In this document: positions 1 to 64,000 of the stretch, one piece after another
Layout: each line of letters begins with the position of its first letter
How positions within the stretch are numbered: the first letter of the stretch is position 1
Source of the DNA: Emticicia sp. BO119
GTDB taxonomy: Bacteria; Bacteroidota; Bacteroidia; Cytophagales; Spirosomataceae
NCBI RefSeq assembly: GCF_013912375.1
Contig: NZ_JACETV010000007.1
Location: 124,001 to 188,000 of the forward strand
Direction of reading: 5' to 3'
Length of the DNA: 64,000 nucleotides
Position numbers and translations under genes: made by a program
Notes under the pieces: model-generated
Seen by the model: the letters and a program-made list of their open reading frames with translations, nothing else
What the model was told of the DNA's origin: nothing
Database searches by the model: none

Positions 1-1
1 A

Positions 2-517
2 CAATTTACCAAAGTAATGGGTATTGGTAAAGCTCCGGCAGGACATACGGCAGTAGAACCTGTGATTCTGCACACAGATATTGAATCCTGGAATGCACAG
101 CCGGATCTGGCAGAAGAGATTTTCGGGCCTACGAGCTTGATTGTAGAAGCTAATACCAAAGAAGAAATTCTGATAGCGGCGCAAAATCTGACTGGACATT
201 TAACAGCCACTGTTCATGGAACAGAAGCGGATTTTGAAGAATATGCCGAGCTACTGGAAATCCTTGAGCAAAAAGTGGGTCGATTAATTTTGAATGGTTT
301 TCCGACTGGCGTAGAAGTTGGTCATGCCATGATACATGGTGGACCATTCCCGGCTACTACTGATTCTCGCTCTACCTCGGTAGGCACAAGGGCTATTACC
401 CGCTTTACCCGTCCGGTAAGTTTTCAGGATTTTCCTGACGCTTTATTGCCCGATGAACTGAAAAATGATAATCCGCTGAGCATCTGGCGAATGGTTGATG
501 GGGAGTTGAAGAAATGA
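2..517 (+). CDS. Aldehyde dehydrogenase C-terminus (2,5-dioxovalerate / ketoglutarate semialdehyde type), partial
   Basis: The reading frame is open from base 2, so this is the 3' part of a gene that starts before the window; about 171 residues are visible. The tail has the aldehyde-dehydrogenase features EEIFGP (the conserved loop behind the NAD site), a GRLILNGFPTGVEV segment, and a Ser/Thr-rich stretch leading to TRFTRPVSFQDFP, which I associate with alpha-ketoglutaric semialdehyde (2,5-dioxovalerate) dehydrogenases rather than betaine-aldehyde-type enzymes. Those oxidise the semialdehyde to 2-oxoglutarate with NAD(P)+ at the end of pentose, hexarate or hydroxyproline breakdown. The catalytic Cys lies upstream of the window and cannot be checked. 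A strong palindromic terminator follows directly. Confidence 0.8.
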   Translation, partial: QFTKVMGIGKAPAGHTAVEPVILHTDIESWNAQPDLAEEIFGPTSLIVEANTKEEILIAAQNLTGHLTATVHGTEADFEEYAELLEILEQKVGRLILNGFPTGVEVGHAMIHGGPFPATTDSRSTSVGTRAITRFTRPVSFQDFPDALLPDELKNDNPLSIWRMVDGELKK

Positions 518-519
518 TA

Positions 520-555
520 AAAAGAAATAGGAACCTCGAGGTTCCTATTTCTTTT
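520..555. terminator. Bidirectional rho-independent terminator
   Basis: A perfect 36-bp palindrome centred on CTCGAG, with A-rich and T-rich ends, lies between the convergent dehydrogenase and fabI genes, so it can stop transcription from both sides. Confidence 0.85.
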
Positions 556-575
556 ATATAGGAGTTTTATTGAAA

Positions 576-1385
576 TTAATCCAACAAGCCCATTACATCT
601 TCTGAAATACCAGTGTTTACAAATCCTCCATCATGGAAAAGATTTTGCATCGTTACCATTCTGGTAAGGTCAGAGAAAAGCGTAATTACATAATCTGCGC
701 AGTCATCGGCCGAAGCATTCCCTAATGGAGCAATTTTATCAGCAAAATCGTAGAATTTATCAAAACCTCCGATACCTGTACCGGCTGTTGTTTTGGTAGG
801 TGATTGCGAAACGGTGTTTACACGTACTTTTTTCAGCTTACCATAACGATAGCCATAGCTACGGGCAATTGATTCCAGCATCGCTTTGGCTTCTGCCATA
901 TCTGTATAGAATGGGAATGTACGTTGCGCAGCCATGTAAGTCAAAGCAACTACTGAACCCCACTCGTTGATGGCATCCATTTTTTCGGCTACCTGCAAGA
1001 ATTTATGAAAAGATAAAGCAGATACATCTACACTTTTCATAAACCAGTCGTAGTTCAGATCTCCATAGGCTTTACCTTTACGGATATTAGGCGACATACC
1101 GATAGAATGCAGCACGAAGTCTACTTTTCCACCCAGAACATCCATTGATTTGGTATAAAGGTTTTCGATTTCCTCTATCACTGTTGCGTCTGCCGGAATA
1201 ATCTCTGCCTCACAGGCTTCAGCTAATTTCTTGATTTCGCCCATGCGCATGGCTATTGGGGCATTTGTTAAAACGATTGATGCACCTTCTTCTTTCGCTT
1301 TCAGTGCAACTTTCCATGCAATAGATTTTTCGTCTAATGCACCCGAAATAATACCTTTTTTACCTTTAAGTAATCCGTATGCCAT
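576..1385 (-). CDS. fabI: Enoyl-[acyl-carrier-protein] reductase [NADH]
   Basis: FabI performs the last reduction of each fatty-acid elongation cycle, trans-2-enoyl-ACP to acyl-ACP, in the cytoplasm. The 269-residue protein is the normal length. It has the short-chain-dehydrogenase-like nucleotide site (GIISGALDEKSIAW, residues 11-24) and the FabI Tyr-x6-Lys catalytic pair at Tyr160 and Lys167, with the second conserved Tyr at 150. These align with E. coli Tyr156, Lys163 and Tyr146. It is a stand-alone gene with its own promoter. A -7 box and a small palindrome lie in the upstream region and are listed separately. No sign of damage. Confidence 0.95.
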   Translation of the reverse strand: MAYGLLKGKKGIISGALDEKSIAWKVALKAKEEGASIVLTNAPIAMRMGEIKKLAEACEAEIIPADATVIEEIENLYTKSMDVLGGKVDFVLHSIGMSPNIRKGKAYGDLNYDWFMKSVDVSALSFHKFLQVAEKMDAINEWGSVVALTYMAAQRTFPFYTDMAEAKAMLESIARSYGYRYGKLKKVRVNTVSQSPTKTTAGTGIGGFDKFYDFADKIAPLGNASADDCADYVITLFSDLTRMVTMQNLFHDGGFVNTGISEDVMGLLD

Positions 1386-1410
1386 GATGTGTAAGTTTTA
1401 AATCTGTGTA

Positions 1411-1461
1411 CGTAGAGGCGTCTACGCTAATGTCATAATAATATTTTGAGTGCCAAAGGTA
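1411..1461 (-). promoter_or_regulatory. fabI promoter -7 box and leader palindrome
   Basis: On the minus strand TACCTTTG (1454-1461) matches the Bacteroidota -7 box TAnnTTTG; no convincing TTG was seen at -33. In the presumed leader, 1411-1426 is a perfect palindrome, CGTAGA-GGCG-TCTACG. It may be a regulator site or a short hairpin; the role is not known. Confidence 0.45.
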
Positions 1462-1462
1462 G

Positions 1463-2053
1463 TTATTTTCTAAAATAATAAAAAAACATCGGTTGTTTTT
1501 GCTTGACACTCACTACCTCTACATACACAGTATTATTTCTTACAGAAAAGATTTCCTGTTTCAATGATCGTTTTTCGATTAATTCATCCAGACGTTGATA
1601 CCCTTCAGTCACTCCGTTCTCCATATTTGAGCGGAGCATCATGTCGCGGTCAGCTACCGACTGGAAAACAGAAGTAGTTGTTACTCTGGTTCTATTGCCG
1701 GGCAAGACTTCAAACATTGCAGTATCAAGCGATACATGACCTTTTGCTCCTTCAAACTCAAAGGTCTGCACGGCTGATTCAGGGGCACTGATATCATGAA
1801 ATACCCCTCTGAAACTATATTCTTCACCATTTTTTCCTGTATGGATATAGCGGTATTCTCCGCCGCTTCTGGCATCAAATTTATCAATGTGCATTTCATA
1901 ACCTCTTGGCCCTAACCATTGTTTCAACAGGTCAGGGTCTGTATAGGCTTTAAATACCAGTTCTCTTGGAGCTTCAAATTCTCTGGTTATGATAATATCC
2001 TGTTTGCCTGATTCTCCGGTAATTTTGGTTTCGTTCTTACTTTTCATAATCAT
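1463..2053 (-). CDS. SRPBCC / AHSA1-like domain protein
   Basis: A START-like (SRPBCC) helix-grip protein. The AHSA1-type motif EAPRELVFKAYTDPDLLKQW begins near residue 27, followed by the usual strands and a C-terminal helix (MENGVTEGYQRLDELIEK, about residues 145-162). Proteins of this group commonly follow an ArsR regulator; their ligands are mostly unknown. It is last in the arsR-VOC-SRPBCC operon. Oddly, about 35 residues continue past the normal domain end, a basic and aromatic tail that runs almost into the fabI -7 box. This suggests loss of the original stop codon or a late frameshift. The start may be either of two ATGs, 2053 or 2047. Confidence 0.75.
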   Translation of the reverse strand: MIMKSKNETKITGESGKQDIIITREFEAPRELVFKAYTDPDLLKQWLGPRGYEMHIDKFDARSGGEYRYIHTGKNGEEYSFRGVFHDISAPESAVQTFEFEGAKGHVSLDTAMFEVLPGNRTRVTTTSVFQSVADRDMMLRSNMENGVTEGYQRLDELIEKRSLKQEIFSVRNNTVYVEVVSVKQKQPMFFYYFRK

Positions 2054-2142
2054 TGTTTTTTAATTGTGATTGGATAATTTATATAGTTATGTACTTTATT
2101 ATTACTCTTTTTTAGAATATTGATCAAACACAGCAATTAAAA

Positions 2143-2607
2143 TTATACCTGTGCATAGGCATCTTTCAATTGTTGAATGTTAATTTTATTCATTTGCATC
2201 ATAGCATTCAAAACATTCTTTGATTTCACAGGGTCAGGGTCGTTCAATAATTTTCCCAAAGTAGAAGGAATAATCTGCCATGAAACACCAAATTTGTCTT
2301 TCAGCCAACCGCATCGGTCTGGTTTGCCACCGCCGGCAATTAGTTTTTCCCATAAATCGTCAACTTCATCCTGCGTTTCGCAATTGACAAAGAATGAAAT
2401 AGCCGGAGTAAAAGCATACATCGGCCCACCATCAAGGAGCATAAAATCTACACCTTCTAACTGAATTTTGGCAGTCATCACTTTATCTCCTGCCCGGCTG
2501 GCGAAGATGGTCTTTGAGTTTTTGAACACCGAAGTGTATAAATCAATGGCTTCTGCTACATTGCCATTGAACCATAAGAAAGGAGCGATTTTCTGAGATA
2601 TTTCCAT
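2143..2607 (-). CDS. PhnB-like VOC family protein (glyoxalase / 3-demethylubiquinone-methyltransferase-like domain)
   Basis: A 154-residue vicinal-oxygen-chelate fold protein of the PhnB type. It opens with IAPFLWFNGNVAEAIDLYTSVF and has the ISFFVNCETQDEVDDLW and GWLKDKFGVSWQIIP segments typical of the group. Members bind small molecules and often lack a known reaction; there is no evidence here for a specific substrate. It is the middle gene of the operon started by the ArsR regulator, with a 36-bp gap to the regulator and 89 bp to the SRPBCC gene. The combination suggests small-molecule sensing or detoxification, which is inference. Confidence 0.8.
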   Translation of the reverse strand: MEISQKIAPFLWFNGNVAEAIDLYTSVFKNSKTIFASRAGDKVMTAKIQLEGVDFMLLDGGPMYAFTPAISFFVNCETQDEVDDLWEKLIAGGGKPDRCGWLKDKFGVSWQIIPSTLGKLLNDPDPVKSKNVLNAMMQMNKINIQQLKDAYAQV

Positions 2608-2643
2608 TAGTTTTTGTGAATTTTTTGTGAGTAATGTATTTGT

Positions 2644-2976
2644 TTAATCAGGTTGGTTATCCTTATTTTGCTGGAGTCTGAATAATAGATTATCAAGTGC
2701 ATCAAACTTGTGTTCCCATACTTGTTTGTATTGCTCTACCCAATTGGCTACTTCACTGAGTTTTTCCAGTTTGGCTATGCAATAGTTCTCCCTTCCTTGT
2801 TTCTGAATCACAATAAGCCCACATTCTGTCAGTATCTTAATATGTTTTGAAACTGCCTGCCGGCTGATGTCAAATGTTTCAGCCACCGAATTCAGGTTTA
2901 ACGATTGTTTGGCTACTACGCCAATTATTTCTCTTCTTGTGGGGTCGGCAATAGCCTGAAATACGTCTCTTCTCAT
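2644..2976 (-). CDS. ArsR-family winged-helix repressor
   Basis: A 110-residue ArsR-type regulator: DVFQAIADPTRREIIGVVA is the classic N-terminal helix, and the recognition helix is in FDISRQAVSKHIKILTECGLI (about residues 36-56), followed by the wing QKQGRENYCIA. No Cys-rich metal site is visible (a single Cys in ILTEC and one in the wing), so it is probably not a metal sensor. It heads an operon with a VOC and an SRPBCC protein. Two operator-like palindromes overlap its own promoter, so autorepression is likely. Confidence 0.9.
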   Translation of the reverse strand: MRRDVFQAIADPTRREIIGVVAKQSLNLNSVAETFDISRQAVSKHIKILTECGLIVIQKQGRENYCIAKLEKLSEVANWVEQYKQVWEHKFDALDNLLFRLQQNKDNQPD

Positions 2977-2994
2977 ATTGGTAAAATTTTATAT

Positions 2995-3040
2995 GCAACA
3001 AATCGGTTGCAAATATATATGCAACTCTTTGGTTGCGCAA
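2995..3040 (-). promoter_or_regulatory. arsR promoter with tandem ArsR operators
   Basis: On the minus strand a -33 TTG (3038-3040) and -7 TATATTTG (3010-3017) are 20 bp apart. Two copies of GCAAC-N6-GTTGC sit at 2995-3010 and 3021-3036 (centres 26 bp apart). One fills the spacer between -33 and -7; the other begins at the end of the -7 box. This is the expected layout for a self-repressing dimeric winged-helix regulator. Confidence 0.7.
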
Positions 3041-3134
3041 GTTTTTTCTGATTTTTTTGAAGAGATTTTATCCATTCAAAATACCACCTTATCAAAGCTT
3101 TTATAAAGATGGTCTATACACCAGCAGTTAAGAA

Positions 3135-3165
3135 TTGGTTTAAGAAAGAATTATTTGTATTTTTG
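3135..3165 (+). promoter_or_regulatory. Promoter of the TonB receptor operon
   Basis: TTG at 3135-3137, a 20-bp spacer and TATTTTTG at 3158-3165 match the Bacteroidota housekeeping promoter. The start codon is at 3207, leaving a leader of about 35 nt. Confidence 0.6.
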
Positions 3166-3206
3166 GAAGAATACTTTACCTATCTGTTTCACTATTAATC
3201 AAACCT

Positions 3207-5558
3207 ATGAGATCAGTACTGCTCAGTGGGCTTCTTCTTTTATTGGCATTCTCTGCCATTTCTCAGGGTAGATTTTCTTTCTCGGGCACAGTAACTGATG
3301 CAGCCAACGGACAACCATTACCCGGAGTTGGTGTATTTTTTTCAGGCATTACCAATGGTACATTGACTGATAGTAGCGGGAAGTTCAGTATCTATTTACC
3401 CAAATCCGGCTATGGAGTAACAGTCCGTGCTTTAGGCTATAAAATTGAATCTTTCAATATCAATCTGAATCAGAACCTTACAAGAGACATCAAACTTACC
3501 CAACGAGTAGATGAACTGGCAGAAGTAGAGGTAAAGGCTACCAAAGAAGACAGGAATATAAAAGAAACACAAATGGGTGTAGTGAAGCTCGAAATGAAGA
3601 ACCTCAAAAAAATTCCGGTCGTGTTTGGTGAAACAGATATTATCAAAGCATTAACGCTCCAGCCCGGAATTACCACCGTAGGCGAAGGCGCAGGTGGCTT
3701 TAATGTAAGAGGTGGAAGGGTAGATCAGAATCTGGTCTTATTAGATGGTATGCCTATTTATAATACTTCACATTTATTAGGGTTCTTAAGCAGTATCAAT
3801 TCAGATGCTTTATCAGGTGTAACTTTATACAAAGGGGGTATTCCGGCTCAATATGGTGGGCGTTTGTCATCATTATTAGAAATGAATACCAAAACCGGTA
3901 ATGCTGAAAAACTATCCGGCTCGGTAGGGGTAGGTCTGATTACAAGCAAAGGGGTATTGGAAGGGCCGATTCTGAAAGATAAAATTACCTTTATGGTGGC
4001 AGGTCGGGTAGCTTATCCTAATTTTATGATTAACCAGTTTCCGTCGCCTACCGATAAAAGTAAAGCCTTTTTTTATGACCTGAACGGAAAAATACAATAC
4101 AGAATTAGCCCAAGGAATATTCTGACACTGAATACTTACCGAAGTTATGATAATTTCAAATTTGCCGATGATACCCTCTATTATGCCAAAACCCAGACAT
4201 TAAGCCTGCAATACAATAGCCTCATCAGCAAAACGCTTACACTTAATGTACAGGGTATTTATTGTAATTACGATTTTGGTACGCAAGGTTTCAGAAAAGA
4301 TTATGAATTTACACTTAACTCTGGTATCAGGCATAATGAAATACGGGCTTTTGCGCTATATACGCACAGAGATCAGATTAAGGCTGAAATTGGAGTCAAT
4401 GCTGTAGATTATAGTATTAGTCCGGGAAATCTGAAACCTGATATAAGTACATCAAGCATAATCAATCTGGATTTGCCAAAAGAGTATGCCCGTGAAATCT
4501 CGCCTTATATCAGTATAGACTGGTCGATTACCTCAAAAATCAGTTTACAGGCAGGGGCTCGTTATTCTACCTTTCAGAATTTAGGACCTAAGGAAGTCTT
4601 TGATTATGCCGAAGGACAATCCCGCACTACGCAAAGTATTACCGATAGTATATCATATGCCAAAAATCAGGTGATTAAACAATATGGTGGTATTGAGCCT
4701 CGCTTATCGCTCCGGTTTGCCATTACCAAAAGTGCCGCAATCAAACTAAGCTATAACCGTATGCGCCAGTATCTCCATCTGATATCTAATACAACAGCCA
4801 TTTCTCCGGTTGATTTCTGGAAAGTGTCAGACAAGCATATCCCACCACAGATTGCCGACCAGTTTTCGGTAGGTATTTTCAAAAACTTTAAGGATAATAC
4901 CTATGAAACCTCAGTTGAAGCCTATTATAAAGATATTCAGAATCTGGTAGAATATAAGAACGGAGCAAGACTCTATTTTAATCCAACTATTGAAACAGAA
5001 TTGGTAAAGGCAGTCGGAAATGCTTATGGAATTGAAGGGAGTATTCAGAAAAACAAAGGCCGCCTGAAAGGTAGTTTGTCTTATACTTATTCAAGAACGC
5101 TGGCAAAAGTAGATTCAGATTATCCTACTGAGCAAATCAATAAAGGTCAGTGGTTTCCATCTACTTTTGATAAACCACATAATCTGGCAATCTCTATTCA
5201 GCAGTTTATCAGTAATGGCTGGACTTTCTCTGCCAATTTTGTGTATGCATCAGGTCGTCCGGCTACTTACCCTGACCGCACTTACCGACTCCTGGGTAAA
5301 ACGGTTATCGATTATTCTGCCCGGAATTTAGACCGCATTCCTGATTATCATCGGCTGGATATGTCTTTATTGAAAGATACCAGAAAAACAGTTGAGCAAA
5401 AGAAATATTATACTGTTTCGCTTTCGTTCTATAATATATATGGTCGTCGGAATCCTTATTCAATCTACTTTGTGCGTTATAATAATTCAATTCGTTCTTA
5501 TCGCTTATCAGTTTTCGGAAATATTATTCCTGCGGTAGCCGTTACATACAATTTTTAA
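3207..5558 (+). CDS. TonB-dependent receptor with carboxypeptidase-regulatory-like N-domain
   Basis: An outer-membrane gated-channel receptor of 783 residues. In order: signal peptide (1-20, cut near ISQG), a carboxypeptidase-D regulatory-like beta domain (about 23-105, with TDAANGQPLPGVGV), a plug domain (about 120-230, including GGFNVRGGRVDQNLVLLDGMPIY) and a barrel ending in an aromatic residue (VAVTYNF), as needed for BAM insertion. It is shorter than SusC proteins and pairs with a DUF4249 lipoprotein instead of SusD. The DUF4249 gene begins 4 bp after its stop. The substrate is unknown; the receptor/DUF4249 arrangement is common in Cytophagales. Confidence 0.9.
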   Translation: MRSVLLSGLLLLLAFSAISQGRFSFSGTVTDAANGQPLPGVGVFFSGITNGTLTDSSGKFSIYLPKSGYGVTVRALGYKIESFNINLNQNLTRDIKLTQRVDELAEVEVKATKEDRNIKETQMGVVKLEMKNLKKIPVVFGETDIIKALTLQPGITTVGEGAGGFNVRGGRVDQNLVLLDGMPIYNTSHLLGFLSSINSDALSGVTLYKGGIPAQYGGRLSSLLEMNTKTGNAEKLSGSVGVGLITSKGVLEGPILKDKITFMVAGRVAYPNFMINQFPSPTDKSKAFFYDLNGKIQYRISPRNILTLNTYRSYDNFKFADDTLYYAKTQTLSLQYNSLISKTLTLNVQGIYCNYDFGTQGFRKDYEFTLNSGIRHNEIRAFALYTHRDQIKAEIGVNAVDYSISPGNLKPDISTSSIINLDLPKEYAREISPYISIDWSITSKISLQAGARYSTFQNLGPKEVFDYAEGQSRTTQSITDSISYAKNQVIKQYGGIEPRLSLRFAITKSAAIKLSYNRMRQYLHLISNTTAISPVDFWKVSDKHIPPQIADQFSVGIFKNFKDNTYETSVEAYYKDIQNLVEYKNGARLYFNPTIETELVKAVGNAYGIEGSIQKNKGRLKGSLSYTYSRTLAKVDSDYPTEQINKGQWFPSTFDKPHNLAISIQQFISNGWTFSANFVYASGRPATYPDRTYRLLGKTVIDYSARNLDRIPDYHRLDMSLLKDTRKTVEQKKYYTVSLSFYNIYGRRNPYSIYFVRYNNSIRSYRLSVFGNIIPAVAVTYNF

Positions 5559-5562
5559 AAAG

Positions 5563-6585
5563 ATGAAACGAAATATCCTATTCATAATTATTGCTATTGT
5601 TGTTCAGCTTTCGTGTGTGGAGCAGGTTGAATTACCCTATCGGAATGAAACACCCATATTGGTAGTTGATGGAGAGATAACTAATGAAAACCCACCTTAT
5701 AACCTACGCTTAAGCTATTCAGGAAAATTTGTTTCGGGTAGTATTATTACATCGAGGCTTGCTGTGAACGGAGCAAGAGTTATTCTGACAGACGATTCGG
5801 GTAATTCTGTACGGTTCAGACAAAATATTTTTGAGCCTGCTTTATATCAGACAGATAATACATTCAGATGCCAGGTAGGCCGGTCTTATTCGTTACGTAT
5901 TGAAATGCCCGATGGAAAGGTATATATCACCCAACCACAATTAATGAAAGGAGTACCCCCTATTGCTAATATCTATGCCGACAAAACCAAAGATTTTGTA
6001 CGTACTTATATTGATACCAAAGATGCCGAAAACTCTGTAGATTATTATCGTTGGAAGAGTTACTCCATCTCATTAAAAATAACCAGAGGAGGGGGCGCTA
6101 ATACCTGTGCTTTCTCATGTTGGGCATACAATAGGGATGATGGTGCTAATGTTTTTGCCGATACTTATATTAATGGGAAAGACATAAAAAAACGTCTGGT
6201 ACATTTTTCACCTATAGACCCGGATGCGCCTTTAGCCAGGCATTACATTGAAGTAAAACAGATGTCCATTTCGGCGGAATCTTATCTTTTCTGGCAACAA
6301 TATGAAGAGCAAAGAACCCGCACAGGAAGCATTTTTGATCCATTGCCATCGACTATCATCGGTAATATCGTGAATGAAAACGACGATAAAGATTTTGCTT
6401 TAGGCTTTTTCGGTGTTTCAGGAGTAAGTACCAGGCGTTTGTTGGTAGACCCATCGTTAGTTAGTTTATCTAATGAAGCCAGTATCGGACTTTTACCGCC
6501 TTTGATACCCGCGGAGAAGCCTACCACCAATTGCCAGACAGCTTATCCGGGCTATGGCTGTACGCCGCCAGTGGAGTGGAAATAA
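5563..6585 (+). CDS. DUF4249 lipoprotein, partner of the TonB receptor
   Basis: A 340-residue lipoprotein: a short hydrophobic signal ends at the lipobox LSC (Cys18). The body begins with PILVVDGEITNENPPYNLRLSYS, the hallmark opening of DUF4249 proteins, which are encoded beside TonB receptors in Bacteroidota and probably act as surface-exposed accessory subunits. It has several Cys in the second half (around TCAFSCW and NCQTAYPGYGC) that could form disulfides. It is translationally close-coupled to the receptor gene. Confidence 0.8.
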   Translation: MKRNILFIIIAIVVQLSCVEQVELPYRNETPILVVDGEITNENPPYNLRLSYSGKFVSGSIITSRLAVNGARVILTDDSGNSVRFRQNIFEPALYQTDNTFRCQVGRSYSLRIEMPDGKVYITQPQLMKGVPPIANIYADKTKDFVRTYIDTKDAENSVDYYRWKSYSISLKITRGGGANTCAFSCWAYNRDDGANVFADTYINGKDIKKRLVHFSPIDPDAPLARHYIEVKQMSISAESYLFWQQYEEQRTRTGSIFDPLPSTIIGNIVNENDDKDFALGFFGVSGVSTRRLLVDPSLVSLSNEASIGLLPPLIPAEKPTTNCQTAYPGYGCTPPVEWK

Positions 6586-6622
6586 TTGAGCAAGTAAATA
6601 ATCACCGCAGCGGCGGCCGCTC

Positions 6623-6660
6623 AAACACTCATTCACTCAATCGCTCAATCACTCAATTAT
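6623..6660 (+). repeat. Octanucleotide tandem repeat before the kelch lipoprotein gene
   Basis: Four 8-bp units (AAACACTC, ATTCACTC, AATCGCTC, AATCACTC) plus a partial unit lie 2 bp before the next start codon. A GC-rich GCGGCCGC palindrome precedes them. The array fills the intergenic gap within the operon. Confidence 0.75.
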
Positions 6661-6662
6661 CT

Positions 6663-7787
6663 ATGAAAAATATATTTAAACTAATCATATTCAGCAGCAT
6701 AATAGCAGGCATATTTGCCTGTGAAAAGAACCCTGCTGAATTAATTGATGAGTCACCACAGGTGGAAGAAGCACCAACTTATACGCCGGATTCACCCATG
6801 TGGAGAAAGCTCAATTCGCCTGTCAGTTACTCTTTTACTGACGGTGTAGTAAAAACCGAATCAGAAAACCTTTATACTTGTGTAATAGGCCGACCGGATA
6901 CGACTAATGATCATCTGGCTATAGATAATAAGAGTCGTATTGATATGATGGGTAATATTGATGCCCAGACAATCATATCAGGTACTTACTCACCTGATGG
7001 GAACTTCTGGAATCTCAGAAAAACAGAATCGACCCCACGCTTTTCCCCGATGCTTTTAGGACCTTTTGCGGTATTCGGCAGAACAGAAGTAGAGTACTTC
7101 TCATTGTTTGGCGGAGGCTTTTACTTTAACGAAAGTTTTCCTGAGGGAGTCAATTATTATCTGGATAGCTGGATGATGACTGATTTCAATCAAACTGGTG
7201 ATATAGTAGGCAAAGGTCAATTGACAGGCTGCATGGTCAATAATACAGGCTACTTTATTGAGAATAATGCAGGTAAACAAATGTGGACTATCAGCAGGAT
7301 TAGGGTATATGACAAACTTAAACCATTTCCGAACGGTTTTTTGGGGAAGTTTGCGATGGCATCGGCTGAAGTGAATAAAAAAGAAGTGGGCTTTATGCTT
7401 TCAGAAAGTGAAAGCGAGAAAATACCCACCAGAGAATTTTATCAGTACAATGATGCCAATGATACCTGGACAAGAAAAGCCGATTTCCCGGGGGATGACA
7501 GATATGAAGGGACGATTTTTGGCGTGAGGGATAAAATCTATTATGGTTTAGGGCAAAGTAAAACCGAGGCTAAGGGTTTCAGGGATATATGGGAATATGA
7601 CCCAGTAACAGATAAATGGACTAAATTTGCCACTTACCCGGGTAGTGGTAATATCAAAGTAGCTACTGCTAAAGTATCAGGTAAGGTTTATATCGGGTTC
7701 GGGTATTATGTAGGGGCTACCAAAATCAATACAGAGAAATATATTGGTGTATCTGACTTCTGGGAGTTTGTGCCGAGCCGGAAATAA
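6663..7787 (+). CDS. Kelch-repeat lipoprotein
   Basis: A 374-residue exported protein. The open frame extends upstream, but the ATG at 6663 is chosen because it gives a proper lipoprotein signal (MKNIFKLIIF to the lipobox Cys at residue 22, IFAC). The C-terminal third has kelch-type beta-propeller motifs: YQYNDANDTWTRKADFP and IWEYDPVTDKWTKFATYPG with Gly-rich strand turns between. Kelch propellers in this setting probably bind glycans or proteins at the surface. Third gene of the receptor operon; it ends in a terminator. No function can be assigned. Confidence 0.75.
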   Translation: MKNIFKLIIFSSIIAGIFACEKNPAELIDESPQVEEAPTYTPDSPMWRKLNSPVSYSFTDGVVKTESENLYTCVIGRPDTTNDHLAIDNKSRIDMMGNIDAQTIISGTYSPDGNFWNLRKTESTPRFSPMLLGPFAVFGRTEVEYFSLFGGGFYFNESFPEGVNYYLDSWMMTDFNQTGDIVGKGQLTGCMVNNTGYFIENNAGKQMWTISRIRVYDKLKPFPNGFLGKFAMASAEVNKKEVGFMLSESESEKIPTREFYQYNDANDTWTRKADFPGDDRYEGTIFGVRDKIYYGLGQSKTEAKGFRDIWEYDPVTDKWTKFATYPGSGNIKVATAKVSGKVYIGFGYYVGATKINTEKYIGVSDFWEFVPSRK

Positions 7788-7817
7788 AAACCGTCCTCCA
7801 AAATTGAAAGACGGTTT
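7788..7817. terminator. Terminator between kelch gene and acyl-CoA dehydrogenase
   Basis: Stem AAACCGTC / GACGGTTT with a 14-nt loop, followed by a T-rich tract at about 7818-7827. The flanking genes are convergent. Confidence 0.7.
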
Positions 7818-7863
7818 ATTGGTTTTTAGTTGTTGATTATCTGATCTTTAAAATCTACTTCTA

Positions 7864-9663
7864 TTAAAATATATATTTATTCTCCTCAATCATCGCTTCT
7901 GCCACTCTGCGGCGCGCATTTTTGAGGTTAAATGGTTCAATTTTCGTAAAACGTTTCAAGCCCATCAGCATTACTCTTAATTCATCGCCTTCTGCAAAGG
8001 ATGTAATGGCTTCTCGACCTGCGTTGTTTACCCTGCTTACAGCTTCATGCAGGTAAATCATAGCCATATCTTTTTGTAGCGCAACAGCACTTTCGCCTTT
8101 AATACCAATCAGTTTCTCTACTCTTAACAAAGCAGATTCTGCTGCATAGATTTCGATAGCCATATCAGCCATATTCATCAGAATTTCCTGCTCGCTTGAA
8201 AGCGACATCATAAATTTCTGTACAGCGGCCCCTGCCACCATCAAGGCTGCTTTTTTCAGGTTTTTCAATACTTTTTTCTCTGGGGCAAATAAGGTATCAT
8301 CGTCAGAAGCACCGAAGTCAGGGATTGACATGATTTCTTTGGCTACGGCCATTGCAGGCGACATCAAATCAATTTCGCCTTTCATGGCACGTTTCAAAAG
8401 CATATCAATAATCAACATACGGTTGATTTCGTTAGTACCTTCAAAAATACGGTTGATACGCGCATCGCGGTAAGCACGTTCCATTGGTGCTTCAGCCGAG
8501 TAGCCCATCCCGCCATATACCTGTAAGCTCTCATCAACTGTATAGTCCAGTACCTCTGAGCTATGTACTTTCATCATTGCACATTCAATCGAGAATTGTT
8601 CCAATGCTTTCAGTTTTGCGTCCGCATCACTCAAGCCTTGTGCTTTCAGGTCTAAAATAGCATCGTCGATGTTTTGTCCGGCTCGGTAGTTGGCAGATTC
8701 AGAAGCAAAAATACGGGTGGCCATTTCAGCTAATTTATACTTGATGGCCCCGAAAGTGGCAATAGAAACACCGAATTGTTTACGCTCATTGGCATAGTTA
8801 ATGGCGTGTCCTAATGAGCCCTTTGCCCCACCAATTACGGCAATACCTAATTTAATACGACCGATATTCAGAATATTTACTGCAATCTTGAAACCATTTC
8901 CACGGCCTGAAAGCATATTTTCAACCGGCACCTGACAATCATTGAAGAAAATCTGACGGGTATCAGAGCCTTTGATACCTAATTTATGCTCGGGTTCATT
9001 CATCGTAATACCATTGAAGGTTTTTTCCACGATGAAGGCCGTTAGGTTTTTGTCGTCATCAATTTTAGCAAAAACAATAAACAAATCTGCGAAACCACCG
9101 TTGGTAATCCACATTTTTTGTCCGTTAATGATGTAATGCTTACCATCGGCAGATAGAACAGCTTTCGCTTTCCCTGAATTAGCATCAGAACCTGAATCCG
9201 GCTCTGTTAAACAGTAAGCTGCTTTCCATTCGCCTGTTGCTAATAAAGGCAGATATTTAGCCTTTTGCTCTTCATTACCATAATAAACAATGGGCAAAGT
9301 GCCTATACCCGTATGGGCTGACTGCGCAACTGAAAACGAATGCCCTTGTCCCAATGCCTCTGCAACCAGCATAGAAGTATTGAAATTCATACCAAATCCG
9401 CCGTATTCCTCTGGCACTGCTGTGCCTAATAAACCTAATTCTCCGGCTTTAGTCATCAACGACGACATTAATTCCGGCGATTTGGCGTTGTCAATCTCAT
9501 TCAGGCGTGGGTGGATTTCCGTGCGCAAAAAATCACGACAGGTTTCAGCAATCATTAGTTGTTCTTCTGAAAACTCTTCCGGAATGAAAATCTGATGTGC
9601 TTCTACATCTTTTATCAAGAACTCACCCCCTTTAATAGAGGCTTTATTTTCAGTTGCTACCAT
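7864..9663 (-). CDS. Acyl-CoA dehydrogenase (long/very-long-chain type, about 600 aa)
   Basis: An FAD flavoenzyme for the first step of fatty-acid beta-oxidation (acyl-CoA to trans-2-enoyl-CoA). The 599-residue form from 9663 (MVATENKAS) is preferred over an in-frame ATG at 9705, because 9705 falls inside the operator region. Family motifs: YCLTEPDSGSDA, WITNGGFADLFIVFAKI (FAD contact) and YRDARINRIFEGTNEINR, whose Glu in FEGT is the catalytic base position. The extra C-terminal helical region makes it like the longer VLCAD-type enzymes. Two MarR-type operator palindromes flank its promoter, matching those at marR and at the second acyl-CoA dehydrogenase operon. Confidence 0.9.
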   Translation of the reverse strand: MVATENKASIKGGEFLIKDVEAHQIFIPEEFSEEQLMIAETCRDFLRTEIHPRLNEIDNAKSPELMSSLMTKAGELGLLGTAVPEEYGGFGMNFNTSMLVAEALGQGHSFSVAQSAHTGIGTLPIVYYGNEEQKAKYLPLLATGEWKAAYCLTEPDSGSDANSGKAKAVLSADGKHYIINGQKMWITNGGFADLFIVFAKIDDDKNLTAFIVEKTFNGITMNEPEHKLGIKGSDTRQIFFNDCQVPVENMLSGRGNGFKIAVNILNIGRIKLGIAVIGGAKGSLGHAINYANERKQFGVSIATFGAIKYKLAEMATRIFASESANYRAGQNIDDAILDLKAQGLSDADAKLKALEQFSIECAMMKVHSSEVLDYTVDESLQVYGGMGYSAEAPMERAYRDARINRIFEGTNEINRMLIIDMLLKRAMKGEIDLMSPAMAVAKEIMSIPDFGASDDDTLFAPEKKVLKNLKKAALMVAGAAVQKFMMSLSSEQEILMNMADMAIEIYAAESALLRVEKLIGIKGESAVALQKDMAMIYLHEAVSRVNNAGREAITSFAEGDELRVMLMGLKRFTKIEPFNLKNARRRVAEAMIEENKYIF

Positions 9664-9707
9664 AGTATTAATAGTGTAATTTGTCAGAATCAGATGTGCC
9701 TGCAATT

Positions 9708-9767
9708 ATTATGCGTGCATACTGTTACAAAGATAAAGAAATTTAAAAATATTATGCAAGCATACTA
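9708..9767 (-). promoter_or_regulatory. Promoter with two MarR-type operators
   Basis: On the minus strand TTG (9757-9759), 21-bp spacer and TATCTTTG (9728-9735) form a good promoter. The palindrome TATGC-N2-GCATA occurs at 9753-9764, covering the TTG, and again at 9710-9721, just downstream of the -7 box. The same motif with longer arms lies before marR. Confidence 0.7.
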
Positions 9768-9794
9768 TTGTTTTTTTTGAGCTGAAAATCTGAC

Positions 9795-10565
9795 TTATTT
9801 CTTACGTACGAAAAAAAGCAATGGTTGCCCGTTCTGATAAACAGGTTTTTCGTCAGGGTCGTTAATCTGGGTGAGATGAAAAAGTGTAAGGGTATCGTTT
9901 TTAGAACGAAACCCATATTGGTCGGCTGTTCCTTTATTGTTCAGAATAATCAGGTCTCCGCTTTCATTAGCAGCACAATCACCATTTACACAGATAGTAT
10001 AGGTAAGGTATTTATCCCAGCCCTTAATCTGCCCGAAACGACTAAACCGAACCGTTGTGGCAGCAGAATCTCCCTCCATGAGACTCCAAGAACCCTCCAA
10101 TAAAGTTTTATTGACCGCAGTAGGAAAAGCAATGGCAGGGCTATAACTCTTATCAATCAGGCTACTATCTGCCCGGACGAAAGTATATACCCGATTAAGA
10201 GTTTTATCTGTATAAGTTAATGTTTTACTCGAGGCAATATAAACAATTTCGGTTTCCGCATCACGATTCATTTTCAGGCGTAGCGTATCTCCGCTTCTTC
10301 TAAATGGAAGAGTAGTGGTTTCCACTTGGCCATTGAAAACCGTGATAGAATCAGGTATATTATTAAACAAAAGAAGTTCTGTCGTATAGAATGGGATATT
10401 GACGGCAACTGTTCTGGGAGATTGCGTGCTGGCAAGCGCATCTAAATATTCTTTATTAAGCCAATGACCTTCAAGATTTGAGGGTATTTTTTCACTGGTA
10501 TTACTATCACAGGCATTTAATAATATAACTAAGGCAATCAGGGACAGATAATGCAGTTTTTTCAT
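9795..10565 (-). CDS. Lipoprotein of unknown function
   Basis: A 256-residue lipoprotein with signal and lipobox LLNAC (Cys19). It seems to hold two beta-rich repeats resembling lipocalin-like stress proteins: EGHWLNKEYLDAL near 32 and LEGSWSLMEGDSA near 156, each opening with a Gly-x-Trp that starts a barrel. That resemblance is weak and no function is assigned. A -7 box TATCTTTG lies at 10592-10599 on the minus strand, just outside the 3' end of the phosphatase gene at 10604. Confidence 0.65.
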   Translation of the reverse strand: MKKLHYLSLIALVILLNACDSNTSEKIPSNLEGHWLNKEYLDALASTQSPRTVAVNIPFYTTELLLFNNIPDSITVFNGQVETTTLPFRRSGDTLRLKMNRDAETEIVYIASSKTLTYTDKTLNRVYTFVRADSSLIDKSYSPAIAFPTAVNKTLLEGSWSLMEGDSAATTVRFSRFGQIKGWDKYLTYTICVNGDCAANESGDLIILNNKGTADQYGFRSKNDTLTLFHLTQINDPDEKPVYQNGQPLLFFVRKK

Positions 10566-10603
10566 TGAAATGATGGTATTGTTTCAGAAAGCAAAGATAC
10601 GAT

Positions 10604-11338
10604 TTATTTGTTTCTTCCTTTTTCGTTCGGATACAAGCTTAACAAAGAATCACTTTGCCAGAATTCCTTGGTGTCAATATCCATAATTGTTAAACTTCCC
10701 CAGAATGCTGCGCCTGTGTCAACATTCCATACATTGCAACCCTGCATTGGGGTGGTAATGTCATAATTGAGGGTAGGTGTATGGCCTATGTAGATTTCGT
10801 TGAATAGCAGTAGGCGTTTAGGGTAGAACTTTGAATCTTTTTTTATGTGTTTATCCATTGTCAATGCCATTTCCCAGAGTGTCCTGTCCCATTTGTAATT
10901 GGTGGAGTGAAACTCATGACTTGGACCGTTCATGGAAGTAAAACCTGCATGAATAAAGAGCCTGTTCTGATTGTCTACGTGGTACAGTTTCATTCTTTCA
11001 AAGAAATTAAGATGCATTAGCTGTTCGGTATCAGGTATATGCTCATAGCTTTTCAGGGTTGATGCACCCCCATGAAAAATCCAGTGTTTGTCTAATTCCC
11101 CCTCTCTTAACCAATCCTCGCAATAATCATCATGATTACCTTTAATGAAAATACAATGCTGATTTTGCTCAAGTTCTATCAGAAACTGAATAACCTGAGC
11201 AGATTCGCTCCAGCCATCTACATAATCACCAAGAAAGATAAGGGTATCCTGCTCCGTTACGGCAGCTCTTTCTATTATTTGTATTAAGCCTTTTAAGCCG
11301 CCATGTATATCGCCTATGACTAAAGTTCTGGGTTTCAT
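10604..11338 (-). CDS. Metallophosphoesterase, PPP serine/threonine phosphatase-like
   Basis: A 244-residue calcineurin-like phosphoesterase with the three PPP signatures GDIHGG (residues 9-14), GDYVDG (about 37-42) and GNHDD (about 67-71), plus later metal-binding His (HAGF and GHTP). Bacterial members act as protein phosphatases or diadenosine tetraphosphatases. The ATG overlaps the stop of the upstream macro-domain gene (ATGA), so the two are translationally coupled. Coupling with an ADP-ribose hydrolase domain suggests nucleotide or ADP-ribose turnover, which is inference. Confidence 0.85.
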
Positions 11339-11854
11339 AATTCTAAATGCTGATATATCTCATAATTCTCCTCATCAAAACAGATAAAAACAACTTCCTG
11401 AATAGTCTTGTTGTCTGTTCTGAGAAATTCCTGTACTGTCTGAATGGCTATTTCGGCTGCTTCCTGTTTTGGGAAACCATAAATTCCGGTGCTGATATTC
11501 GGAAAAGCAATTGTAGCCAGATTTAATTCATTGGCTATTCGCAGAGAATTATGATAGCAATTCCCTAATAGTTCTCTCTCTTTCTTATTACCGCCATTCC
11601 AGACCGGGCCTACGGTATGAATGACATATTTGCAAGGTAATAATCCTCCGGAAGTATAGACTGCCTCCCCGGTTTTGCACCCCCCCCTGTCTGTTTCTGA
11701 TAGCTATACATTCTTCTAAAATCTGTGGACCTCCCTTGCGATGAATGGCTCCATCGACACCTCCACCCCCTAATAAGGATGAATTAGCTGCATTGACGAT
11801 AGCATCTGTATCTGATTGAGTAATATCGCCTTTGATTAATTTGATTGTTGCCAT
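11335..11854 (-). pseudogene. Macro-domain (ADP-ribose / O-acetyl-ADP-ribose deacetylase-like) gene with one-base frameshift
   Basis: The N-terminal frame carries the macro-domain ADP-ribose site: [19 protein letters not shown] and [14 protein letters not shown]. It then runs out of frame at a G8 run (C8 on the plus strand, 11680-11687). Reading with seven G restores the family sequence ([37 protein letters not shown]) to a TGA overlapping the next ATG. The corrected protein would be 172 residues, the usual size. The defect is a one-base insertion in a homopolymer, so it may be a real slipped-strand mutation, a phase-variable switch or a sequencing error. The functional core after the break is otherwise intact. 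Confidence 0.85.
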
Positions 11855-12100
11855 GAGATTGTGTGATTAGGACTCCTGCCTTATTTATTCAAGGATATAT
11901 GAGAGTCTTAGTTCAGCAAAAATAAAGCCTATCAACAAATATCCGCACAGAAATCATCCATTTTTTGAGGTAACGGTATCCCTAAGATTAAAAAACTTGT
12001 CTTAACAACTATTTTTGCATTTTTCCTTGACAATGTGGTATATTCTTTGTTGTTTCGCAAATGGAATAGTTATTTGAGTACATATTTAATAAAGTTTATC

Positions 12101-13171
12101 ATGACAGAGACATTAAACTTCGACGTTACCACAGTTGCAGAAAGCAGAATTAACCAGTTTGACCCTAATAATATTACCTTCGGTTCGCTCTTTACAGACC
12201 ACATGCTCGTGGCTGACTATATCAACGGCGAATGGCAGACACCTAAAATTCTTCCGTTCGGTGATATCAGCTATAACCCGGCACTGGCTGTTCTGCATTA
12301 CGGACAAGCCATTTTTGAAGGAATGAAGGCTTTCAAAAATGATAACGACGAAGTATTGATGTTCCGTCCGCAAGATAACTGGAAACGTTTTAATATTTCG
12401 GCTGAACGTATGTGTATGGCACAAGTGCCGGAAGAAATCTTCATTGGTGGTTTGGAGGAACTATTGCGTTTGGATGCAGCCTGGGTACCTAAAGGTGAAG
12501 ATAACTCATTATACCTACGTCCGTTCATGATTTCGACTGATGTATATTTAGGCGTTCGCCCATCTCAAAGTTACCGCTTCATGATTATCATGAGCCCTGC
12601 AGGTAAATACTACTCAACACCGCCAAAAGTGAAAGTAGAGACAGAATTTATCCGTGCTGCTCCGGGTGGCGTAGGTTATGCCAAATGTGCAGGTAACTAC
12701 GCTGCATCTTTGTATCCCGCAAAATTAGCGCAAGAGCAAGGTTATACCCAATTATTGTGGACAGATGCCATTGAGCATAAATATTTTGAAGAGTCGGGTA
12801 CGATGAACGTGATGTTTGTGATAGATGGTAAGTTGGTTACGCCTGCCGTAAGCAGCACTATTCTGAAAGGTGTTACCCGTGATTCTTTAGTAAAATTGGC
12901 GCAATCAATGGGAGTTGAGGTTGAAGAAAGAAGAGTATCAGTAGAAGAAGTAATCTCAGGTATTGGCAATGGAACCGTAACAGAGGTATTTGGAGCAGGT
13001 ACAGCCGTAGTGGTATCTCCATTTGCTGCTATTGGTTACGAAGGCGAAGATTATGTATTACCAGCTATTACAGAGCAATCGCTTTCTACCCGATTGAAAA
13101 ACGCTCTGAACGATATCCGTACAGGTAAAGTAGAAGATACTTTCGGTTGGGTTTGGAAAGTAAATGCGTGA
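12101..13171 (+). CDS. ilvE: Branched-chain amino-acid aminotransferase
   Basis: A PLP fold-type IV transaminase for the last step of Leu, Ile and Val synthesis (and first step of their breakdown), with 2-oxoglutarate/glutamate as amino partner. The 355-residue protein from 12101 (MTETLNFD) is the size of the eukaryote-like class; the in-frame upstream ATG at 12035 is probably not used. The PLP Lys is Lys195 in GGVGYAKCAGNYA, and the substrate-loop motifs LYLRPFMI and LLWTDA are present. A possible -7 box TATTTTTG lies at 12010-12017. Stand-alone gene with its own terminator. Confidence 0.95.
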   Translation: MTETLNFDVTTVAESRINQFDPNNITFGSLFTDHMLVADYINGEWQTPKILPFGDISYNPALAVLHYGQAIFEGMKAFKNDNDEVLMFRPQDNWKRFNISAERMCMAQVPEEIFIGGLEELLRLDAAWVPKGEDNSLYLRPFMISTDVYLGVRPSQSYRFMIIMSPAGKYYSTPPKVKVETEFIRAAPGGVGYAKCAGNYAASLYPAKLAQEQGYTQLLWTDAIEHKYFEESGTMNVMFVIDGKLVTPAVSSTILKGVTRDSLVKLAQSMGVEVEERRVSVEEVISGIGNGTVTEVFGAGTAVVVSPFAAIGYEGEDYVLPAITEQSLSTRLKNALNDIRTGKVEDTFGWVWKVNA

Positions 13172-13201
13172 TAGAGTTATATAGTTTTTGATATTGGTAA
13201 A

Positions 13202-13230
13202 AGCGGCTGAGGAGACTCGGCCGTTTTTTT
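13202..13230 (+). terminator. ilvE terminator
   Basis: A ten-pair stem (one mismatch, one G-T) around GAGA, followed by seven T. Confidence 0.85.
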
Positions 13231-13277
13231 GTTGTGACTCTGAAGGGGTTTATCTTAACGGAAAATAACTGAATAAC

Positions 13278-16200
13278 TTAATATTTCCCTAATTTCCCTT
13301 TCAACCAATAATAGTTTCGTTTATAAATTACATTTTCTGGCACTTTATTAATAAGGTCTTCGTATATAGTAAATGCCTCAATAAAAATAATTTTAGACTC
13401 TTCATTTTTCCCTAAACGTTCCATTGTATCCCCATACCAAATTGAAGCCGTACAAAATCCATATTGGTATTCGACTAATTCAGGATTACTTTCAAATAGT
13501 GTTTTTGAAAGTTCGTAACATTTTTGATAATTTATTAAGGCTTCATTCATCAAATCTTTAGATTCATAAAGGTTTCCTAATCGCTCGTATACAATCCCTA
13601 AACCATTTTTGTAAGAAACCTGCTTGGGGTAGGTTTCATGTAATGATTTAAAAATTTCAAAGCATTTCTGAAAACAATCCAAAGCCTGATTCATTCTCTC
13701 TTCCGATTGATACAAATCTCCTAATCGCTCATATGCAACCCCCAAATTATTTTTGTAAGAAACCTGCTCAGGGTAACTTTCATACAATGAGCTCATGATT
13801 TCAAGGTATTTTTGAAAACAATCCAAAGCCTTATTCATTTTCCCTTCGGATTTGTACACATCTCCTAATTTGGAGTAGGCAATACCTAAATTATTTATGT
13901 AATAAACCTGCTCGGGATAGCTTTCATGAAATGAACTCATAATTTCAAGGTATTTTTGATAACAATTCAAAGCCTGACTCATTTTCCCTTCTGATTTATA
14001 CACATCTCCTAATCTGGAGTTTGCAATCCCCAGATTATTTTTGTAATAAACCTGTTCTGGATAGCTTTCATACAATGAACTCATGATTTCAAGGTACTTT
14101 TGATAACAATTCAAAGCCTGATTCATTTTCCCTTCTGATGTAAACACATCTCCCAATCGTTCGTATGCAATCCCCAAACCATTTTTGTAAGAAACCTGCT
14201 CAGGGTAACTTTCATACAATGAGCTCATGATTTCAAGGTATTTTTGAAAACAATCCAAAGCCTTATTCATTTTCCCTTCGGATGCGTACACATCTCCTAA
14301 TTTGGAGTAGGCAATACCTAAATTATTTATGTAATAAACCTGCTCGGGGTAGCTCTCATTCAATGATAGAGAAATTTCAAAATCTTTTTGATAACAATCC
14401 AAAGCCTGATTCATCCTCCCCTCCGATTTATACACATCTCCTAATAGACTTAAACTTTCAGCATAAAGGAATTGATAATCTTTAGTATTTCTTCTCTCTA
14501 ATATGCTATTCAATCTTTCAAACCATATTTTTGCTTTATCATCCCTTAAATATAGAATATAATGTCGCATTAGCCTTTTCGTCAGTAATAAAGTAGTGTA
14601 ATCTTCATTCAAGCAAAAGGTCAAAATACTTGAAGTATAATAAGCAAAAAGGTTTGTTTCATTAAAATTGGGGTTTTCACCATGCACTCTATGGCTCCAA
14701 CCTTCGTATGCCAATTCATCACTAAGGCTATTTGTCAATACTGATACATCATCCTGTAATCTTTTATCATTTTTTCTTCTTACTATCTCTTGTATTACGG
14801 GGCTTACTTTTACTTCTTTATCCATCTTGTTATAATCCACCCACCCTTTCAATGCCAGTTTTCTAAGTGCCTTTTCCCACCACGATACTTCCGGCAATAG
14901 AATATCCAAAGTTTTGATCTGAATGCCCTCAGGGGGCAAAACCGCCAGCATTGAACTTAGCTTTCGTTCTTCATCGCTCAGTTCTTCCAAATCATACAAT
15001 GCGGTGATAACCTCCTCCGGCTTTGCATTTTTATATTTTTGATAATATAGTCTTACGTCACTACTAAATTGCAATTGCAAAATGCCCTTCGTTTGAAGGT
15101 CATTGATTAAATCAGGTAAAGAATATTTATCACGTATGAGATTGGCCTCTCTTAATTGTTTAGCTATTAACTCCAATACTAAAGTATTACCATTTACTGC
15201 CAGATAAAGTTTTTCAAAATATACCTCTTCTTCTTTTGCTACTATCGGATAGTATTTTTGAAATAATTCCAAAGCGGTTTCTTTCGGCAAACTCCCGATT
15301 TTTTTAGTGTGAGCTTGTTCAAATTCAGTGATGCGGGTGGTTAAAAGGATATGAAAATTTGAACATCGGTTCAGCAGTTGGTAATAAGTATTAAGGTCTT
15401 CGTAGTCATTGGCATTATCTATTACAAGCAGGCAAGTCTTATTAAGGTTAAATAGCCTTGTGATGAGAATATCAAGGCGTTCTTTTTTAGAATAAAGTGG
15501 GTCAAACTCAATGTGTAGTTTTGGTGCCAATGCCAAAAGAGCATCGCCAATAGAAGTCTCTTTCAGCACCCATGCCATGTGGCTATAATGATTCTGAAAC
15601 TTATGGTAATAACGGGAAGCAAGAGAGGTCTTACCTACTCCACCTGTACCACTTACCAGCAACAGCAGATGATTTTCTTCAAACAAAATCCGTCGGATAT
15701 CTTCAATATCATCCTGACGACCGAGGAATACCTCAGGATGAAAAGGTGGCTCAGTCAGATGTCTTTCAATGATCGGTTTTGTTAAATTCAGTCTTTCAAT
15801 GATTTCGTTGCCTTTATCATCTACTTTATCAATAATTTCATTACCCTTTTCCTCTACTTTATGAATGATTCGTTTCTCCAACTCTCTGATTGCAGATAAG
15901 ACTTTAATAATAAAATTACTAAGGTCTTTTCTTAACTGTTGAATGTCTTTTTCAAGGCTGTTGCTAAGTGTTATTTGATTTTGAGTCAGAAGGTTATGTT
16001 CTAAAGCAAGAAGGGTTACTTTAATCTCATCAAGTTGTAGATGAGTGTCAGCATTTTGTTTGACAATCATCTCAAGAATGAACATCTGATATGCTTTATA
16101 GGCTCTTAGATTCCGTTCATCCTTCAATGCTTGTTTAAACGACAGGTCATAAATCCAGGGTAAGTTCTCTTCAAAATAGTTCTTCAGGTCCTGCCATTTT

Positions 16201-16739
16201 TCTTCATTTTCTATTTCTGGAAATTTGAAGAGTACATCTGTGAGTTTTGGAAGAGCAGACCACGACCCATCAGTCAACCATGCTGAGAGATTAAAGTCAA
16301 TTTTTTCATCCTCATTGAGCGATTCTTCAAATTCTTTTTGATATTCTTCCTCTCGCAGCAGGTTTTTTCTAAGCAGTTTGAAAGCCTGTTTAATTTCTTT
16401 AAATGGTCTGTCTATTATTTTTTGCCAATGTGTAAACTCAGTTTCATTTTTTAATTTGTCTATGTAGGCTGTTTCCACATGATGAAAGGCTTGCAATAGG
16501 GCATCCTTCATTAATTGGTTTAAGTCGTGGTTTAAACTGCCCGGATGAGGTTTTATCAGGAAATCTTTAAAACGCTCATAATCTACCCCCGATAAAAACT
16601 GATGAGCAAAATTGGGGGCAAGAGATTCGACAACTTTAATCGCAGCACCCGGAGGTAAAAAAGCGCCGCAGCAAGTCATAGCAATTCCTGACAGAGCAAT
16701 ACCAGCAATATTACTGAGTTCAGATTTTAACGGATTCAT
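13278..16739 (-). CDS. STAND NTPase (NB-ARC-like) with C-terminal TPR array
   Basis: A 1153-residue NLR-like protein. Residues 12-38 are small and hydrophobic; 1-230 resemble no domain I can name; 235-325 look coiled-coil, with an internal KGNEII repeat. The NTPase has Walker A GTGGVGKT (364-371), Walker B LLVID (437-441) and the sensor TTR (467-469), then a winged-helix-like region to about 660. Residues 767-1150 are eight consecutive 48-residue TPR units. This is the architecture of signal-transduction ATPases that detect a ligand with their repeats and activate an N-terminal effector; bacterial relatives include antiphage Avs-type proteins. It stands alone between ilvE and marR, with no obvious partner. 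A defence role is inference. Confidence 0.85.
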   Translation of the reverse strand: MNPLKSELSNIAGIALSGIAMTCCGAFLPPGAAIKVVESLAPNFAHQFLSGVDYERFKDFLIKPHPGSLNHDLNQLMKDALLQAFHHVETAYIDKLKNETEFTHWQKIIDRPFKEIKQAFKLLRKNLLREEEYQKEFEESLNEDEKIDFNLSAWLTDGSWSALPKLTDVLFKFPEIENEEKWQDLKNYFEENLPWIYDLSFKQALKDERNLRAYKAYQMFILEMIVKQNADTHLQLDEIKVTLLALEHNLLTQNQITLSNSLEKDIQQLRKDLSNFIIKVLSAIRELEKRIIHKVEEKGNEIIDKVDDKGNEIIERLNLTKPIIERHLTEPPFHPEVFLGRQDDIEDIRRILFEENHLLLLVSGTGGVGKTSLASRYYHKFQNHYSHMAWVLKETSIGDALLALAPKLHIEFDPLYSKKERLDILITRLFNLNKTCLLVIDNANDYEDLNTYYQLLNRCSNFHILLTTRITEFEQAHTKKIGSLPKETALELFQKYYPIVAKEEEVYFEKLYLAVNGNTLVLELIAKQLREANLIRDKYSLPDLINDLQTKGILQLQFSSDVRLYYQKYKNAKPEEVITALYDLEELSDEERKLSSMLAVLPPEGIQIKTLDILLPEVSWWEKALRKLALKGWVDYNKMDKEVKVSPVIQEIVRRKNDKRLQDDVSVLTNSLSDELAYEGWSHRVHGENPNFNETNLFAYYTSSILTFCLNEDYTTLLLTKRLMRHYILYLRDDKAKIWFERLNSILERRNTKDYQFLYAESLSLLGDVYKSEGRMNQALDCYQKDFEISLSLNESYPEQVYYINNLGIAYSKLGDVYASEGKMNKALDCFQKYLEIMSSLYESYPEQVSYKNGLGIAYERLGDVFTSEGKMNQALNCYQKYLEIMSSLYESYPEQVYYKNNLGIANSRLGDVYKSEGKMSQALNCYQKYLEIMSSFHESYPEQVYYINNLGIAYSKLGDVYKSEGKMNKALDCFQKYLEIMSSLYESYPEQVSYKNNLGVAYERLGDLYQSEERMNQALDCFQKCFEIFKSLHETYPKQVSYKNGLGIVYERLGNLYESKDLMNEALINYQKCYELSKTLFESNPELVEYQYGFCTASIWYGDTMERLGKNEESKIIFIEAFTIYEDLINKVPENVIYKRNYYWLKGKLGKY
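13290..14441 (-). repeat. Eight tandem 144-bp TPR-coding units
   Basis: The LGD/LGN-start motif recurs at residues 767, 815, 863, 911, 959, 1007, 1055 and 1103, always exactly 48 residues apart. At DNA level the region from 13801 is nearly identical over more than 100 bp to that from 14233, which is 432 bp or three units away. This points to recent internal duplication or gene conversion. Confidence 0.9.
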
Positions 16740-16925
16740 GGGGCATTAACAATAACAATTGAAAATTTTGAAAGATTAGGCTAAATCGGATAAGTTCTGA
16801 AACTATACAAACATGAATTTTCAAAGGACTAATATAGAGATTCTTATGGTAATCTGGACGATAAATTAACATTAATTTTGTTTATATGGGACAATTGCTT
16901 GTCGTCTCCAAAATAATTTTCCCAA

Positions 16926-16960
16926 CAGTATGCCTGCATACTGATTTTTTTTTACATTTG
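16926..16960 (+). promoter_or_regulatory. marR promoter and operator
   Basis: CAGTATGC-CT-GCATACTG (16926-16943) is a palindrome with perfect 8-bp arms. A -7 box TACATTTG follows at 16953-16960, so the palindrome covers the -33 position. It shares the TATGC-N2-GCATA core with sites before both acyl-CoA dehydrogenase operons. Confidence 0.75.
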
Positions 16961-16985
16961 TGGTTACCCGAAGCAAAAACCATTA

Positions 16986-17453
16986 ATGAGGAAGGAAAAG
17001 ACGATAGATTTTCATATAAAATGGGCGTGGCATGCTATTTCTCGCATGTATAATGCCTATGCAAGCCAATATGATATAACCATGGCCATTGGCTATGTAT
17101 TGCTTAATATTGATTCAGAGAAAGGTACACCCGCTACAAAAATAGGCCCGTCGATAGGTATGGAACCCCGAAGCCTGACTCGTATGCTGAAAACGCTGGA
17201 AGAAAAAGGCTGGATTTATAGAGAAACAGATGCCGACGACAAACGTTTTGTAAAAGTCTATCTGACAGAAGAGGGCAAGAAGAAAAGAAACTTTGCGCGT
17301 GAGGGCGTAATTATCTTTAATAAGAAGATTCAGGAAATGATTCCTGCTGATAAATTAGCTGTTTTTTTTGATGTAATCAAGGAAATAAACTCAAGGGTGG
17401 ACGAAGAAAACAGCAAAGTAAAAGAGAATATTATATTTGAGATAATGGATTGA
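16986..17453 (+). CDS. MarR-family transcriptional regulator, probably of fatty-acid degradation
   Basis: A 155-residue MarR protein. The winged helix-turn-helix is clear: ATKIGPSIGMEPRSLTRMLKTLEEKGWI (about residues 48-75), then the wing DADDKRFVKVYLTEEGKK. N- and C-terminal helices provide the dimer interface. Related Bacteroidota MarR genes are, from memory, often found in fadA/fadB/acyl-CoA-dehydrogenase operons. Here the gene is alone, but an 18-bp palindrome at its promoter matches sites at the two acyl-CoA dehydrogenase operons in this window, so I infer it represses itself and both. It faces the uvrA gene, sharing a terminator. Confidence 0.85.
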   Translation: MRKEKTIDFHIKWAWHAISRMYNAYASQYDITMAIGYVLLNIDSEKGTPATKIGPSIGMEPRSLTRMLKTLEEKGWIYRETDADDKRFVKVYLTEEGKKKRNFAREGVIIFNKKIQEMIPADKLAVFFDVIKEINSRVDEENSKVKENIIFEIMD

Positions 17454-17514
17454 GAGTATGGTTAAAAATCTTTCCTTTTCGGTCAGAATAACAATATTTA
17501 AACTTGCTCACAAT

Positions 17515-17542
17515 AAAGGTCTGACCATTTGGTCAGACCTTT
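17515..17542. terminator. Shared terminator of marR and uvrA
   Basis: Perfect 12-bp stem AAAGGTCTGACC / GGTCAGACCTTT with an ATTT loop, followed by a T run on the plus strand. The uvrA stop codon lies inside the hairpin. Confidence 0.85.
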
Positions 17543-20500
17543 ATTTTTTCTTTCAGAAACTCTGCTGTATAGTTATTTTCGAGTTTTACCATATCTTCGG
17601 GTGTGCCTTCAAAAGTCACATAGCCACCTTTCTCTCCACCTTCCGGCCCTAAATCAATAATCCAGTCGGCCGATTTAATGATTTCCATATTATGTTCAAT
17701 GATAATTACTGAATCGCCCTGGTCAACTAAGGCATTGATGGCTTTCAACAATTTCTTGATGTCATGGAAATGTAATCCGGTAGTAGGTTCGTCAAATACA
17801 AATAAGGTTTTCCCTTTATCGGCATTGCCTTTGCTTAAGAAGAAAGCCAGTTTTACACGCTGCGCTTCTCCACCAGACAATGTACTTGACGATTGTCCCA
17901 GGCCAATATAACCAAGACCCACATCTTGCAGCGGTTGTAATTTATCTGCCAGTTTCGGGTCGCTTTCTTTGAAGAAATCTATCGCTTCATCAACCGTCAT
18001 GGCCAGAATATCGGCTATGTCCTTGTCTTTATATTTTACCTCCAGAATCTCCTGTTTGAAGCGCTTGCCACCACAACTCTCACATTTCAGGCGTACATCG
18101 GCCATAAATTGCATCTCTATGGTCTGTTCCCCTTCACCCTGACAGGCTTCACAACGCCCCCCATCTACGTTGAATGAGAAGAAAGCAGGTTTATAATCGC
18201 GGGCTTTTGATAATTGCTGGTCAGCCATCAGTTGCCTGATATAATCATAAGCCTTGATATAAGTTACAGGATTAGAACGGGACGATTTACCAATTGGATT
18301 CTGGTCTACCATCTCAATCTGGGTGATTCTATCTAAAGAGCCTGTTAAATCACTATATTTTCCGGCCTCTTCGCTGTATTCTCCTTTTAATCTCGCAATA
18401 GCCGGAAATAAGATTTTTCTTACTAAAGTCGATTTTCCCGAACCACTTACGCCTGTAACAACATTCAATACACCTATCGGGAATTTTACATCTACTTCTT
18501 TCAGGTTATTCTCACGAGCACCTTTGATTTCAATGAAATCGGCAGGTTTTCTTCTTTGTGTGGGTACAGGTACCTGATCTTCGCCCGTCAAGAAGCGGAT
18601 AGTGTGGCTGAGAACCCCACCCCAGCCCTCCCCAACAGTGGGGAGGGAGTTTGAAGAAGAAATATTTTCTTCTTCAACTACAGTTTTAAAATCTGGTGTT
18701 TCTTCGAGTTTATTTTTGATTTGGTCTAATACACCATTTATATTTTCAAAGACCTCCTTGTTTGAAAATCTTAATACCTCGAAACCACTACCATTCAAGA
18801 ATTTGGTTCTTGCTTTATCATACTCTACAAAATTCTCGTGAATATCGCCATCTACTTCAATTACTAGATTCTTTTCGAGACATATAAAATCTGTAATAAA
18901 GGTTTCTATTGTATGCTGTCTTCTGAATTTATATCCCAACTTTTCTTTTCTTAGACCTTCCCAAAGTATTTTTTCTGCTTCTGTCTGATTTTTGCGATTT
19001 TCTTTGGCAAAGTTTTTAAGAACCTCCCAATCTTTAGGATTAGTATGGTAGTAAGGTTCGGCATAGATATGACTCCCTCTTTTAACAACTTCTCCATCGG
19101 CCTTAATAAAAGTAACTTCGCTAGAAGTTATATCTCCCTCCCCACTGTTGGGGAGGGGTAGGGGTGGGGTTGTTTTCAATTTCATAATATCCTCCCAATT
19201 CCCCTGAAAAATCAGACGGCCGCCTAAAGTTCCTGCTTCCGGGCCAATGTCAACAATTTCATCGGCAGCCATCATTACCTCCTCCTCATGCTCTACCACT
19301 ACCACACTATTGCCTAAATCTCTTAGTGATTCTAATACACTCACTAAACGGCGGGTATCTCTTGGGTGCAGCCCGATGCTTGGCTCATCAAGAATATACA
19401 TAGACCCCACTAATGCACTACCTAAAGATGTTGCTAATTTGATACGCTGAAACTCTCCGCCTGATAAGGTAGAAGTTAAGCGGTTCAAAGTTAAATAGCC
19501 TAAACCTACCCGCTCCATAAAATCAAGACGGCTGTTAATTTCTATCAGGATTCGTTTAGAAATACCTTGTTGGTATTCAGGCAATTCTAATTCTCTGAAA
19601 AATTGTGCTACATCAGAAAGCGGCATCAGTACGATATCTGTAATAGAAACCCCGCCGACTTTAACATAAGAAGCGTCTTTACGCAAACGAGAACCCCGGC
19701 AGTCAGGGCAGTCTGTACGACCACGATAGCGGGAGAGCATTACTCTATACTGTACTTTATGAACCTGACTTTCAATGTCTGCAAAGAAGGCATTCAAGCC
19801 TTGAAAATAAGAGTTTCCGGTCCAGAGCAAGTCTTTTTGCTCTTGCGTCAGATCACGGTAGGCTCTATGAATCGGGAAGTCAAACCGAATCCCGTTTCTT
19901 AACAGAGGTGCAACCCACTCACTCATGCGTTCGGTTCGCCAGGGAGCTATAGCCCCTTCAAAGACTGAAAGGTTTTTATCAGGAATCACCAGTTCAGGGT
20001 CAATGCCTAATATCTTTCCGAAGCCTTCGCAACGTTTACAAGCTCCATAAGGGTTATTGAATGTAAACAGGTTTACACTGGGTTCCTCAAAACTGAGCCC
20101 ATCTAATTCGAATTTATCAGAGAAAGTCCGCTTTTCTATACCAACCACGTCAACAATACATTCTCCCTCTCCTTCAAAAAATGCTGTCTGCACCGAATCC
20201 GAAAAACGGAATTGGGTGTCTTCATCGTTGTGTTTAACCGTATTTCTATCAATCAGAATCTCAATTCGGTGTTGCTTTTCATCAATTATATAATCATCTT
20301 CTACTATCTCTTCAATCTGCTTGATTTCTCCATCAATCAACACACGGGTATATCCTTTTTGTAATAAAAGGTCTAATTCTTTCTTGATTTTGCGATTATC
20401 TTTAATTTTTAATGGTGTAAGCACCATTATTCTTGTGCCTTCTGCGTGTGAGAGTATAAAGTTCACGACATCAGTAACTGTATCTTTTTTTACCTCTCGC

Positions 20501-20928
20501 CCTGTTACAGGCGAGTAAGTAATACCGATACGGGCAAACAGAAGTTTGAGGTAATCGTAGATTTCGGTAGTAGTACCAACCGTTGAGCGAGGGTTTTTAG
20601 TAGCTACTTTCTGTTCAATGGCTATGGCAGGCGAAACTCCCTTGATATATTCTACGTCGGGCTTCTCCATACGCCCTAAAAACTGACGGGCATAAGAGCT
20701 TAAACTTTCGACATACATCCGTTGTCCTTCAGCAAAAAGGGTATCAAAAGCCAACGATGATTTCCCACTTCCTGAAAGCCCCGTAACTACTACTAACTTG
20801 TTGCGTGGAATAGCAACATCTATATTTTTTAAATTATTTACTTTGGCACCTTTGATGATGATGAAGTGCTTAGGATCAAGGCCATCAACATCAGGATACT
20901 TTATAAAGCTACGTGAAGAATTTTCCAT
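17533..20928 (-). CDS. uvrA: Excinuclease ABC subunit A, with embedded DUF559 domain
   Basis: UvrA is the damage-recognising ABC ATPase of nucleotide excision repair. It has Walker A motifs GLSGSGKSS (50-58) and GVSGSGKST (826-834), ABC signatures LSGGE (488-492 and 1017-1021), and zinc-finger Cys pairs (297/300 with 407/410; 926/929 with 949/952). The length, 1131 residues, is about 190 more than usual. Residues 586-772 are foreign: Pro/Gly-rich ends translated from inverted repeats around a DUF559 nuclease-like domain. They sit between IMKLK and [10 protein letters not shown], in the linker before the second ATPase domain. Without them the protein would be 944 residues, close to E. coli's 940. 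Frame is kept, so UvrA is probably made and may tolerate the surface insertion. Confidence 0.95.
18613..19171 (-). mobile_element. Palindrome-bounded DUF559 (Vsr-like endonuclease) element inside uvrA
   Basis: A 559-bp segment is bounded by inverted repeats of 35 bp (18613-18647) and 36 bp (19136-19171), which are nearly identical. Each repeat is itself a hairpin (CCCTCCCC-aacagt-GGGGAGGG). Between them, in the uvrA frame, is a DUF559-type domain (protein residues about 613-742): [15 protein letters not shown], then [16 protein letters not shown] and [11 protein letters not shown], then the [19 protein letters not shown] end. The putative catalytic residues of the Vsr/PD-(D/E)xK-like fold (Asp in TDF, Glu in IEVDG) and the conserved His are present. 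There is no transposase and no clear target duplication. I infer a mobile unit whose ends are translatable and frame-neutral. Confidence 0.85.
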
Positions 20929-21161
20929 GCAGAAAAAGCCCGTCCCCTTACCGGAAGCTCAGGTATTTATATTTGGAGTTAGATAAATGTTAATTTAAAG
21001 TAATGTTAGTAATTAGCAAAGCTGATTGAAATCTATTAAGAGATTAACAATTGTAGTCAATAATTTAATCATCAAACCGGTCAATCACACAACCACTAAA
21101 TTACTTAGACAATGAAAAACCTCATCTATTGTAACCAAATATCGATAGAGATAGTTCTTTT

Positions 21162-23717
21162 TTATTGAGTAATAATTATACGCTCGGTTTTCTCAAAATC
21201 GGCACCTTTTATTCTCACAATATAACTGCCGTTTTCTACTTTTCTTAAATCAAGCCCTTTGCGTTCAGTAGTATCTGTAACATAAAACCGATAAGCAAAT
21301 TTGCCTGCATATGTATAAAACTCAAGCATTACATTCTTTAGATTTTCTTTCGTTTCAAGATAAATAATATCCTGTGCCGGATTCGGATACAGTGTAATAT
21401 CGTCAGCAGCTAATCTTAGAAATAAAGATTTTGATGGAAGCGACTCACAGGTAAGCGTACGGCTACCTAACTGATAGGTTCTGACAACTGATACCTGGTA
21501 TGCCCCTGCTTGTTGTACTTTTAATGAAGGTATTACAGAAGTAATAAGTCTGGAGTTTTCACGAATCCACTGAAACTGGTCTGATGCTCCAAGGGTTACA
21601 TTCAGTGCCTGTAAGGTATAGATGCCTGATTTATCCAAATCAGGAGTTTTAGGTGTCTCTTTTATGTGTGCAGTTTGTGCATCTGACTCCTGAATACAAC
21701 CAAAAGAAGTAATGGCTTTTACCTTAAAAGAATAATCACCCACTGAATCTATTGAAATTTCTTTTGCGGTGCTATTATTGCTCCATTGAATATTTTCATT
21801 CGTATCTGTCCTTAATTTGATAACGGTACCTTTACACACAACAGTATCAGGCGAAATAGCTATATGAGGTTTGGCCGGAAGCGGGTTGATTCTGACCCCT
21901 ATACTATCTGATAACTCTGCGCAACCAAAGGCATTGGTAGCTTTTACACGGAAATTATAAACCCCTACCGAATCTAACAGAATATCTTTTGAAGTGGTGC
22001 TATCGCTCCAGAGCAGCGTATCATCACTGTTTACGTGTAATTGAATACTTACCCCTTCGCATACAGAAGCATCCGGTGAAACAGCAATTTGTGGTTTAAC
22101 AGGTGCAGGATTGATTTTTACGTCTGTATTATCAGAAGAGGCAGAAGCACAGCTGAATTCATTGAGTCCTTTTACAGAAAACTGCCCGCTATTGGCTACG
22201 GTTATTTCAGTGGCATTAACTCCGGTACTCCATTGAAAGTTACTGAATTCAATGCCGTTTGCTTTCAGATTAATATTTGATTTGATATTTGCACAAAACT
22301 CTAAATCTCCTTCATACGTAATCTGTGGCCTTGTAACCGGATAAATGAAGTTGGTATTGACAGTTGGTACTACCAGCTGATTACCCTGAGGGTCTCGCAC
22401 TTTCGCAGAGTAAATACCTTTATCAACAATTATCTGATTGGTATTACCACCATTTGACCAGCTATAGTTGGTAAGATTATCCGGCAAAGTCAGAATGGCT
22501 TGATTATCAGCATTGCAGGTAAGTTGAATATCTACTGCTGCCCGCGCCATTACAGGCTTGGAGTTTCTGAAAAAATTGTCGTCTAAGTAAGTATTCCAGG
22601 CGTCGGCCAGGATACTTAAGCCCATATTGCCAGGTCCGGCATTCTTAAAATGCACAAAATCAGGTCTGTTCGGTTGCAGATCATCCGTATAAGGGCCCGG
22701 AAATACATTGTACCCCGGACGCTCAATAACCCTGTTTTGTCCACCAATGATTTCGGGGTTAGAAGGGTGTTGGTAAGTAATAGAAGTACGCGCTACCATC
22801 CAGCTTAAATCACCACTGAACTGGGCACGTACAATATCAATCAATCTTGTAAGATTAGAAGCGTAAACATCTGCTGAAAGCTGGTAAGGATAATTATCCG
22901 TTTCACCCTGTATCCATAGCAAGGAGCGTACACCTAACAAAGCCCCATAATAATGTAAGGTGTTACGCAGATTACTATATGGTAAACCATTGGGAAGTGT
23001 CTGATCAAATATATTGATGGTGGGTTTACCCTCTGCACTTTCGCGCCAGTTGATTACCGAAACACCCAATAGTCCGGCATTAAAAAAGAGTACGGGTACA
23101 TTGAGCTTTTGGGCTAATTTATCACCTAATTCCCCATAACACCAGGCAGAACTCCCTATGGGAGCAATATTGGTTTCAGCATCTAAATGAACAAAGTTAA
23201 GATTCTCAGGTAGAGGGTCTAAATCCTGAGTATTTCTGAAATTAATGACATTTACCCTGTCGTCAGCCGCACCCAATGCCCCCGAACCAGGCAGCCCTTC
23301 GGCGTTTGACTGCCCCAATGCCACAAAAACCTCTCCGATACCTACTCTTTCAACAGTAATGGTTTGTAGTACATTATTGTCTTTTAAGGCTCTGATTTCC
23401 ATCGTGTACCAACCTCCGAATCCGGCCATTCTACCTGAAAAATAACCACCCTTTGGGTTTTCCTGTATGGTTGTCCAGTCCATCGGAACTCCCCAGCTAT
23501 CAGCAACCGGAATAAGCCTTGCCTGGATTTTATCAATAGGTTGAGAGTAGTTTCCTATAATAGTAATGAAGCCAATATTATCATTGTTTCGTTGAAAAAC
23601 GATTCGGTTCGTAGGTAAAGAAAGTGAGATCTGGGCAAAAGTATTGATAGAAAAAAGAAAGACACACAAAGTTAAAATATGTTTTCTCTTGGCAACTTCT
23701 AAAGTCTTAAAGAACAT
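21162..23717 (-). CDS. Secreted SGNH/sialate-O-acetylesterase-like protein with T9SS sorting domain
   Basis: An 851-residue exported protein. A signal peptide ends near residue 29 (TFAQ). An SGNH esterase domain of the SASA type follows, with the nucleophile block GQSNAEG (135-141) and WIQGETDN (about 266). The middle has Ig/PKD-like repeats (two closely similar units from about 545 to 690, each with SVGxYxFxVKA). The end is a type IX secretion C-terminal domain: DITLYPNPAQDIIYLET to GSYIVRIKG. It probably removes acetyl groups from surface or environmental glycans; the exact substrate is unknown. The gap 20929-21161 upstream of uvrA shows no gene. Confidence 0.85.
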   Translation of the reverse strand: MFFKTLEVAKRKHILTLCVFLFSINTFAQISLSLPTNRIVFQRNNDNIGFITIIGNYSQPIDKIQARLIPVADSWGVPMDWTTIQENPKGGYFSGRMAGFGGWYTMEIRALKDNNVLQTITVERVGIGEVFVALGQSNAEGLPGSGALGAADDRVNVINFRNTQDLDPLPENLNFVHLDAETNIAPIGSSAWCYGELGDKLAQKLNVPVLFFNAGLLGVSVINWRESAEGKPTINIFDQTLPNGLPYSNLRNTLHYYGALLGVRSLLWIQGETDNYPYQLSADVYASNLTRLIDIVRAQFSGDLSWMVARTSITYQHPSNPEIIGGQNRVIERPGYNVFPGPYTDDLQPNRPDFVHFKNAGPGNMGLSILADAWNTYLDDNFFRNSKPVMARAAVDIQLTCNADNQAILTLPDNLTNYSWSNGGNTNQIIVDKGIYSAKVRDPQGNQLVVPTVNTNFIYPVTRPQITYEGDLEFCANIKSNINLKANGIEFSNFQWSTGVNATEITVANSGQFSVKGLNEFSCASASSDNTDVKINPAPVKPQIAVSPDASVCEGVSIQLHVNSDDTLLWSDSTTSKDILLDSVGVYNFRVKATNAFGCAELSDSIGVRINPLPAKPHIAISPDTVVCKGTVIKLRTDTNENIQWSNNSTAKEISIDSVGDYSFKVKAITSFGCIQESDAQTAHIKETPKTPDLDKSGIYTLQALNVTLGASDQFQWIRENSRLITSVIPSLKVQQAGAYQVSVVRTYQLGSRTLTCESLPSKSLFLRLAADDITLYPNPAQDIIYLETKENLKNVMLEFYTYAGKFAYRFYVTDTTERKGLDLRKVENGSYIVRIKGADFEKTERIIITQ

Positions 23718-23744
23718 CTTAAACAGTTTTAGCAGGGTTTATTG

Positions 23745-23777
23745 CAAAATTAAGATTTTTGGCTGACATATTGTCAA
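23745..23777 (-). promoter_or_regulatory. Promoter of the SASA-type esterase gene
   Basis: TTG (23775-23777) and TAATTTTG (23745-23752) on the minus strand, 22 bp apart. Confidence 0.45.
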
Positions 23778-23859
23778 CCACGTATCATTATTAGTAAATA
23801 AATGAGTAGTAAACACAGTCTGAATAAGCTATTTTTGTGCAAAATTGATTAATTAAGTA

Positions 23860-24522
23860 TTGAAAACACCGTTTGCAGTAATTTTTGATATGGATGGTGT
23901 CATTTGTGACACGAATCCGCACCACTCACTTGCCTGGAAGGCATTTCTTAAAAAATTTGAGGTTGATGCCACCGAAGAAGAGTTTATTGCCCATATGTAT
24001 GGTAAAAGCAATAGTTATATTCTGAGACACTTCCTTAAAAGAGACGTAATAGGCGATGAGTTTATTGCAATGGAGTTTGAAAAAGAAGCACTTTTCAGAC
24101 AACTCTATGAACCGGAGGTAACCCCCATTGCCGGTTTGATGGAATTTATAACTGAGTTGAAAGCAAATGGCATCAGTACTGGCATTGCAACTTCGGCCCC
24201 GGTAGAAAATCTTGAACTGATTTTAAGTAAACTTCCATTAGCCGATAAAATGCAATCCTTATTATCGAGTTCAGATGTGATTCATCATAAACCTAACCCG
24301 GAAGTGTATCTGAAATCGGCAGCTAATTTAGGGGTATTACCAGAAAACTGTGTGGTTTTTGAAGATTCACATTCAGGTGTTTCGGCCGGAAAAGCAGCAG
24401 GAGCGAAAGTAATAGGGGTATTGAGTACTTATAAGAAAGACGAATTACCCATTTGCGATGATTATATTGTGAATTATAAGGATATGAATTATCTGAAAAT
24501 TAAATCGCTGTTCGGGTCATGA
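23860..24522 (+). CDS. HAD-superfamily hydrolase, beta-phosphoglucomutase/phosphatase-like
   Basis: A 220-residue HAD subfamily I protein. Motif I is DMDGV (Asp10 nucleophile, Asp12), with an N-terminal cap (HHSLAWKAFLKKF), motif II TSAP (about residue 108), motif III Lys in HHKP, and motif IV FEDSHSG. This pattern fits sugar-phosphate phosphatases or phosphoglucomutases. The only usable start is TTG at 23860, because the next Met is the one inside motif I. A -7 box TATTTTTG lies at 23830-23837. Its stop overlaps the next gene by ATGA, so the two are coupled. Confidence 0.85.
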   Translation: MKTPFAVIFDMDGVICDTNPHHSLAWKAFLKKFEVDATEEEFIAHMYGKSNSYILRHFLKRDVIGDEFIAMEFEKEALFRQLYEPEVTPIAGLMEFITELKANGISTGIATSAPVENLELILSKLPLADKMQSLLSSSDVIHHKPNPEVYLKSAANLGVLPENCVVFEDSHSGVSAGKAAGAKVIGVLSTYKKDELPICDDYIVNYKDMNYLKIKSLFGS

Positions 24523-24908
24523 AAATAGAGCACCTGGCTATCTGGGTTAGGGATCTGGAATTGATGCGGAGTTTTTATATGAAATATTTCGGGGGTAAAT
24601 CAAATGAGAAGTATCGGAATGTTCATAAAAACTTTGAATCATACTTTATCTCTTTCGATTCAGGAGCAAGATTAGAACTGATGCAAATGCCTGATATTAC
24701 CGATACAATGAACAATGGACATGAGCAGTTTATAGGTATTACCCATTTTGCCGTTTCTGTAGGTACTAAAGAAAAGGTAGATGAATTAACCGAAATTTTC
24801 AGAAAAAATGCCTTTGAGGTGGTAGGCGAGCCAAGATGGACTGGTGACGGCTACTATGAAAGCGTAATATTAGACCCGGAAAAAAACAGAATTGAGATTA
24901 CGGTCTGA
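24519..24908 (+). CDS. VOC-family (glyoxalase-like) protein
   Basis: A 129-residue vicinal-oxygen-chelate protein: MKIEHLAIWVRDLELMRSFYMKYFGGKS opens the first module, and HFAVSVGTKEKVDELTEIF with GDGYYESVILDPEKNRIEITV closes the second. The metal-ligand positions His5, Glu54 (LELMQ) and Glu in RIEI look present. Function unknown; similar small proteins include methylmalonyl-CoA epimerase-like and bleomycin-resistance-like enzymes. The start codon overlaps the stop of the HAD gene. Confidence 0.8.
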   Translation: MKIEHLAIWVRDLELMRSFYMKYFGGKSNEKYRNVHKNFESYFISFDSGARLELMQMPDITDTMNNGHEQFIGITHFAVSVGTKEKVDELTEIFRKNAFEVVGEPRWTGDGYYESVILDPEKNRIEITV

Positions 24909-24950
24909 GATGCCGAAAATATTTTATCAAAGAAAAGCGTATCATTCTTC

Positions 24951-24970
24951 TACATACCAGTATAGTATGT
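24951..24970 (+). promoter_or_regulatory. Inverted repeat before the MFS transporter gene
   Basis: ACATAC and GTATGT (6-bp arms, 7-bp spacer) lie about 23 bp before the start codon at 24993. A repressor site is possible; no promoter boxes were matched. Confidence 0.3.
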
Positions 24971-24992
24971 GTTTCGTTCATTACCATGAGTT

Positions 24993-26150
24993 ATGTTTAA
25001 ACATTTATCCACTTTTTTCTTTCATCGTCAGAGTTTGGCTGTAGCTATGGTTTTTACAGCTATGGGCATTCTGTTTGGTAGCTGGGCCACTTTAATCCCC
25101 TTTGTAAAACAGAAATATGCCTTAGACGATGCACAGTTAGGTCTACTTCTCCTTTGTATGCCTTTAGGCGCAGCAGGTATGAATCCGTTTACCACCGTAC
25201 TGATTAACCGTTTTGGTATGCGTAATATGACTATTGCAGGATTGGTTTTTATGTCTGTAGTCTATGCTATGCCAGTAACGCTCAATTATCTGCCTTTGGT
25301 GGCCTTTAGTCTGTTTCTGGTAGGCATCAGCATTTCTGTTACCAATGTATCAATGAATACCTGTGTTACGAGTCTGGAGCACCAGTATAATATCAATATT
25401 ATGTCAACCTGTCATGGTATGTTCAGCGCAGGATTAATGTTCGGGTCTATTTTAGCGAGTTTTACACAGGGCATGAGAATCTCACCTGCTTATCATATGT
25501 GGTTGCTGGCGTTCAGCTTTATATCTCTGGCCTTTTTTATTCGTCCTACAGTAATCAGTATAGATGAAGAAAAGATAGAGCAGGGCGAAGGGGCAAAATT
25601 TGTATTTCCGAAGGGTGCATTGCTATTAATGATATTGATAAGCCTTTGTACTAATATTACAGAAGGTACAATGGCCGACTGGACAGCCGTGTATATGAGA
25701 GATGTAGTGCATACGCAAGATTATTTTATGGGTTGGGGCCTGGCTGGGTACTCTCTATTTATGTCGTTAGGTAGGTTTGCTGGAGATGCGCTTATTCCCC
25801 GCTATGGAGGGAATACCGTATTGCGAGTTGGGGGAATGATTGCGATAGGAGGTATTATTTTAGCCATTGCTTTACCATATACGCTTACAGCCATTATTGG
25901 TTTTGCTTTAGTGGGTGCAGGTGTTTCCTGCGGTGCGCCCATATTATACGGAAGTTCGGCCAGAGTTCCTGGTATGGCTAAAGGCGCAGGGCTGGCAACC
26001 ATGAATACTTTTAGCATGGCCGGATTTTTAGCTGGTCCTGTTCTGATAGGGTTTGTTTCCAAAAGCATTAGTCTGCCATTTGCCTTTGGTGTAATAGCTT
26101 CTTTGGGTTTTGTATGGGTTTTATTAGTGAATAAGGTAAAATTATATTAA
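24993..26150 (+). CDS. MFS transporter, YbjJ/FucP-like
   Basis: A 385-residue membrane protein with about 12 hydrophobic segments. The first has AMGILFGSWATLIPFVKQKYALDDAQLGLLLL, typical of the YbjJ-like branch near the fucose permeases, and the second half begins after a short hydrophilic linker around residue 200 (DEEKIEQGEG). GRFAGDALIPRYG is the loop motif between later helices. The substrate is unknown, perhaps a sugar, which would fit the HAD phosphatase upstream. The 217 bp after its stop (26151-26368) contain no gene. Confidence 0.8.
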   Translation: MFKHLSTFFFHRQSLAVAMVFTAMGILFGSWATLIPFVKQKYALDDAQLGLLLLCMPLGAAGMNPFTTVLINRFGMRNMTIAGLVFMSVVYAMPVTLNYLPLVAFSLFLVGISISVTNVSMNTCVTSLEHQYNINIMSTCHGMFSAGLMFGSILASFTQGMRISPAYHMWLLAFSFISLAFFIRPTVISIDEEKIEQGEGAKFVFPKGALLLMILISLCTNITEGTMADWTAVYMRDVVHTQDYFMGWGLAGYSLFMSLGRFAGDALIPRYGGNTVLRVGGMIAIGGIILAIALPYTLTAIIGFALVGAGVSCGAPILYGSSARVPGMAKGAGLATMNTFSMAGFLAGPVLIGFVSKSISLPFAFGVIASLGFVWVLLVNKVKLY

Positions 26151-26368
26151 AAATTAGTAAAATATTTTTTTGGCACGCTAACCTAATGGAATGATATTTG
26201 TTTTATAAAATAATACACGAAGAATCTATACCCTAAGTCGCACACAAAGTCAACCTGCCCATATAATTTGTAATTACCATTAAATAAAATTTAGAAGAAA
26301 AAGTTTTTTTTCTAAAATGCGCTCATTAATTTTATAATCGGAAAACAGAAAAAATAAAGCAGGATTAT

Positions 26369-27430
26369 ATGAAAAAAATTATTTACTCTCTGGGAGTATG
26401 CCTTGCCGCTACTCAACTACACGCCCAGGTATTTAACAGCACTGATTTCTATGTAAGCGAAGGAGCAGTTGTTAGTTTTAATACCGATGTAGTGAATGAT
26501 GGGAAACTTACAAATAATGGTAAGATACACTTCCAAAAAAACTTTGATAATCTTAACACTGTAAAATCAGCTGGTACAGTTGTGTTTGATGGCAACGCAC
26601 CACAGGTTTTAAAAAGTTCAAAAGAGTTATCATTTGGTCAATTGCTATTAGATAACGATTTAAAATTAGAAACAGCTCTTCGTATCGACGAATCGCTTTC
26701 TTTCCGTAGAGGTATTATTGAATCATCTACACAAACTCCATTAGTATTCAGCGCAAATAGTAAATATGATGGTGCTTCAGACTTCTCGCACGTAAAAGGA
26801 GTAGTAAGCAAAGAAGGAAATGATGCCTTTGAATTCCCGTTAGGCGATGGCACCAATTTCCGCTCATTCCAGGTAGCAAGAACTGACGAAAGCCAGAAAC
26901 TCTCTGCCGCATACCTGTTCAGAAGCCCGCTAAACGTTTCAGATCAGGTTTCAGAAGGTGTTGATGCAATCAATCAAAACGAATACTGGTCGTTGAAGTC
27001 TGAATCTTTAAAAGGTTCTGCTCAGGTTTCAGTAAACAACAAATCTGATTTAGACGGAATTGCCTTCTTGGATAAAGGTACCTGGTCTATGACAGATGAT
27101 GCTAACCTTTCAGCTGCTACTAACCTGAAAGACGGTACACTTTTCACTTTGGCAAAAAGCCGTAATATTCAACCAGGCATTGGTGTGTATCCAAACCCGA
27201 CAGAAGGTGAGTTCTTCCTTAAACTTTCAGGTATGAACGAAAACGAAAAGATTGTGGTTGACATCACTAATCAGGACGGTTCAAGAATTATGCACAAAGA
27301 GGGTTTCGTAAGAGACCTGCGCAAAGCATATCTATTGCCTGAAAATCTTCCTGCTACTGAATTAACAGTAAGAGTTATCAGAGACGGTTCTAAAAAAGCG
27401 TTATACCAAAAAATGATTCTGAACAAATAA
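26369..27430 (+). CDS. Secreted protein with T9SS C-terminal sorting domain
   Basis: A 353-residue exported protein with a signal peptide (cut after LHAQ, residue 20). The body is a run of short beta strands with AsnAsp/Gly turns (NDGKLTNNGKIHF, AGTVVFDGNAPQVL), which resembles a beta-helix or surface-adhesin repeat. The end is a type IX sorting domain (IQPGIGVYPNPTEGEFFLKLSG to LTVRVIRDG). It probably ends up on the cell surface or released. No enzyme motif is visible. Its own terminator follows. Confidence 0.8.
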   Translation: MKKIIYSLGVCLAATQLHAQVFNSTDFYVSEGAVVSFNTDVVNDGKLTNNGKIHFQKNFDNLNTVKSAGTVVFDGNAPQVLKSSKELSFGQLLLDNDLKLETALRIDESLSFRRGIIESSTQTPLVFSANSKYDGASDFSHVKGVVSKEGNDAFEFPLGDGTNFRSFQVARTDESQKLSAAYLFRSPLNVSDQVSEGVDAINQNEYWSLKSESLKGSAQVSVNNKSDLDGIAFLDKGTWSMTDDANLSAATNLKDGTLFTLAKSRNIQPGIGVYPNPTEGEFFLKLSGMNENEKIVVDITNQDGSRIMHKEGFVRDLRKAYLLPENLPATELTVRVIRDGSKKALYQKMILNK

Positions 27431-27458
27431 TCATTTTTTAAAAAAAATATACTCAGAA

Positions 27459-27487
27459 AAGCTGCCTTTATCAAGGTGGCTTTTTTG
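27459..27487 (+). terminator. Terminator after the T9SS protein gene
   Basis: Stem AAGCTGCC / GGTGGCTT with two G-T pairs, then a T run. Confidence 0.75.
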
Positions 27488-27714
27488 TTTTATGTATAGT
27501 CACATACGTATAGCGCATAAAACGAATCAGTAGCTTTATGCATTAAAACCTGAACAATTCCATCAATAGCTATCTGCAAGATTCCTATTGCTGAAATGTT
27601 TTTTTTAGTAAAAATAAATGTTATAGTTATATGGCCGAAAGTTGATTTACGAAAAACACACAAAACAAAGCAGTGTAGATATCGGAAAGCAAGGATTATA
27701 TGAGAGAAAAATAT

Positions 27715-27744
27715 TTGCGGTAAAATGCAACCTTTTTATATTTT
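27715..27744 (+). promoter_or_regulatory. Possible promoter of the DUF2807 gene
   Basis: TTG at 27715-27717, 19-bp spacer and TATATTTT at 27737-27744 (last base not G). The rest of the gap, 27488-27714, shows nothing I can name. Confidence 0.4.
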
Positions 27745-27785
27745 TATCATCTTATTTTAGTACATACATAAACTATACCAAAATC

Positions 27786-28469
27786 ATGAAAAGACTATTC
27801 ATTTTATTCATCTTTTTTTCAACTACTGTTTTCGCACAAGAATCAAAGCGTTCATTCAATGTATCAGGCTTCGATAAATTAGATATGGGCAGTGCTTTCG
27901 TAATTACTGTTACCCAGGCAAGCAATTATAAAGTAGATGTAGCCGGACGTGAGCAGGACCTCAAAGACTTAGTGGTGAAGGTTTCAAATGGCAGATTAGA
28001 TATTGGTTATCCTAATAACTGGGGAGGATGGAAAAACCGTAAGGAGGTATATGTAACCATTACGATGCCCAAATTAACAGAGGTTGACTTCTCTGGTGCA
28101 AGCAAAGCTAAAGTTTCAGGTTTTAAAAGTGAAACTTTCGACATTAGCGTATCAGGTGCTTCTCAGGCTACTTTTGATATTGATGCCAAAAACCTTTCGT
28201 TAGATTGCTCTGGAGCATCAGGTATTACCATTGTAGGCGATGGACAAAAACTAAGTGCAGATGTATCGGGAGCTTCAAGTATCAATGCTTATGATTTTAA
28301 AGTATCAACCGCTAATATAGATGCTTCCGGAGCCAGTGGTGCTAAAGTATATGTAACAAGTAAGATTGTAGCCGAAGCAAGCGGCGCAAGTAATGTACGT
28401 TACAAGGGAGGAGCTTCATCTGTAGTAGCTAATACTTCAGGAGCCGGTTCGGTAAAGTCAGTAAATTAA
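27786..28469 (+). CDS. DUF2807 (GIN) adhesin-like exported protein
   Basis: A 227-residue protein from ATG 27786; the frame is open further upstream, but only this start gives a signal peptide (cut after FAQE, about residue 18). It then follows the DUF2807/GIN pattern: FNVSGFDKLDMGSAFVITVTQ, then a right-handed beta-helix of repeats built on SGAS (FSGASKAKVSG, VSGASQATFD, CSGASGITIVG, VSGASSINAYD, ASGASGAKVYV). Such proteins are exported and widespread in Bacteroidota, with no firm function. It has no sorting domain and may stay periplasmic. Confidence 0.85.
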   Translation: MKRLFILFIFFSTTVFAQESKRSFNVSGFDKLDMGSAFVITVTQASNYKVDVAGREQDLKDLVVKVSNGRLDIGYPNNWGGWKNRKEVYVTITMPKLTEVDFSGASKAKVSGFKSETFDISVSGASQATFDIDAKNLSLDCSGASGITIVGDGQKLSADVSGASSINAYDFKVSTANIDASGASGAKVYVTSKIVAEASGASNVRYKGGASSVVANTSGAGSVKSVN

Positions 28470-28540
28470 TTAAATGAGCGGCCAATGCATGGTACTTAAA
28501 AAGCACCAGTTTACTATTTATCAGCCAACTTGGTTTAATA

Positions 28541-28568
28541 AAAAAGGGGAATGTCACTTCCCCTTTTT
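28541..28568. terminator. Bidirectional terminator
   Basis: Perfect 11-bp stem AAAAAGGGGAA / TTCCCCTTTTT around TGTCAC, between convergent genes. Confidence 0.85.
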
Positions 28569-28571
28569 CAT

Positions 28572-30362
28572 TTACATCACCACTTCTTTTTCAGTCATAA
28601 TGGTGAGTACTTCTGTATCCTTCAGGCGGGTAGCCAGCCCTTGTGTTTTGGGCAATTCATAATGAAAGAAGTATTTCATTGTATGAATCTTACTTTCATA
28701 GAAATCAATATCATCATTGCCAGATAATAGTTTTTGCTGCGCAATAATGGCCTGCTTGAGCCATTGCCAGGCTATCACATTCAGGCTGAATAACTCCATA
28801 TAAAGTGTGGCATCAGATAGAAATCTTTCTATATCTCCGGTTCCGGCAATCCCCAGCAGGTGCATGGTTACTTCCTGTAGTTGCTTGCTGCTTTCTGTAA
28901 GCAAGGTTGCATATTTTTTCAGTTCGCTATATCCTGTAGCCGACTGAATAGTTTTGCTAATTTCCTGAGCCAGTAGTTTCATGGTTTTTCCTCCGGCCAT
29001 CATCACCTTTCTACCTAATAAGTCTTGTGATTGGATACCCGTTGTACCCTCATAGATAGGCGTAATACGAACGTCTCTGTAATATTGCTCCACCGGAAAA
29101 TCTTCTGTAAAGCCATAACCACCAAAGCATTGAACGGCATCACTGATTGACTTTACACCATACTCACATGGGAATGTTTTGGCAACAGGGGTCAGTAGTT
29201 CTACCAATAAGTGTGCATTTTCTTTTTCGTCGGGATCATCACTTGCTTCAGCTAAATCGAAATATTTAGAAGTTTCTAATAATAAGGACAAACCACCTTC
29301 AACTACCGATTTCTGGAATAATAACATACGCTTCACATCCGGATGCTGGATGATCGGTATTTGTGGGGTATCTAAAGCTGTTTTGGCATTGAGCCTTCTG
29401 CTTTGTGGACGTTCTTTGGCGTATTCTAAGGCAGCATAATAGGCAGCAGAAGTGATGGATACACCTGTAAGTCCTACACCAATACGGGCTTCATTCATCA
29501 TCTGAAACATATAGTTCAGACCTTTATTAGGTTCTCCTAACAGATAACCAATGCAATCATCATTTTTGTCGCCAAAACCAAGATGCATAGCCGGAACCCC
29601 CTTCTGACCTAATTTGTGATAAATACCCATAGAGGTAATATCGTTATCGGCACCATCAAGGCGGTATTTAGGTACTACAAACAACGAAATCCCTTTGGTA
29701 CCTTTTGGTGCACCTTTAATTCGGGCTAAGAACAGATGAATAACATTGTCAGTAGCATCATGGTCTCCGGCCGAAATAAATACCTTTTGCCCCCGGATTT
29801 TATAAGTACCGTCTTCTAATGGTTCGGCAGACGAGGTAATATCAGAGAGCGAGCTTCCGGCTTGTGGCTCGGTCAAACACATAGTGCCTTGCCATTTGCC
29901 CGAAATCATATTCTCGATATAATCTCTTTTTAAATCTTCAGAACCGAAATTGGCAATTAATCGGGCTCCTCCGGCGGTTAAACCAATGTACATCATCCCG
30001 TTATTGGCCGACATCAGAATATACCCCACTGCACTGGTTATAGTAACAGGCAATTGTGCACCCCCGTTTTCATAATCAAAGTCTGCCCCAATAATGCCTG
30101 ACTCACCCACTGCCTTTAGGTAATTTCTGATAGAGGGGTGAACTTTCACTTTGCCGTCTTTCAGCTCAGGCTGATTTTTATCAACATCTTTCACAAACGG
30201 AAACATCAGGTTTTCGGCAATCTGGGTTGCCGCATCGATAGTCATATCAAATGTTTCCTTATTGTGGTCAGCAAAATAGCTGTGCTGTGTCAGTGATTCT
30301 ACGTCATGAACTTCATACAGTAGAAAATTCACATTTCGTTTACTGAAAAAATTCTTTGCCAT
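28572..30362 (-). CDS. Acyl-CoA dehydrogenase with C-terminal extension (DmdC/FadE5-like)
   Basis: A 596-residue acyl-CoA dehydrogenase of the longer branch that includes DmdC and FadE5 and carries an extra C-terminal helical domain (about 470-590). Motifs: GTMCLTEPQAGSSLSDI (FAD and substrate contact), QKVFISAGDHD, and YYRDVRITPIYEGTTGIQSQDLLGRK, whose Glu in YEGT is the catalytic base. It probably oxidises a medium or long acyl-CoA, or a modified one; the substrate is not predictable. It is second in an operon after the SCP2 gene (55-bp gap), under a MarR-type operator. Confidence 0.9.
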   Translation of the reverse strand: MAKNFFSKRNVNFLLYEVHDVESLTQHSYFADHNKETFDMTIDAATQIAENLMFPFVKDVDKNQPELKDGKVKVHPSIRNYLKAVGESGIIGADFDYENGGAQLPVTITSAVGYILMSANNGMMYIGLTAGGARLIANFGSEDLKRDYIENMISGKWQGTMCLTEPQAGSSLSDITSSAEPLEDGTYKIRGQKVFISAGDHDATDNVIHLFLARIKGAPKGTKGISLFVVPKYRLDGADNDITSMGIYHKLGQKGVPAMHLGFGDKNDDCIGYLLGEPNKGLNYMFQMMNEARIGVGLTGVSITSAAYYAALEYAKERPQSRRLNAKTALDTPQIPIIQHPDVKRMLLFQKSVVEGGLSLLLETSKYFDLAEASDDPDEKENAHLLVELLTPVAKTFPCEYGVKSISDAVQCFGGYGFTEDFPVEQYYRDVRITPIYEGTTGIQSQDLLGRKVMMAGGKTMKLLAQEISKTIQSATGYSELKKYATLLTESSKQLQEVTMHLLGIAGTGDIERFLSDATLYMELFSLNVIAWQWLKQAIIAQQKLLSGNDDIDFYESKIHTMKYFFHYELPKTQGLATRLKDTEVLTIMTEKEVVM

Positions 30363-30417
30363 GATACAATTTTGGAAAAGTGTTAATGGTATCGAATAAT
30401 AAATAAGAACCAGGATC

Positions 30418-30726
30418 TTACATTAATCCTAACATTTTAGCATATTTCATCATCGCACCTGGGTTCGATAATTTCAATTTGCCCATCATCATGGCCATCA
30501 TAGGGTTCATATCGCCTGTGGCGATTTTTACAAAATCATCAGCGTCTGCCTTAATCACACACTCCGCATCTCCTACCATACCTTCTTTTAATTCTGCTTT
30601 ACCATCGGCTACCTGCATAGAGTAGTTTGTACCACCAAAGTCAAAATGTAATATTGTGTTTACATCACCTATTTCCGTTGCGTTTAGTCTTGCAGCGGTA
30701 TTTTCTAAGTATTCTTTTGCCGACAT
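30418..30726 (-). CDS. SCP2 sterol-transfer-family protein
   Basis: A 102-residue single SCP2 domain. It shows TILHFDFGGTNYSMQVADGKAELKEGMVGDAECVIKADADDFVKIATGDMNPMMAMMMGKLKLSNPGAMMKYAKML in outline (residues about 24-99), with the Met-rich lipid-facing helix typical of the fold. These bind acyl chains or acyl-CoA. First gene of the operon with the acyl-CoA dehydrogenase, it may present lipid substrates to it. The promoter has a MarR-type palindrome. Confidence 0.85.
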   Translation of the reverse strand: MSAKEYLENTAARLNATEIGDVNTILHFDFGGTNYSMQVADGKAELKEGMVGDAECVIKADADDFVKIATGDMNPMMAMMMGKLKLSNPGAMMKYAKMLGLM

Positions 30727-30760
30727 AGTTTAATAAAGTTTATTAAAAGGATTTGAATGG

Positions 30761-30798
30761 CGAATTTAAAGATAAGATAAATATTATGCAAGCATACT
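30761..30798 (-). promoter_or_regulatory. SCP2/acyl-CoA dehydrogenase promoter and MarR-type operator
   Basis: On the minus strand TTG (30789-30791), 20-bp spacer and TAAATTCG (30761-30768; one mismatch to TAnnTTTG). The palindrome core TATGC-N2-GCATA at 30785-30796 covers the TTG in the same register as at 9753-9764. Confidence 0.65.
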
Positions 30799-30861
30799 AA
30801 TTTTTTTATAAAAAATTTGTCATTTTAATTAAAAAAATAAATATTTGATGGTAATACATTA

Positions 30862-30906
30862 GCTATTTCGTAATACTTTCGTATATTATTTCAATTGCGA
30901 AATAGC
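30862..30906 (+). promoter_or_regulatory. Inverted repeat upstream of the ECF sigma gene
   Basis: GCTATTTCG (30862-30870) and CGAAATAGC (30898-30906) are perfect 9-bp arms with a 27-bp loop that includes TACTTTCG. It may be a regulator site or hairpin; the rest of 30799-30997 shows no gene. Confidence 0.4.
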
Positions 30907-30997
30907 CAATAAAAAAGCAAAAATTTTTGCGTGCTAACGATAACCTAAGAAAAAAATCTTTCCATATAGTTACTTTTCCCTAATCATACTGTCAGAA

Positions 30998-31600
30998 TTG
31001 AAAAACAAAGCTTTTAAAGTAGTTGCAGATGAAGAGTTGGTTCGTTTGTATATCGAAACCCAACGTAATATTTATTTTGAAGAAATTTATGATCGCTATG
31101 TCGATAAAGTATATCGGAAATGCCTGTCGTTTGTGAAAAATGAGGCGCAGGCTGAAGATTTTACACACGATATTTTTTTAAGAATAGTATTAAAACTTGG
31201 CTCTTTTAAAGAACACGCCAAGTTTTCAACGTGGCTTTACTCAATTACCTACAATTATTGTATGGATCAGGTAAGGCAGGTGAAACGACAAGCAGAGGTA
31301 GCATTAGATGAAAACTTTGACCTGGCAGACGATGGATATGATGTAGAGTTAGTAGAAATGCAATCACAGGGGCTAAAAAAAGCCCTGCAAAAGATTGACC
31401 CTGACGAAAGAGCCATATTACTGATGAAATATCAGGACGATTTTAGTATTAAAGAAATTTCGGAAACTTTTAAGATAACCGAAAGTGCTGTAAAAATGCG
31501 CTTAATGCGTACCAAAGAGAAAATAAAAAAGATTTATACAGAGAATATTATTTTCTTCCTTATTGTAATAATCAAAGTTATCTGGTTCTGGAGAAAGTAG
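30998..31600 (+). CDS. ECF RNA polymerase sigma factor
   Basis: A 200-residue ECF sigma factor with region 2 (FEEIYDRYVDKVYRKCLSFVKNEAQAEDFTHDIFLRI, about 25-61, and STWLYSITYNYCMDQVR) and region 4 (KIDPDERAILLMKYQDDFSIKEISETFKITESAVKMRLMRTKEKI, about 131-175). The start is TTG at 30998; no better codon is in frame upstream. After region 4 the protein ends in a strongly hydrophobic tail (NIIFFLIVIIKVIWFW), which is unusual and could be a membrane anchor. No typical anti-sigma gene follows; instead there are two tiny reading frames and an MscS-like channel. Confidence 0.85.
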   Translation: MKNKAFKVVADEELVRLYIETQRNIYFEEIYDRYVDKVYRKCLSFVKNEAQAEDFTHDIFLRIVLKLGSFKEHAKFSTWLYSITYNYCMDQVRQVKRQAEVALDENFDLADDGYDVELVEMQSQGLKKALQKIDPDERAILLMKYQDDFSIKEISETFKITESAVKMRLMRTKEKIKKIYTENIIFFLIVIIKVIWFWRK

Positions 31601-31622
31601 TTGCCAGACAGTGCATTTTAAG

Positions 31623-31688
31623 ATGTTTAAACTGTTGAAAGATATAATTAAAAGAGAGATTCTTGAAATGTTGAGTACGATTTTCTAA
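31623..31688 (+). CDS. Tiny open reading frame, 21 residues
   Basis: A 21-codon frame beginning MFKLLKDIIKREILEMLS, which would form an amphipathic basic helix. It lies between the sigma gene and the next small gene. There is no homology I recognise, so it may be chance. Confidence 0.25.
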   Translation: MFKLLKDIIKREILEMLSTIF

Positions 31689-31702
31689 AAAATATTTTTT
31701 TT

Positions 31703-31897
31703 ATGACTGACGATACATTTCAGGATTTTGACGATGATGCTCAAGCCCCCGCGCACCTCAAAGGGATGATTACTGCGGAAATTGATGTTATTCGGGATAT
31801 AATGCAGGTCGTACAGATGTTTTTAGGAGAAACAATGGTTACGGGAGTAATATTATTGCAGGAATTAGAGGATAAACCAAAAAAAGATAAAGAGTAA
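31703..31897 (+). CDS. Small acidic protein, unknown
   Basis: A 64-residue protein with an Asp-rich N-terminus (TDDTFQDFDDDAQ), a hydrophobic helical middle (TAEIDVIRDIMQVVQMFLGETMVTGVILL) and a Lys/Glu-rich end (PKKDKE). I do not recognise the family. Position between an ECF sigma factor and a mechanosensitive channel, in the same direction, suggests one transcription unit; it could be a small regulator of the sigma factor, but nothing in it proves this. Confidence 0.5.
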   Translation: MTDDTFQDFDDDAQAPAHLKGMITAEIDVIRDIMQVVQMFLGETMVTGVILLQELEDKPKKDKE

Positions 31898-31918
31898 AAA
31901 TTTTGAATGAGTTAACCT

Positions 31919-32749
31919 ATGGATAGAAGGGTACCAAGTTTTGTCGAGACACTTATGGAAACTTTTAATAACCTTATTAAGAGTTTCATGGGCTTTGTGT
32001 ATAATCTGTTTGGCGCATTAGCTATATTGATTATAGGTTGGCTGGTTGCTAAAGCTGTGGCTGCCATTACCAAGAAGATGCTTCAGCAGGTAGGTGCCGA
32101 TAAAATCGGTGAAAAACTGACCCAGATGGAGCCTATCAAGAGTATGAAGGTTGAGATAAAAATAAGCACTATAGTATCTAAGATTCTCTACTATTTTATT
32201 CTCATATTTATCTTGCGTCCGGCAGCAGATACTTTAGGTGTACCTGCTATTTCGGATATGGTGAAATTATTGGTTGAGTTTATTCCGAAAATGATTTCGG
32301 CGGGCATCATGTTATTTGCGGGTATCTGGCTTGCCGATACACTACGCAATTTTGTAGTATCGCTTTGTAAGTCTTTCAATATTGCCGCCGGAAAGTTAAT
32401 CGGAACAGCCGTTTTCTTCTTTCTGCTTATTATTTTTGTTATTCAGTCGGTAGCTCAGGTAGGAATTAATACAAGCCTGTTAGAATCAAGTTTCAATCTG
32501 TTTATAGGCGGAATCATTTTTGCATTTGCCATTGGATATGGCTTTGCTTCTAAAGAAATATTATTGAATATTATCTCATCATTTTATAGCAAGAATAAAT
32601 ATAGAGAAGGACAAGTCGTAGAAATAGATGGGGTAAAAGGTGAAATTATTGCAATGGATAACACTTCTTTAACGCTACAGACTGAAGAGTCGAAAACGGT
32701 ATTTCCGCTGCAAGTGCTTCAATCGAAAAAAATTGTAATTTTTGAGTGA
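31919..32749 (+). CDS. MscS-family mechanosensitive channel
   Basis: A 276-residue inner-membrane protein with about five hydrophobic helices: near 23-50, 85-100, 128-145, 160-185 and 198-222. The pore region FAIGYGFASKEILLNIISSFYSK is followed by the MscS beta-domain start YREGQVVEIDGVKGEIIAMDNTSLTLQTEESKTVFPL. It lacks the large C-terminal vestibule of E. coli MscS and is like the short TM-helix channels. It would release solutes on hypo-osmotic shock. The start may instead be Met13. Neighbour to an ECF sigma factor; MscL is 1.2 kb downstream. Confidence 0.85.
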   Translation: MDRRVPSFVETLMETFNNLIKSFMGFVYNLFGALAILIIGWLVAKAVAAITKKMLQQVGADKIGEKLTQMEPIKSMKVEIKISTIVSKILYYFILIFILRPAADTLGVPAISDMVKLLVEFIPKMISAGIMLFAGIWLADTLRNFVVSLCKSFNIAAGKLIGTAVFFFLLIIFVIQSVAQVGINTSLLESSFNLFIGGIIFAFAIGYGFASKEILLNIISSFYSKNKYREGQVVEIDGVKGEIIAMDNTSLTLQTEESKTVFPLQVLQSKKIVIFE

Positions 32750-32941
32750 TACAAAAATTAATACAGACATTTGGTTACTCTACTGATACGAATCTATAAT
32801 ACTGTCGTATTAAGAGAATAATTGTTTCTGCTGAAATAATTCAACTGACATTAAAATTCTTTCAAACTGTGCTGGTCATTTAAAAGTAATGATTAGACAT
32901 AACTCTTTTTGACCAGACATATCTAATTTAAATCTAATAAA

Positions 32942-33886
32942 ATGAGAAAGTACGTTCTTATCATCACAATTATCTTATCAGCTTCAGGTGTGTGGGCCCA
33001 AAAAACTGACACACTTAGTTTAAAAAATGCAAAGACATTAGCAGACTCACTTAAAATTGGCTTCTGGAAACCCCGGAATACACAATTTGGTATTAACTTT
33101 AGCCAGGCAGCTTTTAATAACTGGCAGGGCGGTGGGATAAACAACTGGTCTATAGGGGCTTTATTTAACAACCATGCAGAGTATTATAAAAACAAAGGTG
33201 CATTTGTCAGTGACATTCAGTTTCAATTAGGAACCATCAATAATAAAGGACAAAGAAGAGCCAAAAGTATTGACCGCCTGTTTATGGAGGCCAAATATGC
33301 TCATAAAATAAGCCCTAAAGTAAACTGGTTTGCAGGAGCCAACTTTTTATCACAGTTTGCGTCAGGGGTAGTGTACGAAAACGACGGTTTGCCTACCGAG
33401 CGCAAGCGAACGATTTCAAGCTTTATGGCTCCAGGTTATTTATCAGAGGGTATAGGTGTTGAGTATAAGCCTGTTCCTTATTTTGTGATACAGTTAGGTG
33501 GGGCTACGCTTCGTCAGACTTTTGTTTCAAGCGATAAAGTCTTTACAGATTTCACAGAATATAATAAGAAAAACGACGCCTATGGCGTAAAAAAAGGCAA
33601 GAAAGTATTGTTTGAAACGGGTTTTCAGTTAGTCGCTGCTTTTGATAAAGACATCGCCAAAAATGTAAATCTGAAGTGCCGTTATCAGGCATTCCTGGCC
33701 TACACACCAAAAAGAGAGGCACCGGATAAAAACTCAATTGATCACAACATTAACCTGATTGCCACAGCTAAAGTGAATAAGTATCTGAACCTGAACTTTA
33801 CGCTCCTCGGAATTTACGACAGAGATCAGATTGATAAGTTCCAGATAAGTCAGGGATTTGCCGCAGGATTATTGTTTACATTATAA
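32942..33886 (+). CDS. DUF3078 outer-membrane beta protein
   Basis: A 314-residue exported protein with a signal peptide (cut after WAQ, residue 20). It carries the DUF3078 signature: INFSQAAFNNWQGGGINNWSIGALFNN (about 51-77). Alternating beta strands follow to the end, which fits a small outer-membrane barrel. The family is restricted to Bacteroidota and has no assigned role. A 191-bp gap separates it from the MscS-like gene, and MscL follows after 33 bp, so it may be co-transcribed with mscL. Confidence 0.8.
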   Translation: MRKYVLIITIILSASGVWAQKTDTLSLKNAKTLADSLKIGFWKPRNTQFGINFSQAAFNNWQGGGINNWSIGALFNNHAEYYKNKGAFVSDIQFQLGTINNKGQRRAKSIDRLFMEAKYAHKISPKVNWFAGANFLSQFASGVVYENDGLPTERKRTISSFMAPGYLSEGIGVEYKPVPYFVIQLGGATLRQTFVSSDKVFTDFTEYNKKNDAYGVKKGKKVLFETGFQLVAAFDKDIAKNVNLKCRYQAFLAYTPKREAPDKNSIDHNINLIATAKVNKYLNLNFTLLGIYDRDQIDKFQISQGFAAGLLFTL

Positions 33887-33919
33887 TTTTTTATAAACCC
33901 TTTAAATGCCTGAAAAACA

Positions 33920-34246
33920 ATGTTAAATGAATTCAAAACCTTTATTGCCAAAGGCAATGTCCTTGACCTGGCTATCGGTGTGGTTATTGGTGCTGCATTC
34001 GGTAAAATCACCACTTCATTGGTAGAAGATATCATTATGCCGGTTGTGAATTTATTCACAGGAGGAGGAATCACCGGTGGTATTGTATTAAAAGAAGCTA
34101 CTGTTGATGCAACCGGTAAAGAAGTGCCAGCTATTGCTATTAATTATGGTAATTTTTTGAGCGTAGTAATCAACTTCTTTATTATCGCTTTTGTGCTTTT
34201 CCTGATTGTAAAAGCTGCCAATAAAATGAAACTGACAGATAAATAA
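33920..34246 (+). CDS. mscL: Large-conductance mechanosensitive channel
   Basis: MscL opens under membrane tension as a last-resort safety valve. The 108-residue protein has the TM1 pore helix [29 protein letters not shown] (13-41) and TM2 [25 protein letters not shown] (79-103). It is shorter than the usual 125-140 because the C-terminal cytoplasmic helix bundle is missing; the family tolerates this loss. The periplasmic loop includes [25 protein letters not shown]. Its terminator follows. Confidence 0.9.
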
Positions 34247-34261
34247 TTAAACAGTAAGCAG

Positions 34262-34304
34262 AAAAACCTCTTGTACGTTTGCCAAAACCTGCAAGGGGTT
34301 TTTT
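34262..34304 (+). terminator. mscL terminator
   Basis: AAAACC(T)CTTG pairs with CAAG(G)GGTTTT around an 18-nt loop; six T in the tail. Confidence 0.7.
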
Positions 34305-34457
34305 GTCAGCTTTTGTTTAAAAACGATAGTTTGCCAAAACAAACCCCGAATAATCTGGTTTATCAATGAAAAAAGAAAGAAAATTCATCAGATATATAAG
34401 AGAATAACCCTAAAATAAATTTTCCAATTTTTCTTTTTCTTTCATTCATAAATAATT

Positions 34458-34483
34458 TACATTTGTTACCGAGTTTAATTTTG
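34458..34483 (+). promoter_or_regulatory. Possible promoters before ftsW
   Basis: Two -7-like boxes, TACATTTG (34458-34465) and TAATTTTG (34476-34483), precede ftsW by about 80-100 bp; no good -33 TTG is spaced from either. The rest of the 34305-34561 gap holds nothing I recognise. Confidence 0.35.
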
Positions 34484-34561
34484 GGCATACAAATGTCTGA
34501 CTTTAAAGAATATCGTGCTTATATCCTATAATCTTTTGGCGGTGTTCCGCTACAATAAGTC

Positions 34562-35746
34562 ATGGAAACGTGGTTAAAAGACAAACTGCGTGGCGATTGG
34601 CAAATCTGGTTTATTATCGCCGTGCTTTCATTATTTAGTGTACTGGTAGTTTACAGTGCCAGTTCTGCTCTTGCCTATAAAAGAGCCGGTGGAAACACCG
34701 AAAGCTATCTTCTCTCTCATACAGTTCACCTACTACTGGGTTTGGGAGTAATCTGGGGTATGCACCGGATTAATTACACAAATTTTGCAGGTATTTCAAG
34801 ATTATTACTTTGGGTTACTCCAATCATCTTGTTATATACTTATTTCTTTGGCACAACTGTCGGAGGAACCAAGCGCTGGATAAATATCTTCGGTATCTCA
34901 TTTCAGTCGTCAGATTTAGTACGTTTAGTATTGATTACCAATCTTGCGGCTATGTTAGCGCGAAGACAAAATATGGAATACAACCCAAAGACTCTTTTAG
35001 GGCTTATTTTCTGGTGCGGATTACTCTGTGGTATGCTTGCAGTAACCAATTTCTCCACTGCCATTATACTTGGGCTCACTTGCTTTATCATTATGTGGGT
35101 CGGGCGTGTGCCTGCCCGATACCTGTTCCGTATGGCAGGTTTTGTGGTTGGAGCTATTGTAATAGTATTAAGTATTAGTATCTTTTTATACAACAGAGGT
35201 GTTGACTTTGGTCGGGGGCAAGTTGTATTGGAGCGTATAGAGGCTTTTGCCAAAATAGATCTGAATAGAGATAGAGAAATAGGAAACCCGGAAAGAGATG
35301 ATAGCTATCAACGAGACCAGGCCATGATTGCCATTGCCAGAGGTGGTGTAGTGGGTATTGGCCCGGGTAAGAGTTTTCAGCGTAATTATCTGCCCGAGGC
35401 TTTTTCAGATTATATCTACGCCATTATTGTAGAAGAATACGGCTTTATCGGAGCTATTGGTGTTATGTTTATGTACCTCTGGCTTTTATATAGAGGTTTG
35501 AAAAACGTGGAAAATACTAATCGGGCTTTCGGTGGACTACTCTGTGTAGGGCTTACTTTTAGTATTGTATTTCAGGCATTCGTCCATATGTTTATCAATG
35601 TAGGTTTAGGCCCTGTAACCGGACAAACCCTACCATTGATGAGTATGGGTGGAACCTCAATCTTGTTTACATCTGTAGCCATCGGCATTGTATTAAGTGT
35701 AACAAAAGGAGAGCACGACGAGGGTAAGGTAGCCGCTTTAAAATAA
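34562..35746 (+). CDS. ftsW: Septal peptidoglycan polymerase FtsW (SEDS family)
   Basis: A 394-residue SEDS-family membrane glycosyltransferase. Ten hydrophobic segments fit the fold. Typical motifs are VVYSASSALA in TM1, TTVGGTKRWINIFGISFQSSDLVRL (GxxRW and SxL region), a large loop with RDREIGNPERDDSYQRDQAMIAIARGGVVGIGPGKSFQRNYLPEAFSDYIYAIIVEEYG, and GQTLPLMSMGGTS near the end. Asp in EAFSDYI is the conserved catalytic-site region. It starts the cluster ftsW-murG-ATE-like-ftsQ-ftsA-ftsZ. Confidence 0.92.
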   Translation: METWLKDKLRGDWQIWFIIAVLSLFSVLVVYSASSALAYKRAGGNTESYLLSHTVHLLLGLGVIWGMHRINYTNFAGISRLLLWVTPIILLYTYFFGTTVGGTKRWINIFGISFQSSDLVRLVLITNLAAMLARRQNMEYNPKTLLGLIFWCGLLCGMLAVTNFSTAIILGLTCFIIMWVGRVPARYLFRMAGFVVGAIVIVLSISIFLYNRGVDFGRGQVVLERIEAFAKIDLNRDREIGNPERDDSYQRDQAMIAIARGGVVGIGPGKSFQRNYLPEAFSDYIYAIIVEEYGFIGAIGVMFMYLWLLYRGLKNVENTNRAFGGLLCVGLTFSIVFQAFVHMFINVGLGPVTGQTLPLMSMGGTSILFTSVAIGIVLSVTKGEHDEGKVAALK

Positions 35747-35774
35747 TAACCCTATAATTTTCCATAAAAACTGC

Positions 35775-36875
35775 ATGAGTAAAGGTACTAAAATAATAAT
35801 TTCGGGTGGAGGTACAGGCGGGCATATATATCCAGCCGTGGCAATTGCCAATGAACTGAAAGCCAAAGACCCGGGTGTAGAAATATTATTTGTGGGAGCC
35901 GAAGGAAAAATGGAAATGGAAAAAGTACCTAAAGCAGGCTATAAAATTATAGGCTTACCTATTGCAGGTATTAATCGTTCCAATATGTTAGCCAATATAG
36001 GATTGCCATTTAAGCTGCTCAGAAGTTTATGGAAAACATACAGCGTTCTCAGAAGTTTTAAGCCCAATGTAGCTATTGGTGTAGGGGGGTATGCCAGTGG
36101 GCCAACATTAATAATGGCTAATTTTTTAAAAGTACCAACACTTATTCAGGAACAAAACTCATTTGCAGGCGTAACAAATAAAAATTTAGCAAAAAAAGCA
36201 AAGAAAATATGCGTGGCGTATCCGGGTATGGAGCGGTTTTTCCCGGCAGATAAAATTGTTATGACCGGTAATCCGGTAAGGAAAGATATTTTAGAAACAG
36301 CCTCTAAGCGAGCGCAGGCATTGAAACATTTTGGCTTGAGTGATGATAGAAAAATACTTCTTATTATAGGGGGTAGCCAGGGAGCAAAAACCATTAATGA
36401 GTCAATAAGAGCGGGTTTGAACGATTTAATTTCTAACGATTTACAGATTATCTGGCAAACAGGTAAATTGTTTATAGAGCAGGCAAAATCAGCGGTAGAT
36501 GCTTTGCAGACCAATCGGGTATTTGTATCTGACTTTATTTATGAAATGGATCTGGCCTATGCCGCCGCCGATCTGGTAGTTTCGAGAGCAGGAGCACTGT
36601 CAGTATCTGAATTGTGCCTTGCAGCCAAGCCTGCTATTTTAGTGCCATTTCCGGCTGCTGCCGAAGACCACCAGACCCAGAATGCTTTAAGCCTGGTAAA
36701 TGCGAATGCCGCATGGCTGGTAAAAGATGCAGAGGCCAGAGAAAAGTTAGTGGATAAAGCCATAGAATTGGCCGATAACCCGGCAACCATGAAAGAATTA
36801 AGCAAAAATATCAAGGCTTTAGGGAAACCGAATGCAGGGCAGGAGATAGCAGAAGAAGTCTTGCGTTTAATATAG
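35775..36875 (+). CDS. murG: Undecaprenyl-PP-MurNAc-pentapeptide GlcNAc transferase
   Basis: MurG makes lipid II from lipid I on the inner membrane face. The 366-residue GT28 protein opens with IISGGGTGGHIYPAVAIA (residues 8-25), the classic first Gly loop, has GVGGYASGPTLIMA and the Asn/Gln-rich QEQNSFAGVTNK (donor/acceptor loop), IIGGSQGAKTINE, and FPAAAEDHQTQNA near the UDP-GlcNAc site. Length is normal. It follows ftsW by 28 bp, so the two are co-transcribed. Confidence 0.95.
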   Translation: MSKGTKIIISGGGTGGHIYPAVAIANELKAKDPGVEILFVGAEGKMEMEKVPKAGYKIIGLPIAGINRSNMLANIGLPFKLLRSLWKTYSVLRSFKPNVAIGVGGYASGPTLIMANFLKVPTLIQEQNSFAGVTNKNLAKKAKKICVAYPGMERFFPADKIVMTGNPVRKDILETASKRAQALKHFGLSDDRKILLIIGGSQGAKTINESIRAGLNDLISNDLQIIWQTGKLFIEQAKSAVDALQTNRVFVSDFIYEMDLAYAAADLVVSRAGALSVSELCLAAKPAILVPFPAAAEDHQTQNALSLVNANAAWLVKDAEAREKLVDKAIELADNPATMKELSKNIKALGKPNAGQEIAEEVLRLI

Positions 36876-36900
36876 TATAAGCATTACCTGAAAACCCTTT

Positions 36901-37707
36901 ATGAAAATTTTCTTTTCTGAAAACAGAGTTGATTATTCAAATTATACCTTCGATTACGCGATTTACTGTTACAAGGAGTCGCAGGAAGAAATACCTGAGA
37001 TTTACGCAAAGGGTTTTTTACCCTATACAGGAGATTTGAGTATAGAAGGAGATATTTTTTATTTAGCCAGGAGTTTAAGAGTTGAATTAGAGAATTTTGA
37101 TGATACTTCCGAAAACCGAAGAGTCAATCGTTTAATGGAACCGTTAAAGGTTGAATTAGAAGTAATTAAAAAAGAAAATTTTGATTTAAACGATACAGGC
37201 TTTGTTAATTTTTGTCAGGAATATATCTCGCAACGCATAGGTGACGATAATATGAGTATAGAGCGTTGGCAATATATCCTGTCGAGAGAAATAGGAACGC
37301 ATATTTTTCGTTTTTCATCAGAGGGCAAGTTGTTAGGATTTATCCTTGGTGCTTTAGAGGAGAATATATTACATTACTGGTTTGCGTTCTTTGATACTGA
37401 ATATATGCGCTCGCACTCGTTAGGCAAGTGGATGATGTGGAGAGCCATACGCTGGGCAAAAGATTCTGGTTTGCAATATGTATATTTAGGTACAGCCTAT
37501 AAACCAGGAGCTTTATACAAAATCCGAGACCACAAAGGATTAGCGTACTTTAATGGATATGAATGGAGCAAGGATATTGAAAAATTAAAAGAACTTTGCA
37601 AAACCGATTTAGAACCCAAAGAAGCTGATCATTTTAAGATGCTTGGCGATAAGAATGGATTCTTGAAGAAATTGTCTTCAAAGAAATACATCAATAAAAA
37701 TCAGTGA
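36901..37707 (+). CDS. Putative arginyl/leucyl-tRNA-protein transferase (ATE/GNAT-like)
   Basis: A 268-residue protein with the C-terminal half of N-end-rule aminoacyltransferases: FRFSSEGKLLGFILG, then FFDTEYMRSHSLGKWMMWRAIRWAKDSGLQYVYLGTAYKPGALYKIR (about 175-222), which parallels the ATE_C fold (FFD…SLG…A…LGLPYLYLGYW). An SENRRVNRL segment near 69-77 resembles the RSQRR part of the family N-domain. It lacks the N-terminal four-Cys cluster; only a CYKESQEE segment is seen near residue 23. It sits between murG and ftsQ, where murC usually is in Bacteroidota. Function by homology only. Confidence 0.6.
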   Translation: MKIFFSENRVDYSNYTFDYAIYCYKESQEEIPEIYAKGFLPYTGDLSIEGDIFYLARSLRVELENFDDTSENRRVNRLMEPLKVELEVIKKENFDLNDTGFVNFCQEYISQRIGDDNMSIERWQYILSREIGTHIFRFSSEGKLLGFILGALEENILHYWFAFFDTEYMRSHSLGKWMMWRAIRWAKDSGLQYVYLGTAYKPGALYKIRDHKGLAYFNGYEWSKDIEKLKELCKTDLEPKEADHFKMLGDKNGFLKKLSSKKYINKNQ

Positions 37708-37765
37708 AATCAGGTCAATCAGTTAAATCAAAGATCAAGACATAATATTTACGTGCTAACTGAAA

Positions 37766-38533
37766 ATGGAAAAGAAAGTTAATTTTAAGAAAGTCGGCAG
37801 GTGGGTCATGGCTGGGAGTGCCTTGATTGCCGTTGTCTTGTTGATTGTTTTTTCAAGTAATACCTTTTCAACCGACCGTTGTAAAAAAATTGAGATAAAA
37901 ATCAAAAATGCCAATGAACAGTTCTTTATAGACAAACAGGAAATTGAAAATTTAGCTACCAAACATGGGAGTGATCAGTTGACCGGGAGATTATTTGAAA
38001 AAATAGATTTACGTGAAATAGAAAAAAGAGTATTGAAAAATAAACAAATTAAGAGCTGTCAGGTTTTCAGAGGTATAGAAGGTAATCTGAATATTGATAT
38101 AGAACAACATATTCCTGTGGCTCGTATCCTGATGTCTGACGGCCGTGAAGATGTATATGTGGATAATGAAGGATACTTTTTTCCCCTTTCTGAAAGATAT
38201 TCCGCAAGAATTATATTGCTTTCGGGTGAATATTTCCGAAATTTGCCGAGTTTAAAACAACAACGTCAGGAAAATTTATTAAATTTCATCAATTTAATAA
38301 ACGATGACAATTTCTTAAAGGCTCAATTTACTCAATTAGATATTAACCGGGCCGGAAATATCACCATTGTCCCCTTGTTAGGGAAACATACAGTTGAGTT
38401 TGGAGAGCCTGAAAATATTCAGAATCGATTGAATCGCTTAAAAATATTTTACAAGCAGATTTTACCCGTACAAGGCTGGGATACGTTCTCTCATGTGAGT
38501 GTAAAGTATGACGGGCAGGTAGTCTGTAAGTAA
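37766..38533 (+). CDS. ftsQ: Cell division protein FtsQ-like
   Basis: A 255-residue bitopic protein with one membrane segment (GSALIAVVLLIVFSS, about 15-30) after a Lys-rich cytosolic end. The POTRA-like part follows (RCKKIEIKIKNANEQFFIDKQEIENLA), then the beta domain (EDVYVDNEGYFFPLSERYSARIILLSG). FtsQ links early Z-ring parts to FtsW and FtsI. Sequence similarity within the family is low, and position between murG and ftsA supports the call. Confidence 0.85.
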   Translation: MEKKVNFKKVGRWVMAGSALIAVVLLIVFSSNTFSTDRCKKIEIKIKNANEQFFIDKQEIENLATKHGSDQLTGRLFEKIDLREIEKRVLKNKQIKSCQVFRGIEGNLNIDIEQHIPVARILMSDGREDVYVDNEGYFFPLSERYSARIILLSGEYFRNLPSLKQQRQENLLNFINLINDDNFLKAQFTQLDINRAGNITIVPLLGKHTVEFGEPENIQNRLNRLKIFYKQILPVQGWDTFSHVSVKYDGQVVCK

Positions 38534-38610
38534 AAAGAGGTCGGCATTTATAGTTTATGAAACCTCCATAAGCTAAATAGTCATGGATAAATGCCCTAAA
38601 AATTAACGAA

Positions 38611-40035
38611 ATGAGTAAAGGCGTAATAGTAGGTATTGACATTGGCAGCACGAAGATTTGTGCCGTTGCTGGCATTATGGACGAGGTTGGGAAAGTAAAA
38701 ATTCTTGACATCGTAGAAGAACCTACCCAGAGGGGAAGGGTATCGAATGGTACCGTAGTGAATTTGGAGTTTACCGCAAAAGATATTGATCGTATCCTGA
38801 ATATACTTTCTGATAAGGCCGAAATCAATATCCATAATGTGATTGTCAATATATCAGGCGAGAATGTAGAGGGTAAGGCACATCAGAGTTTTCTGACAAG
38901 AGATGATAGCCGCAGTACTATTCGTAAAGAGGAAATAGAAAGATTAGCTGTCGATATTCGTAAGTCCTTCCGCCCGACGGCAGGAAATATCATTATTCAT
39001 ACATTCCCACAAGAATTTATTGTTGACAGAGCCATTGTTCCTGATAACCCGGTAGGCCGTTTCGGAATTACATTAGGCGGAAATTTCTTTTTAATTTCAA
39101 CGCCTAATGACCCTCATCTGGCACTGCGCCGAACTATTGAGAGTGTGGGGGTTAAAGTACAGAACAATCATCGGTTTGTTCCGCTCAGAATCGTTCATAC
39201 ATTATTTACGCCTTTGGCTGATGCGATGGCCGTATTGAGCGAAATAGATAAAAAATTAGGCGTAGCAGTAGTAAATATTGGTGGAGATACCACCGAAATC
39301 GCTATTTTTCAGGAAAGTGGCCTGCGCCATATTTCAGTAATCCCGTTTGCAGGTAAGAGTATTACCAACGACTTGGTTAAGGCATTCCAAATACTACCTG
39401 ACCACGCCGAAAAACTGAAACTGATAATGGGGGCTATTCCACCTGATGAAGTAGGAAAGAATGACATTATCAAGATTCCGGGAGTAGAGGGTTTGCCCGA
39501 TAAAGAAATTGTGGCACAAAACGTAAGTATTATCATCGAAGAGCGGGTGAAAGAACTGGCCTCTATGGTAATGGCTGAAATTATGCACTCGGGTTATGAT
39601 GGGCAGCTGATCAGCGGGGTAGTGTTAACAGGTGGTACGTCTAATATCGCCATGATAAAGGAAGTATTCACCAAAGTAACCAATGGAATGAATATCCGGG
39701 TAGGGAATACTATCCGAAACATCGGGCAAACAGCAGTCAGTAAAATTACTGATCCGAAATATGCCACAGTAGTAGGCCTCGTTTTATCAGGATTTATGCC
39801 GTTGGACGAACGCGTGCCTGAAGAAGTAATCTGGGGTGATGTGCCCGAAAGCCAAGTAAGTATGGGCAATTATAACAATGGCTATGATACTCCTAACAAT
39901 CGGGTAAATGGTAAAAAAGAAGAACCCCCACAGGAAGAAGAACAGAATGGAGGCGGAATATTCGGGTGGTTTAAGAAAAAAGTTTCTTCGGCCGGGAAAA
40001 TTGATATGGGAGACGATAAAAATTATACAAATTAA
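38611..40035 (+). CDS. ftsA: Cell division actin-like protein FtsA
   Basis: A 474-residue actin-like ATPase that anchors FtsZ to the membrane. The phosphate-1 loop is GIDIGSTKICAVAG (residues 8-21), phosphate-2 is NIGGDTTEIAIFQ (about 217-229) and the adenosine motif is GVVLTGGTSNI (about 338-348). The C-terminus has a linker (NRVNGKKEEPPQEEE) followed by an amphipathic, membrane-binding helix (GGGIFGWFKKKVSSAG, about 447-463). Longer than E. coli FtsA, as is usual in Bacteroidota. Confidence 0.95.
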   Translation: MSKGVIVGIDIGSTKICAVAGIMDEVGKVKILDIVEEPTQRGRVSNGTVVNLEFTAKDIDRILNILSDKAEINIHNVIVNISGENVEGKAHQSFLTRDDSRSTIRKEEIERLAVDIRKSFRPTAGNIIIHTFPQEFIVDRAIVPDNPVGRFGITLGGNFFLISTPNDPHLALRRTIESVGVKVQNNHRFVPLRIVHTLFTPLADAMAVLSEIDKKLGVAVVNIGGDTTEIAIFQESGLRHISVIPFAGKSITNDLVKAFQILPDHAEKLKLIMGAIPPDEVGKNDIIKIPGVEGLPDKEIVAQNVSIIIEERVKELASMVMAEIMHSGYDGQLISGVVLTGGTSNIAMIKEVFTKVTNGMNIRVGNTIRNIGQTAVSKITDPKYATVVGLVLSGFMPLDERVPEEVIWGDVPESQVSMGNYNNGYDTPNNRVNGKKEEPPQEEEQNGGGIFGWFKKKVSSAGKIDMGDDKNYTN

Positions 40036-40085
40036 TTAACAAGACGAGCGTGCTAAGTGGGGTATATATTTAAAACAATTAAGCG

Positions 40086-40093
40086 TATTTTTG
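40086..40093 (+). promoter_or_regulatory. Possible ftsZ promoter -7 box
   Basis: TATTTTTG in the 232-bp ftsA-ftsZ gap, about 175 bp before ftsZ. No TTG at the right spacing. The gap is long for a within-operon space, which suits a separate promoter. Confidence 0.35.
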
Positions 40094-40267
40094 AGTATAT
40101 ATTTTAAAACCATAATTAATAAGTAAATAAACGTATTTGCTGCTAAACGATAATGCCAGACCTTATAAGAATTCATATTCCTCACAGGAGTAGAACATTG
40201 CGTTTACCCCAGATATTTTTGTTGACTGAACAACAAGCTTTCCTAATCTACATAAATTCATACTGAC

Positions 40268-41584
40268 ATGTCTCCAGAACCAGAATTCGAAATCGTTTCG
40301 AGCAAAAACAAATTTAAAAACATCATCAAGGTGATTGGTGTTGGTGGTGCAGGCTGTAATGCAGTAAAGCATATGCACCATTTAGGTGTGCGTGATATTG
40401 GTTTGGTAATTTGTAACACCGACCAGCAGGCTTTGGAATCAGCACCTTCGGAAATCCGCCGCTTACAGATTGGAATTGAGCTAACCAAAGGATTAGGTGC
40501 GGGGACAGAAGCGAAAATGGGTCAGAAAGCTGCCGAAGAAAGCGAAAAGGCAATTCGGGAAGTATTAAAAGAGCCTACAGAGATGGTATTTATTACGGCA
40601 GGTATGGGGGGAGGAACTGGTACAGGTGCTGCTCCGGTAATTGCTCGGATAGCCAAAGACATGGGGCGCCTGACTGTAGCCGTTGTAACTGATCCTTTTA
40701 CATTTGAAGGTGAAGAGAAAATCAAACAGGCAAGAGCCGGAATTGAAGAACTGAAAAAACATAGCGATACTGTATTGATAATCAAGAACGAACGTCTTGA
40801 AATGCAATATGGTGATATGGATATTGAAGATGCTTATGCCAAAGCTGATGATGTATTGGCCAATGGTGTAAAAAGTATTGCCGAATTAATTACCCGTCCC
40901 GGAATTATCAATCTTGACTTTGCCGATGTAAAGAAAGTATTAGGTGGTGCCGGACAAGCCGTCATGGGTACTGCAGAAGCTGAGGGGGATAAAAGAGCAG
41001 AAGAAGCAATTAAAGCAGCCCTTTCTTCTCCTTTATTAGAGAGCAATGGTATCAGTGGTGCGCAAAGAGTATTGGTTAGTATTGCCTATAGCCCTGAGCA
41101 TAAAATCAAATTATCTGACCAGACATTGGTAACAAAGTTTATTGAGAGTCAGATTCAGGCAAAAGCCCAATTGTTTAAACACGGTTTTGCCGTAGACGAC
41201 CAACTGGGTAAAAAAGTAAGGGTAACCATCGTAGCCGCTGGCTTTGACCTTGCCCCTGAACCAGAGGTAGAAAAAGAGGTTAAGTCTGAGACTCTAAAAG
41301 AAAACGCATCCCAAGAGAGCACTGTAAAAACTGAAAGAGGTCAGTCACAGCCTGAGGTAATTCAGGTTGTTATTCCAGAAACTCCTAAACGAGATGATAT
41401 GGAACAAATCAGAACCATGATTCAGCGATTCATGCGTGAGGGTTACCGTAATCCGGCATTAAATCATCCGACTTACGCCCGCAATGGTATTGAATTGCAA
41501 GATGTAAGAAAACTGAAACAGGGAAACAAGGTTTTAGAATATGAATTAGACCATTTACTGAGCATGATGGAATCTGCCAGATGA
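40268..41584 (+). CDS. ftsZ: Cell division tubulin-like GTPase FtsZ
   Basis: A 438-residue FtsZ. GTP-binding loop GGGTGTG at 114-120; N-terminal VIGVGGAGCNAVKHM; the synergy-loop region near 200-215 (RPGIINLDFADVKKVLGGAGQAVMG). After the globular core there is an acidic linker (EVEKEVKSETLKENASQ), then helix RDDMEQIRTMIQRFM. The C-terminal peptide is the Bacteroidota variant HPTYARNGIELQDV instead of the proteobacterial IPAFLR. A further 20 or so residues (EYELDHLLSMMESAR) follow. A strong terminator comes after the gene. Confidence 0.96.
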   Translation: MSPEPEFEIVSSKNKFKNIIKVIGVGGAGCNAVKHMHHLGVRDIGLVICNTDQQALESAPSEIRRLQIGIELTKGLGAGTEAKMGQKAAEESEKAIREVLKEPTEMVFITAGMGGGTGTGAAPVIARIAKDMGRLTVAVVTDPFTFEGEEKIKQARAGIEELKKHSDTVLIIKNERLEMQYGDMDIEDAYAKADDVLANGVKSIAELITRPGIINLDFADVKKVLGGAGQAVMGTAEAEGDKRAEEAIKAALSSPLLESNGISGAQRVLVSIAYSPEHKIKLSDQTLVTKFIESQIQAKAQLFKHGFAVDDQLGKKVRVTIVAAGFDLAPEPEVEKEVKSETLKENASQESTVKTERGQSQPEVIQVVIPETPKRDDMEQIRTMIQRFMREGYRNPALNHPTYARNGIELQDVRKLKQGNKVLEYELDHLLSMMESAR

Positions 41585-41620
41585 TTTTTTTGTTATAGCT
41601 TCAGAAGCAACACTTTAGTT

Positions 41621-41678
41621 AAAGTAAAATGAATAATGAACTTTTTATAGAATTGTTCGTTATTCATTTTACTTTTTC
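41621..41678 (+). terminator. ftsZ terminator
   Basis: Two 21-nt arms with a single mismatch (41621-41641 and 41655-41675) around a short loop, ending in a T run. Confidence 0.85.
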
Positions 41679-41724
41679 TGTATAACATGCCAGTTAATAT
41701 ACGCCTTATTATTTAATTAAACCT

Positions 41725-43008
41725 ATGATATTAGACCGCACGATAGCACCTCCCTCACAAACTATAGAACAAGTGAGCATACCTAAAGCAGAGAAAGTAT
41801 TACTCGATAATCAGGTGCCTGTTTATATGGTAAAGGCAGGAGAACAACCAGTAGTGCGCTTAGAGTTAATCTTTGAAGCAGGTAGCCGTTATGAGAATCA
41901 TACAGGAGAAGCTTATTTTGCTTCAAAAATGCTCTCAGAAGGAACTTCAAGTCATACTGCTACTGAAATCAGTGAATACTTTGACCAATATGGTGCTTTT
42001 CTGGAAATCAATCATTCGGTGGAGCGATTAGCTATAACCGTTCACGGACTTACCAAACATCTGCCTAAGTTGTTGCCTTTGCTCCAGGAGATGATTGCCG
42101 ATTCTGTTATCCCTGAAAACGAATTACAGGTTCAGAAAAATATCAGCTCTCAGAATCTGAAAATTAACTTAGAGAAAGGGTCTTACATAGCAGGACAGGT
42201 TTTCAGAGAGCAGATTTACGGATTAAACCATCCCTATGGGAAATCCCTCACTTTAGAGGCCATTGACGCTATTACCAGAAAGGCTGTCAATGATTTTTAT
42301 CAGAAACAGGTCCGGGGTAAATCTTTCAGAATTTTTATTGCAGGTAAATTTGGTAACGAAGAGGTAATGGCCTTGAATCAACACTTAGGACAAACCCCTG
42401 TAGAATCGCCTGATCATAATGCTATTATTGATAATATTTCTGAAATCAAGCACCCTGAAAGTGTATTGGTGGAGCGCTTAGATAACTTGCAATCATCTAT
42501 TCGTTTAGGTAAACGAATGTTTGGGCGTACACACCCTGATTTCTTTAAATTCATCGTTACTAATACTATTTTCGGCGGTTATTTCGGTAGCCGTCTCATG
42601 AAAAATATCCGTGAAGATAAAGGATTTACTTATGGCATTTCTTCTGGTTTAGTACCACAGCGATACGGTGGGTATCTGGTAATGGGTACAGATGTAAAAA
42701 AAGAATATACCCAACAGACCCTTGATGAAATTGCCAAGGAAATCAGCAGAATACAGAATACACCTGTAGATGAAGATGAAATAGACACAGCGAAAAACTA
42801 TATGATTGGTTCGCTGGTAGGTTCACTGAACACCCCATTTGAAGTCGCAGACAGACAGAAGATTATCTTATTGGACGAATTGCCAGAAGATTTTTATGAT
42901 AATTATATCCAGAAAATAAGAGCAGTTACACCTTTAGATGTCATAGAAATGGCAAATACCTATTTCAAACAGGAAGATTTATGTGAAGTGGTTGTAGGAG
43001 GAAAGTGA
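41725..43008 (+). CDS. M16-family peptidase-like protein, non-catalytic subunit
   Basis: A 427-residue insulinase-fold protein with both M16 halves. The zinc motif HxxEH is absent: at the expected place is GEAYFASKMLSEG (residues about 61-73). The second half retains the Arg/Tyr substrate-binding motif (RLMKNIREDKGFTYGISSGL). This is the pattern of the inactive partner of a heterodimeric M16 protease. The catalytic partner is normally encoded next to it, but is not in this window. A palindromic repeat follows its stop. Confidence 0.85.
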   Translation: MILDRTIAPPSQTIEQVSIPKAEKVLLDNQVPVYMVKAGEQPVVRLELIFEAGSRYENHTGEAYFASKMLSEGTSSHTATEISEYFDQYGAFLEINHSVERLAITVHGLTKHLPKLLPLLQEMIADSVIPENELQVQKNISSQNLKINLEKGSYIAGQVFREQIYGLNHPYGKSLTLEAIDAITRKAVNDFYQKQVRGKSFRIFIAGKFGNEEVMALNQHLGQTPVESPDHNAIIDNISEIKHPESVLVERLDNLQSSIRLGKRMFGRTHPDFFKFIVTNTIFGGYFGSRLMKNIREDKGFTYGISSGLVPQRYGGYLVMGTDVKKEYTQQTLDEIAKEISRIQNTPVDEDEIDTAKNYMIGSLVGSLNTPFEVADRQKIILLDELPEDFYDNYIQKIRAVTPLDVIEMANTYFKQEDLCEVVVGGK

Positions 43009-43012
43009 TAAG

Positions 43013-43059
43013 ACCCCATCCCAGCCTTCCCCACTGTTGGGGAAGGCTGGGGTGTGGTT
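43013..43059. repeat. Solo GC-rich palindromic element, same family as the uvrA inserts
   Basis: Arms CCAGCCTTCCCC (43021-43032) and GGGGAAGGCTGG (43039-43050) around ACTGTT, extended on both sides by less perfect pairing to about 20 bp per arm. The sequence parallels the ends of the DUF559 element in uvrA (AACCCCACCCC…CCCTCCCCAACAGT). It fills the gap between convergent genes and could act as a terminator. Confidence 0.8.
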
Positions 43060-44059
43060 AAAACCCAACTCCCACAGTCTTCGTCTGAATACGTAACAAA
43101 TACATATCGGCTGTGATATAAAGCGTTGAGCCATCATTGCCCCAGGCACAGTTAGCCGTGGGTACGCCCGTCTCAATTCTGCCTAATAATTTGCCTTCTG
43201 GCGTCAATATCAATATCCCACCTGGGCCAGTTGTAAATATGTTTCCTTTTTTGTCAATCTTTAAGCCATCAGGCAAGCCCTGTAGCCCTTCTTTTACCAT
43301 TGGTGTAGCATCATATAAGAGTTTGCCTTTACCCACCTTTCCATCAGCTAAAACCGGATATGCCATGATATAAGCCTTATCAGGGTCTGATTGTGCTACG
43401 TATAGAGTTTTCTCATCCGGTGAAAAGGCTAATCCATTCGGGCGAGTCAGGTCTTTTACTATTAAAGTGACAGTTCCATTTGTGGCTCTGCGATATACGC
43501 CAAAGAGTTCTGTTTCTCTGGTTGGGTCGTCGGCTTTTTTCATTAAGCCATAAGGAGGGTCAGTAAAATAATAATCTCCGTTTGATTTTTGTACGATGTC
43601 ATTCGGGCTATTGAAACGTTTGCCCATATAATTATCAGCAAGGGTACGTTTGCCACCTACTGTTAGTGGCATTACTGAAATACGGCGGTCGCCATGCTCA
43701 CATGAGACTAACATTCCGTCTTTATTGATAATCAATCCATTACTGCCCGGTTCGTCGCTGTAAACCCCTAAACCTGTATAACCTGAGGGTTTCAGGAAAG
43801 GTTTTGTTTCTTCGCCTTCTTTCCATTTATACACGGTGTTGGCAGGTACGTCAGAAAATAATAAATAATTGCCGTCTTTTACCCAGGCAGGGCCTTCTGC
43901 CCAGTCGTATCCTTCACTCAGAATTTCAATTTTGGCGTCTTTGTCTATCAGATTATCTAAGGCGGCATCAAGGCGGTTTACCTTGCCAAGGGTTTTTTGT
44001 TGGGCTGTTGCGGTATAGCTCATAGTAATGATTGAAGCGAATAATACTAATGTTTTCAT
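43058..44059 (-). CDS. SMP-30/gluconolactonase-family exported protein
   Basis: A 333-residue beta-propeller of the SGL family. ATG 44059 is chosen over the more distal ATG at 44131 because it gives a signal peptide (MKTLVLFASIITMSYTATAQ). Motifs include ILSEGYDWAEGPAWVKDGNYLLFSDVP (metal Glu of the first blade), FNSPNDIVQKSNGDYYFTDPPYG (Asn and Asp ligands) and RPNGLAFSPDEKTLYVAQS. These are the calcium-binding lactonase features. It probably hydrolyses a sugar lactone in the periplasm. Divergent from the sorbosone-type enzyme. Confidence 0.85.
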   Translation of the reverse strand: MKTLVLFASIITMSYTATAQQKTLGKVNRLDAALDNLIDKDAKIEILSEGYDWAEGPAWVKDGNYLLFSDVPANTVYKWKEGEETKPFLKPSGYTGLGVYSDEPGSNGLIINKDGMLVSCEHGDRRISVMPLTVGGKRTLADNYMGKRFNSPNDIVQKSNGDYYFTDPPYGLMKKADDPTRETELFGVYRRATNGTVTLIVKDLTRPNGLAFSPDEKTLYVAQSDPDKAYIMAYPVLADGKVGKGKLLYDATPMVKEGLQGLPDGLKIDKKGNIFTTGPGGILILTPEGKLLGRIETGVPTANCAWGNDGSTLYITADMYLLRIQTKTVGVGF

Positions 44060-44172
44060 AGAATAGGCTTTGAATAGGTTTGGTAGCGAAGTTATAATAT
44101 TTTTTACATAATAAATATAATTATGACTCAAGAAAGCGAAGAATGATTTACATAGTCTTTATCTTTGTCATT

Positions 44173-44190
44173 AAGTGGCTAAAACCACTT
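44173..44190. repeat. Short inverted repeat, REP-like
   Basis: AAGTGG-CTAAAA-CCACTT in the divergent promoter region. It resembles the GGCTAAAGCC cores at 48860-48989 and could belong to the same dispersed family, or be a regulator site. Confidence 0.35.
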
Positions 44191-44222
44191 CCTATTTTCA
44201 ACCATAATCGAAAAATACTACC

Positions 44223-45473
44223 ATGCGAACCTTTTTTCAGATGCGCCATCTGCTTATTGCAGCAGTAGGAGTATCTCTACTGTCTGCCTACAATTACAAT
44301 GAAACCCCTGCCCCAGCTATTAAAGTCCCTGCCGGATTCACCGCTACCATTATCGGAAGCGAATTAGGTGCAACCAGACATTTAGCTGTTACCAGCAAAG
44401 GTGGTATCTATGCCAAAATATCTAAACCAAAAGAAGGTAAGGGAATGGTTTATCTTTACGACTCCGATGGTGATGGCAAAATAGATGCTCAGAAGAACCT
44501 GTTAGATTACAAAGGCACAGGTATTGTCATTAAAGATAATTACCTATACTCTTCATCCAATACAGGGGTGTATCGTTACCAATTAGATGCAAATGGAGAA
44601 ATTACAAATATTGATAGCCCTGAGTTATTAGTAACCGGATTAGTGGCTAAAGGTCGTGATGAATCAAAGTCTATTGCCCTCGACAATCAGGATAATATCT
44701 ACGTAACCGTAGGCTCTTATGACGAAACCTGCAAAGAAAAAGGAACGAACAAAGGTATTTCGCCTTGTGCCTTGCTTGATTCGGTAGGGGGAGTGTGGCG
44801 GTTTAAAACCAATAAATTGAACCAGACCTATGCTGATGGTGTGAGATATGCCACAGGCTTGAAAAATATTGTAGGCTTAGACTGGAATACCAAATCTAAC
44901 AAGCTATTTGTGATGATGCATGGCAGAGGGCAATTCCATGAGGCATTCCCGAACTACTATACACCGGAAATGAGTACTAAATTGCCTGCTGAAACGATGT
45001 ATGAATTGCATGAAGGAGCAGATGCCGGCTGGCCTTATGTATATTACGACCATTTCCAGAAAAAGAAAATCCTTTGCCCGGAATACGGTGGCGATGGCAA
45101 AAAAACTGGTGGAGAAAAAGCCTTAAATCCTTCTGCGGCTTTCCCTGCACACTTAGGACCTAATGGCTTGTTATTTTATACTGGTACAATGTTTCCTGCC
45201 AAATACAGAAATGGCGCTTTTATCGCTTTTCATGGACAATCGCCTGAGTTGAAAAAAGGCTATATGGTGGCTTTTGTACCTTTCAAAAACGGTAAACCAT
45301 CTGGCCCCTGGGAGATTTTTGCCGATAATTTTGCAGGTATTGATTTAGCGAAACCAACAGGCCCGGTACAACACCGCCCATGCGGTTTGGCTCAAGGGCC
45401 TGATGGCTCTTTGTATGTTTCGGATGATTTAGGTGGTACTATTTATAAGATTAGTTATAAGGGGGCGAAGTAA
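44223..45473 (+). CDS. Sorbosone-dehydrogenase-like PQQ beta-propeller protein
   Basis: A 416-residue propeller with a signal-type N-terminus (residues 1-22). It has an EF-hand-like loop (DSDGDGKIDAQKN, about 80-92), KSIALDNQDNIYVTVGSYDETC, and RYATGLKNIVGLDWNTKSNKLFVMMHGRGQ, which fit the L-sorbosone/PQQ-glucose dehydrogenase group. These oxidise sugars outside the cytoplasm. Cys at 175 (ETC), 185 and 279 could form a disulfide. Divergent from the SGL lactonase; together they may oxidise a sugar and open its lactone, which is inference. Confidence 0.8.
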   Translation: MRTFFQMRHLLIAAVGVSLLSAYNYNETPAPAIKVPAGFTATIIGSELGATRHLAVTSKGGIYAKISKPKEGKGMVYLYDSDGDGKIDAQKNLLDYKGTGIVIKDNYLYSSSNTGVYRYQLDANGEITNIDSPELLVTGLVAKGRDESKSIALDNQDNIYVTVGSYDETCKEKGTNKGISPCALLDSVGGVWRFKTNKLNQTYADGVRYATGLKNIVGLDWNTKSNKLFVMMHGRGQFHEAFPNYYTPEMSTKLPAETMYELHEGADAGWPYVYYDHFQKKKILCPEYGGDGKKTGGEKALNPSAAFPAHLGPNGLLFYTGTMFPAKYRNGAFIAFHGQSPELKKGYMVAFVPFKNGKPSGPWEIFADNFAGIDLAKPTGPVQHRPCGLAQGPDGSLYVSDDLGGTIYKISYKGAK

Positions 45474-45478
45474 GAATG

Positions 45479-45532
45479 ACCCCATCCCCAACCCTTCCGC
45501 ATCGGCGGTCCGACCCAACAATGGAGAAGGGA
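45479..45532. repeat. Degenerate palindromic element
   Basis: ACCCCATCCCCAACCCTTC at 45479-45497 and AATGGAGAAGGG near 45521-45532 look like the outer parts of the same GC-rich palindrome family, with a GC-rich CGGCGG insertion in the middle. It lies right after the sorbosone gene. Confidence 0.45.
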
Positions 45533-45711
45533 ATTAAAAATACCTATATATGGCTATAATTTCTAGTTAAAGGAAATTTCTGCTGTATCAAAACCTGTTT
45601 TAAGACTATACAAGGTTTAAACGATTTTTATTAATTGTTTAAACCTTTTTTTTATTTATGATTGTTTGTAAATTGACTAACAAATAAGAAGATTTAAATA
45701 ACAATAAAGCT

Positions 45712-46002
45712 ATGAGCATAGCACAGGTTTTATACGAGCAATACAAGGTATTGCCTAAAAATATTCAGGAGGAGTTATTTTCGCTTATCAGTAAGGGCAT
45801 GAAAGGTGAGCTTAATCAAAATAGGGTAGAAGAGCCTAAAAAATCTATCCATGAATTATTAAGCCAGATTGAAAATGAAGCCGAAAAGCACATGAAAGAA
45901 AACAATATTACTGCCGAAGATATCAATGCAGCAATCGACGAAATGAATAATGGCAGCAGAACTGAATATTTGAAGAAAATCAAAAAAAAAGATAAGGTAT
46001 AG
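45712..46002 (+). CDS. Probable antitoxin of a PIN toxin pair
   Basis: A 96-residue protein: MSIAQVLYEQYKVLPKNIQEELFSLI opens with a helical region like antitoxins of this class, and a basic, helical second half (EAEKHMKENNITAEDINAAIDEMN) follows. Its stop is directly next to the ATG of the PIN gene (0-bp gap). No known DNA-binding motif is clear. The call depends on its neighbour. Confidence 0.7.
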   Translation: MSIAQVLYEQYKVLPKNIQEELFSLISKGMKGELNQNRVEEPKKSIHELLSQIENEAEKHMKENNITAEDINAAIDEMNNGSRTEYLKKIKKKDKV

Positions 46003-46422
46003 ATGAAAGTTGTCATTGACACACAAATTTTATTAAGGTCTATTCCCAAACTTGCACCCGAAAAAATCATCTACCATGCTTTTGACAAAAAAGAGTTTAC
46101 ATGGGTTCTGAGTAATGAAATACTAACAGAATATGCCGAATTGGTTTCAAAATGGTACGGTGTTCAAACCATGAGCTTTGTTTTATCATTATTATTAGAA
46201 TCAGAGAATCACCAACTTTTTGAGCCTTCCTATAAATGGCAATTAGTAGAAGACGACCCTGACGACAATAAATTTGTTGATTGCGCCATAGGTGCCAATG
46301 CCGATTATCTCGTAACTGACGACAAACATATAAGAAAACTACTCAAAAGAGAGCACCCATTCCCACCAATTGAGATAGTAAGCTTCGCAGAATTTAAACA
46401 GATTTTAGAAAGACGGAAATGA
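46003..46422 (+). CDS. PIN-domain toxin (putative RNase)
   Basis: A 139-residue PIN protein of the toxin-antitoxin type. Conserved acidic residues are Asp5 (VVIDTQILL), Glu43 (LSNEILTEYAEL), Asp93 (DDNKFVDCAI) and Asp106 (ADYLVTDDKHI), which form the metal site of RNases of this class. The end (LLKREHPFPPIEIVSFAEFKQIL) is typical. It would cleave RNA when freed from the antitoxin next to it. First unit of a small defence cluster. Confidence 0.85.
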   Translation: MKVVIDTQILLRSIPKLAPEKIIYHAFDKKEFTWVLSNEILTEYAELVSKWYGVQTMSFVLSLLLESENHQLFEPSYKWQLVEDDPDDNKFVDCAIGANADYLVTDDKHIRKLLKREHPFPPIEIVSFAEFKQILERRK

Positions 46423-46540
46423 GAATCCTCAAACACTAAAATTTTATAACTGCACCAGTTTAACGCTAAAAGCTTAATAATTGTACTTTAGTTATTAAAG
46501 TCTTTTTATTTGTACCGTTTTAGTAAGTTTTATTATTTTC

Positions 46541-46558
46541 TTGTAACTTGTATTACAA
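46541..46558 (+). promoter_or_regulatory. Inverted repeat before the AbiGi-like gene
   Basis: TTGTAA and TTACAA with a 6-nt loop, 25 bp before the start codon; possible regulator site. The rest of 46423-46583 has no gene. Confidence 0.3.
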
Positions 46559-46583
46559 AACAAAATACTATTAACTCAATAAA

Positions 46584-47435
46584 ATGCTTAGTGCCAATAC
46601 TCTTTTCCACTTTACTAAAGACGTTAATGTATTATCTAAAATCTTAATTAATGGGTTTCGCCCAAGTTATTGTAAAGAAGACTTTAGTTTTTTAAAGGAC
46701 AATACAATTTTTAATTGCTATTATGTTCCTATGGTATGTTTTTGTGACATTCCGCTGTCTCAGATAAAAAACCATTCGGATAAATTTGGGAAATACGGCT
46801 TAGGAATGAGCATTGATTGGACAATAAAAAATGGTATAAGTCCAGTAAGTTATGTATCAGCAGGAACATCGGATATTTATTATGCACTTGCAGGTTTAGA
46901 AGGATTATTTTTAATATCATCAATAGATAAGGGCAGCAGTATTGATCCATTAGAACAAATGGCTGCTGCAAATGTATTGACAGGTTATGTTTACAGTATA
47001 ATCCGTGTTCTTGGTTATATTAAGTCCTACAAGAATATTGATAGAGCAAGTGGTTTGATTACTAAATACTATGATGAAAAAGAGTGGAGATACTTGGCGG
47101 GATTTTCTCCTTTTCCAGATAGAAATCCTCATTATTTGAGAATACCTGATTTTGCTACAATTGTTAAAAATGAAATGTTCGAGATTTATGATAGTATTTA
47201 TCAGGGGCTATATAATTTGACCCCAATAGATGCATTAAATTTGGGGAGAGAGTGCATTAGTGATAAGTATTTAAAGTTTGAATTAAGTGACTTAAAATAT
47301 ATTATTGTTAGACACGAAAACGATATTTTTGGATTAAGGAATGTGTTGATGAGCAATGATAGATTTTCAAATACTGATATTGAAAAGATAATTAGCAGGA
47401 CAATTACTTATAATCAAATTCGTGATGATTTTTAA
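46584..47435 (+). CDS. AbiGi-like abortive-infection protein
   Basis: A 283-residue protein with the AbiGi family pattern: LFHFTKDVNVLSKILINGFRPSYCKEDFSFL (residues 6-36), VPMVCFCDIPLSQIKNHSDKFGKYGLGMSIDW (about 48-79) and DEKEWRYLAGFSP. In Lactococcus, AbiGi with AbiGii gives phage resistance, with AbiGi classed as the antitoxin. No AbiGii gene lies next to this one, so it is an orphan here or works differently. It sits between a PIN pair and a TIR gene. Confidence 0.8.
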   Translation: MLSANTLFHFTKDVNVLSKILINGFRPSYCKEDFSFLKDNTIFNCYYVPMVCFCDIPLSQIKNHSDKFGKYGLGMSIDWTIKNGISPVSYVSAGTSDIYYALAGLEGLFLISSIDKGSSIDPLEQMAAANVLTGYVYSIIRVLGYIKSYKNIDRASGLITKYYDEKEWRYLAGFSPFPDRNPHYLRIPDFATIVKNEMFEIYDSIYQGLYNLTPIDALNLGRECISDKYLKFELSDLKYIIVRHENDIFGLRNVLMSNDRFSNTDIEKIISRTITYNQIRDDF

Positions 47436-47478
47436 ATATGGTTTAAATCTACTTCGGTGCTAGAGGCTTTTATCAATG

Positions 47479-48531
47479 TCAATCTTTCTCTTTTTTATCA
47501 CTATAAAATCGTTCAAGAAATCTAAGCATTAAAATTCTTGAATCTTTTAATAGGTAATAAGAATCCTTTGATTCTCCATAAAATTCTCTTATCATAGGAT
47601 GCCCTAAAGTTTCAGTAGCTCTTTCCAAATTTTTAATTAATTTTTCCTTTTCACTTGCATTTTTTGCAATCTTTAGCCCTCTATATGTTTCCATCCCTAT
47701 TTCATAGAACCATGGAAAGTCATCTTTGTATAATCATAGAAGCATTAAAAAGCCGATATTTGGATCTTCATTAACAAACCCAAAATGCATAATTTCTTCA
47801 AACATCATTGGGTGAAATTTTCTTCTTCTTCTTCTTATTTCTGGGTCAAGTCTATTCTCTATTTTTGAAGGTAGACTATCAAACATTATTTTGACTTCTT
47901 CAAATAATTTAGCAACCGAATTTTCACCCTCCTTATCGCTTTTATCAGTTGTTAAAATCTGATTTTTATATTTTTCAGTTATTTCCACGGCTTTAACTAT
48001 AAAACCATCAACAAGCTGTTTTACCAATGTTGGGTCAGGGTCTAACCCCGGTACTTTTCTAACTAGTTCTAGCACAAGTTTTGTAATAGAATCTGAGTCT
48101 CCATCATTATTTTGGAATTGTGCAAAAGGGCCTGTAATTGCAGTACTTAGAGGGATTCCAATAGCTATACCTATCACTTTCTTATCTAGTTTTCCTTTTG
48201 CAACTCCTGCCTCATAAAGAATCCAAGGCCTATCAACGCTATGTTGAGTTAATAAACAAACGACGTCAGATGCTTCATCAATTTTATCCATAATTGCTGG
48301 GTACCATTCTTGTCCATATTCTATCCCTTGTGCACCCTTTTTGTCAGAAGAACGAAATGATTTCAGAGCTCCGGCACTTGCATTCTTTAGTAAACTGCTA
48401 AATTGTTCTGCTAAATCTGCATCTCTAGTATCATGACTGATAAAAACCAAAGGATGTTTAGTTTTTGACCCAATTACGTCTGAAGGGTTTACATCATTCT
48501 CTGATGGTGTTATTTTCTTTTTTTGTGCCAT
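47479..48531 (-). pseudogene. TIR-domain protein gene interrupted by in-frame TGA
   Basis: The first 265 residues contain a TIR domain: HPLVFISHDTRDADLAEQFSSLL (26-48), then WYPAIMDKIDEASDVVCLLTQHSVDRPWILYEAG (about 76-109). Glu107 fits the catalytic Glu of NADase-type TIRs. A TGA (47734-47736) stops the frame, but the same frame continues 13 codons (LYKDDFPWFYEIG) to an ATG and a further 71 residues (METYRGLKIAKN…FYSDKKEKD). So the intact gene would give 350 residues. A TCA-to-TGA change would explain it. -7 box TATCTTTG at 48569-48576. Truncated activity cannot be excluded. Confidence 0.8.
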
Positions 48532-48671
48532 GATTCTTAGTCAAAGTTTTGGAGTTGCAGTATGTAAGCAAAGATATAAAATTTCATTGTATTTTTTATT
48601 TATCTGGACAAAAGATAGCCCATCAATCTCCTCCGTAAAGTATCGCCCATTATAAGGCCTAAACCTGTTCA

Positions 48672-48849
48672 TTCCCTGGGTTTCTTTTTGTGTTCGTCGT
48701 AAAAATAGTCGGGAGTGATATTTTCTAAATATCAGCCATTAAAGGAGGTGATTATCAAATCTTTACCTATTTCCTAAGCTACTGTGTTCCCTTAGATTCT
48801 CACCCGTGCGCAAGCAAAAAGACTTTGACATGCTTTAAATTCCCTCGAC
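48672..48849 (-). pseudogene. Probable decayed rRNA operon relic
   Basis: On the minus strand, in order: GTCGAGGG (48842-48849), GCGCACGGGTGAG (48799-48811), ATCACCTCCTTT (48741-48752) and AAACCCAGGGAA (48672-48683). The first two match the 16S 5' part (AAGTCGAGGGG, GGCGCACGGGTGAG), the third the 16S 3' end with the anti-Shine-Dalgarno, and the last resembles the 23S 5' region AACCCGGGGAACTGAA. The order and strand fit an rrn operon with large internal deletions. The 23S part is weaker. Confidence 0.4.
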
Positions 48850-48859
48850 CAAAGTACTA

Positions 48860-48989
48860 TTTGGCTAAAGCCAATTGGATTCTATCAATTTATACCCATC
48901 CAGCTAAAGCTGGAGGCAATTGAATCAATAGCCCCCATTTTCAAATGGGGGTAACAGGAAAACATTCATCCGTATAGGCTTTAGCCAAA
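48860..48989. repeat. REP-like composite inverted-repeat element
   Basis: Ends are TTTGGCTAAAGCC (48860-48872) and its exact reverse complement GGCTTTAGCCAAA (48977-48989). Inside are further hairpins: CCAGCTAAAGCTGG (48900-48913) and CCCCCATTT with AAATGGGGG (48932-48951). This looks like a REP/BIME-type intergenic repeat. The following DNA to 49202 has only a short GAGACG/CGTCT hairpin (49133-49153) and no gene. Confidence 0.65.
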
Positions 48990-49202
48990 TCTGGTAATTA
49001 TGAGAACGTTTATTTGATAAATTATGATAAGGCGGGACAATTTATTCAATAGCCTACCTCCCCAATAGTCTGATTTTCCCAAAAATCACCCCAAACACTT
49101 TGAAAACACAATCCTAAGTCAGAAATTTAGGGAGACGCCCAGTCGGGACGTCTATTCTGTAAATACAATTCTGAATTAGCCGTCTACATAACAACTATTG
49201 AT

Positions 49203-49439
49203 ATGAAGGAAGAGAAATATATTATTCGTGAATCTTTAAGAATCAGGAAAGAACTGGTAGGTATAAAGGTGACCAATGTGTGGGAACCTTTTTGGATGAA
49301 CGGGGATGGTTTTCAAAAAATCAGTATTATGACTACTAAAACGGAACCGAAAAAGGTTACCAATATGGTGGGAACCTTTTTGAATAAGGGCAGAGATGGT
49401 TTTCAAAAAATCAGCATTAAGATTCCTAAAACGGATTAA
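49203..49439 (+). CDS. Doubtful open frame within the minisatellite
   Basis: A 78-codon frame whose second half is translation of the repeat (VTNMVGTFLNKGRDGFQKISI in two versions, 29 residues apart). No known family; frame is lost in the third unit. The first 20 residues (MKEEKYIIRESLRIRKELVG) could be a real start, but the frame is probably chance. Confidence 0.15.
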   Translation: MKEEKYIIRESLRIRKELVGIKVTNVWEPFWMNGDGFQKISIMTTKTEPKKVTNMVGTFLNKGRDGFQKISIKIPKTD

Positions 49440-49595
49440 GAAAAGGTTACCAATATGGTGGGAACCTTTTTGAATGAGGACAGAAATAGTTTCCAGAAAA
49501 TCAGAATTATGACCACTAAAACTGAACCGAAAAGGTGTACACTACGGTGACCGCCTTTTTGAAAGAAGGTCGAAATAGGCTCTGAATAATCAGTG
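49265..49595 (+). repeat. 87-90 bp tandem repeat (minisatellite) with hairpin in each unit
   Basis: Four units begin AAAGGT at 49265, 49352, 49442 and 49531, with lengths of 87, 90 and 89 bp; the last is partial and diverged. Units 2 and 3 carry AAAAGGTT…AACCTTTT arms around ACC-AATAT-GGT, i.e. a hairpin with a T-rich end like a terminator; unit 1 has AAAGGT/ACCTTT. The array lies about 280 bp before atpA. Confidence 0.8.
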
Positions 49596-49804
49596 TAAAC
49601 AAATACTTTAATGAAATATTGAAACAGTTTCAGCAAATAAACCTTTCAAAGAAGAATCATTTTTAATTTAACAAATAATATTCTGAAAAGCCGGATTTCA
49701 ATATTTTATTCGCTCCGATAAGCGCAAAAGGCTTTTTCTAAAAATAGTCCTACTTTTATGTATCTTTTTTTGCCTAAAATATCGGAATTGTGAAAAATGT
49801 GTCG

Positions 49805-49812
49805 TACTTTTG
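49805..49812 (+). promoter_or_regulatory. Probable atpA promoter -7 box
   Basis: TACTTTTG, 66 bp before the atpA start at 49879; the -33 TTG is not clear. 49596-49804 has no other feature. Confidence 0.45.
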
Positions 49813-49878
49813 CACCCGAAAAATGAAGGTGTACTACCTATTTTCGAATCTACATTTAAAAACTCATCAAAATATAAT

Positions 49879-51456
49879 ATGGCATCAGTCAGACCAGATG
49901 AAGTTTCGGCTATTCTACGTGAACAATTAGCAGGTTCAAAAACCGAAGCGGAACTTGAAGAAATAGGTACTGTGTTACAAATCGGAGACGGTGTAGCACG
50001 TATATATGGTTTATCAAAAGTACAGGCCGGTGAATTGCTGGCTTTTGAAAACGGCCTGAAAGCCCTTGCATTGAACTTGGAAGAAGATAACGTGGGAGCG
50101 GTACTTTTAGGAGATGCAACTGGTATCAAAGAAGGCGCAACTGTAAAACGTACCGGCGAAATCGCTTCTGTGAAAGTAGGTGACGGTATCGTGGGACGTG
50201 TGGTAAACACGCTTGCAGAGCCAATCGATGGTAATGGCCCAATCCAAGGCGAAACTTATGAAATGCCTTTAGAGCGTAAAGCGCCGGGTGTTATCTATCG
50301 TCAGCCTGTAACAGAGCCTCTTCAAACAGGTATTAAAGCGATTGACGCGATGATTCCAATCGGTCGTGGTCAACGTGAGTTAGTAATCGGCGACCGTCAG
50401 ACAGGTAAAACTGCGGTTTGTATCGATGCTATCATCAACCAGAAAGAATTTTACGATAAAGGCGAGCCAGTTTATTGTATCTACGTAGCTTGTGGTCAGA
50501 AAGCATCTACCATCAAAGCCGTTGAGCAGACATTACGTAAATACGGTGCGATGGATTATACAGTAATCGTAGCTGCCGGAGCATCAGACCCATCACCCAT
50601 GCAGTTCTTTGCTCCGTTTACAGGTGCTGCTATTGGTGAGTATTTCCGTGATACCGGTCGTCCTGCGCTTGTAGTATATGATGACTTGTCAAAACAAGCG
50701 GTTGCTTACCGTGAGGTATCATTATTACTTCGTCGTCCTCCAGGACGTGAAGCATACCCAGGAGACGTATTCTACTTACATAGCCGTTTGCTGGAGCGTG
50801 CCGCTAAAGTTACTGCCAATGATGCGATTGCGCAAAACATGAACGACCTTCCTCCTTCATTGAAAGGTAAAGTAAAAGGTGGTGGTTCATTAACAGCCCT
50901 TCCAATCATTGAAACACAAGCGGGTGACGTTTCGGCGTATATCCCAACTAACGTAATCTCGATTACTGACGGTCAGATATTCCTGGAGTCGAACTTGTTC
51001 AACGCAGGTATCCGTCCGGCTATCAACGTAGGTATCTCGGTATCTCGCGTAGGTGGTAACGCTCAGATTAAATCAATGAAAAAAGTAGCAGGTACACTGA
51101 AATTGGATCAGGCGCAGTTCCGTGAATTGGAAGCTTTTGCGAAATTCGGTTCAGACCTTGATGCCGCTACGAAATTGACTATCGAGCGTGGTCGTCGTAA
51201 CCAGGAGATTCTGAAACAAGCACAGTTCTCTCCGTCTGCGGTAGGTGAGCAGGTTGCTATCATTTATGCTTCGATTAATGGTGTACTTGACAAAGTTTCG
51301 GTTGCCAGAACGAAAGAATTCGAAGTTGAATTTATTACTTTATTGAAAGCGCAATACCCTGATGTATTAAAAGGATTGGCTGCCGGTAAATTAGATGATT
51401 CAGCAACCGACACTATCAAGAAAGTTGGTAAAGAATTAGCTGAAAAATATGCTTAA
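49879..51456 (+). CDS. atpA: ATP synthase F1 subunit alpha
   Basis: The alpha subunit of the F1 head. The 525-residue protein from 49879 ([10 protein letters not shown]) has the normal start; the open frame goes 69 bp further up but that would overlap the promoter. P-loop GDRQTGKT at 171-178, the ATP-synthase alpha/beta signature [13 protein letters not shown] (about 365-377) and the arginine-finger region within it are all present. atpG follows 55 bp downstream. No atpH, atpF, atpE or atpB precedes it, so the ATP synthase genes are split in this genome. Confidence 0.97.
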
Positions 51457-51511
51457 TAACATAGAATGAAGAGTGGGTAACACTGCTCTTCTTTCTTAAT
51501 TATATAGAAAA

Positions 51512-52396
51512 ATGCCTTCATTAAAAGAAGTTAGAAATAGAATTGTCTCGGTAAACTCAACGACGCAGATTACGAAAGCCATGAAAATGGTATCGGCAGC
51601 GAAGTTGCGTAGAGCACAAGATGCTATCCTTCAGATGCGTCCGTATGCTACTAAACTGAATGAGTTGATTGCTACGGTTTCTGCCAATACCGAAGTAGGT
51701 GCGACTAGCCCTTTTACGACGGTACGTCAGGTAGAGAAAGTGTTGGTAGTAGTAGTTACTTCAGACAGAGGACTTTGCGGTGCATTTAATGCAAATATCA
51801 TTAAAGCAGCTGTGGCTGCCATTAATGAAAGATACCCTTCGCAGGCAGCTAAAGGCAATGTAGAAATTCTGGCGTTAGGAAAGAAAGGTGGTGAGGCATT
51901 ACAACGTCGTAATTTCAAAGTGAACGATACTTATATGGGTATCTTTCAGAATCTGAACTTTGCTCATGCCCGTTCTGCTGCTGAAGCAATCATGACTGCT
52001 TTCTCAGAAGGTAAATATGACGTGGTTGAATTGGTTTATAACGAGTTCAAAAACGTAGCTACTCAGATTCTTCGTGTTGACCAGATGTTACCATTGGTAG
52101 ATAAGAAAGCAGATACTTCAAAAGCCAGCAAAATTGATTATATTTTTGAGCCTTCGGAAGAGGAGATTGTATTGGAGTTAATACCAAAGGCTATTAAAAT
52201 GCAATTGTATAAAGCGGTATTGGAATCGAATGCTTCTGAGCATGGTGCGCGTATGACAGCGATGGACAAAGCAACTGACAATGCCAACGAACTACTTCGT
52301 GCATTGAAAATTGAATATAACCGTAGCCGTCAGGCCGCAATTACTAAGGAAATCCTTGAAATTGTAGGTGGTGCAGAGGCTTTGAAAGGAGAGTAA
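51512..52396 (+). CDS. atpG: ATP synthase F1 subunit gamma
   Basis: The rotor shaft subunit of F1. The 294-residue protein has the typical two long helices: SLKEVRNRIVSVNSTTQITKAMKMVSAAKLRRAQ (3-36) and HGARMTAMDKATDNANELLRALKIEYNRSRQAAITKEILEIVGGAEAL near the end. SDRGLCGAFNANI (about 84-96) is the conserved family core. It is co-transcribed with atpA and ends at a strong terminator. Confidence 0.97.
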   Translation: MPSLKEVRNRIVSVNSTTQITKAMKMVSAAKLRRAQDAILQMRPYATKLNELIATVSANTEVGATSPFTTVRQVEKVLVVVVTSDRGLCGAFNANIIKAAVAAINERYPSQAAKGNVEILALGKKGGEALQRRNFKVNDTYMGIFQNLNFAHARSAAEAIMTAFSEGKYDVVELVYNEFKNVATQILRVDQMLPLVDKKADTSKASKIDYIFEPSEEEIVLELIPKAIKMQLYKAVLESNASEHGARMTAMDKATDNANELLRALKIEYNRSRQAAITKEILEIVGGAEALKGE

Positions 52397-52420
52397 TTTC
52401 TTGTCAAAAAGATATAAAAG

Positions 52421-52454
52421 AAAAGTGGTGAGTCGGAGACTCACCACTTTTTTT
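52421..52454 (+). terminator. atpG terminator
   Basis: A 14-bp stem (AAAAGTGGTGAGTC and complement) with a GGA loop, then T residues. Confidence 0.9.
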
Positions 52455-52475
52455 ATGGGTAAGAATGAATTATTT

Positions 52476-53261
52476 TTACATCTCCGTCACACTCATCACC
52501 CCAAGGCTTTCAAACAATTTCTGCCAGTAATGAGTAACAGTCGGGTTATTTTCTTTAGATGAACTCGTTGGTTCAAAAGGGAGAATCATCGAAATTTCAG
52601 GACCGCTTAGCTGATAGTTTTTCAATTTGGCTGCATCAGTCGTTGCCCATGCTTCAGCTTCTGCATCGTCTTTTGGGGGGTGTATCTGAAAATCTCTACC
52701 GCTTTTTACGCTCTCTACCATATCGCTCAGGTAATAAACCCTTATATCTCCTGGGCTTTCTGATAATTTAGCAATGACAGGGATACTGGCGGTAATATTG
52801 GTTTCAAGATTAGAGGCATTATCATTTTGTGCTTTCAGGCGATTTAACGATTGTTGAGTGACGAAGTTACGCTCTTTACGGATTGATAAATCGTATGAAG
52901 TTTTGATAGCTTCCAAGTCGGTAGCATTTACGCCTTCAGTATCTTCCATTTCAGTACGGCAGACAAGCGATAAGGTGCGAGCCTTAGAGGTATTTTCGTG
53001 GATATAGTATATCTGAAAAGTGTCGCCTGCTTTTCTGAAATTCTGCTCAATGATAGAAGTCAATGCCTGCTGATATTTTTGAGCCACAAAAGGTTTCTGC
53101 ACATCAACGCTGGCCGTTTTATCAATAAAAATCAATGTATGAATACTCGGACCTTTAGCCGGATTTTCAGTTTTTTGGGCTTCTTTATCTCCGCAGGAGA
53201 AAAGTGTCAATGAAAGAAAAAAGGAAGTAGCGACTATATACGCAAATTTGCTATTTTTCAT
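52476..53261 (-). CDS. vWA-like lipoprotein of unknown function
   Basis: A 261-residue lipoprotein with lipobox LFSC (Cys23). The part LIFIDKTASVDVQKPF (43-58) has the DxTxS-like version of a MIDAS metal-binding site, and VYYLSDMVES (about 176-185) matches the later DxV/S part of a von Willebrand A fold. Family unknown to me. It could be a metal-dependent adhesion or scaffold protein at the membrane. Convergent with atpG; the next lipoprotein gene is 75 bp upstream of its start and same strand. Confidence 0.6.
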   Translation of the reverse strand: MKNSKFAYIVATSFFLSLTLFSCGDKEAQKTENPAKGPSIHTLIFIDKTASVDVQKPFVAQKYQQALTSIIEQNFRKAGDTFQIYYIHENTSKARTLSLVCRTEMEDTEGVNATDLEAIKTSYDLSIRKERNFVTQQSLNRLKAQNDNASNLETNITASIPVIAKLSESPGDIRVYYLSDMVESVKSGRDFQIHPPKDDAEAEAWATTDAAKLKNYQLSGPEISMILPFEPTSSSKENNPTVTHYWQKLFESLGVMSVTEM

Positions 53262-53335
53262 TAGAATTGTTTATGTTCTTAGAAAGGAACTGAATACAGA
53301 ACCTTGAACGTAAATTTGAGAACAAAATTATGAAA

Positions 53336-54253
53336 TCAATACTTCAAATGTAACTTTTTTCTATAAATGGTGTCCGCAGGCATATTTTTCTGCCAATACG
53401 GATTTTGAATGGTAGCCTTTAATACTGCCCTTGAGGTCAGGGTTTTATTATGCGCCCGATAGCTTTCTTCCCAACCAACAATTTTATGTGGAAAGCCCTT
53501 CTCAAATATAATTCTGAGGCTTCGTTTGCTCTCAATATAATTGACCCGATAATCAAATAAAGAATCACCTTTGAAAGTAGAATCTCCTTTGTAGGGTTCT
53601 AAAGTAACATTGGCGATAGCCGGAGCAGCCTTTTCACGTCTTAGACGCAATGAGCCTAAACTTGGTATCAGAATAACTTTGCCTACTGGTAATTGTTGGC
53701 AAGGAACCAGGCGGATGCGAGTCCAGAGTTCATCTTCCAATATTGCTTTGTCTATATGATAATCGTCTTCTATCTCTTCTTCAAAATAAGATTTACCCAA
53801 TACCTGATAACCATTCTGACGAAAATTCAGTTGCAGAAAAGTTTGTCCGCTCCAATCCTGATTGGTATTGGAGACTTTTAATGTAGAGCTGATGTCTTGT
53901 GTTTGAACTGGTGTAAACACAGATGTGTACATAGAGAAATCATGAATACCAGTAACAAAACGTTTGATAAAATTAAGCTTCATTACTTTTACAGCTTTGT
54001 CTTTTGCATTAGATTCCAGTTTTACGTGTTTATCTTTTCGGAAATCTTCTGTATTAAAGACCATGATGGCTTCTCCATCATTCAAATTACCAAATTGCGC
54101 CTGCTTGAGGCTATAGCTGCTGATTTCGGCATTAGCTGAATACCAGTATTGTTTAAAGTTCTGATTGTCGCAAAGTTGGGCTTGTTTGTCTGATTCTCTT
54201 TTATTGCAGGAGTCTAATAGCAATACTCCAAAAAGGAAATACACGGATTTCAT
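53336..54253 (-). CDS. Conserved Bacteroidota lipoprotein
   Basis: A 305-residue lipoprotein; ATG 54253 is preferred over 54283 because it puts a short signal directly before the lipobox LLDSC (Cys16). The body shows QYWYSANAEISSYSLKQAQFGNLNDGEAIMVFNTEDFRKDKHVK, which I recall from a conserved Bacteroidota family that databases have sometimes mislabelled as 'septum formation inhibitor Maf'. It has no Maf nucleotide-binding motifs, so that label should not be used. Function unknown. Confidence 0.6.
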   Translation of the reverse strand: MKSVYFLFGVLLLDSCNKRESDKQAQLCDNQNFKQYWYSANAEISSYSLKQAQFGNLNDGEAIMVFNTEDFRKDKHVKLESNAKDKAVKVMKLNFIKRFVTGIHDFSMYTSVFTPVQTQDISSTLKVSNTNQDWSGQTFLQLNFRQNGYQVLGKSYFEEEIEDDYHIDKAILEDELWTRIRLVPCQQLPVGKVILIPSLGSLRLRREKAAPAIANVTLEPYKGDSTFKGDSLFDYRVNYIESKRSLRIIFEKGFPHKIVGWEESYRAHNKTLTSRAVLKATIQNPYWQKNMPADTIYRKKLHLKY

Positions 54254-54341
54254 AAATATCGGTTTCGTGAAAATATCTTTCAAATTTAATTAATTAAATC
54301 GCGGTACTCAATTAATTTTCATATTGAAAGATTGGGCTACA

Positions 54342-55247
54342 TTATTTCTTACCTTTCCAACTTACCAGAAATACCCCAGTAAGGACTAAAACCGTGCCTA
54401 TGATTTGCTCAATCCATATAGGTTCTTGCAGAAATACAGTTGCTAATACGATAGTGAAAATGGGGCCTATGCTGGCAATAATTGAAGCATTGGCTGAACC
54501 TACACGTTTGATACCTGCTGAGAACATAAAGGTAGGTAGTACTGTAGAAAAAATAGCCATCGATAAGGCTATTAGATAAACCTCTGTCGTAAAATTGAAA
54601 ATAGCTAATCTATTATAAAAAAAACTATGAATCAGAGTGGGCACTAAAGCTGCTAACATAGCCCATGAGGTAAAACGTGTGGTGCCTACTTTAGCGATGA
54701 GTTTATCGCTGCCAACCAGATAAAAAGAGTAGGTGAGACCACTTAAAATGACCAAAAAGGCTCCTAATGCTATATTCTTCTGTTGATGTGCCTCAAAGTG
54801 CTTCATAAATGCTACAGCGATACCTGCATAGGTTATTAGTAAAGCCAGCCATTGTAAACCAGTGACTTTTCTTTTAACCAGAAAGGCATTAATCAGCAAA
54901 ACAAAGGTAGGATAGATAAAAAGCAGGATACGCTCAAGACTTGCGGAGAGGTATTCAAGCCCCAGAAAATTGACATAGGCAGAAACATAATAACCTATAA
55001 AACCAACTAAAACTACATAGAGCCAGCGTTTTGGAGCAATGGCAGGATGAGATTCTTCTTTATATCTTTTACGAAAGACAATGAACAGATAAAAGGGCGC
55101 AGAAAATAAAAAACGCAGCGATAGAAGCGATATAGAATCAATGCCGTATTGATAAGCTGATTTGATAAAAATACCTTTTAACGCAAAACCAAAAGCTGCT
55201 CCAAATACCAATAATGCACCAATTAAGTACTTTGTGCGGTCTGCCAT
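54342..55247 (-). CDS. EamA/DMT-family transporter
   Basis: A 301-residue membrane protein with ten hydrophobic segments, made from two EamA halves: first with GAAFGFALKGIFIKSAYQYGIDSISLLSLRFLFSAPFYL, second with LGAFLVILSGLTYSFYLVGSDKLIAKVG and GSANASIIASIGPIFTIVLATVFLQEPIWIEQIIGTVLVLTGVFLVS. DMT carriers export amino acids or other metabolites; the substrate is not predictable. Divergent from the glycogen synthase gene. Confidence 0.85.
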   Translation of the reverse strand: MADRTKYLIGALLVFGAAFGFALKGIFIKSAYQYGIDSISLLSLRFLFSAPFYLFIVFRKRYKEESHPAIAPKRWLYVVLVGFIGYYVSAYVNFLGLEYLSASLERILLFIYPTFVLLINAFLVKRKVTGLQWLALLITYAGIAVAFMKHFEAHQQKNIALGAFLVILSGLTYSFYLVGSDKLIAKVGTTRFTSWAMLAALVPTLIHSFFYNRLAIFNFTTEVYLIALSMAIFSTVLPTFMFSAGIKRVGSANASIIASIGPIFTIVLATVFLQEPIWIEQIIGTVLVLTGVFLVSWKGKK

Positions 55248-55425
55248 AAAAAATAAATCCTCTTATGATTTTCAAAAAGGTAAAAATGATAGCTTTGTTT
55301 TTATTTTGTACATCCCATCCAACCATTAAGTTCACGAATATTTGAAAAGTTAAATTTTTTATTGTTATTGTTAAAAATTATTACATAATTCACTCATTCG
55401 GAATAGATTAAATAAATTAACCCAC

Positions 55426-57291
55426 ATGGTAACGTCCAAAAAACTTAAAAAAGAATCAGAAGAAACTGTTAGTATCCAACCCCGCGAACAAAAGAAGCCT
55501 TTATTGATGGAAATAGCCTGGGAAGTATGTAATCAGGTTGGTGGAATTTACACGGTTATTCGCTCAAAAGTACCCTCAATGGTGGAAGAATGGGGGGAGA
55601 ACTACTGCCTGATAGGCCCTTATTTTCATAATACAGCTGTTGTTGAATTTGAACCGATTGAGGATTTAGAAGAATCATATTTTGGCAGAATTGTGAAACG
55701 GATGCAAGAAATGGGCTTTGATGCACATTATGGCCGTTGGTTGGTTACAGGCAAGCCTAAAATTGTTTTATTGGACTTAAAGAACCTATTATATAAGAGT
55801 AATGACCTGAAACACAATTTGTGGAACAGGCATCAGATATCTACCCTCAACGCTGAAGCATTGGTTGATCAGGTAATTGTTTTAGGGGAGATGATTAGAG
55901 TATTTCTGACAGAGTTTGGCGAAACCTATGGACACAAAAATGATATAGTAGCACATTTTCATGAGTGGATGGTGGCAACAGCACTGATAGATATTCGTAC
56001 GGATAATGTGCCGATTTCGACAGTCTTTACTACACATGCTACCATGCTTGGTCGGTATATAGCCGGAAATGAACCAGACTTTTACGAAAAATTACGGTAT
56101 TATAACTGGGAGTATGAGGCACAACACTATGGTGTAGAAGCACAGGCTAAAATTGAGCGTTTTGCAGCGCAGAAATGCCACGTACTTACAACAGTAAGCG
56201 ATGTAACAGCGAAAGAATGTGAAGTGTTTTTTGGGCGGACCTGTGATTTGATATTACCTAATGGGTTGAATGTTACCCGTTTTGCTGCAATACACGAATT
56301 TCAGAATCTACACCTGAAATACAAGGAGAAAATTCATCAATTTGTGATGGGGCACTTCTTCCAGAGCTATTCATGGGACTTAGACAATACTTTGTATTTC
56401 TTTACTTCGGGGCGTTATGAATTCAGAAATAAAGGATATGATTTGACTCTGGAAGCATTGAAAAGGCTCAACTTCAAGATTGTACAGGCTGGCCTTGACA
56501 CCACGATTGTAATGTTTATTATTACTAAAAACCCAGTGTATTCGATTGATCCTGAGGTGCTTCAATCAAGAGCTGTTATGGAGGAAATCAGAGAGACTTG
56601 TGACGCAATCGAAAAACAGGTTGGCGAACATCTTTTTCATGCGTCAGCCTCCAATGAAAATCATAATTTGCCTGATTTGAATGAATTTGTAGATGAGTAC
56701 TGGCGATTAAGATTACGCCGCACTATTCAAAGTTGGAAAACAAAGAAATTGCCACATACGGTTACACATTTGCTGAAACAGGAAGATGATATTACGGGTT
56801 ATCTTAAGCAAACTAACCTTCTGAACCATCAGCAGGATCGTGTAAAATTTGTTTATCATCCCGATTTTATTTCTCCTACCAACCCGTTGTTCGGTATGGA
56901 ATACAGCCAGTTTGTGAGGGGTTGTCATCTGGGCATTTTTCCGAGTTATTATGAGCCTTGGGGTTATACACCATTAGAGTGTGTAGTGAGAGGGATTCCA
57001 ACTGTAACCAGTGATTTATCAGGCTTTGGGGATTTTATGATTCAATTAATGAAAGACTACGATAGTGTAGGGGTGTATGTTGTTGACCGTAAAGACAAAA
57101 GTTATGATCAGGCCGCAGATCAATTGGCTGATATATTGTTTAATTTCGTAACTATGAATCGCAGAGACCGTATCATGCAGCGTAACCGGGTAGAGAATAT
57201 TTCTGAGATATTTGACTGGACAAATCTGCGCTCTTATTATGATACTGCGCATGATTTAGCACTAAAACGAAAAGGTGTAACCAGATTGTAA
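55426..57291 (+). CDS. Glycogen synthase, GT3 (eukaryote-like) type
   Basis: A 621-residue retaining glycosyltransferase that extends glycogen from UDP- or ADP-glucose. EIAWEVCNQVGGIYTVIRSKVP (29-50) is the substrate-loop start of the GT3 family; HFHEWM (about 178-183) and FTTHATMLGRYIAG follow; then HVLTTVSDVTAKECEVFFGR, LPNGLNVTRF and FPSYYEPWGYTPLECVVRGIPTVTSDLSGFGDF, holding the catalytic Glu-x7-Glu (EPWGYTPLE). The family is known from eukaryotes and Bacteroidota, and differs from the bacterial GlgA (GT5). Stand-alone with its own terminator. Confidence 0.9.
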   Translation: MVTSKKLKKESEETVSIQPREQKKPLLMEIAWEVCNQVGGIYTVIRSKVPSMVEEWGENYCLIGPYFHNTAVVEFEPIEDLEESYFGRIVKRMQEMGFDAHYGRWLVTGKPKIVLLDLKNLLYKSNDLKHNLWNRHQISTLNAEALVDQVIVLGEMIRVFLTEFGETYGHKNDIVAHFHEWMVATALIDIRTDNVPISTVFTTHATMLGRYIAGNEPDFYEKLRYYNWEYEAQHYGVEAQAKIERFAAQKCHVLTTVSDVTAKECEVFFGRTCDLILPNGLNVTRFAAIHEFQNLHLKYKEKIHQFVMGHFFQSYSWDLDNTLYFFTSGRYEFRNKGYDLTLEALKRLNFKIVQAGLDTTIVMFIITKNPVYSIDPEVLQSRAVMEEIRETCDAIEKQVGEHLFHASASNENHNLPDLNEFVDEYWRLRLRRTIQSWKTKKLPHTVTHLLKQEDDITGYLKQTNLLNHQQDRVKFVYHPDFISPTNPLFGMEYSQFVRGCHLGIFPSYYEPWGYTPLECVVRGIPTVTSDLSGFGDFMIQLMKDYDSVGVYVVDRKDKSYDQAADQLADILFNFVTMNRRDRIMQRNRVENISEIFDWTNLRSYYDTAHDLALKRKGVTRL

Positions 57292-57294
57292 GCC

Positions 57295-57331
57295 AAAAAA
57301 AAGGGAAGATTGTGAAATCTTCCCTTTTTTT
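57295..57331. terminator. Bidirectional terminator
   Basis: AAAGGGAAGATT / AATCTTCCCTTT around GTGA, with A and T runs, between convergent genes. Confidence 0.85.
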
Positions 57332-58520
57332 ATTTTGCTGCTTCTTCTACCCATTTAGTCATTTCCTGGAGCACTAATTCGCTCGATCCCATAAAGCCGG
57401 TACTTTTAAATTTGATTTTCCCTTCTTTATCTATACAGAATTTAGCCGGAATACCATTTACTCCATAGTTCAAGGCAACTTCTCCGCCCATATCGTAAAT
57501 GATAGGGAAAGTATTGAAGCCTCTCTGATTAACAAAGTTAGTAACAGTTTCTTTCCATTTGCTTTGGTCAACTCTTTCAAATGTGTTTACAAATAAGAAT
57601 TGCACGTTCGGATTATTCTTGTATTTATCCATCGCTTGTTTCATGCCTGGAAAAGACATAATACAAGGCCCACACCATGTAGCCCAGAAATCAAGAATAA
57701 CTACTTTACCTTTTAGTTCTGACAATTTTACAGGCTTTCCTGACATATCTACCAATGAGAAATCAGGTGCTTCTGAACCTACTGATCCTGCACTTCTGCG
57801 TTTTACGTCTTCAATAAATAATTTAGCAAAAAAATGATTTTGTCCTTCTTTTTGCAATTGTTCTGCAGTTTTAGCGAATGTTTCATAATCCCTTTCAGGA
57901 TTCAGAAAATTGTTTATAGCAATCAATCCCGCTAATGAAGTTCCTAACTCAGCTATCATGGGCTTGATAGCATTATAATAGGTTTCTTCAGCAGCCATAT
58001 ATTGTGCTTGTATTTCTTTCTTTTTTTTCTCGTCTTTTTTTATTGCATCAAATTGTGTTTGTAAAGTGGTTTGAGTCTGACGGAACTTCTGTGCTTCTGC
58101 CACTATCTGGTTGAACTTTGCCATAGCAGGTGAACCATCTACACTAAAAGTAGCGGCTTTATCAGGTGTGCTAACACCATCTGCTACAACATTCAGATTT
58201 TCGCCACCATCTAAAATCAGGCCTATTAACTGTTGATTAGCAATATTAAGTTGATAAATGCCCGGTTCTGGGATGTTACCTTTAAATGAGAAAGTCTGAT
58301 CGGCAGCAATACTCACAGAATCTATTTTCAATGGAATGTTCCTGTCGTTCATTCTTTCAAGGTACACTTTACCTGATACCGGATTATTTAATTTTCCTTT
58401 TACAGTAAAAGGTTTTCCGTTGGTAGTACTTGCTTTTGTTTCAGCAGGAGCATTCTGCGGCTGAGACTGACAAGCGATACCAAAGGCTAAAAAACATATA
58501 GCAAAAATAGATTGTTTCAT
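57330..58520 (-). CDS. TlpA-like thioredoxin lipoprotein with DUF4369 domain
   Basis: A 396-residue exported protein: lipobox GIAC (Cys17); an N-terminal DUF4369 beta domain (about 36-130: FTVKGKLNNPVSGKVYLERM); a helical middle with a Lys-rich stretch (KKDEKKKKE); then a thioredoxin/AhpC-TSA domain from about 247. The redox site is WCGPC (Cys283 and Cys286), and the cis-Pro is in NGIPAKFCID. It probably reduces disulfides or supports cytochrome-c maturation in the periplasm. Followed upstream by gatB in the same direction. Confidence 0.9.
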   Translation of the reverse strand: MKQSIFAICFLAFGIACQSQPQNAPAETKASTTNGKPFTVKGKLNNPVSGKVYLERMNDRNIPLKIDSVSIAADQTFSFKGNIPEPGIYQLNIANQQLIGLILDGGENLNVVADGVSTPDKAATFSVDGSPAMAKFNQIVAEAQKFRQTQTTLQTQFDAIKKDEKKKKEIQAQYMAAEETYYNAIKPMIAELGTSLAGLIAINNFLNPERDYETFAKTAEQLQKEGQNHFFAKLFIEDVKRRSAGSVGSEAPDFSLVDMSGKPVKLSELKGKVVILDFWATWCGPCIMSFPGMKQAMDKYKNNPNVQFLFVNTFERVDQSKWKETVTNFVNQRGFNTFPIIYDMGGEVALNYGVNGIPAKFCIDKEGKIKFKSTGFMGSSELVLQEMTKWVEEAAK

Positions 58521-58563
58521 AAATGTGTTAATTCAAATATTCTATAATTAATAACTGGGCTGA

Positions 58564-60009
58564 TTATTTTAAAGCATCCATCAGTAACTGATTAGTGAGT
58601 TTGGGGTCAGCAGTACCTTTTGATTTTTTCATTACTTCTCCAACAAACATGCCAAGTAAGCCTTTCTTGCCGTTCTTAAATTCTTTTACTTTATCAGGGT
58701 AAGAAGACAGAACCTCGTTGATTAACGTTTGCAAAGCGTCCGTATTGCTTTGTTGAATCAAATTGTTCGATTCAGCTAATGATAAAGCTGTTTTATTCGG
58801 GTTGTCTATTAACAATGGGAAAAGTTTTTGCGCGGCAGTAGAGCTACTAATCTTATTTTCATCAACAAGAGATATTATCTCAGCCAATTGTTTAGGTTTT
58901 AGTAGTAGTTCGCTGATTTCAATGCCTTTGTCATTTAGATAACCTTTAATGGTCGAGGTCAGCCAATTGGCAATGGCTCTGTGATTTTTGATAAATTGAG
59001 CTGTTTCCAGAAAATACCCGGCTATATCTTTACTATCGGTTAATACTACGGCATGTTCATCTAAAATGCCATATTCCTGTGTAAATTGCCTGAATAGTTC
59101 ATGAGGTAGGGCAGGCATCCGGGCTTTAACCAGCTGTAACCATTCATCAGAAATTCTGATAGGGGCTAAATCAGGTTCAGGGAAATAACGATAGTCATTC
59201 ATGGTTTCTTTTACACGCATCCCATAGGTTTCACCTGTATCAGCATCAAACATACGCGTCTCCTGAAGAATCTTATCTCCATTCTCAAACATCCGTACTT
59301 GTCGCTTAAACTCAAACTCTACAGCCCTTTGCAGGTTACGGATAGAGTTCATGTTTTTTACCTCTACTTTGGTTCCTAACGTCTCGGTTCCTAACGGACG
59401 AATCGAAATATTCAAGTCAGCCCGCATAGAGCCTTCTTCCATATTTCCATCACAAATATCTAAGTAGCGTACGATCTTCCTTATCTCGGTCAGATAAGCC
59501 CCTGCTTCTTCGGCACTTCTCATACAAGGCTCTGATACAATCTCAATCAGAGGAGTACCTGCTCTGTTATAATCTAAACGTGTATAAACACTTTCGCCTT
59601 CATGTACTGACTTCCCCGCATCTTCCTCCAGGTGGATATGATGTAGTTCAAGAAATCTTTCTCTGAACTGCTTGCCATTCTTCAAGCGTACGCTTACACC
59701 CCCACCTTTACAAATCGGATGTTTATCCTGCGACACCTGATAGCCTTTTGGCAGATCAGGATAAAAATAATTTTTGCGGTCAAAATAATTATATCTGTTT
59801 ATTTCGCAACCACAGGCCAAACCCATTCTGATGGCGTATTCTACAGCTTTTTTATTCAATTTTGGTAAGACACCGGGGTGCCCTAATGTAATAACACTGA
59901 TATTAGTATTTGGCTCGCTGCCAAAATGATTAGAATCGGAAGAGAAAATTTTACTTTCAGTTGAAAGCTGACAATGCACTTCTAATCCTATAACAATTTC
60001 GTATTGCAT
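58564..60009 (-). CDS. gatB: Asp-tRNA(Asn)/Glu-tRNA(Gln) amidotransferase subunit B
   Basis: GatB phosphorylates the misacylated tRNA and, with GatA and GatC, converts Glu-tRNA(Gln) to Gln-tRNA(Gln). The 481-residue protein opens YEIVIGLEVHCQLSTESKIFSSD and has FDRKNYFYPDLPKGYQVSQ, the GatB signature (about 84-102), then DYRYFPEPDLAPI. The C-terminal YqeY-like helical domain (KPKQLAEIISLVDENKISSSTAAQKLF to the end) is full length. No gatA or gatC lies nearby, as is common. Confidence 0.95.
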   Translation of the reverse strand: MQYEIVIGLEVHCQLSTESKIFSSDSNHFGSEPNTNISVITLGHPGVLPKLNKKAVEYAIRMGLACGCEINRYNYFDRKNYFYPDLPKGYQVSQDKHPICKGGGVSVRLKNGKQFRERFLELHHIHLEEDAGKSVHEGESVYTRLDYNRAGTPLIEIVSEPCMRSAEEAGAYLTEIRKIVRYLDICDGNMEEGSMRADLNISIRPLGTETLGTKVEVKNMNSIRNLQRAVEFEFKRQVRMFENGDKILQETRMFDADTGETYGMRVKETMNDYRYFPEPDLAPIRISDEWLQLVKARMPALPHELFRQFTQEYGILDEHAVVLTDSKDIAGYFLETAQFIKNHRAIANWLTSTIKGYLNDKGIEISELLLKPKQLAEIISLVDENKISSSTAAQKLFPLLIDNPNKTALSLAESNNLIQQSNTDALQTLINEVLSSYPDKVKEFKNGKKGLLGMFVGEVMKKSKGTADPKLTNQLLMDALK

Positions 60010-60024
60010 GAAATGAGGTTTTTC

Positions 60025-60172
60025 GTAGAGATATAATGCGTTACGTTCCGAGTCTCTGACGGCATCAGAACAATCGTCTATCCTTTTGAACTATTCGATT
60101 TATAATAAATTTGTTAGGATGGATAGCTCCTTTGAGACGTAATACATCTTGCGGTGAATCGTATGTCTCTAC
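60025..60172. repeat. Two degenerate GAGAC/GTCTC hairpins in the gatB upstream gap
   Basis: GTAGAGA (60025-60031) with TCTCTGAC (60053-60060), and GAGAC (60134-60138) with GTCTC (60165-60169). Both resemble worn copies of a dispersed GAGACG…CGTCTC repeat. Nothing else is visible in 60010-60225. Confidence 0.35.
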
Positions 60173-60225
60173 CTGATTCGATGATTTTTAAAATAGTTAT
60201 TTCCTGAATCTTGATTCAATACATT

Positions 60226-61005
60226 TTACCTATCCAGACCCGGTCTCACAAATTTACGAGCATTCGGGAAATCTTTTTCAATTTGTCGGCGTAGTTTTTC
60301 AAGGTGAAGCAAGATTTCGCTAATCTTGTTTGCTTTTTCCGGGAAATGTACTTGTAATACTAACCAAGCTGCCAGGCTTCTGTCAATACTAATTAAAGTC
60401 AGTTTAGCTTTGCCATTATAGTAATCAATCATGAAATCGCTCAGGTCTTCTTCAAAAAAAAGCTGGCAGGCGTTTCTAATTTTAATATAGATTAGGCTCT
60501 GGTACCAGTTAATTACCTCAAAAGCATCTTCTATGCGCAAGAGTGCTTTTTCCGCTTCTTCAACAGAAATAAGCCCTTTATTTAAATCATTCTGAAATTC
60601 CACGCCTTTGCCTTTCATAAAACCCTGTTCTTTTTTCAGAAACGAGCCATATAAGTAGGTATATTCTTTGGCAGCTTTTACATTTCTATGTTTGTTTGCT
60701 TCTTTATGAGGGTCAATAATGGGTGTAGCAGTATCGGCCTGGCTTACAACCTCTTCCCAGCTCATACCTTTCTCTTCAATCAATTGTTTAATCAGATCTG
60801 TAGTTTGTTGAAAAACCTCTGTCAGACTATCCTCTGTACTGGTCTGGCGGCTCTGATCCTCTTTATATTTGCGCATGGCAAAATTCATACATTTATCGGT
60901 AAAGGCACAGCGGTCACACCAACTATCACAGTAGTTGTAAATACCGTCAATGAAGTCTGGATTCTTCAGGAATTTCAAAAAATCCTTTGGTGTCTGACTA
61001 CTCAT
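60226..61005 (-). CDS. Conserved protein with N-terminal Cys cluster
   Basis: A 259-residue protein from ATG 61005 (MSSQTPKDF); the longer start at 61029 is possible. The N-terminus has Cys26, Cys30, Cys33 and Cys39 (YNYCDSWCDRCAFTDKCM, a C-x3-C-x2-C-x5-C pattern), a likely iron-sulfur or zinc site. The rest is helical, with an acidic and Gln/Thr-rich section after it (about 50-75) and a basic end. It is cytoplasmic by sequence. I do not recognise the family. A 216-bp gap separates it from gatB on the same strand. Confidence 0.6.
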   Translation of the reverse strand: MSSQTPKDFLKFLKNPDFIDGIYNYCDSWCDRCAFTDKCMNFAMRKYKEDQSRQTSTEDSLTEVFQQTTDLIKQLIEEKGMSWEEVVSQADTATPIIDPHKEANKHRNVKAAKEYTYLYGSFLKKEQGFMKGKGVEFQNDLNKGLISVEEAEKALLRIEDAFEVINWYQSLIYIKIRNACQLFFEEDLSDFMIDYYNGKAKLTLISIDRSLAAWLVLQVHFPEKANKISEILLHLEKLRRQIEKDFPNARKFVRPGLDR

Positions 61006-61210
61006 TCTTAATCCTTTAATAAACAACAAATGAAATTTACTTCAAACTTAAAGCTATTTTTCAAGAAGTTCAAACCCTAAAGTATTAAGTCTAAACTTCA
61101 ATAAAACCGTTTATCCATTTCTTGTGGCAGGTATATAAGATTGTTTCGTAAGATTGTCTTATCAAAACTCGTATAAAGCCTTATAAGTTTCATCGAATTG
61201 GTTCATCGAA

Positions 61211-62704
61211 ATGAAAAATATTTTCCTCATGAAATTTGCTAAAATCTTATTGCCTAAGCTTTCTCTGCTATTACTTGTAAATGTTTTTGTTCAGGCACAA
61301 CAGCCCAGTGCTACAAGTGTTAATAGTTCAAACGCAGATAAAATAGGGTTGCAAGAGGCCGTTGATGTGGCCCTGAAAAACAATCTCTCTATCAAGCAAA
61401 GTGGCCTGACAGTTGAAAATAGCCTGAATACCTTCGAACAGTCTAAATGGACAAGATACCCTAATCTGAACGGAAGTGCTAACCTGAATTTGTTTTCAGG
61501 TCGTAACATCAACCCTTACACTAATGGTATTATTACTAATACTGTGGGGTCTAATGGGTTTGGACTTTCGTCGGGTGTTACTATTTTTGATGGATATCAG
61601 ACACGAAACAATATAGCACTTAACCAGACGAACCTCGAAGTAGCAAGGTTAGATTTGCAAGCTATGAAAAACACTATTACGCTGAATGTAGTAGTGGCTT
61701 ATCTGAATATACTTTCACAGGAAGACCTTCTGGCTATTTCTCAAAGACAGGTCGAGGTTTCAAGAATACAGTTAGAGCGCACACAAAAAATGGTCAATGC
61801 AGGGTCGGTTCCTGAAACAAATCTTTATGATATTCAGGCGCAACTGGCTAATGATGAAGTACAGGTAGTTAATGCCGAAAATGCCATTATATCAGCTAAA
61901 TTAACTTTGAAACAATTGTTAAACGTCGCAGCAGACAGAGATTTAGATGTAGTAAGAATAGAGGTGCCGAATCCGAATATCCAGCCTTATCCGAACTCCC
62001 CGGAGGAAGTATATAATATTGCACAAGGTTTTTTGGCAGATGTGCAGGCGGCTGATATGCGTGTAAAGGCCGCCGAGAAAGGAATAGATATTGCTAAGGG
62101 GCTGAAATATCCAACTATAACAGCATTTGCCAATGCGAACAGTTCTTCTTCTACAGCAGCAGAAAAAGTGTTAGTGTCACAAAAAATTGTTGAGACCGAG
62201 GCTGGTTATGTAGATATAGCGGGTGTACGATATCCGGTTATTGCCTTACTTCCAACTTCATCTACCACTACCGAAAAAATCGGTTATTTCAGACAGTTAG
62301 GGGGTAATGTAAATCTTTCTTTAGGATTAAGTGCACGAATTCCGATTTTTAATGGATATAACGCTAAGTATCGGACAACAGGGGCAATTATCCAAAAAAA
62401 GCAGGCAGAAGTACAGGCCGAGAATGTCCGTTTGCGTTTGCGTCAGGATATTGAGACGGCTTATGTGAATATGAGCAACTCAGCTAAGAGATATTCTGCT
62501 TTGGGTAATCAGGTACGGGCTTTGGAAGAGTCATTCAGAGCTTCTGAGTCAAAATTCAACGTAGGCTCCCTGAACTCGTTAGATTATAGCATTGCAAAAA
62601 CAAATCTTGATAGAGCCAGAGCCAACCAGATTCAGGCAAAGTATGACTATATTTTCAGAATCAAGATTTTAGATTATTATCAAAATAAACCACTTAATTT
62701 CTAA
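61211..62704 (+). CDS. TolC-family outer-membrane efflux channel
   Basis: A 497-residue TolC/OEP protein with a signal peptide (cut after VQAQ, about 30) and duplicated helical OEP halves: KIGLQEAVDVALKNNLSIKQSGLTVEN at the start (44-70), and YFRQLGGNVNLSLGLSARIPIFNGYNAKYRTTGAIIQKKQAE (about 360-401) at the start of the second half. Long heptad-like helices lie between. It is the exit duct for an inner-membrane pump. The adaptor gene follows after 72 bp, so they form one efflux system. Confidence 0.9.
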   Translation: MKNIFLMKFAKILLPKLSLLLLVNVFVQAQQPSATSVNSSNADKIGLQEAVDVALKNNLSIKQSGLTVENSLNTFEQSKWTRYPNLNGSANLNLFSGRNINPYTNGIITNTVGSNGFGLSSGVTIFDGYQTRNNIALNQTNLEVARLDLQAMKNTITLNVVVAYLNILSQEDLLAISQRQVEVSRIQLERTQKMVNAGSVPETNLYDIQAQLANDEVQVVNAENAIISAKLTLKQLLNVAADRDLDVVRIEVPNPNIQPYPNSPEEVYNIAQGFLADVQAADMRVKAAEKGIDIAKGLKYPTITAFANANSSSSTAAEKVLVSQKIVETEAGYVDIAGVRYPVIALLPTSSTTTEKIGYFRQLGGNVNLSLGLSARIPIFNGYNAKYRTTGAIIQKKQAEVQAENVRLRLRQDIETAYVNMSNSAKRYSALGNQVRALEESFRASESKFNVGSLNSLDYSIAKTNLDRARANQIQAKYDYIFRIKILDYYQNKPLNF

Positions 62705-62776
62705 GACTTTCTCACTGGGCTGGCTTAGATTTGAATACTTACCTTATTACTAATTGTTTACAAATTTATTTTCTCA

Positions 62777-64000
62777 ATGAAAAAATCAAATAGAATCTGG
62801 TGGATTTTGGGCGGTGTAGTAGCCCTACTTGTAATATTTCTATTCGTTGCAAAATCGGCAGGTTGGATAGGTAAAGAAAAACCTACCGAAGTAGAGTTTG
62901 TAAAAGTAGGAAAAACAGATATTATTGAAACAGTTTCAGCATCGGGTAAAATCCAGCCTGAGGTTGAAGTGAAAATTACCCCTGATGTTCCCGGTGAGAT
63001 TATCGGTTTGTACATAAAAGAGGGTGATTCTGTAAAAAAAGGACAACTTCTATTGAAAGTTCAACCTGAAAACTATATTTCAATTACTCAACGCGCAGAG
63101 GCTGTTGTGAATCAGTCAAAAGCCAGTGCTGAACAGGCAAAGTCAACGATTGCACAAGCAGAAGCTCGCCAGATACGTGCACAGGCAGAATATAACCGTC
63201 AGAAAAAACTATTTGATGATAAAGTAATTTCGGCTTCTGATTTAGAGATTGCTGAAACCAACCTTAAGGTAGCTAAACAAGATGTAGCCGCTGCAAAAGC
63301 TAACCTGGAGGCTTCAACTTTTAATATCAGAAGTGCTGAAGCTGGGTTGAAAGATGCTTCTGAAAACCTACGTAAAACAAGTATCTATGCCCCTATGAAT
63401 GGCATAGTGTCAAAATTGGCTGTAGAATTAGGAGAAAGAGTGGTGGGTACCTCACAAATGGCAGGTACTGAAATGCTTCGTATTGCCAACCTGAATAATA
63501 TGGAGGTGAGAATCAATGTAAACGAAAATGACATTGTAAGAGTAAGCTTAGGTGACACTGCCAATATTGATGTGGATTCGTACTCATTAACAGGCAAGAA
63601 ATTTAAAGGTATTGTAACTCAGATTGCTAACACAGCCAATGGTTCTGGAGGAACCTTAGCCGCCTCATCGGCTGCTACTGACGCCGTAACAGAATTTGAG
63701 GTGAGAATCAGAATCCTGCCTGAATCATATCGTGACCTGATAGATAGACAAGCCAGGAAAGTATATCCTTTTAAACCGGGTATGACTGCAACGGTAGATA
63801 TTATTACTGAGAAAAAAGAAAAAGTTTTGAGTGTGCCGATTGCCGCAGTAACTACCCGTGATGGTAGTGATGGAGAAAAGAAAGAGCAACAGGGCCCACC
63901 AAATGAAGGTCAAGCCTCAAATGAGCCAGTAAAACCTAAGAAAAAAGAATTACCAAAAGAGGTAGTATTTGTAGCAGATAAAGACAGTAAGGTGAAATTA
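62777..64000 (+). CDS. RND/MacA-type periplasmic efflux adaptor, truncated by window end
   Basis: The frame from ATG 62777 stays open to the window end (408 codons). It begins with a membrane anchor (SNRIWWILGGVVALLVIFLFV, residues 4-24). The lipoyl half-motif DVPGEIIGLYIKEGDSVKKGQLLLKVQ is at about 75-101, the coiled-coil hairpin (AEQAKSTIAQAEARQIRAQAEYNRQKKLF) follows, and the second lipoyl half is SIYAPMNGIVSKLAVELGERVVG. It bridges the TolC-type channel to an inner-membrane pump, probably a MacB-like ABC or RND protein encoded beyond the window. Confidence 0.88.
   Translation, partial: MKKSNRIWWILGGVVALLVIFLFVAKSAGWIGKEKPTEVEFVKVGKTDIIETVSASGKIQPEVEVKITPDVPGEIIGLYIKEGDSVKKGQLLLKVQPENYISITQRAEAVVNQSKASAEQAKSTIAQAEARQIRAQAEYNRQKKLFDDKVISASDLEIAETNLKVAKQDVAAAKANLEASTFNIRSAEAGLKDASENLRKTSIYAPMNGIVSKLAVELGERVVGTSQMAGTEMLRIANLNNMEVRINVNENDIVRVSLGDTANIDVDSYSLTGKKFKGIVTQIANTANGSGGTLAASSAATDAVTEFEVRIRILPESYRDLIDRQARKVYPFKPGMTATVDIITEKKEKVLSVPIAAVTTRDGSDGEKKEQQGPPNEGQASNEPVKPKKKELPKEVVFVADKDSKVKL

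Follow-up and report, generated by a model that had tools for sequence, protein, structure and literature searches.

A palindrome-ended DUF559 nuclease cassette translated within UvrA, and its counterparts in housekeeping genes of the Bacteroidota

How did a nuclease-fold domain come to lie, in frame and between DNA palindromes, in the linker joining the two halves of UvrA, and what could keep it there? The locus belongs to a 64,000-nucleotide stretch of the Emticicia sp. BO119 genome (the window, to which all plain coordinates refer), whose relevant features are these:

17533..20928, minus strand: uvrA reading frame of 1131 aa, split in frame by the element (open frame and Pfam)
19172..20928, minus strand: UvrA N-terminal half
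18613..19171, minus strand: complete element, 559 bp arm to arm, read as 186 residues ending VGEGWGGV
19134..19171, minus strand: 5′ arm on the coding strand, outer AACCCCACCCC plus hairpin CCCTCCCCAACAGTGGGGAGGG
18706..19020, minus strand: DUF559 nuclease-fold domain, UvrA residues 637-741, with E..Q-H..D..E-x-D-G..H residues
18613..18649, minus strand: 3′ arm, an inverted copy of the 5′ arm, terminating GGGGTGGGGTT
17533..18612, minus strand: UvrA C-terminal half
43025..43046, plus strand: further copy of the element's hairpin family, without DUF559, between two long frames

A single 1131-aa open frame runs from the UvrA start to the stop, element included, and Pfam nests DUF559 (residues 637-741, 7.7e-34) within the UvrA match; the domain scores 116.3 bits against a curated cut-off of 20.6 for the family (PF04480). 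The arms (18615-18649 and 19134-19168) are 35 nt long, 89% complementary and separated by 484 nt; an outer layer of 21 nt (18613-18633 and 19151-19171) pairs at 81%, and each arm has a hairpin of its own (18626-18647 and 19136-19157); with at most 3 mismatches allowed, the window contains 3 instances of this hairpin pattern versus 0.13 expected. Arms, hairpins, open frame and Pfam thus all agree with the initial annotation, made from the letters alone, which had described a palindrome-ended 559-bp DUF559 unit in the UvrA linker with its nuclease-like motifs intact and with ends that read as Pro/Gly-rich peptide, to which we add that the end palindromes vary from copy to copy. That annotation was also right about retention of the frame, but not about a net gain of 187 codons: 559 bp is 186 codons plus 1 nt, so that the arm-to-arm length is not divisible by three, and relative to two close congeners, whose linkers have 8 residues from WED[IV] to SHTI, the net gain is 184 codons. 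Its suggestion that the element hides in coding DNA by being translatable gains strength, far beyond uvrA, from 130 internal in-frame entries among the matches listed (see below), but needs qualifying, since the six frames of the 559-bp unit contain 15, 0, 12, 7, 6, and 14 stops and the sole open frame is that of uvrA; the element is therefore not freely translatable, and both orientation and frame must fit. The 186-residue insert has no Met codon, so the nuclease there is without an ATG of its own, the only GTG or TTG codons being at residues 77 and 124 of the insert. Release of a free nuclease from an internal ATG was rejected as a general rule, given this Met-less insert and an ATG near the domain start in 69 of the 130 internal entries versus 38 of 39 stand-alone copies.

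The BO119 genome contains a single DUF559. It also encodes a second, uninterrupted UvrA paralogue (G000:C3:66754-69549; 46-54% identical), which may serve as a partial backup for the interrupted copy. Elsewhere in the window (13278-16739), a 1153-aa protein combines an NTPase-like part with a set of C-terminal repeats that are nearly identical to one another; by eye it looks STAND/TPR-like.

Comparison with relatives reveals unoccupied sites. When both uvrA flanks were joined and used as query against a genus sample of 11 genomes including BO119, the match was split in two in BO119 and unbroken in 9 of the 10 congeners; congener G008 could not be assessed, as a contig end cuts the site. The nuclease is absent from uvrA in all nine assessable congeners, eight being unoccupied and one having a palindrome arm without DUF559, and wherever both sides were found the congener UvrA matches break at query positions 584-597 and restart at 770-776. 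Three states are represented among the sequences read: no element (linkers KKTEKAEG in G001 and KKAEKAGG in G007, between WED[IV] and SHTI), a lone arm without DUF559 (G005), and the loaded site of the window. In a second genus (13 genomes), uvrA matches in two pieces in G161 and G162 and in one piece in the other 11; across 222 genomes of the family, uvrA is the location of 3 strong DUF559 hits. The mobility proposed in the initial annotation thus gains support on two counts: i) the insertion is not common to relatives; and ii) the inverted repeat recurs, with 35 matches in the BO119 genome at up to 2 mismatches, including the element's own two arms, and none for a control pattern.

DUF559 often lies within long frames in the congeners and the wider family. 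Our family survey took hits above 85 bits, comprising all 34 with frames of at least 200 aa outside BO119 and 26 shorter ones (60 regions), and left out weaker-matching long frames save one helicase-like case (L011). With the window, it yielded 30 copies in frame inside unrelated host genes: uvrA (3), methylmalonyl-CoA mutase (3), metH (5, at two sites), ileS (6), scoAB, a fused CoA-transferase (4), mnmE (6), and the gene for a PDDEXK_1 protein (3); 3 further copies are joined to the beginning of either HMG-CoA lyase or a protein resembling a glycosidase. Pfam, run on one example of each, confirmed UvrA, the mutase, MetH, IleRS, CoA-transferase, MnmE, the PDDEXK_1 protein, and HMG-CoA lyase as hosts, and gave DUF559 alone for the glycosidase-like protein. 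To this we added a phylum sample of 395 genomes, 162 of them with DUF559 at 1e-15, from which 40 long-frame loci were taken among the matches listed, and, from a scan of named genomes, the best 80 loci among at least 578 matches, of which 69 hold DUF559 in frames of at least 300 aa. Counting as internal those domains with more than 100 aa before and more than 60 aa after them, the pooled set is the 130 entries mentioned above (L091 and L252 being one Larkinella rosea locus); L100 and 12 other long-frame copies fall outside it. Site motifs place 98 of these 130 entries, all among the matches listed, at 15 sites, the other 32 being classed as other: the LeuRS editing-domain site (30), the MetH B12-linker site (13), RecG (12), IleRS (9, at two sites), MnmE (6), a second LeuRS site (5), IcmF (5), MCM (4), CoA-transferase (4), UvrA (3), a second MetH site (2), the PDDEXK_1 protein (2), MetRS (2), and RecJ (1). 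Since the long-frame loci were picked among the matches listed, these counts are not frequencies. Pfam on 18 further host proteins named, among others, RecJ, MetRS, acetyl-CoA synthetase, Ham1, MazG, an ABC-F type ATPase, UDP-GlcNAc epimerase, HsdR, and HsdM. A special tie to DNA repair finds no support in this wider view: tRNA synthetases and B12 enzymes come up most often as hosts, and repair proteins are represented by RecG and a few more.

The LeuRS copies bear on what becomes of the host protein. In all six genomes tested (Gillisia mitskevichiae, Cellulophaga baltica, Gillisia marina, Pedobacter sp. Leaf194, an uncultured-labelled Maribacter record, and Daejeonella sp. H1SJ63; records of unstated completeness), the insert-bearing LeuRS is the sole LeuRS gene found at 1e-12, one match in Gillisia marina crossing one TAG. 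Either LeuRS works with the insert, therefore, or the insert is removed afterwards.

Several loci deserve separate mention. A single metH (L078, 3709-8643) has two DUF559 insertions, of different lineages and at two sites. In L100 (G076:C3:135663-136643) an HSDR_N protein with a C-terminal DUF559 is followed by two more tandem DUF559 pieces, an arrangement that looks different. Contigs labelled Anaerolineae (L277 and L293) have DUF559 in longer frames, reflecting either transfer beyond the Bacteroidota or misbinning. Two contigs of one congener (G002:C135 and G002:C136) both match the N-side ileS flank, at 93% and 91% to the query, and are perhaps two alleles or strains; the ileS of that genome (L076) has extra short in-frame palindrome-like peptides, PPLGAGG and PPLGARG, beside its DUF559 element. 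Phages and plasmids were rejected as main carriers of close relatives, which appear in just 3 of 50,697 and 39 of 72,556 records, respectively.

Coding palindromes without DUF559, as doublets or arms, are found in frame at the same sites in mnmE, the CoA-transferase gene, and uvrA. The fullest series is mnmE in one genus of 13 genomes: the gene is loaded with DUF559 in G165, G172, G169, and G168; has in G171 and G160 an in-frame doublet that lacks DUF559; and is reduced to short in-frame scars, made of outer-arm sequence, in G161, in G162, and in eroded form in G167. G163, G164, and G166 gave one-piece matches, with sequence unread, and G170 is not listed. In G165, the nuclease lies between two doublets of the same orientation, which by recombining with each other would be reduced to one. 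At the CoA-transferase gene the site likewise occurs loaded, as a doublet (G167), and as a single arm. Such series fit gain followed by loss, although the direction of individual steps is inferred.

The domain shares its fold and aligned sequence with I-Bth0305I (PDB 3r3p) and Vsr-fold nucleases, and so belongs to the Vsr/EDxHD homing endonuclease fold. Its nuclease residues are fully conserved across DUF559 copies, and it is under purifying selection; judged by the residues kept, DUF559 in these elements is a candidate nuclease.

Has the cassette moved? In a tree of 102 DUF559 domains, of which the 28 stand-alone copies all come from the family, 28 location labels (stand-alone included) require 33 changes, the minimum being 27 and the mean of shuffled labels 71.4 (0 of 200 shuffles as low). 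DUF559 lineages keep to one site, yet must have switched site many times. Nested placements (metH1 within mcm in one genome, and both CoA-transferase and M23 within metH2) suggest specific jumps between hosts. AU tests, however, did not reject the one-clade alternative for uvrA (p 0.41), ileS (0.31), mcm (0.31), metH2 (0.068), or metH1 (0.077), so the single jumps drawn on the tree are not established. Independent uvrA insertions in two genera were rejected for this reason: the window copy falls beside a congener ileS copy (89/82, 88/85), but the AU test does not reject one uvrA clade.

Synonymous divergence was compared between insert and host for the same-site sets of the two surveys together with 10 recG and 7 leuS loci from the named scan (best 80 of at least 578). 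Among 25 same-site pairs with usable host divergence, which are mutually non-independent, the insert is far below the host in 2 and above it in 4 (p < 0.002), with no difference at that level in 19; in two of these 19 the insert is more diverged than the host at p < 0.05. The two low pairs, uvrA of G161/G162 (insert 0.12 versus host 0.45) and recG of two Tenacibaculum species (0.20 versus 0.57), point to a recent arrival of the insert, by transfer, at a site that already existed. For the four more diverged inserts weaker codon bias alone could suffice, and vertical descent would give the same result as the 19 pairs without a difference. Pair identity of insert versus host was uninformative, and an apparent co-conversion gradient in the host flanks, seen at first, proved not significant in any of 8 pairs; for the two "young insert" pairs the circular-shift p values were 0.54 and 0.44. 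Insertion sites recur with patchy presence, a homing-type trait, and we strongly infer movement of the cassette between genes and between species.

Our explanation is that a mobile, palindrome-ended DUF559 cassette of the Vsr/EDxHD fold probably entered the UvrA linker in frame, as a member of a Bacteroidota-wide class that persists in (often essential) genes as a translated internal domain without protein or RNA splicing. The candidate nuclease, fused to its host, would cut an unoccupied allele, or perhaps a bare palindrome; repair of the cut would copy the cassette in, amounting to homing without splicing; the palindromic arms would serve as ends or as the recognised sequence; and later recombination between or within the arms may drop the nuclease to leave an in-frame doublet and then a scar, as at mnmE and the CoA-transferase gene. 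The homing-endonuclease fold, the site-bound lineages, the patchy presence, and the scars are best fitted by such a cycle. Splicing would not be needed because host enzymes tolerate the insert as a linker domain, and an essential host frame would also shield the nuclease frame from decay by stops and frameshifts.

The main rival, which we consider unlikely but take seriously, is hairpin-driven transposition: the hairpin ends would act as the signal for mobility, the cassette would be spread to many places by a trans-acting transposase (RAYT/IS200-like or unknown) or by DUF559 itself as a hairpin-end transposase, and in essential genes selection would retain only in-frame linker copies. In its favour, the BO119 genome carries gene-less palindromic doublets, about 85-110 bp long and similar in their arms, as REPIN- or MITE-like derivatives would be, and 18 of 20 repeat regions examined fall outside frames of at least 150 aa (of the other two, L153 is close to the beginning of a stop-to-stop frame and L134 overlaps opposite-strand frames, one of 213 aa and one of 224 aa). 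Paired hairpins also flank 15 of 39 stand-alone DUF559 genes. Within 250 bp, GC-rich hairpins accompany 90 of 142 long-frame copies and 18 of 39 stand-alone ones, versus 8 of 374 background windows (260 bp); that strong hairpins are not universal counts against our own reading. The genome also has two Y1 transposase hits, but the element hairpins are not within 1.5 kb of either. REP/REPIN sequences with their RAYT transposases, and MITEs, are GC-rich hairpin doublets with gene-less intergenic copies; the difference here is that the gene between the arms encodes a nuclease-type domain with a different fold and that the genome's Y1 transposase hits are without these ends. Unlike the products of random transposition, moreover, DUF559 lineages are tied to particular target sites, and by eye we recognised no target-site duplication at uvrA.

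The two arms of an element match each other: their centres are identical in 38 of 100 both-sided elements versus 1.9% of shuffled partners, and arm classes track DUF559 lineages by eye, with short CCCCC/GGGGG arms in the CoA-transferase copies and several MetH B12-linker copies and CCCTCYCC/GGRGAGGG-like arms in most others. A further point against the homing reading is that hairpin abundance is tied to DUF559 just loosely: G007 has 9 hairpins and no DUF559, and by a hand count DUF559 is present in 17 of 25 hairpin genomes versus 78 of 197 others of the family, a weak association. In L099, L104, and L249 the arms are expanded to in-frame tandem repeats (for example SNPDPSPEERGENNSHKEGQ in ileS), by which the palindromes seem to lengthen linkers further; in L315, L094, and L308 small GC-rich palindromes such as GGACGGCCCCGTCC are nested within hairpin arms.

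Could the cell instead have recruited DUF559 for its own benefit, whether as a nuclease tethered for defence or repair or as a regulatory domain, with embedding in an essential gene guarding a useful nuclease from loss? Purifying selection and the complete conservation of nuclease residues would follow, and several hosts are restriction enzymes or recombination proteins. A homing cycle would keep the nuclease residues too, however; many hosts (tRNA synthetases, MetH, CoA mutases, MnmE, acetyl-CoA synthetase) have no common function; presence is patchy even inside one genus; and DUF559-less doublets and scars point to ready loss. We regard recruitment as improbable.

An atypical intein or a self-splicing intron, leaving a mature host protein without the insert, would account for the position within conserved genes, the patchy distribution, and the kinship of DUF559 with an intron-encoded homing endonuclease, 3r3p being described in the PDB as a mobile intron protein. 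Yet Pfam found no Hint family in 28 DUF559 proteins (the window protein at 1e-3, in keeping with the lack of intein splicing features first noted there, and the other 27 at 1e-8 or 1e-10). Nor did Rfam find an intron: window 18300-19500 gave three sub-gathering matches, none an intron, and 15 loci searched at gathering gave one match, a SAM riboswitch in a metH locus. The reading frame is uninterrupted across the insert, and the Pro/Gly-rich palindromic ends differ from copy to copy. Splicing of either kind is very improbable. Finally, metagenome-assembled genomes are common among carriers and the two "Anaerolineae" contigs may be misbinned, but an assembly or binning artefact is hardly credible when independent species share the same site and named isolates have the element (Larkinella rosea, Gillisia mitskevichiae DSM 19839, Cellulophaga baltica DSM 24729, Pedobacter sp. 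Leaf194, Flavobacterium difficile, and others).

We also lean, with less assurance, toward a bolder view of splice-free homing: that these cassettes form a phylum-wide selfish class living by translation, in which palindrome-armed nucleases home into the linkers of essential enzymes, the arms serve as Pro/Gly-rich linker peptides, the nuclease frame stays open because a frameshift or stop inside an essential host frame would kill the cell, and decay scars lengthen the linkers of core proteins. If true, a homing-like element can do without splicing when the host protein accepts an extra domain; the odd nuclease-containing tRNA synthetases, MetH, RecG, and UvrA in databases would be accounted for; and the elements would mark natural domain-insertion sites and possibly offer new site-specific nucleases. 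To our knowledge, the route by which coding palindromes such as those of Rickettsia enter genes has been open since their discovery; a candidate enzyme carried inside the palindrome makes that question testable.

Searches of the open-access literature, which most subscription papers lie outside, found no DUF559 paper concerned with such elements, judged by titles and abstract openings; nothing on DUF559 together with inverted repeats; and no description of the class under in-frame homing insertions, Bacteroidetes palindromes, leucyl-tRNA synthetase insertions, or selfish in-frame insertions. Three known systems are nearest in concept. Rickettsia palindromic elements (RPE) and the coding palindromes of Wolbachia are short, lie in frame in conserved protein genes, are translated, and occur between genes too; RPE measure 105-146 bp, and the sections of that account consulted describe no encoded enzyme (PMC2229807). 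Compared by description rather than by sequence, a palindrome is read in frame in conserved genes in both cases; unlike RPE as described there, the palindromes here bracket a conserved nuclease domain, the hosts are phylum-wide, and the lineages are bound to target sites. WHO elements of Torulaspora and Lachancea yeasts, as far as the sections consulted describe them, show intein-like homing without protein splicing while joined to a housekeeping gene, with (by section titles) a one-target backbone plus transpositions elsewhere; they replace the 3′ end of FBA1, and their genes encode intein-zinc finger fusion proteins (PMC7282813). Unlike WHO in that account, the insert here is internal, both host halves are in one protein, the fold is Vsr/EDxHD, and the arms are palindromic. 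The ShiLan domain of phage DNA methylases is, in the portion of the source consulted, stop-free in the host frame, not identifiable as an intein or intron, inherited in a homing-like manner, and predicted to be retained in the protein, its HNH nuclease being encoded out of frame in a phage methylase (PMC11855218); the nuclease here, unlike that of ShiLan so described, is within the host frame, in many bacterial housekeeping genes. As far as these accounts go, each system has one side of the picture and none joins a nuclease in the host frame to palindromic arms and a wide range of housekeeping hosts. Palindromes read in frame and homing without splicing each have precedents; what appears to be new is the combination, which on the bolder view sets these elements apart as a class of their own.
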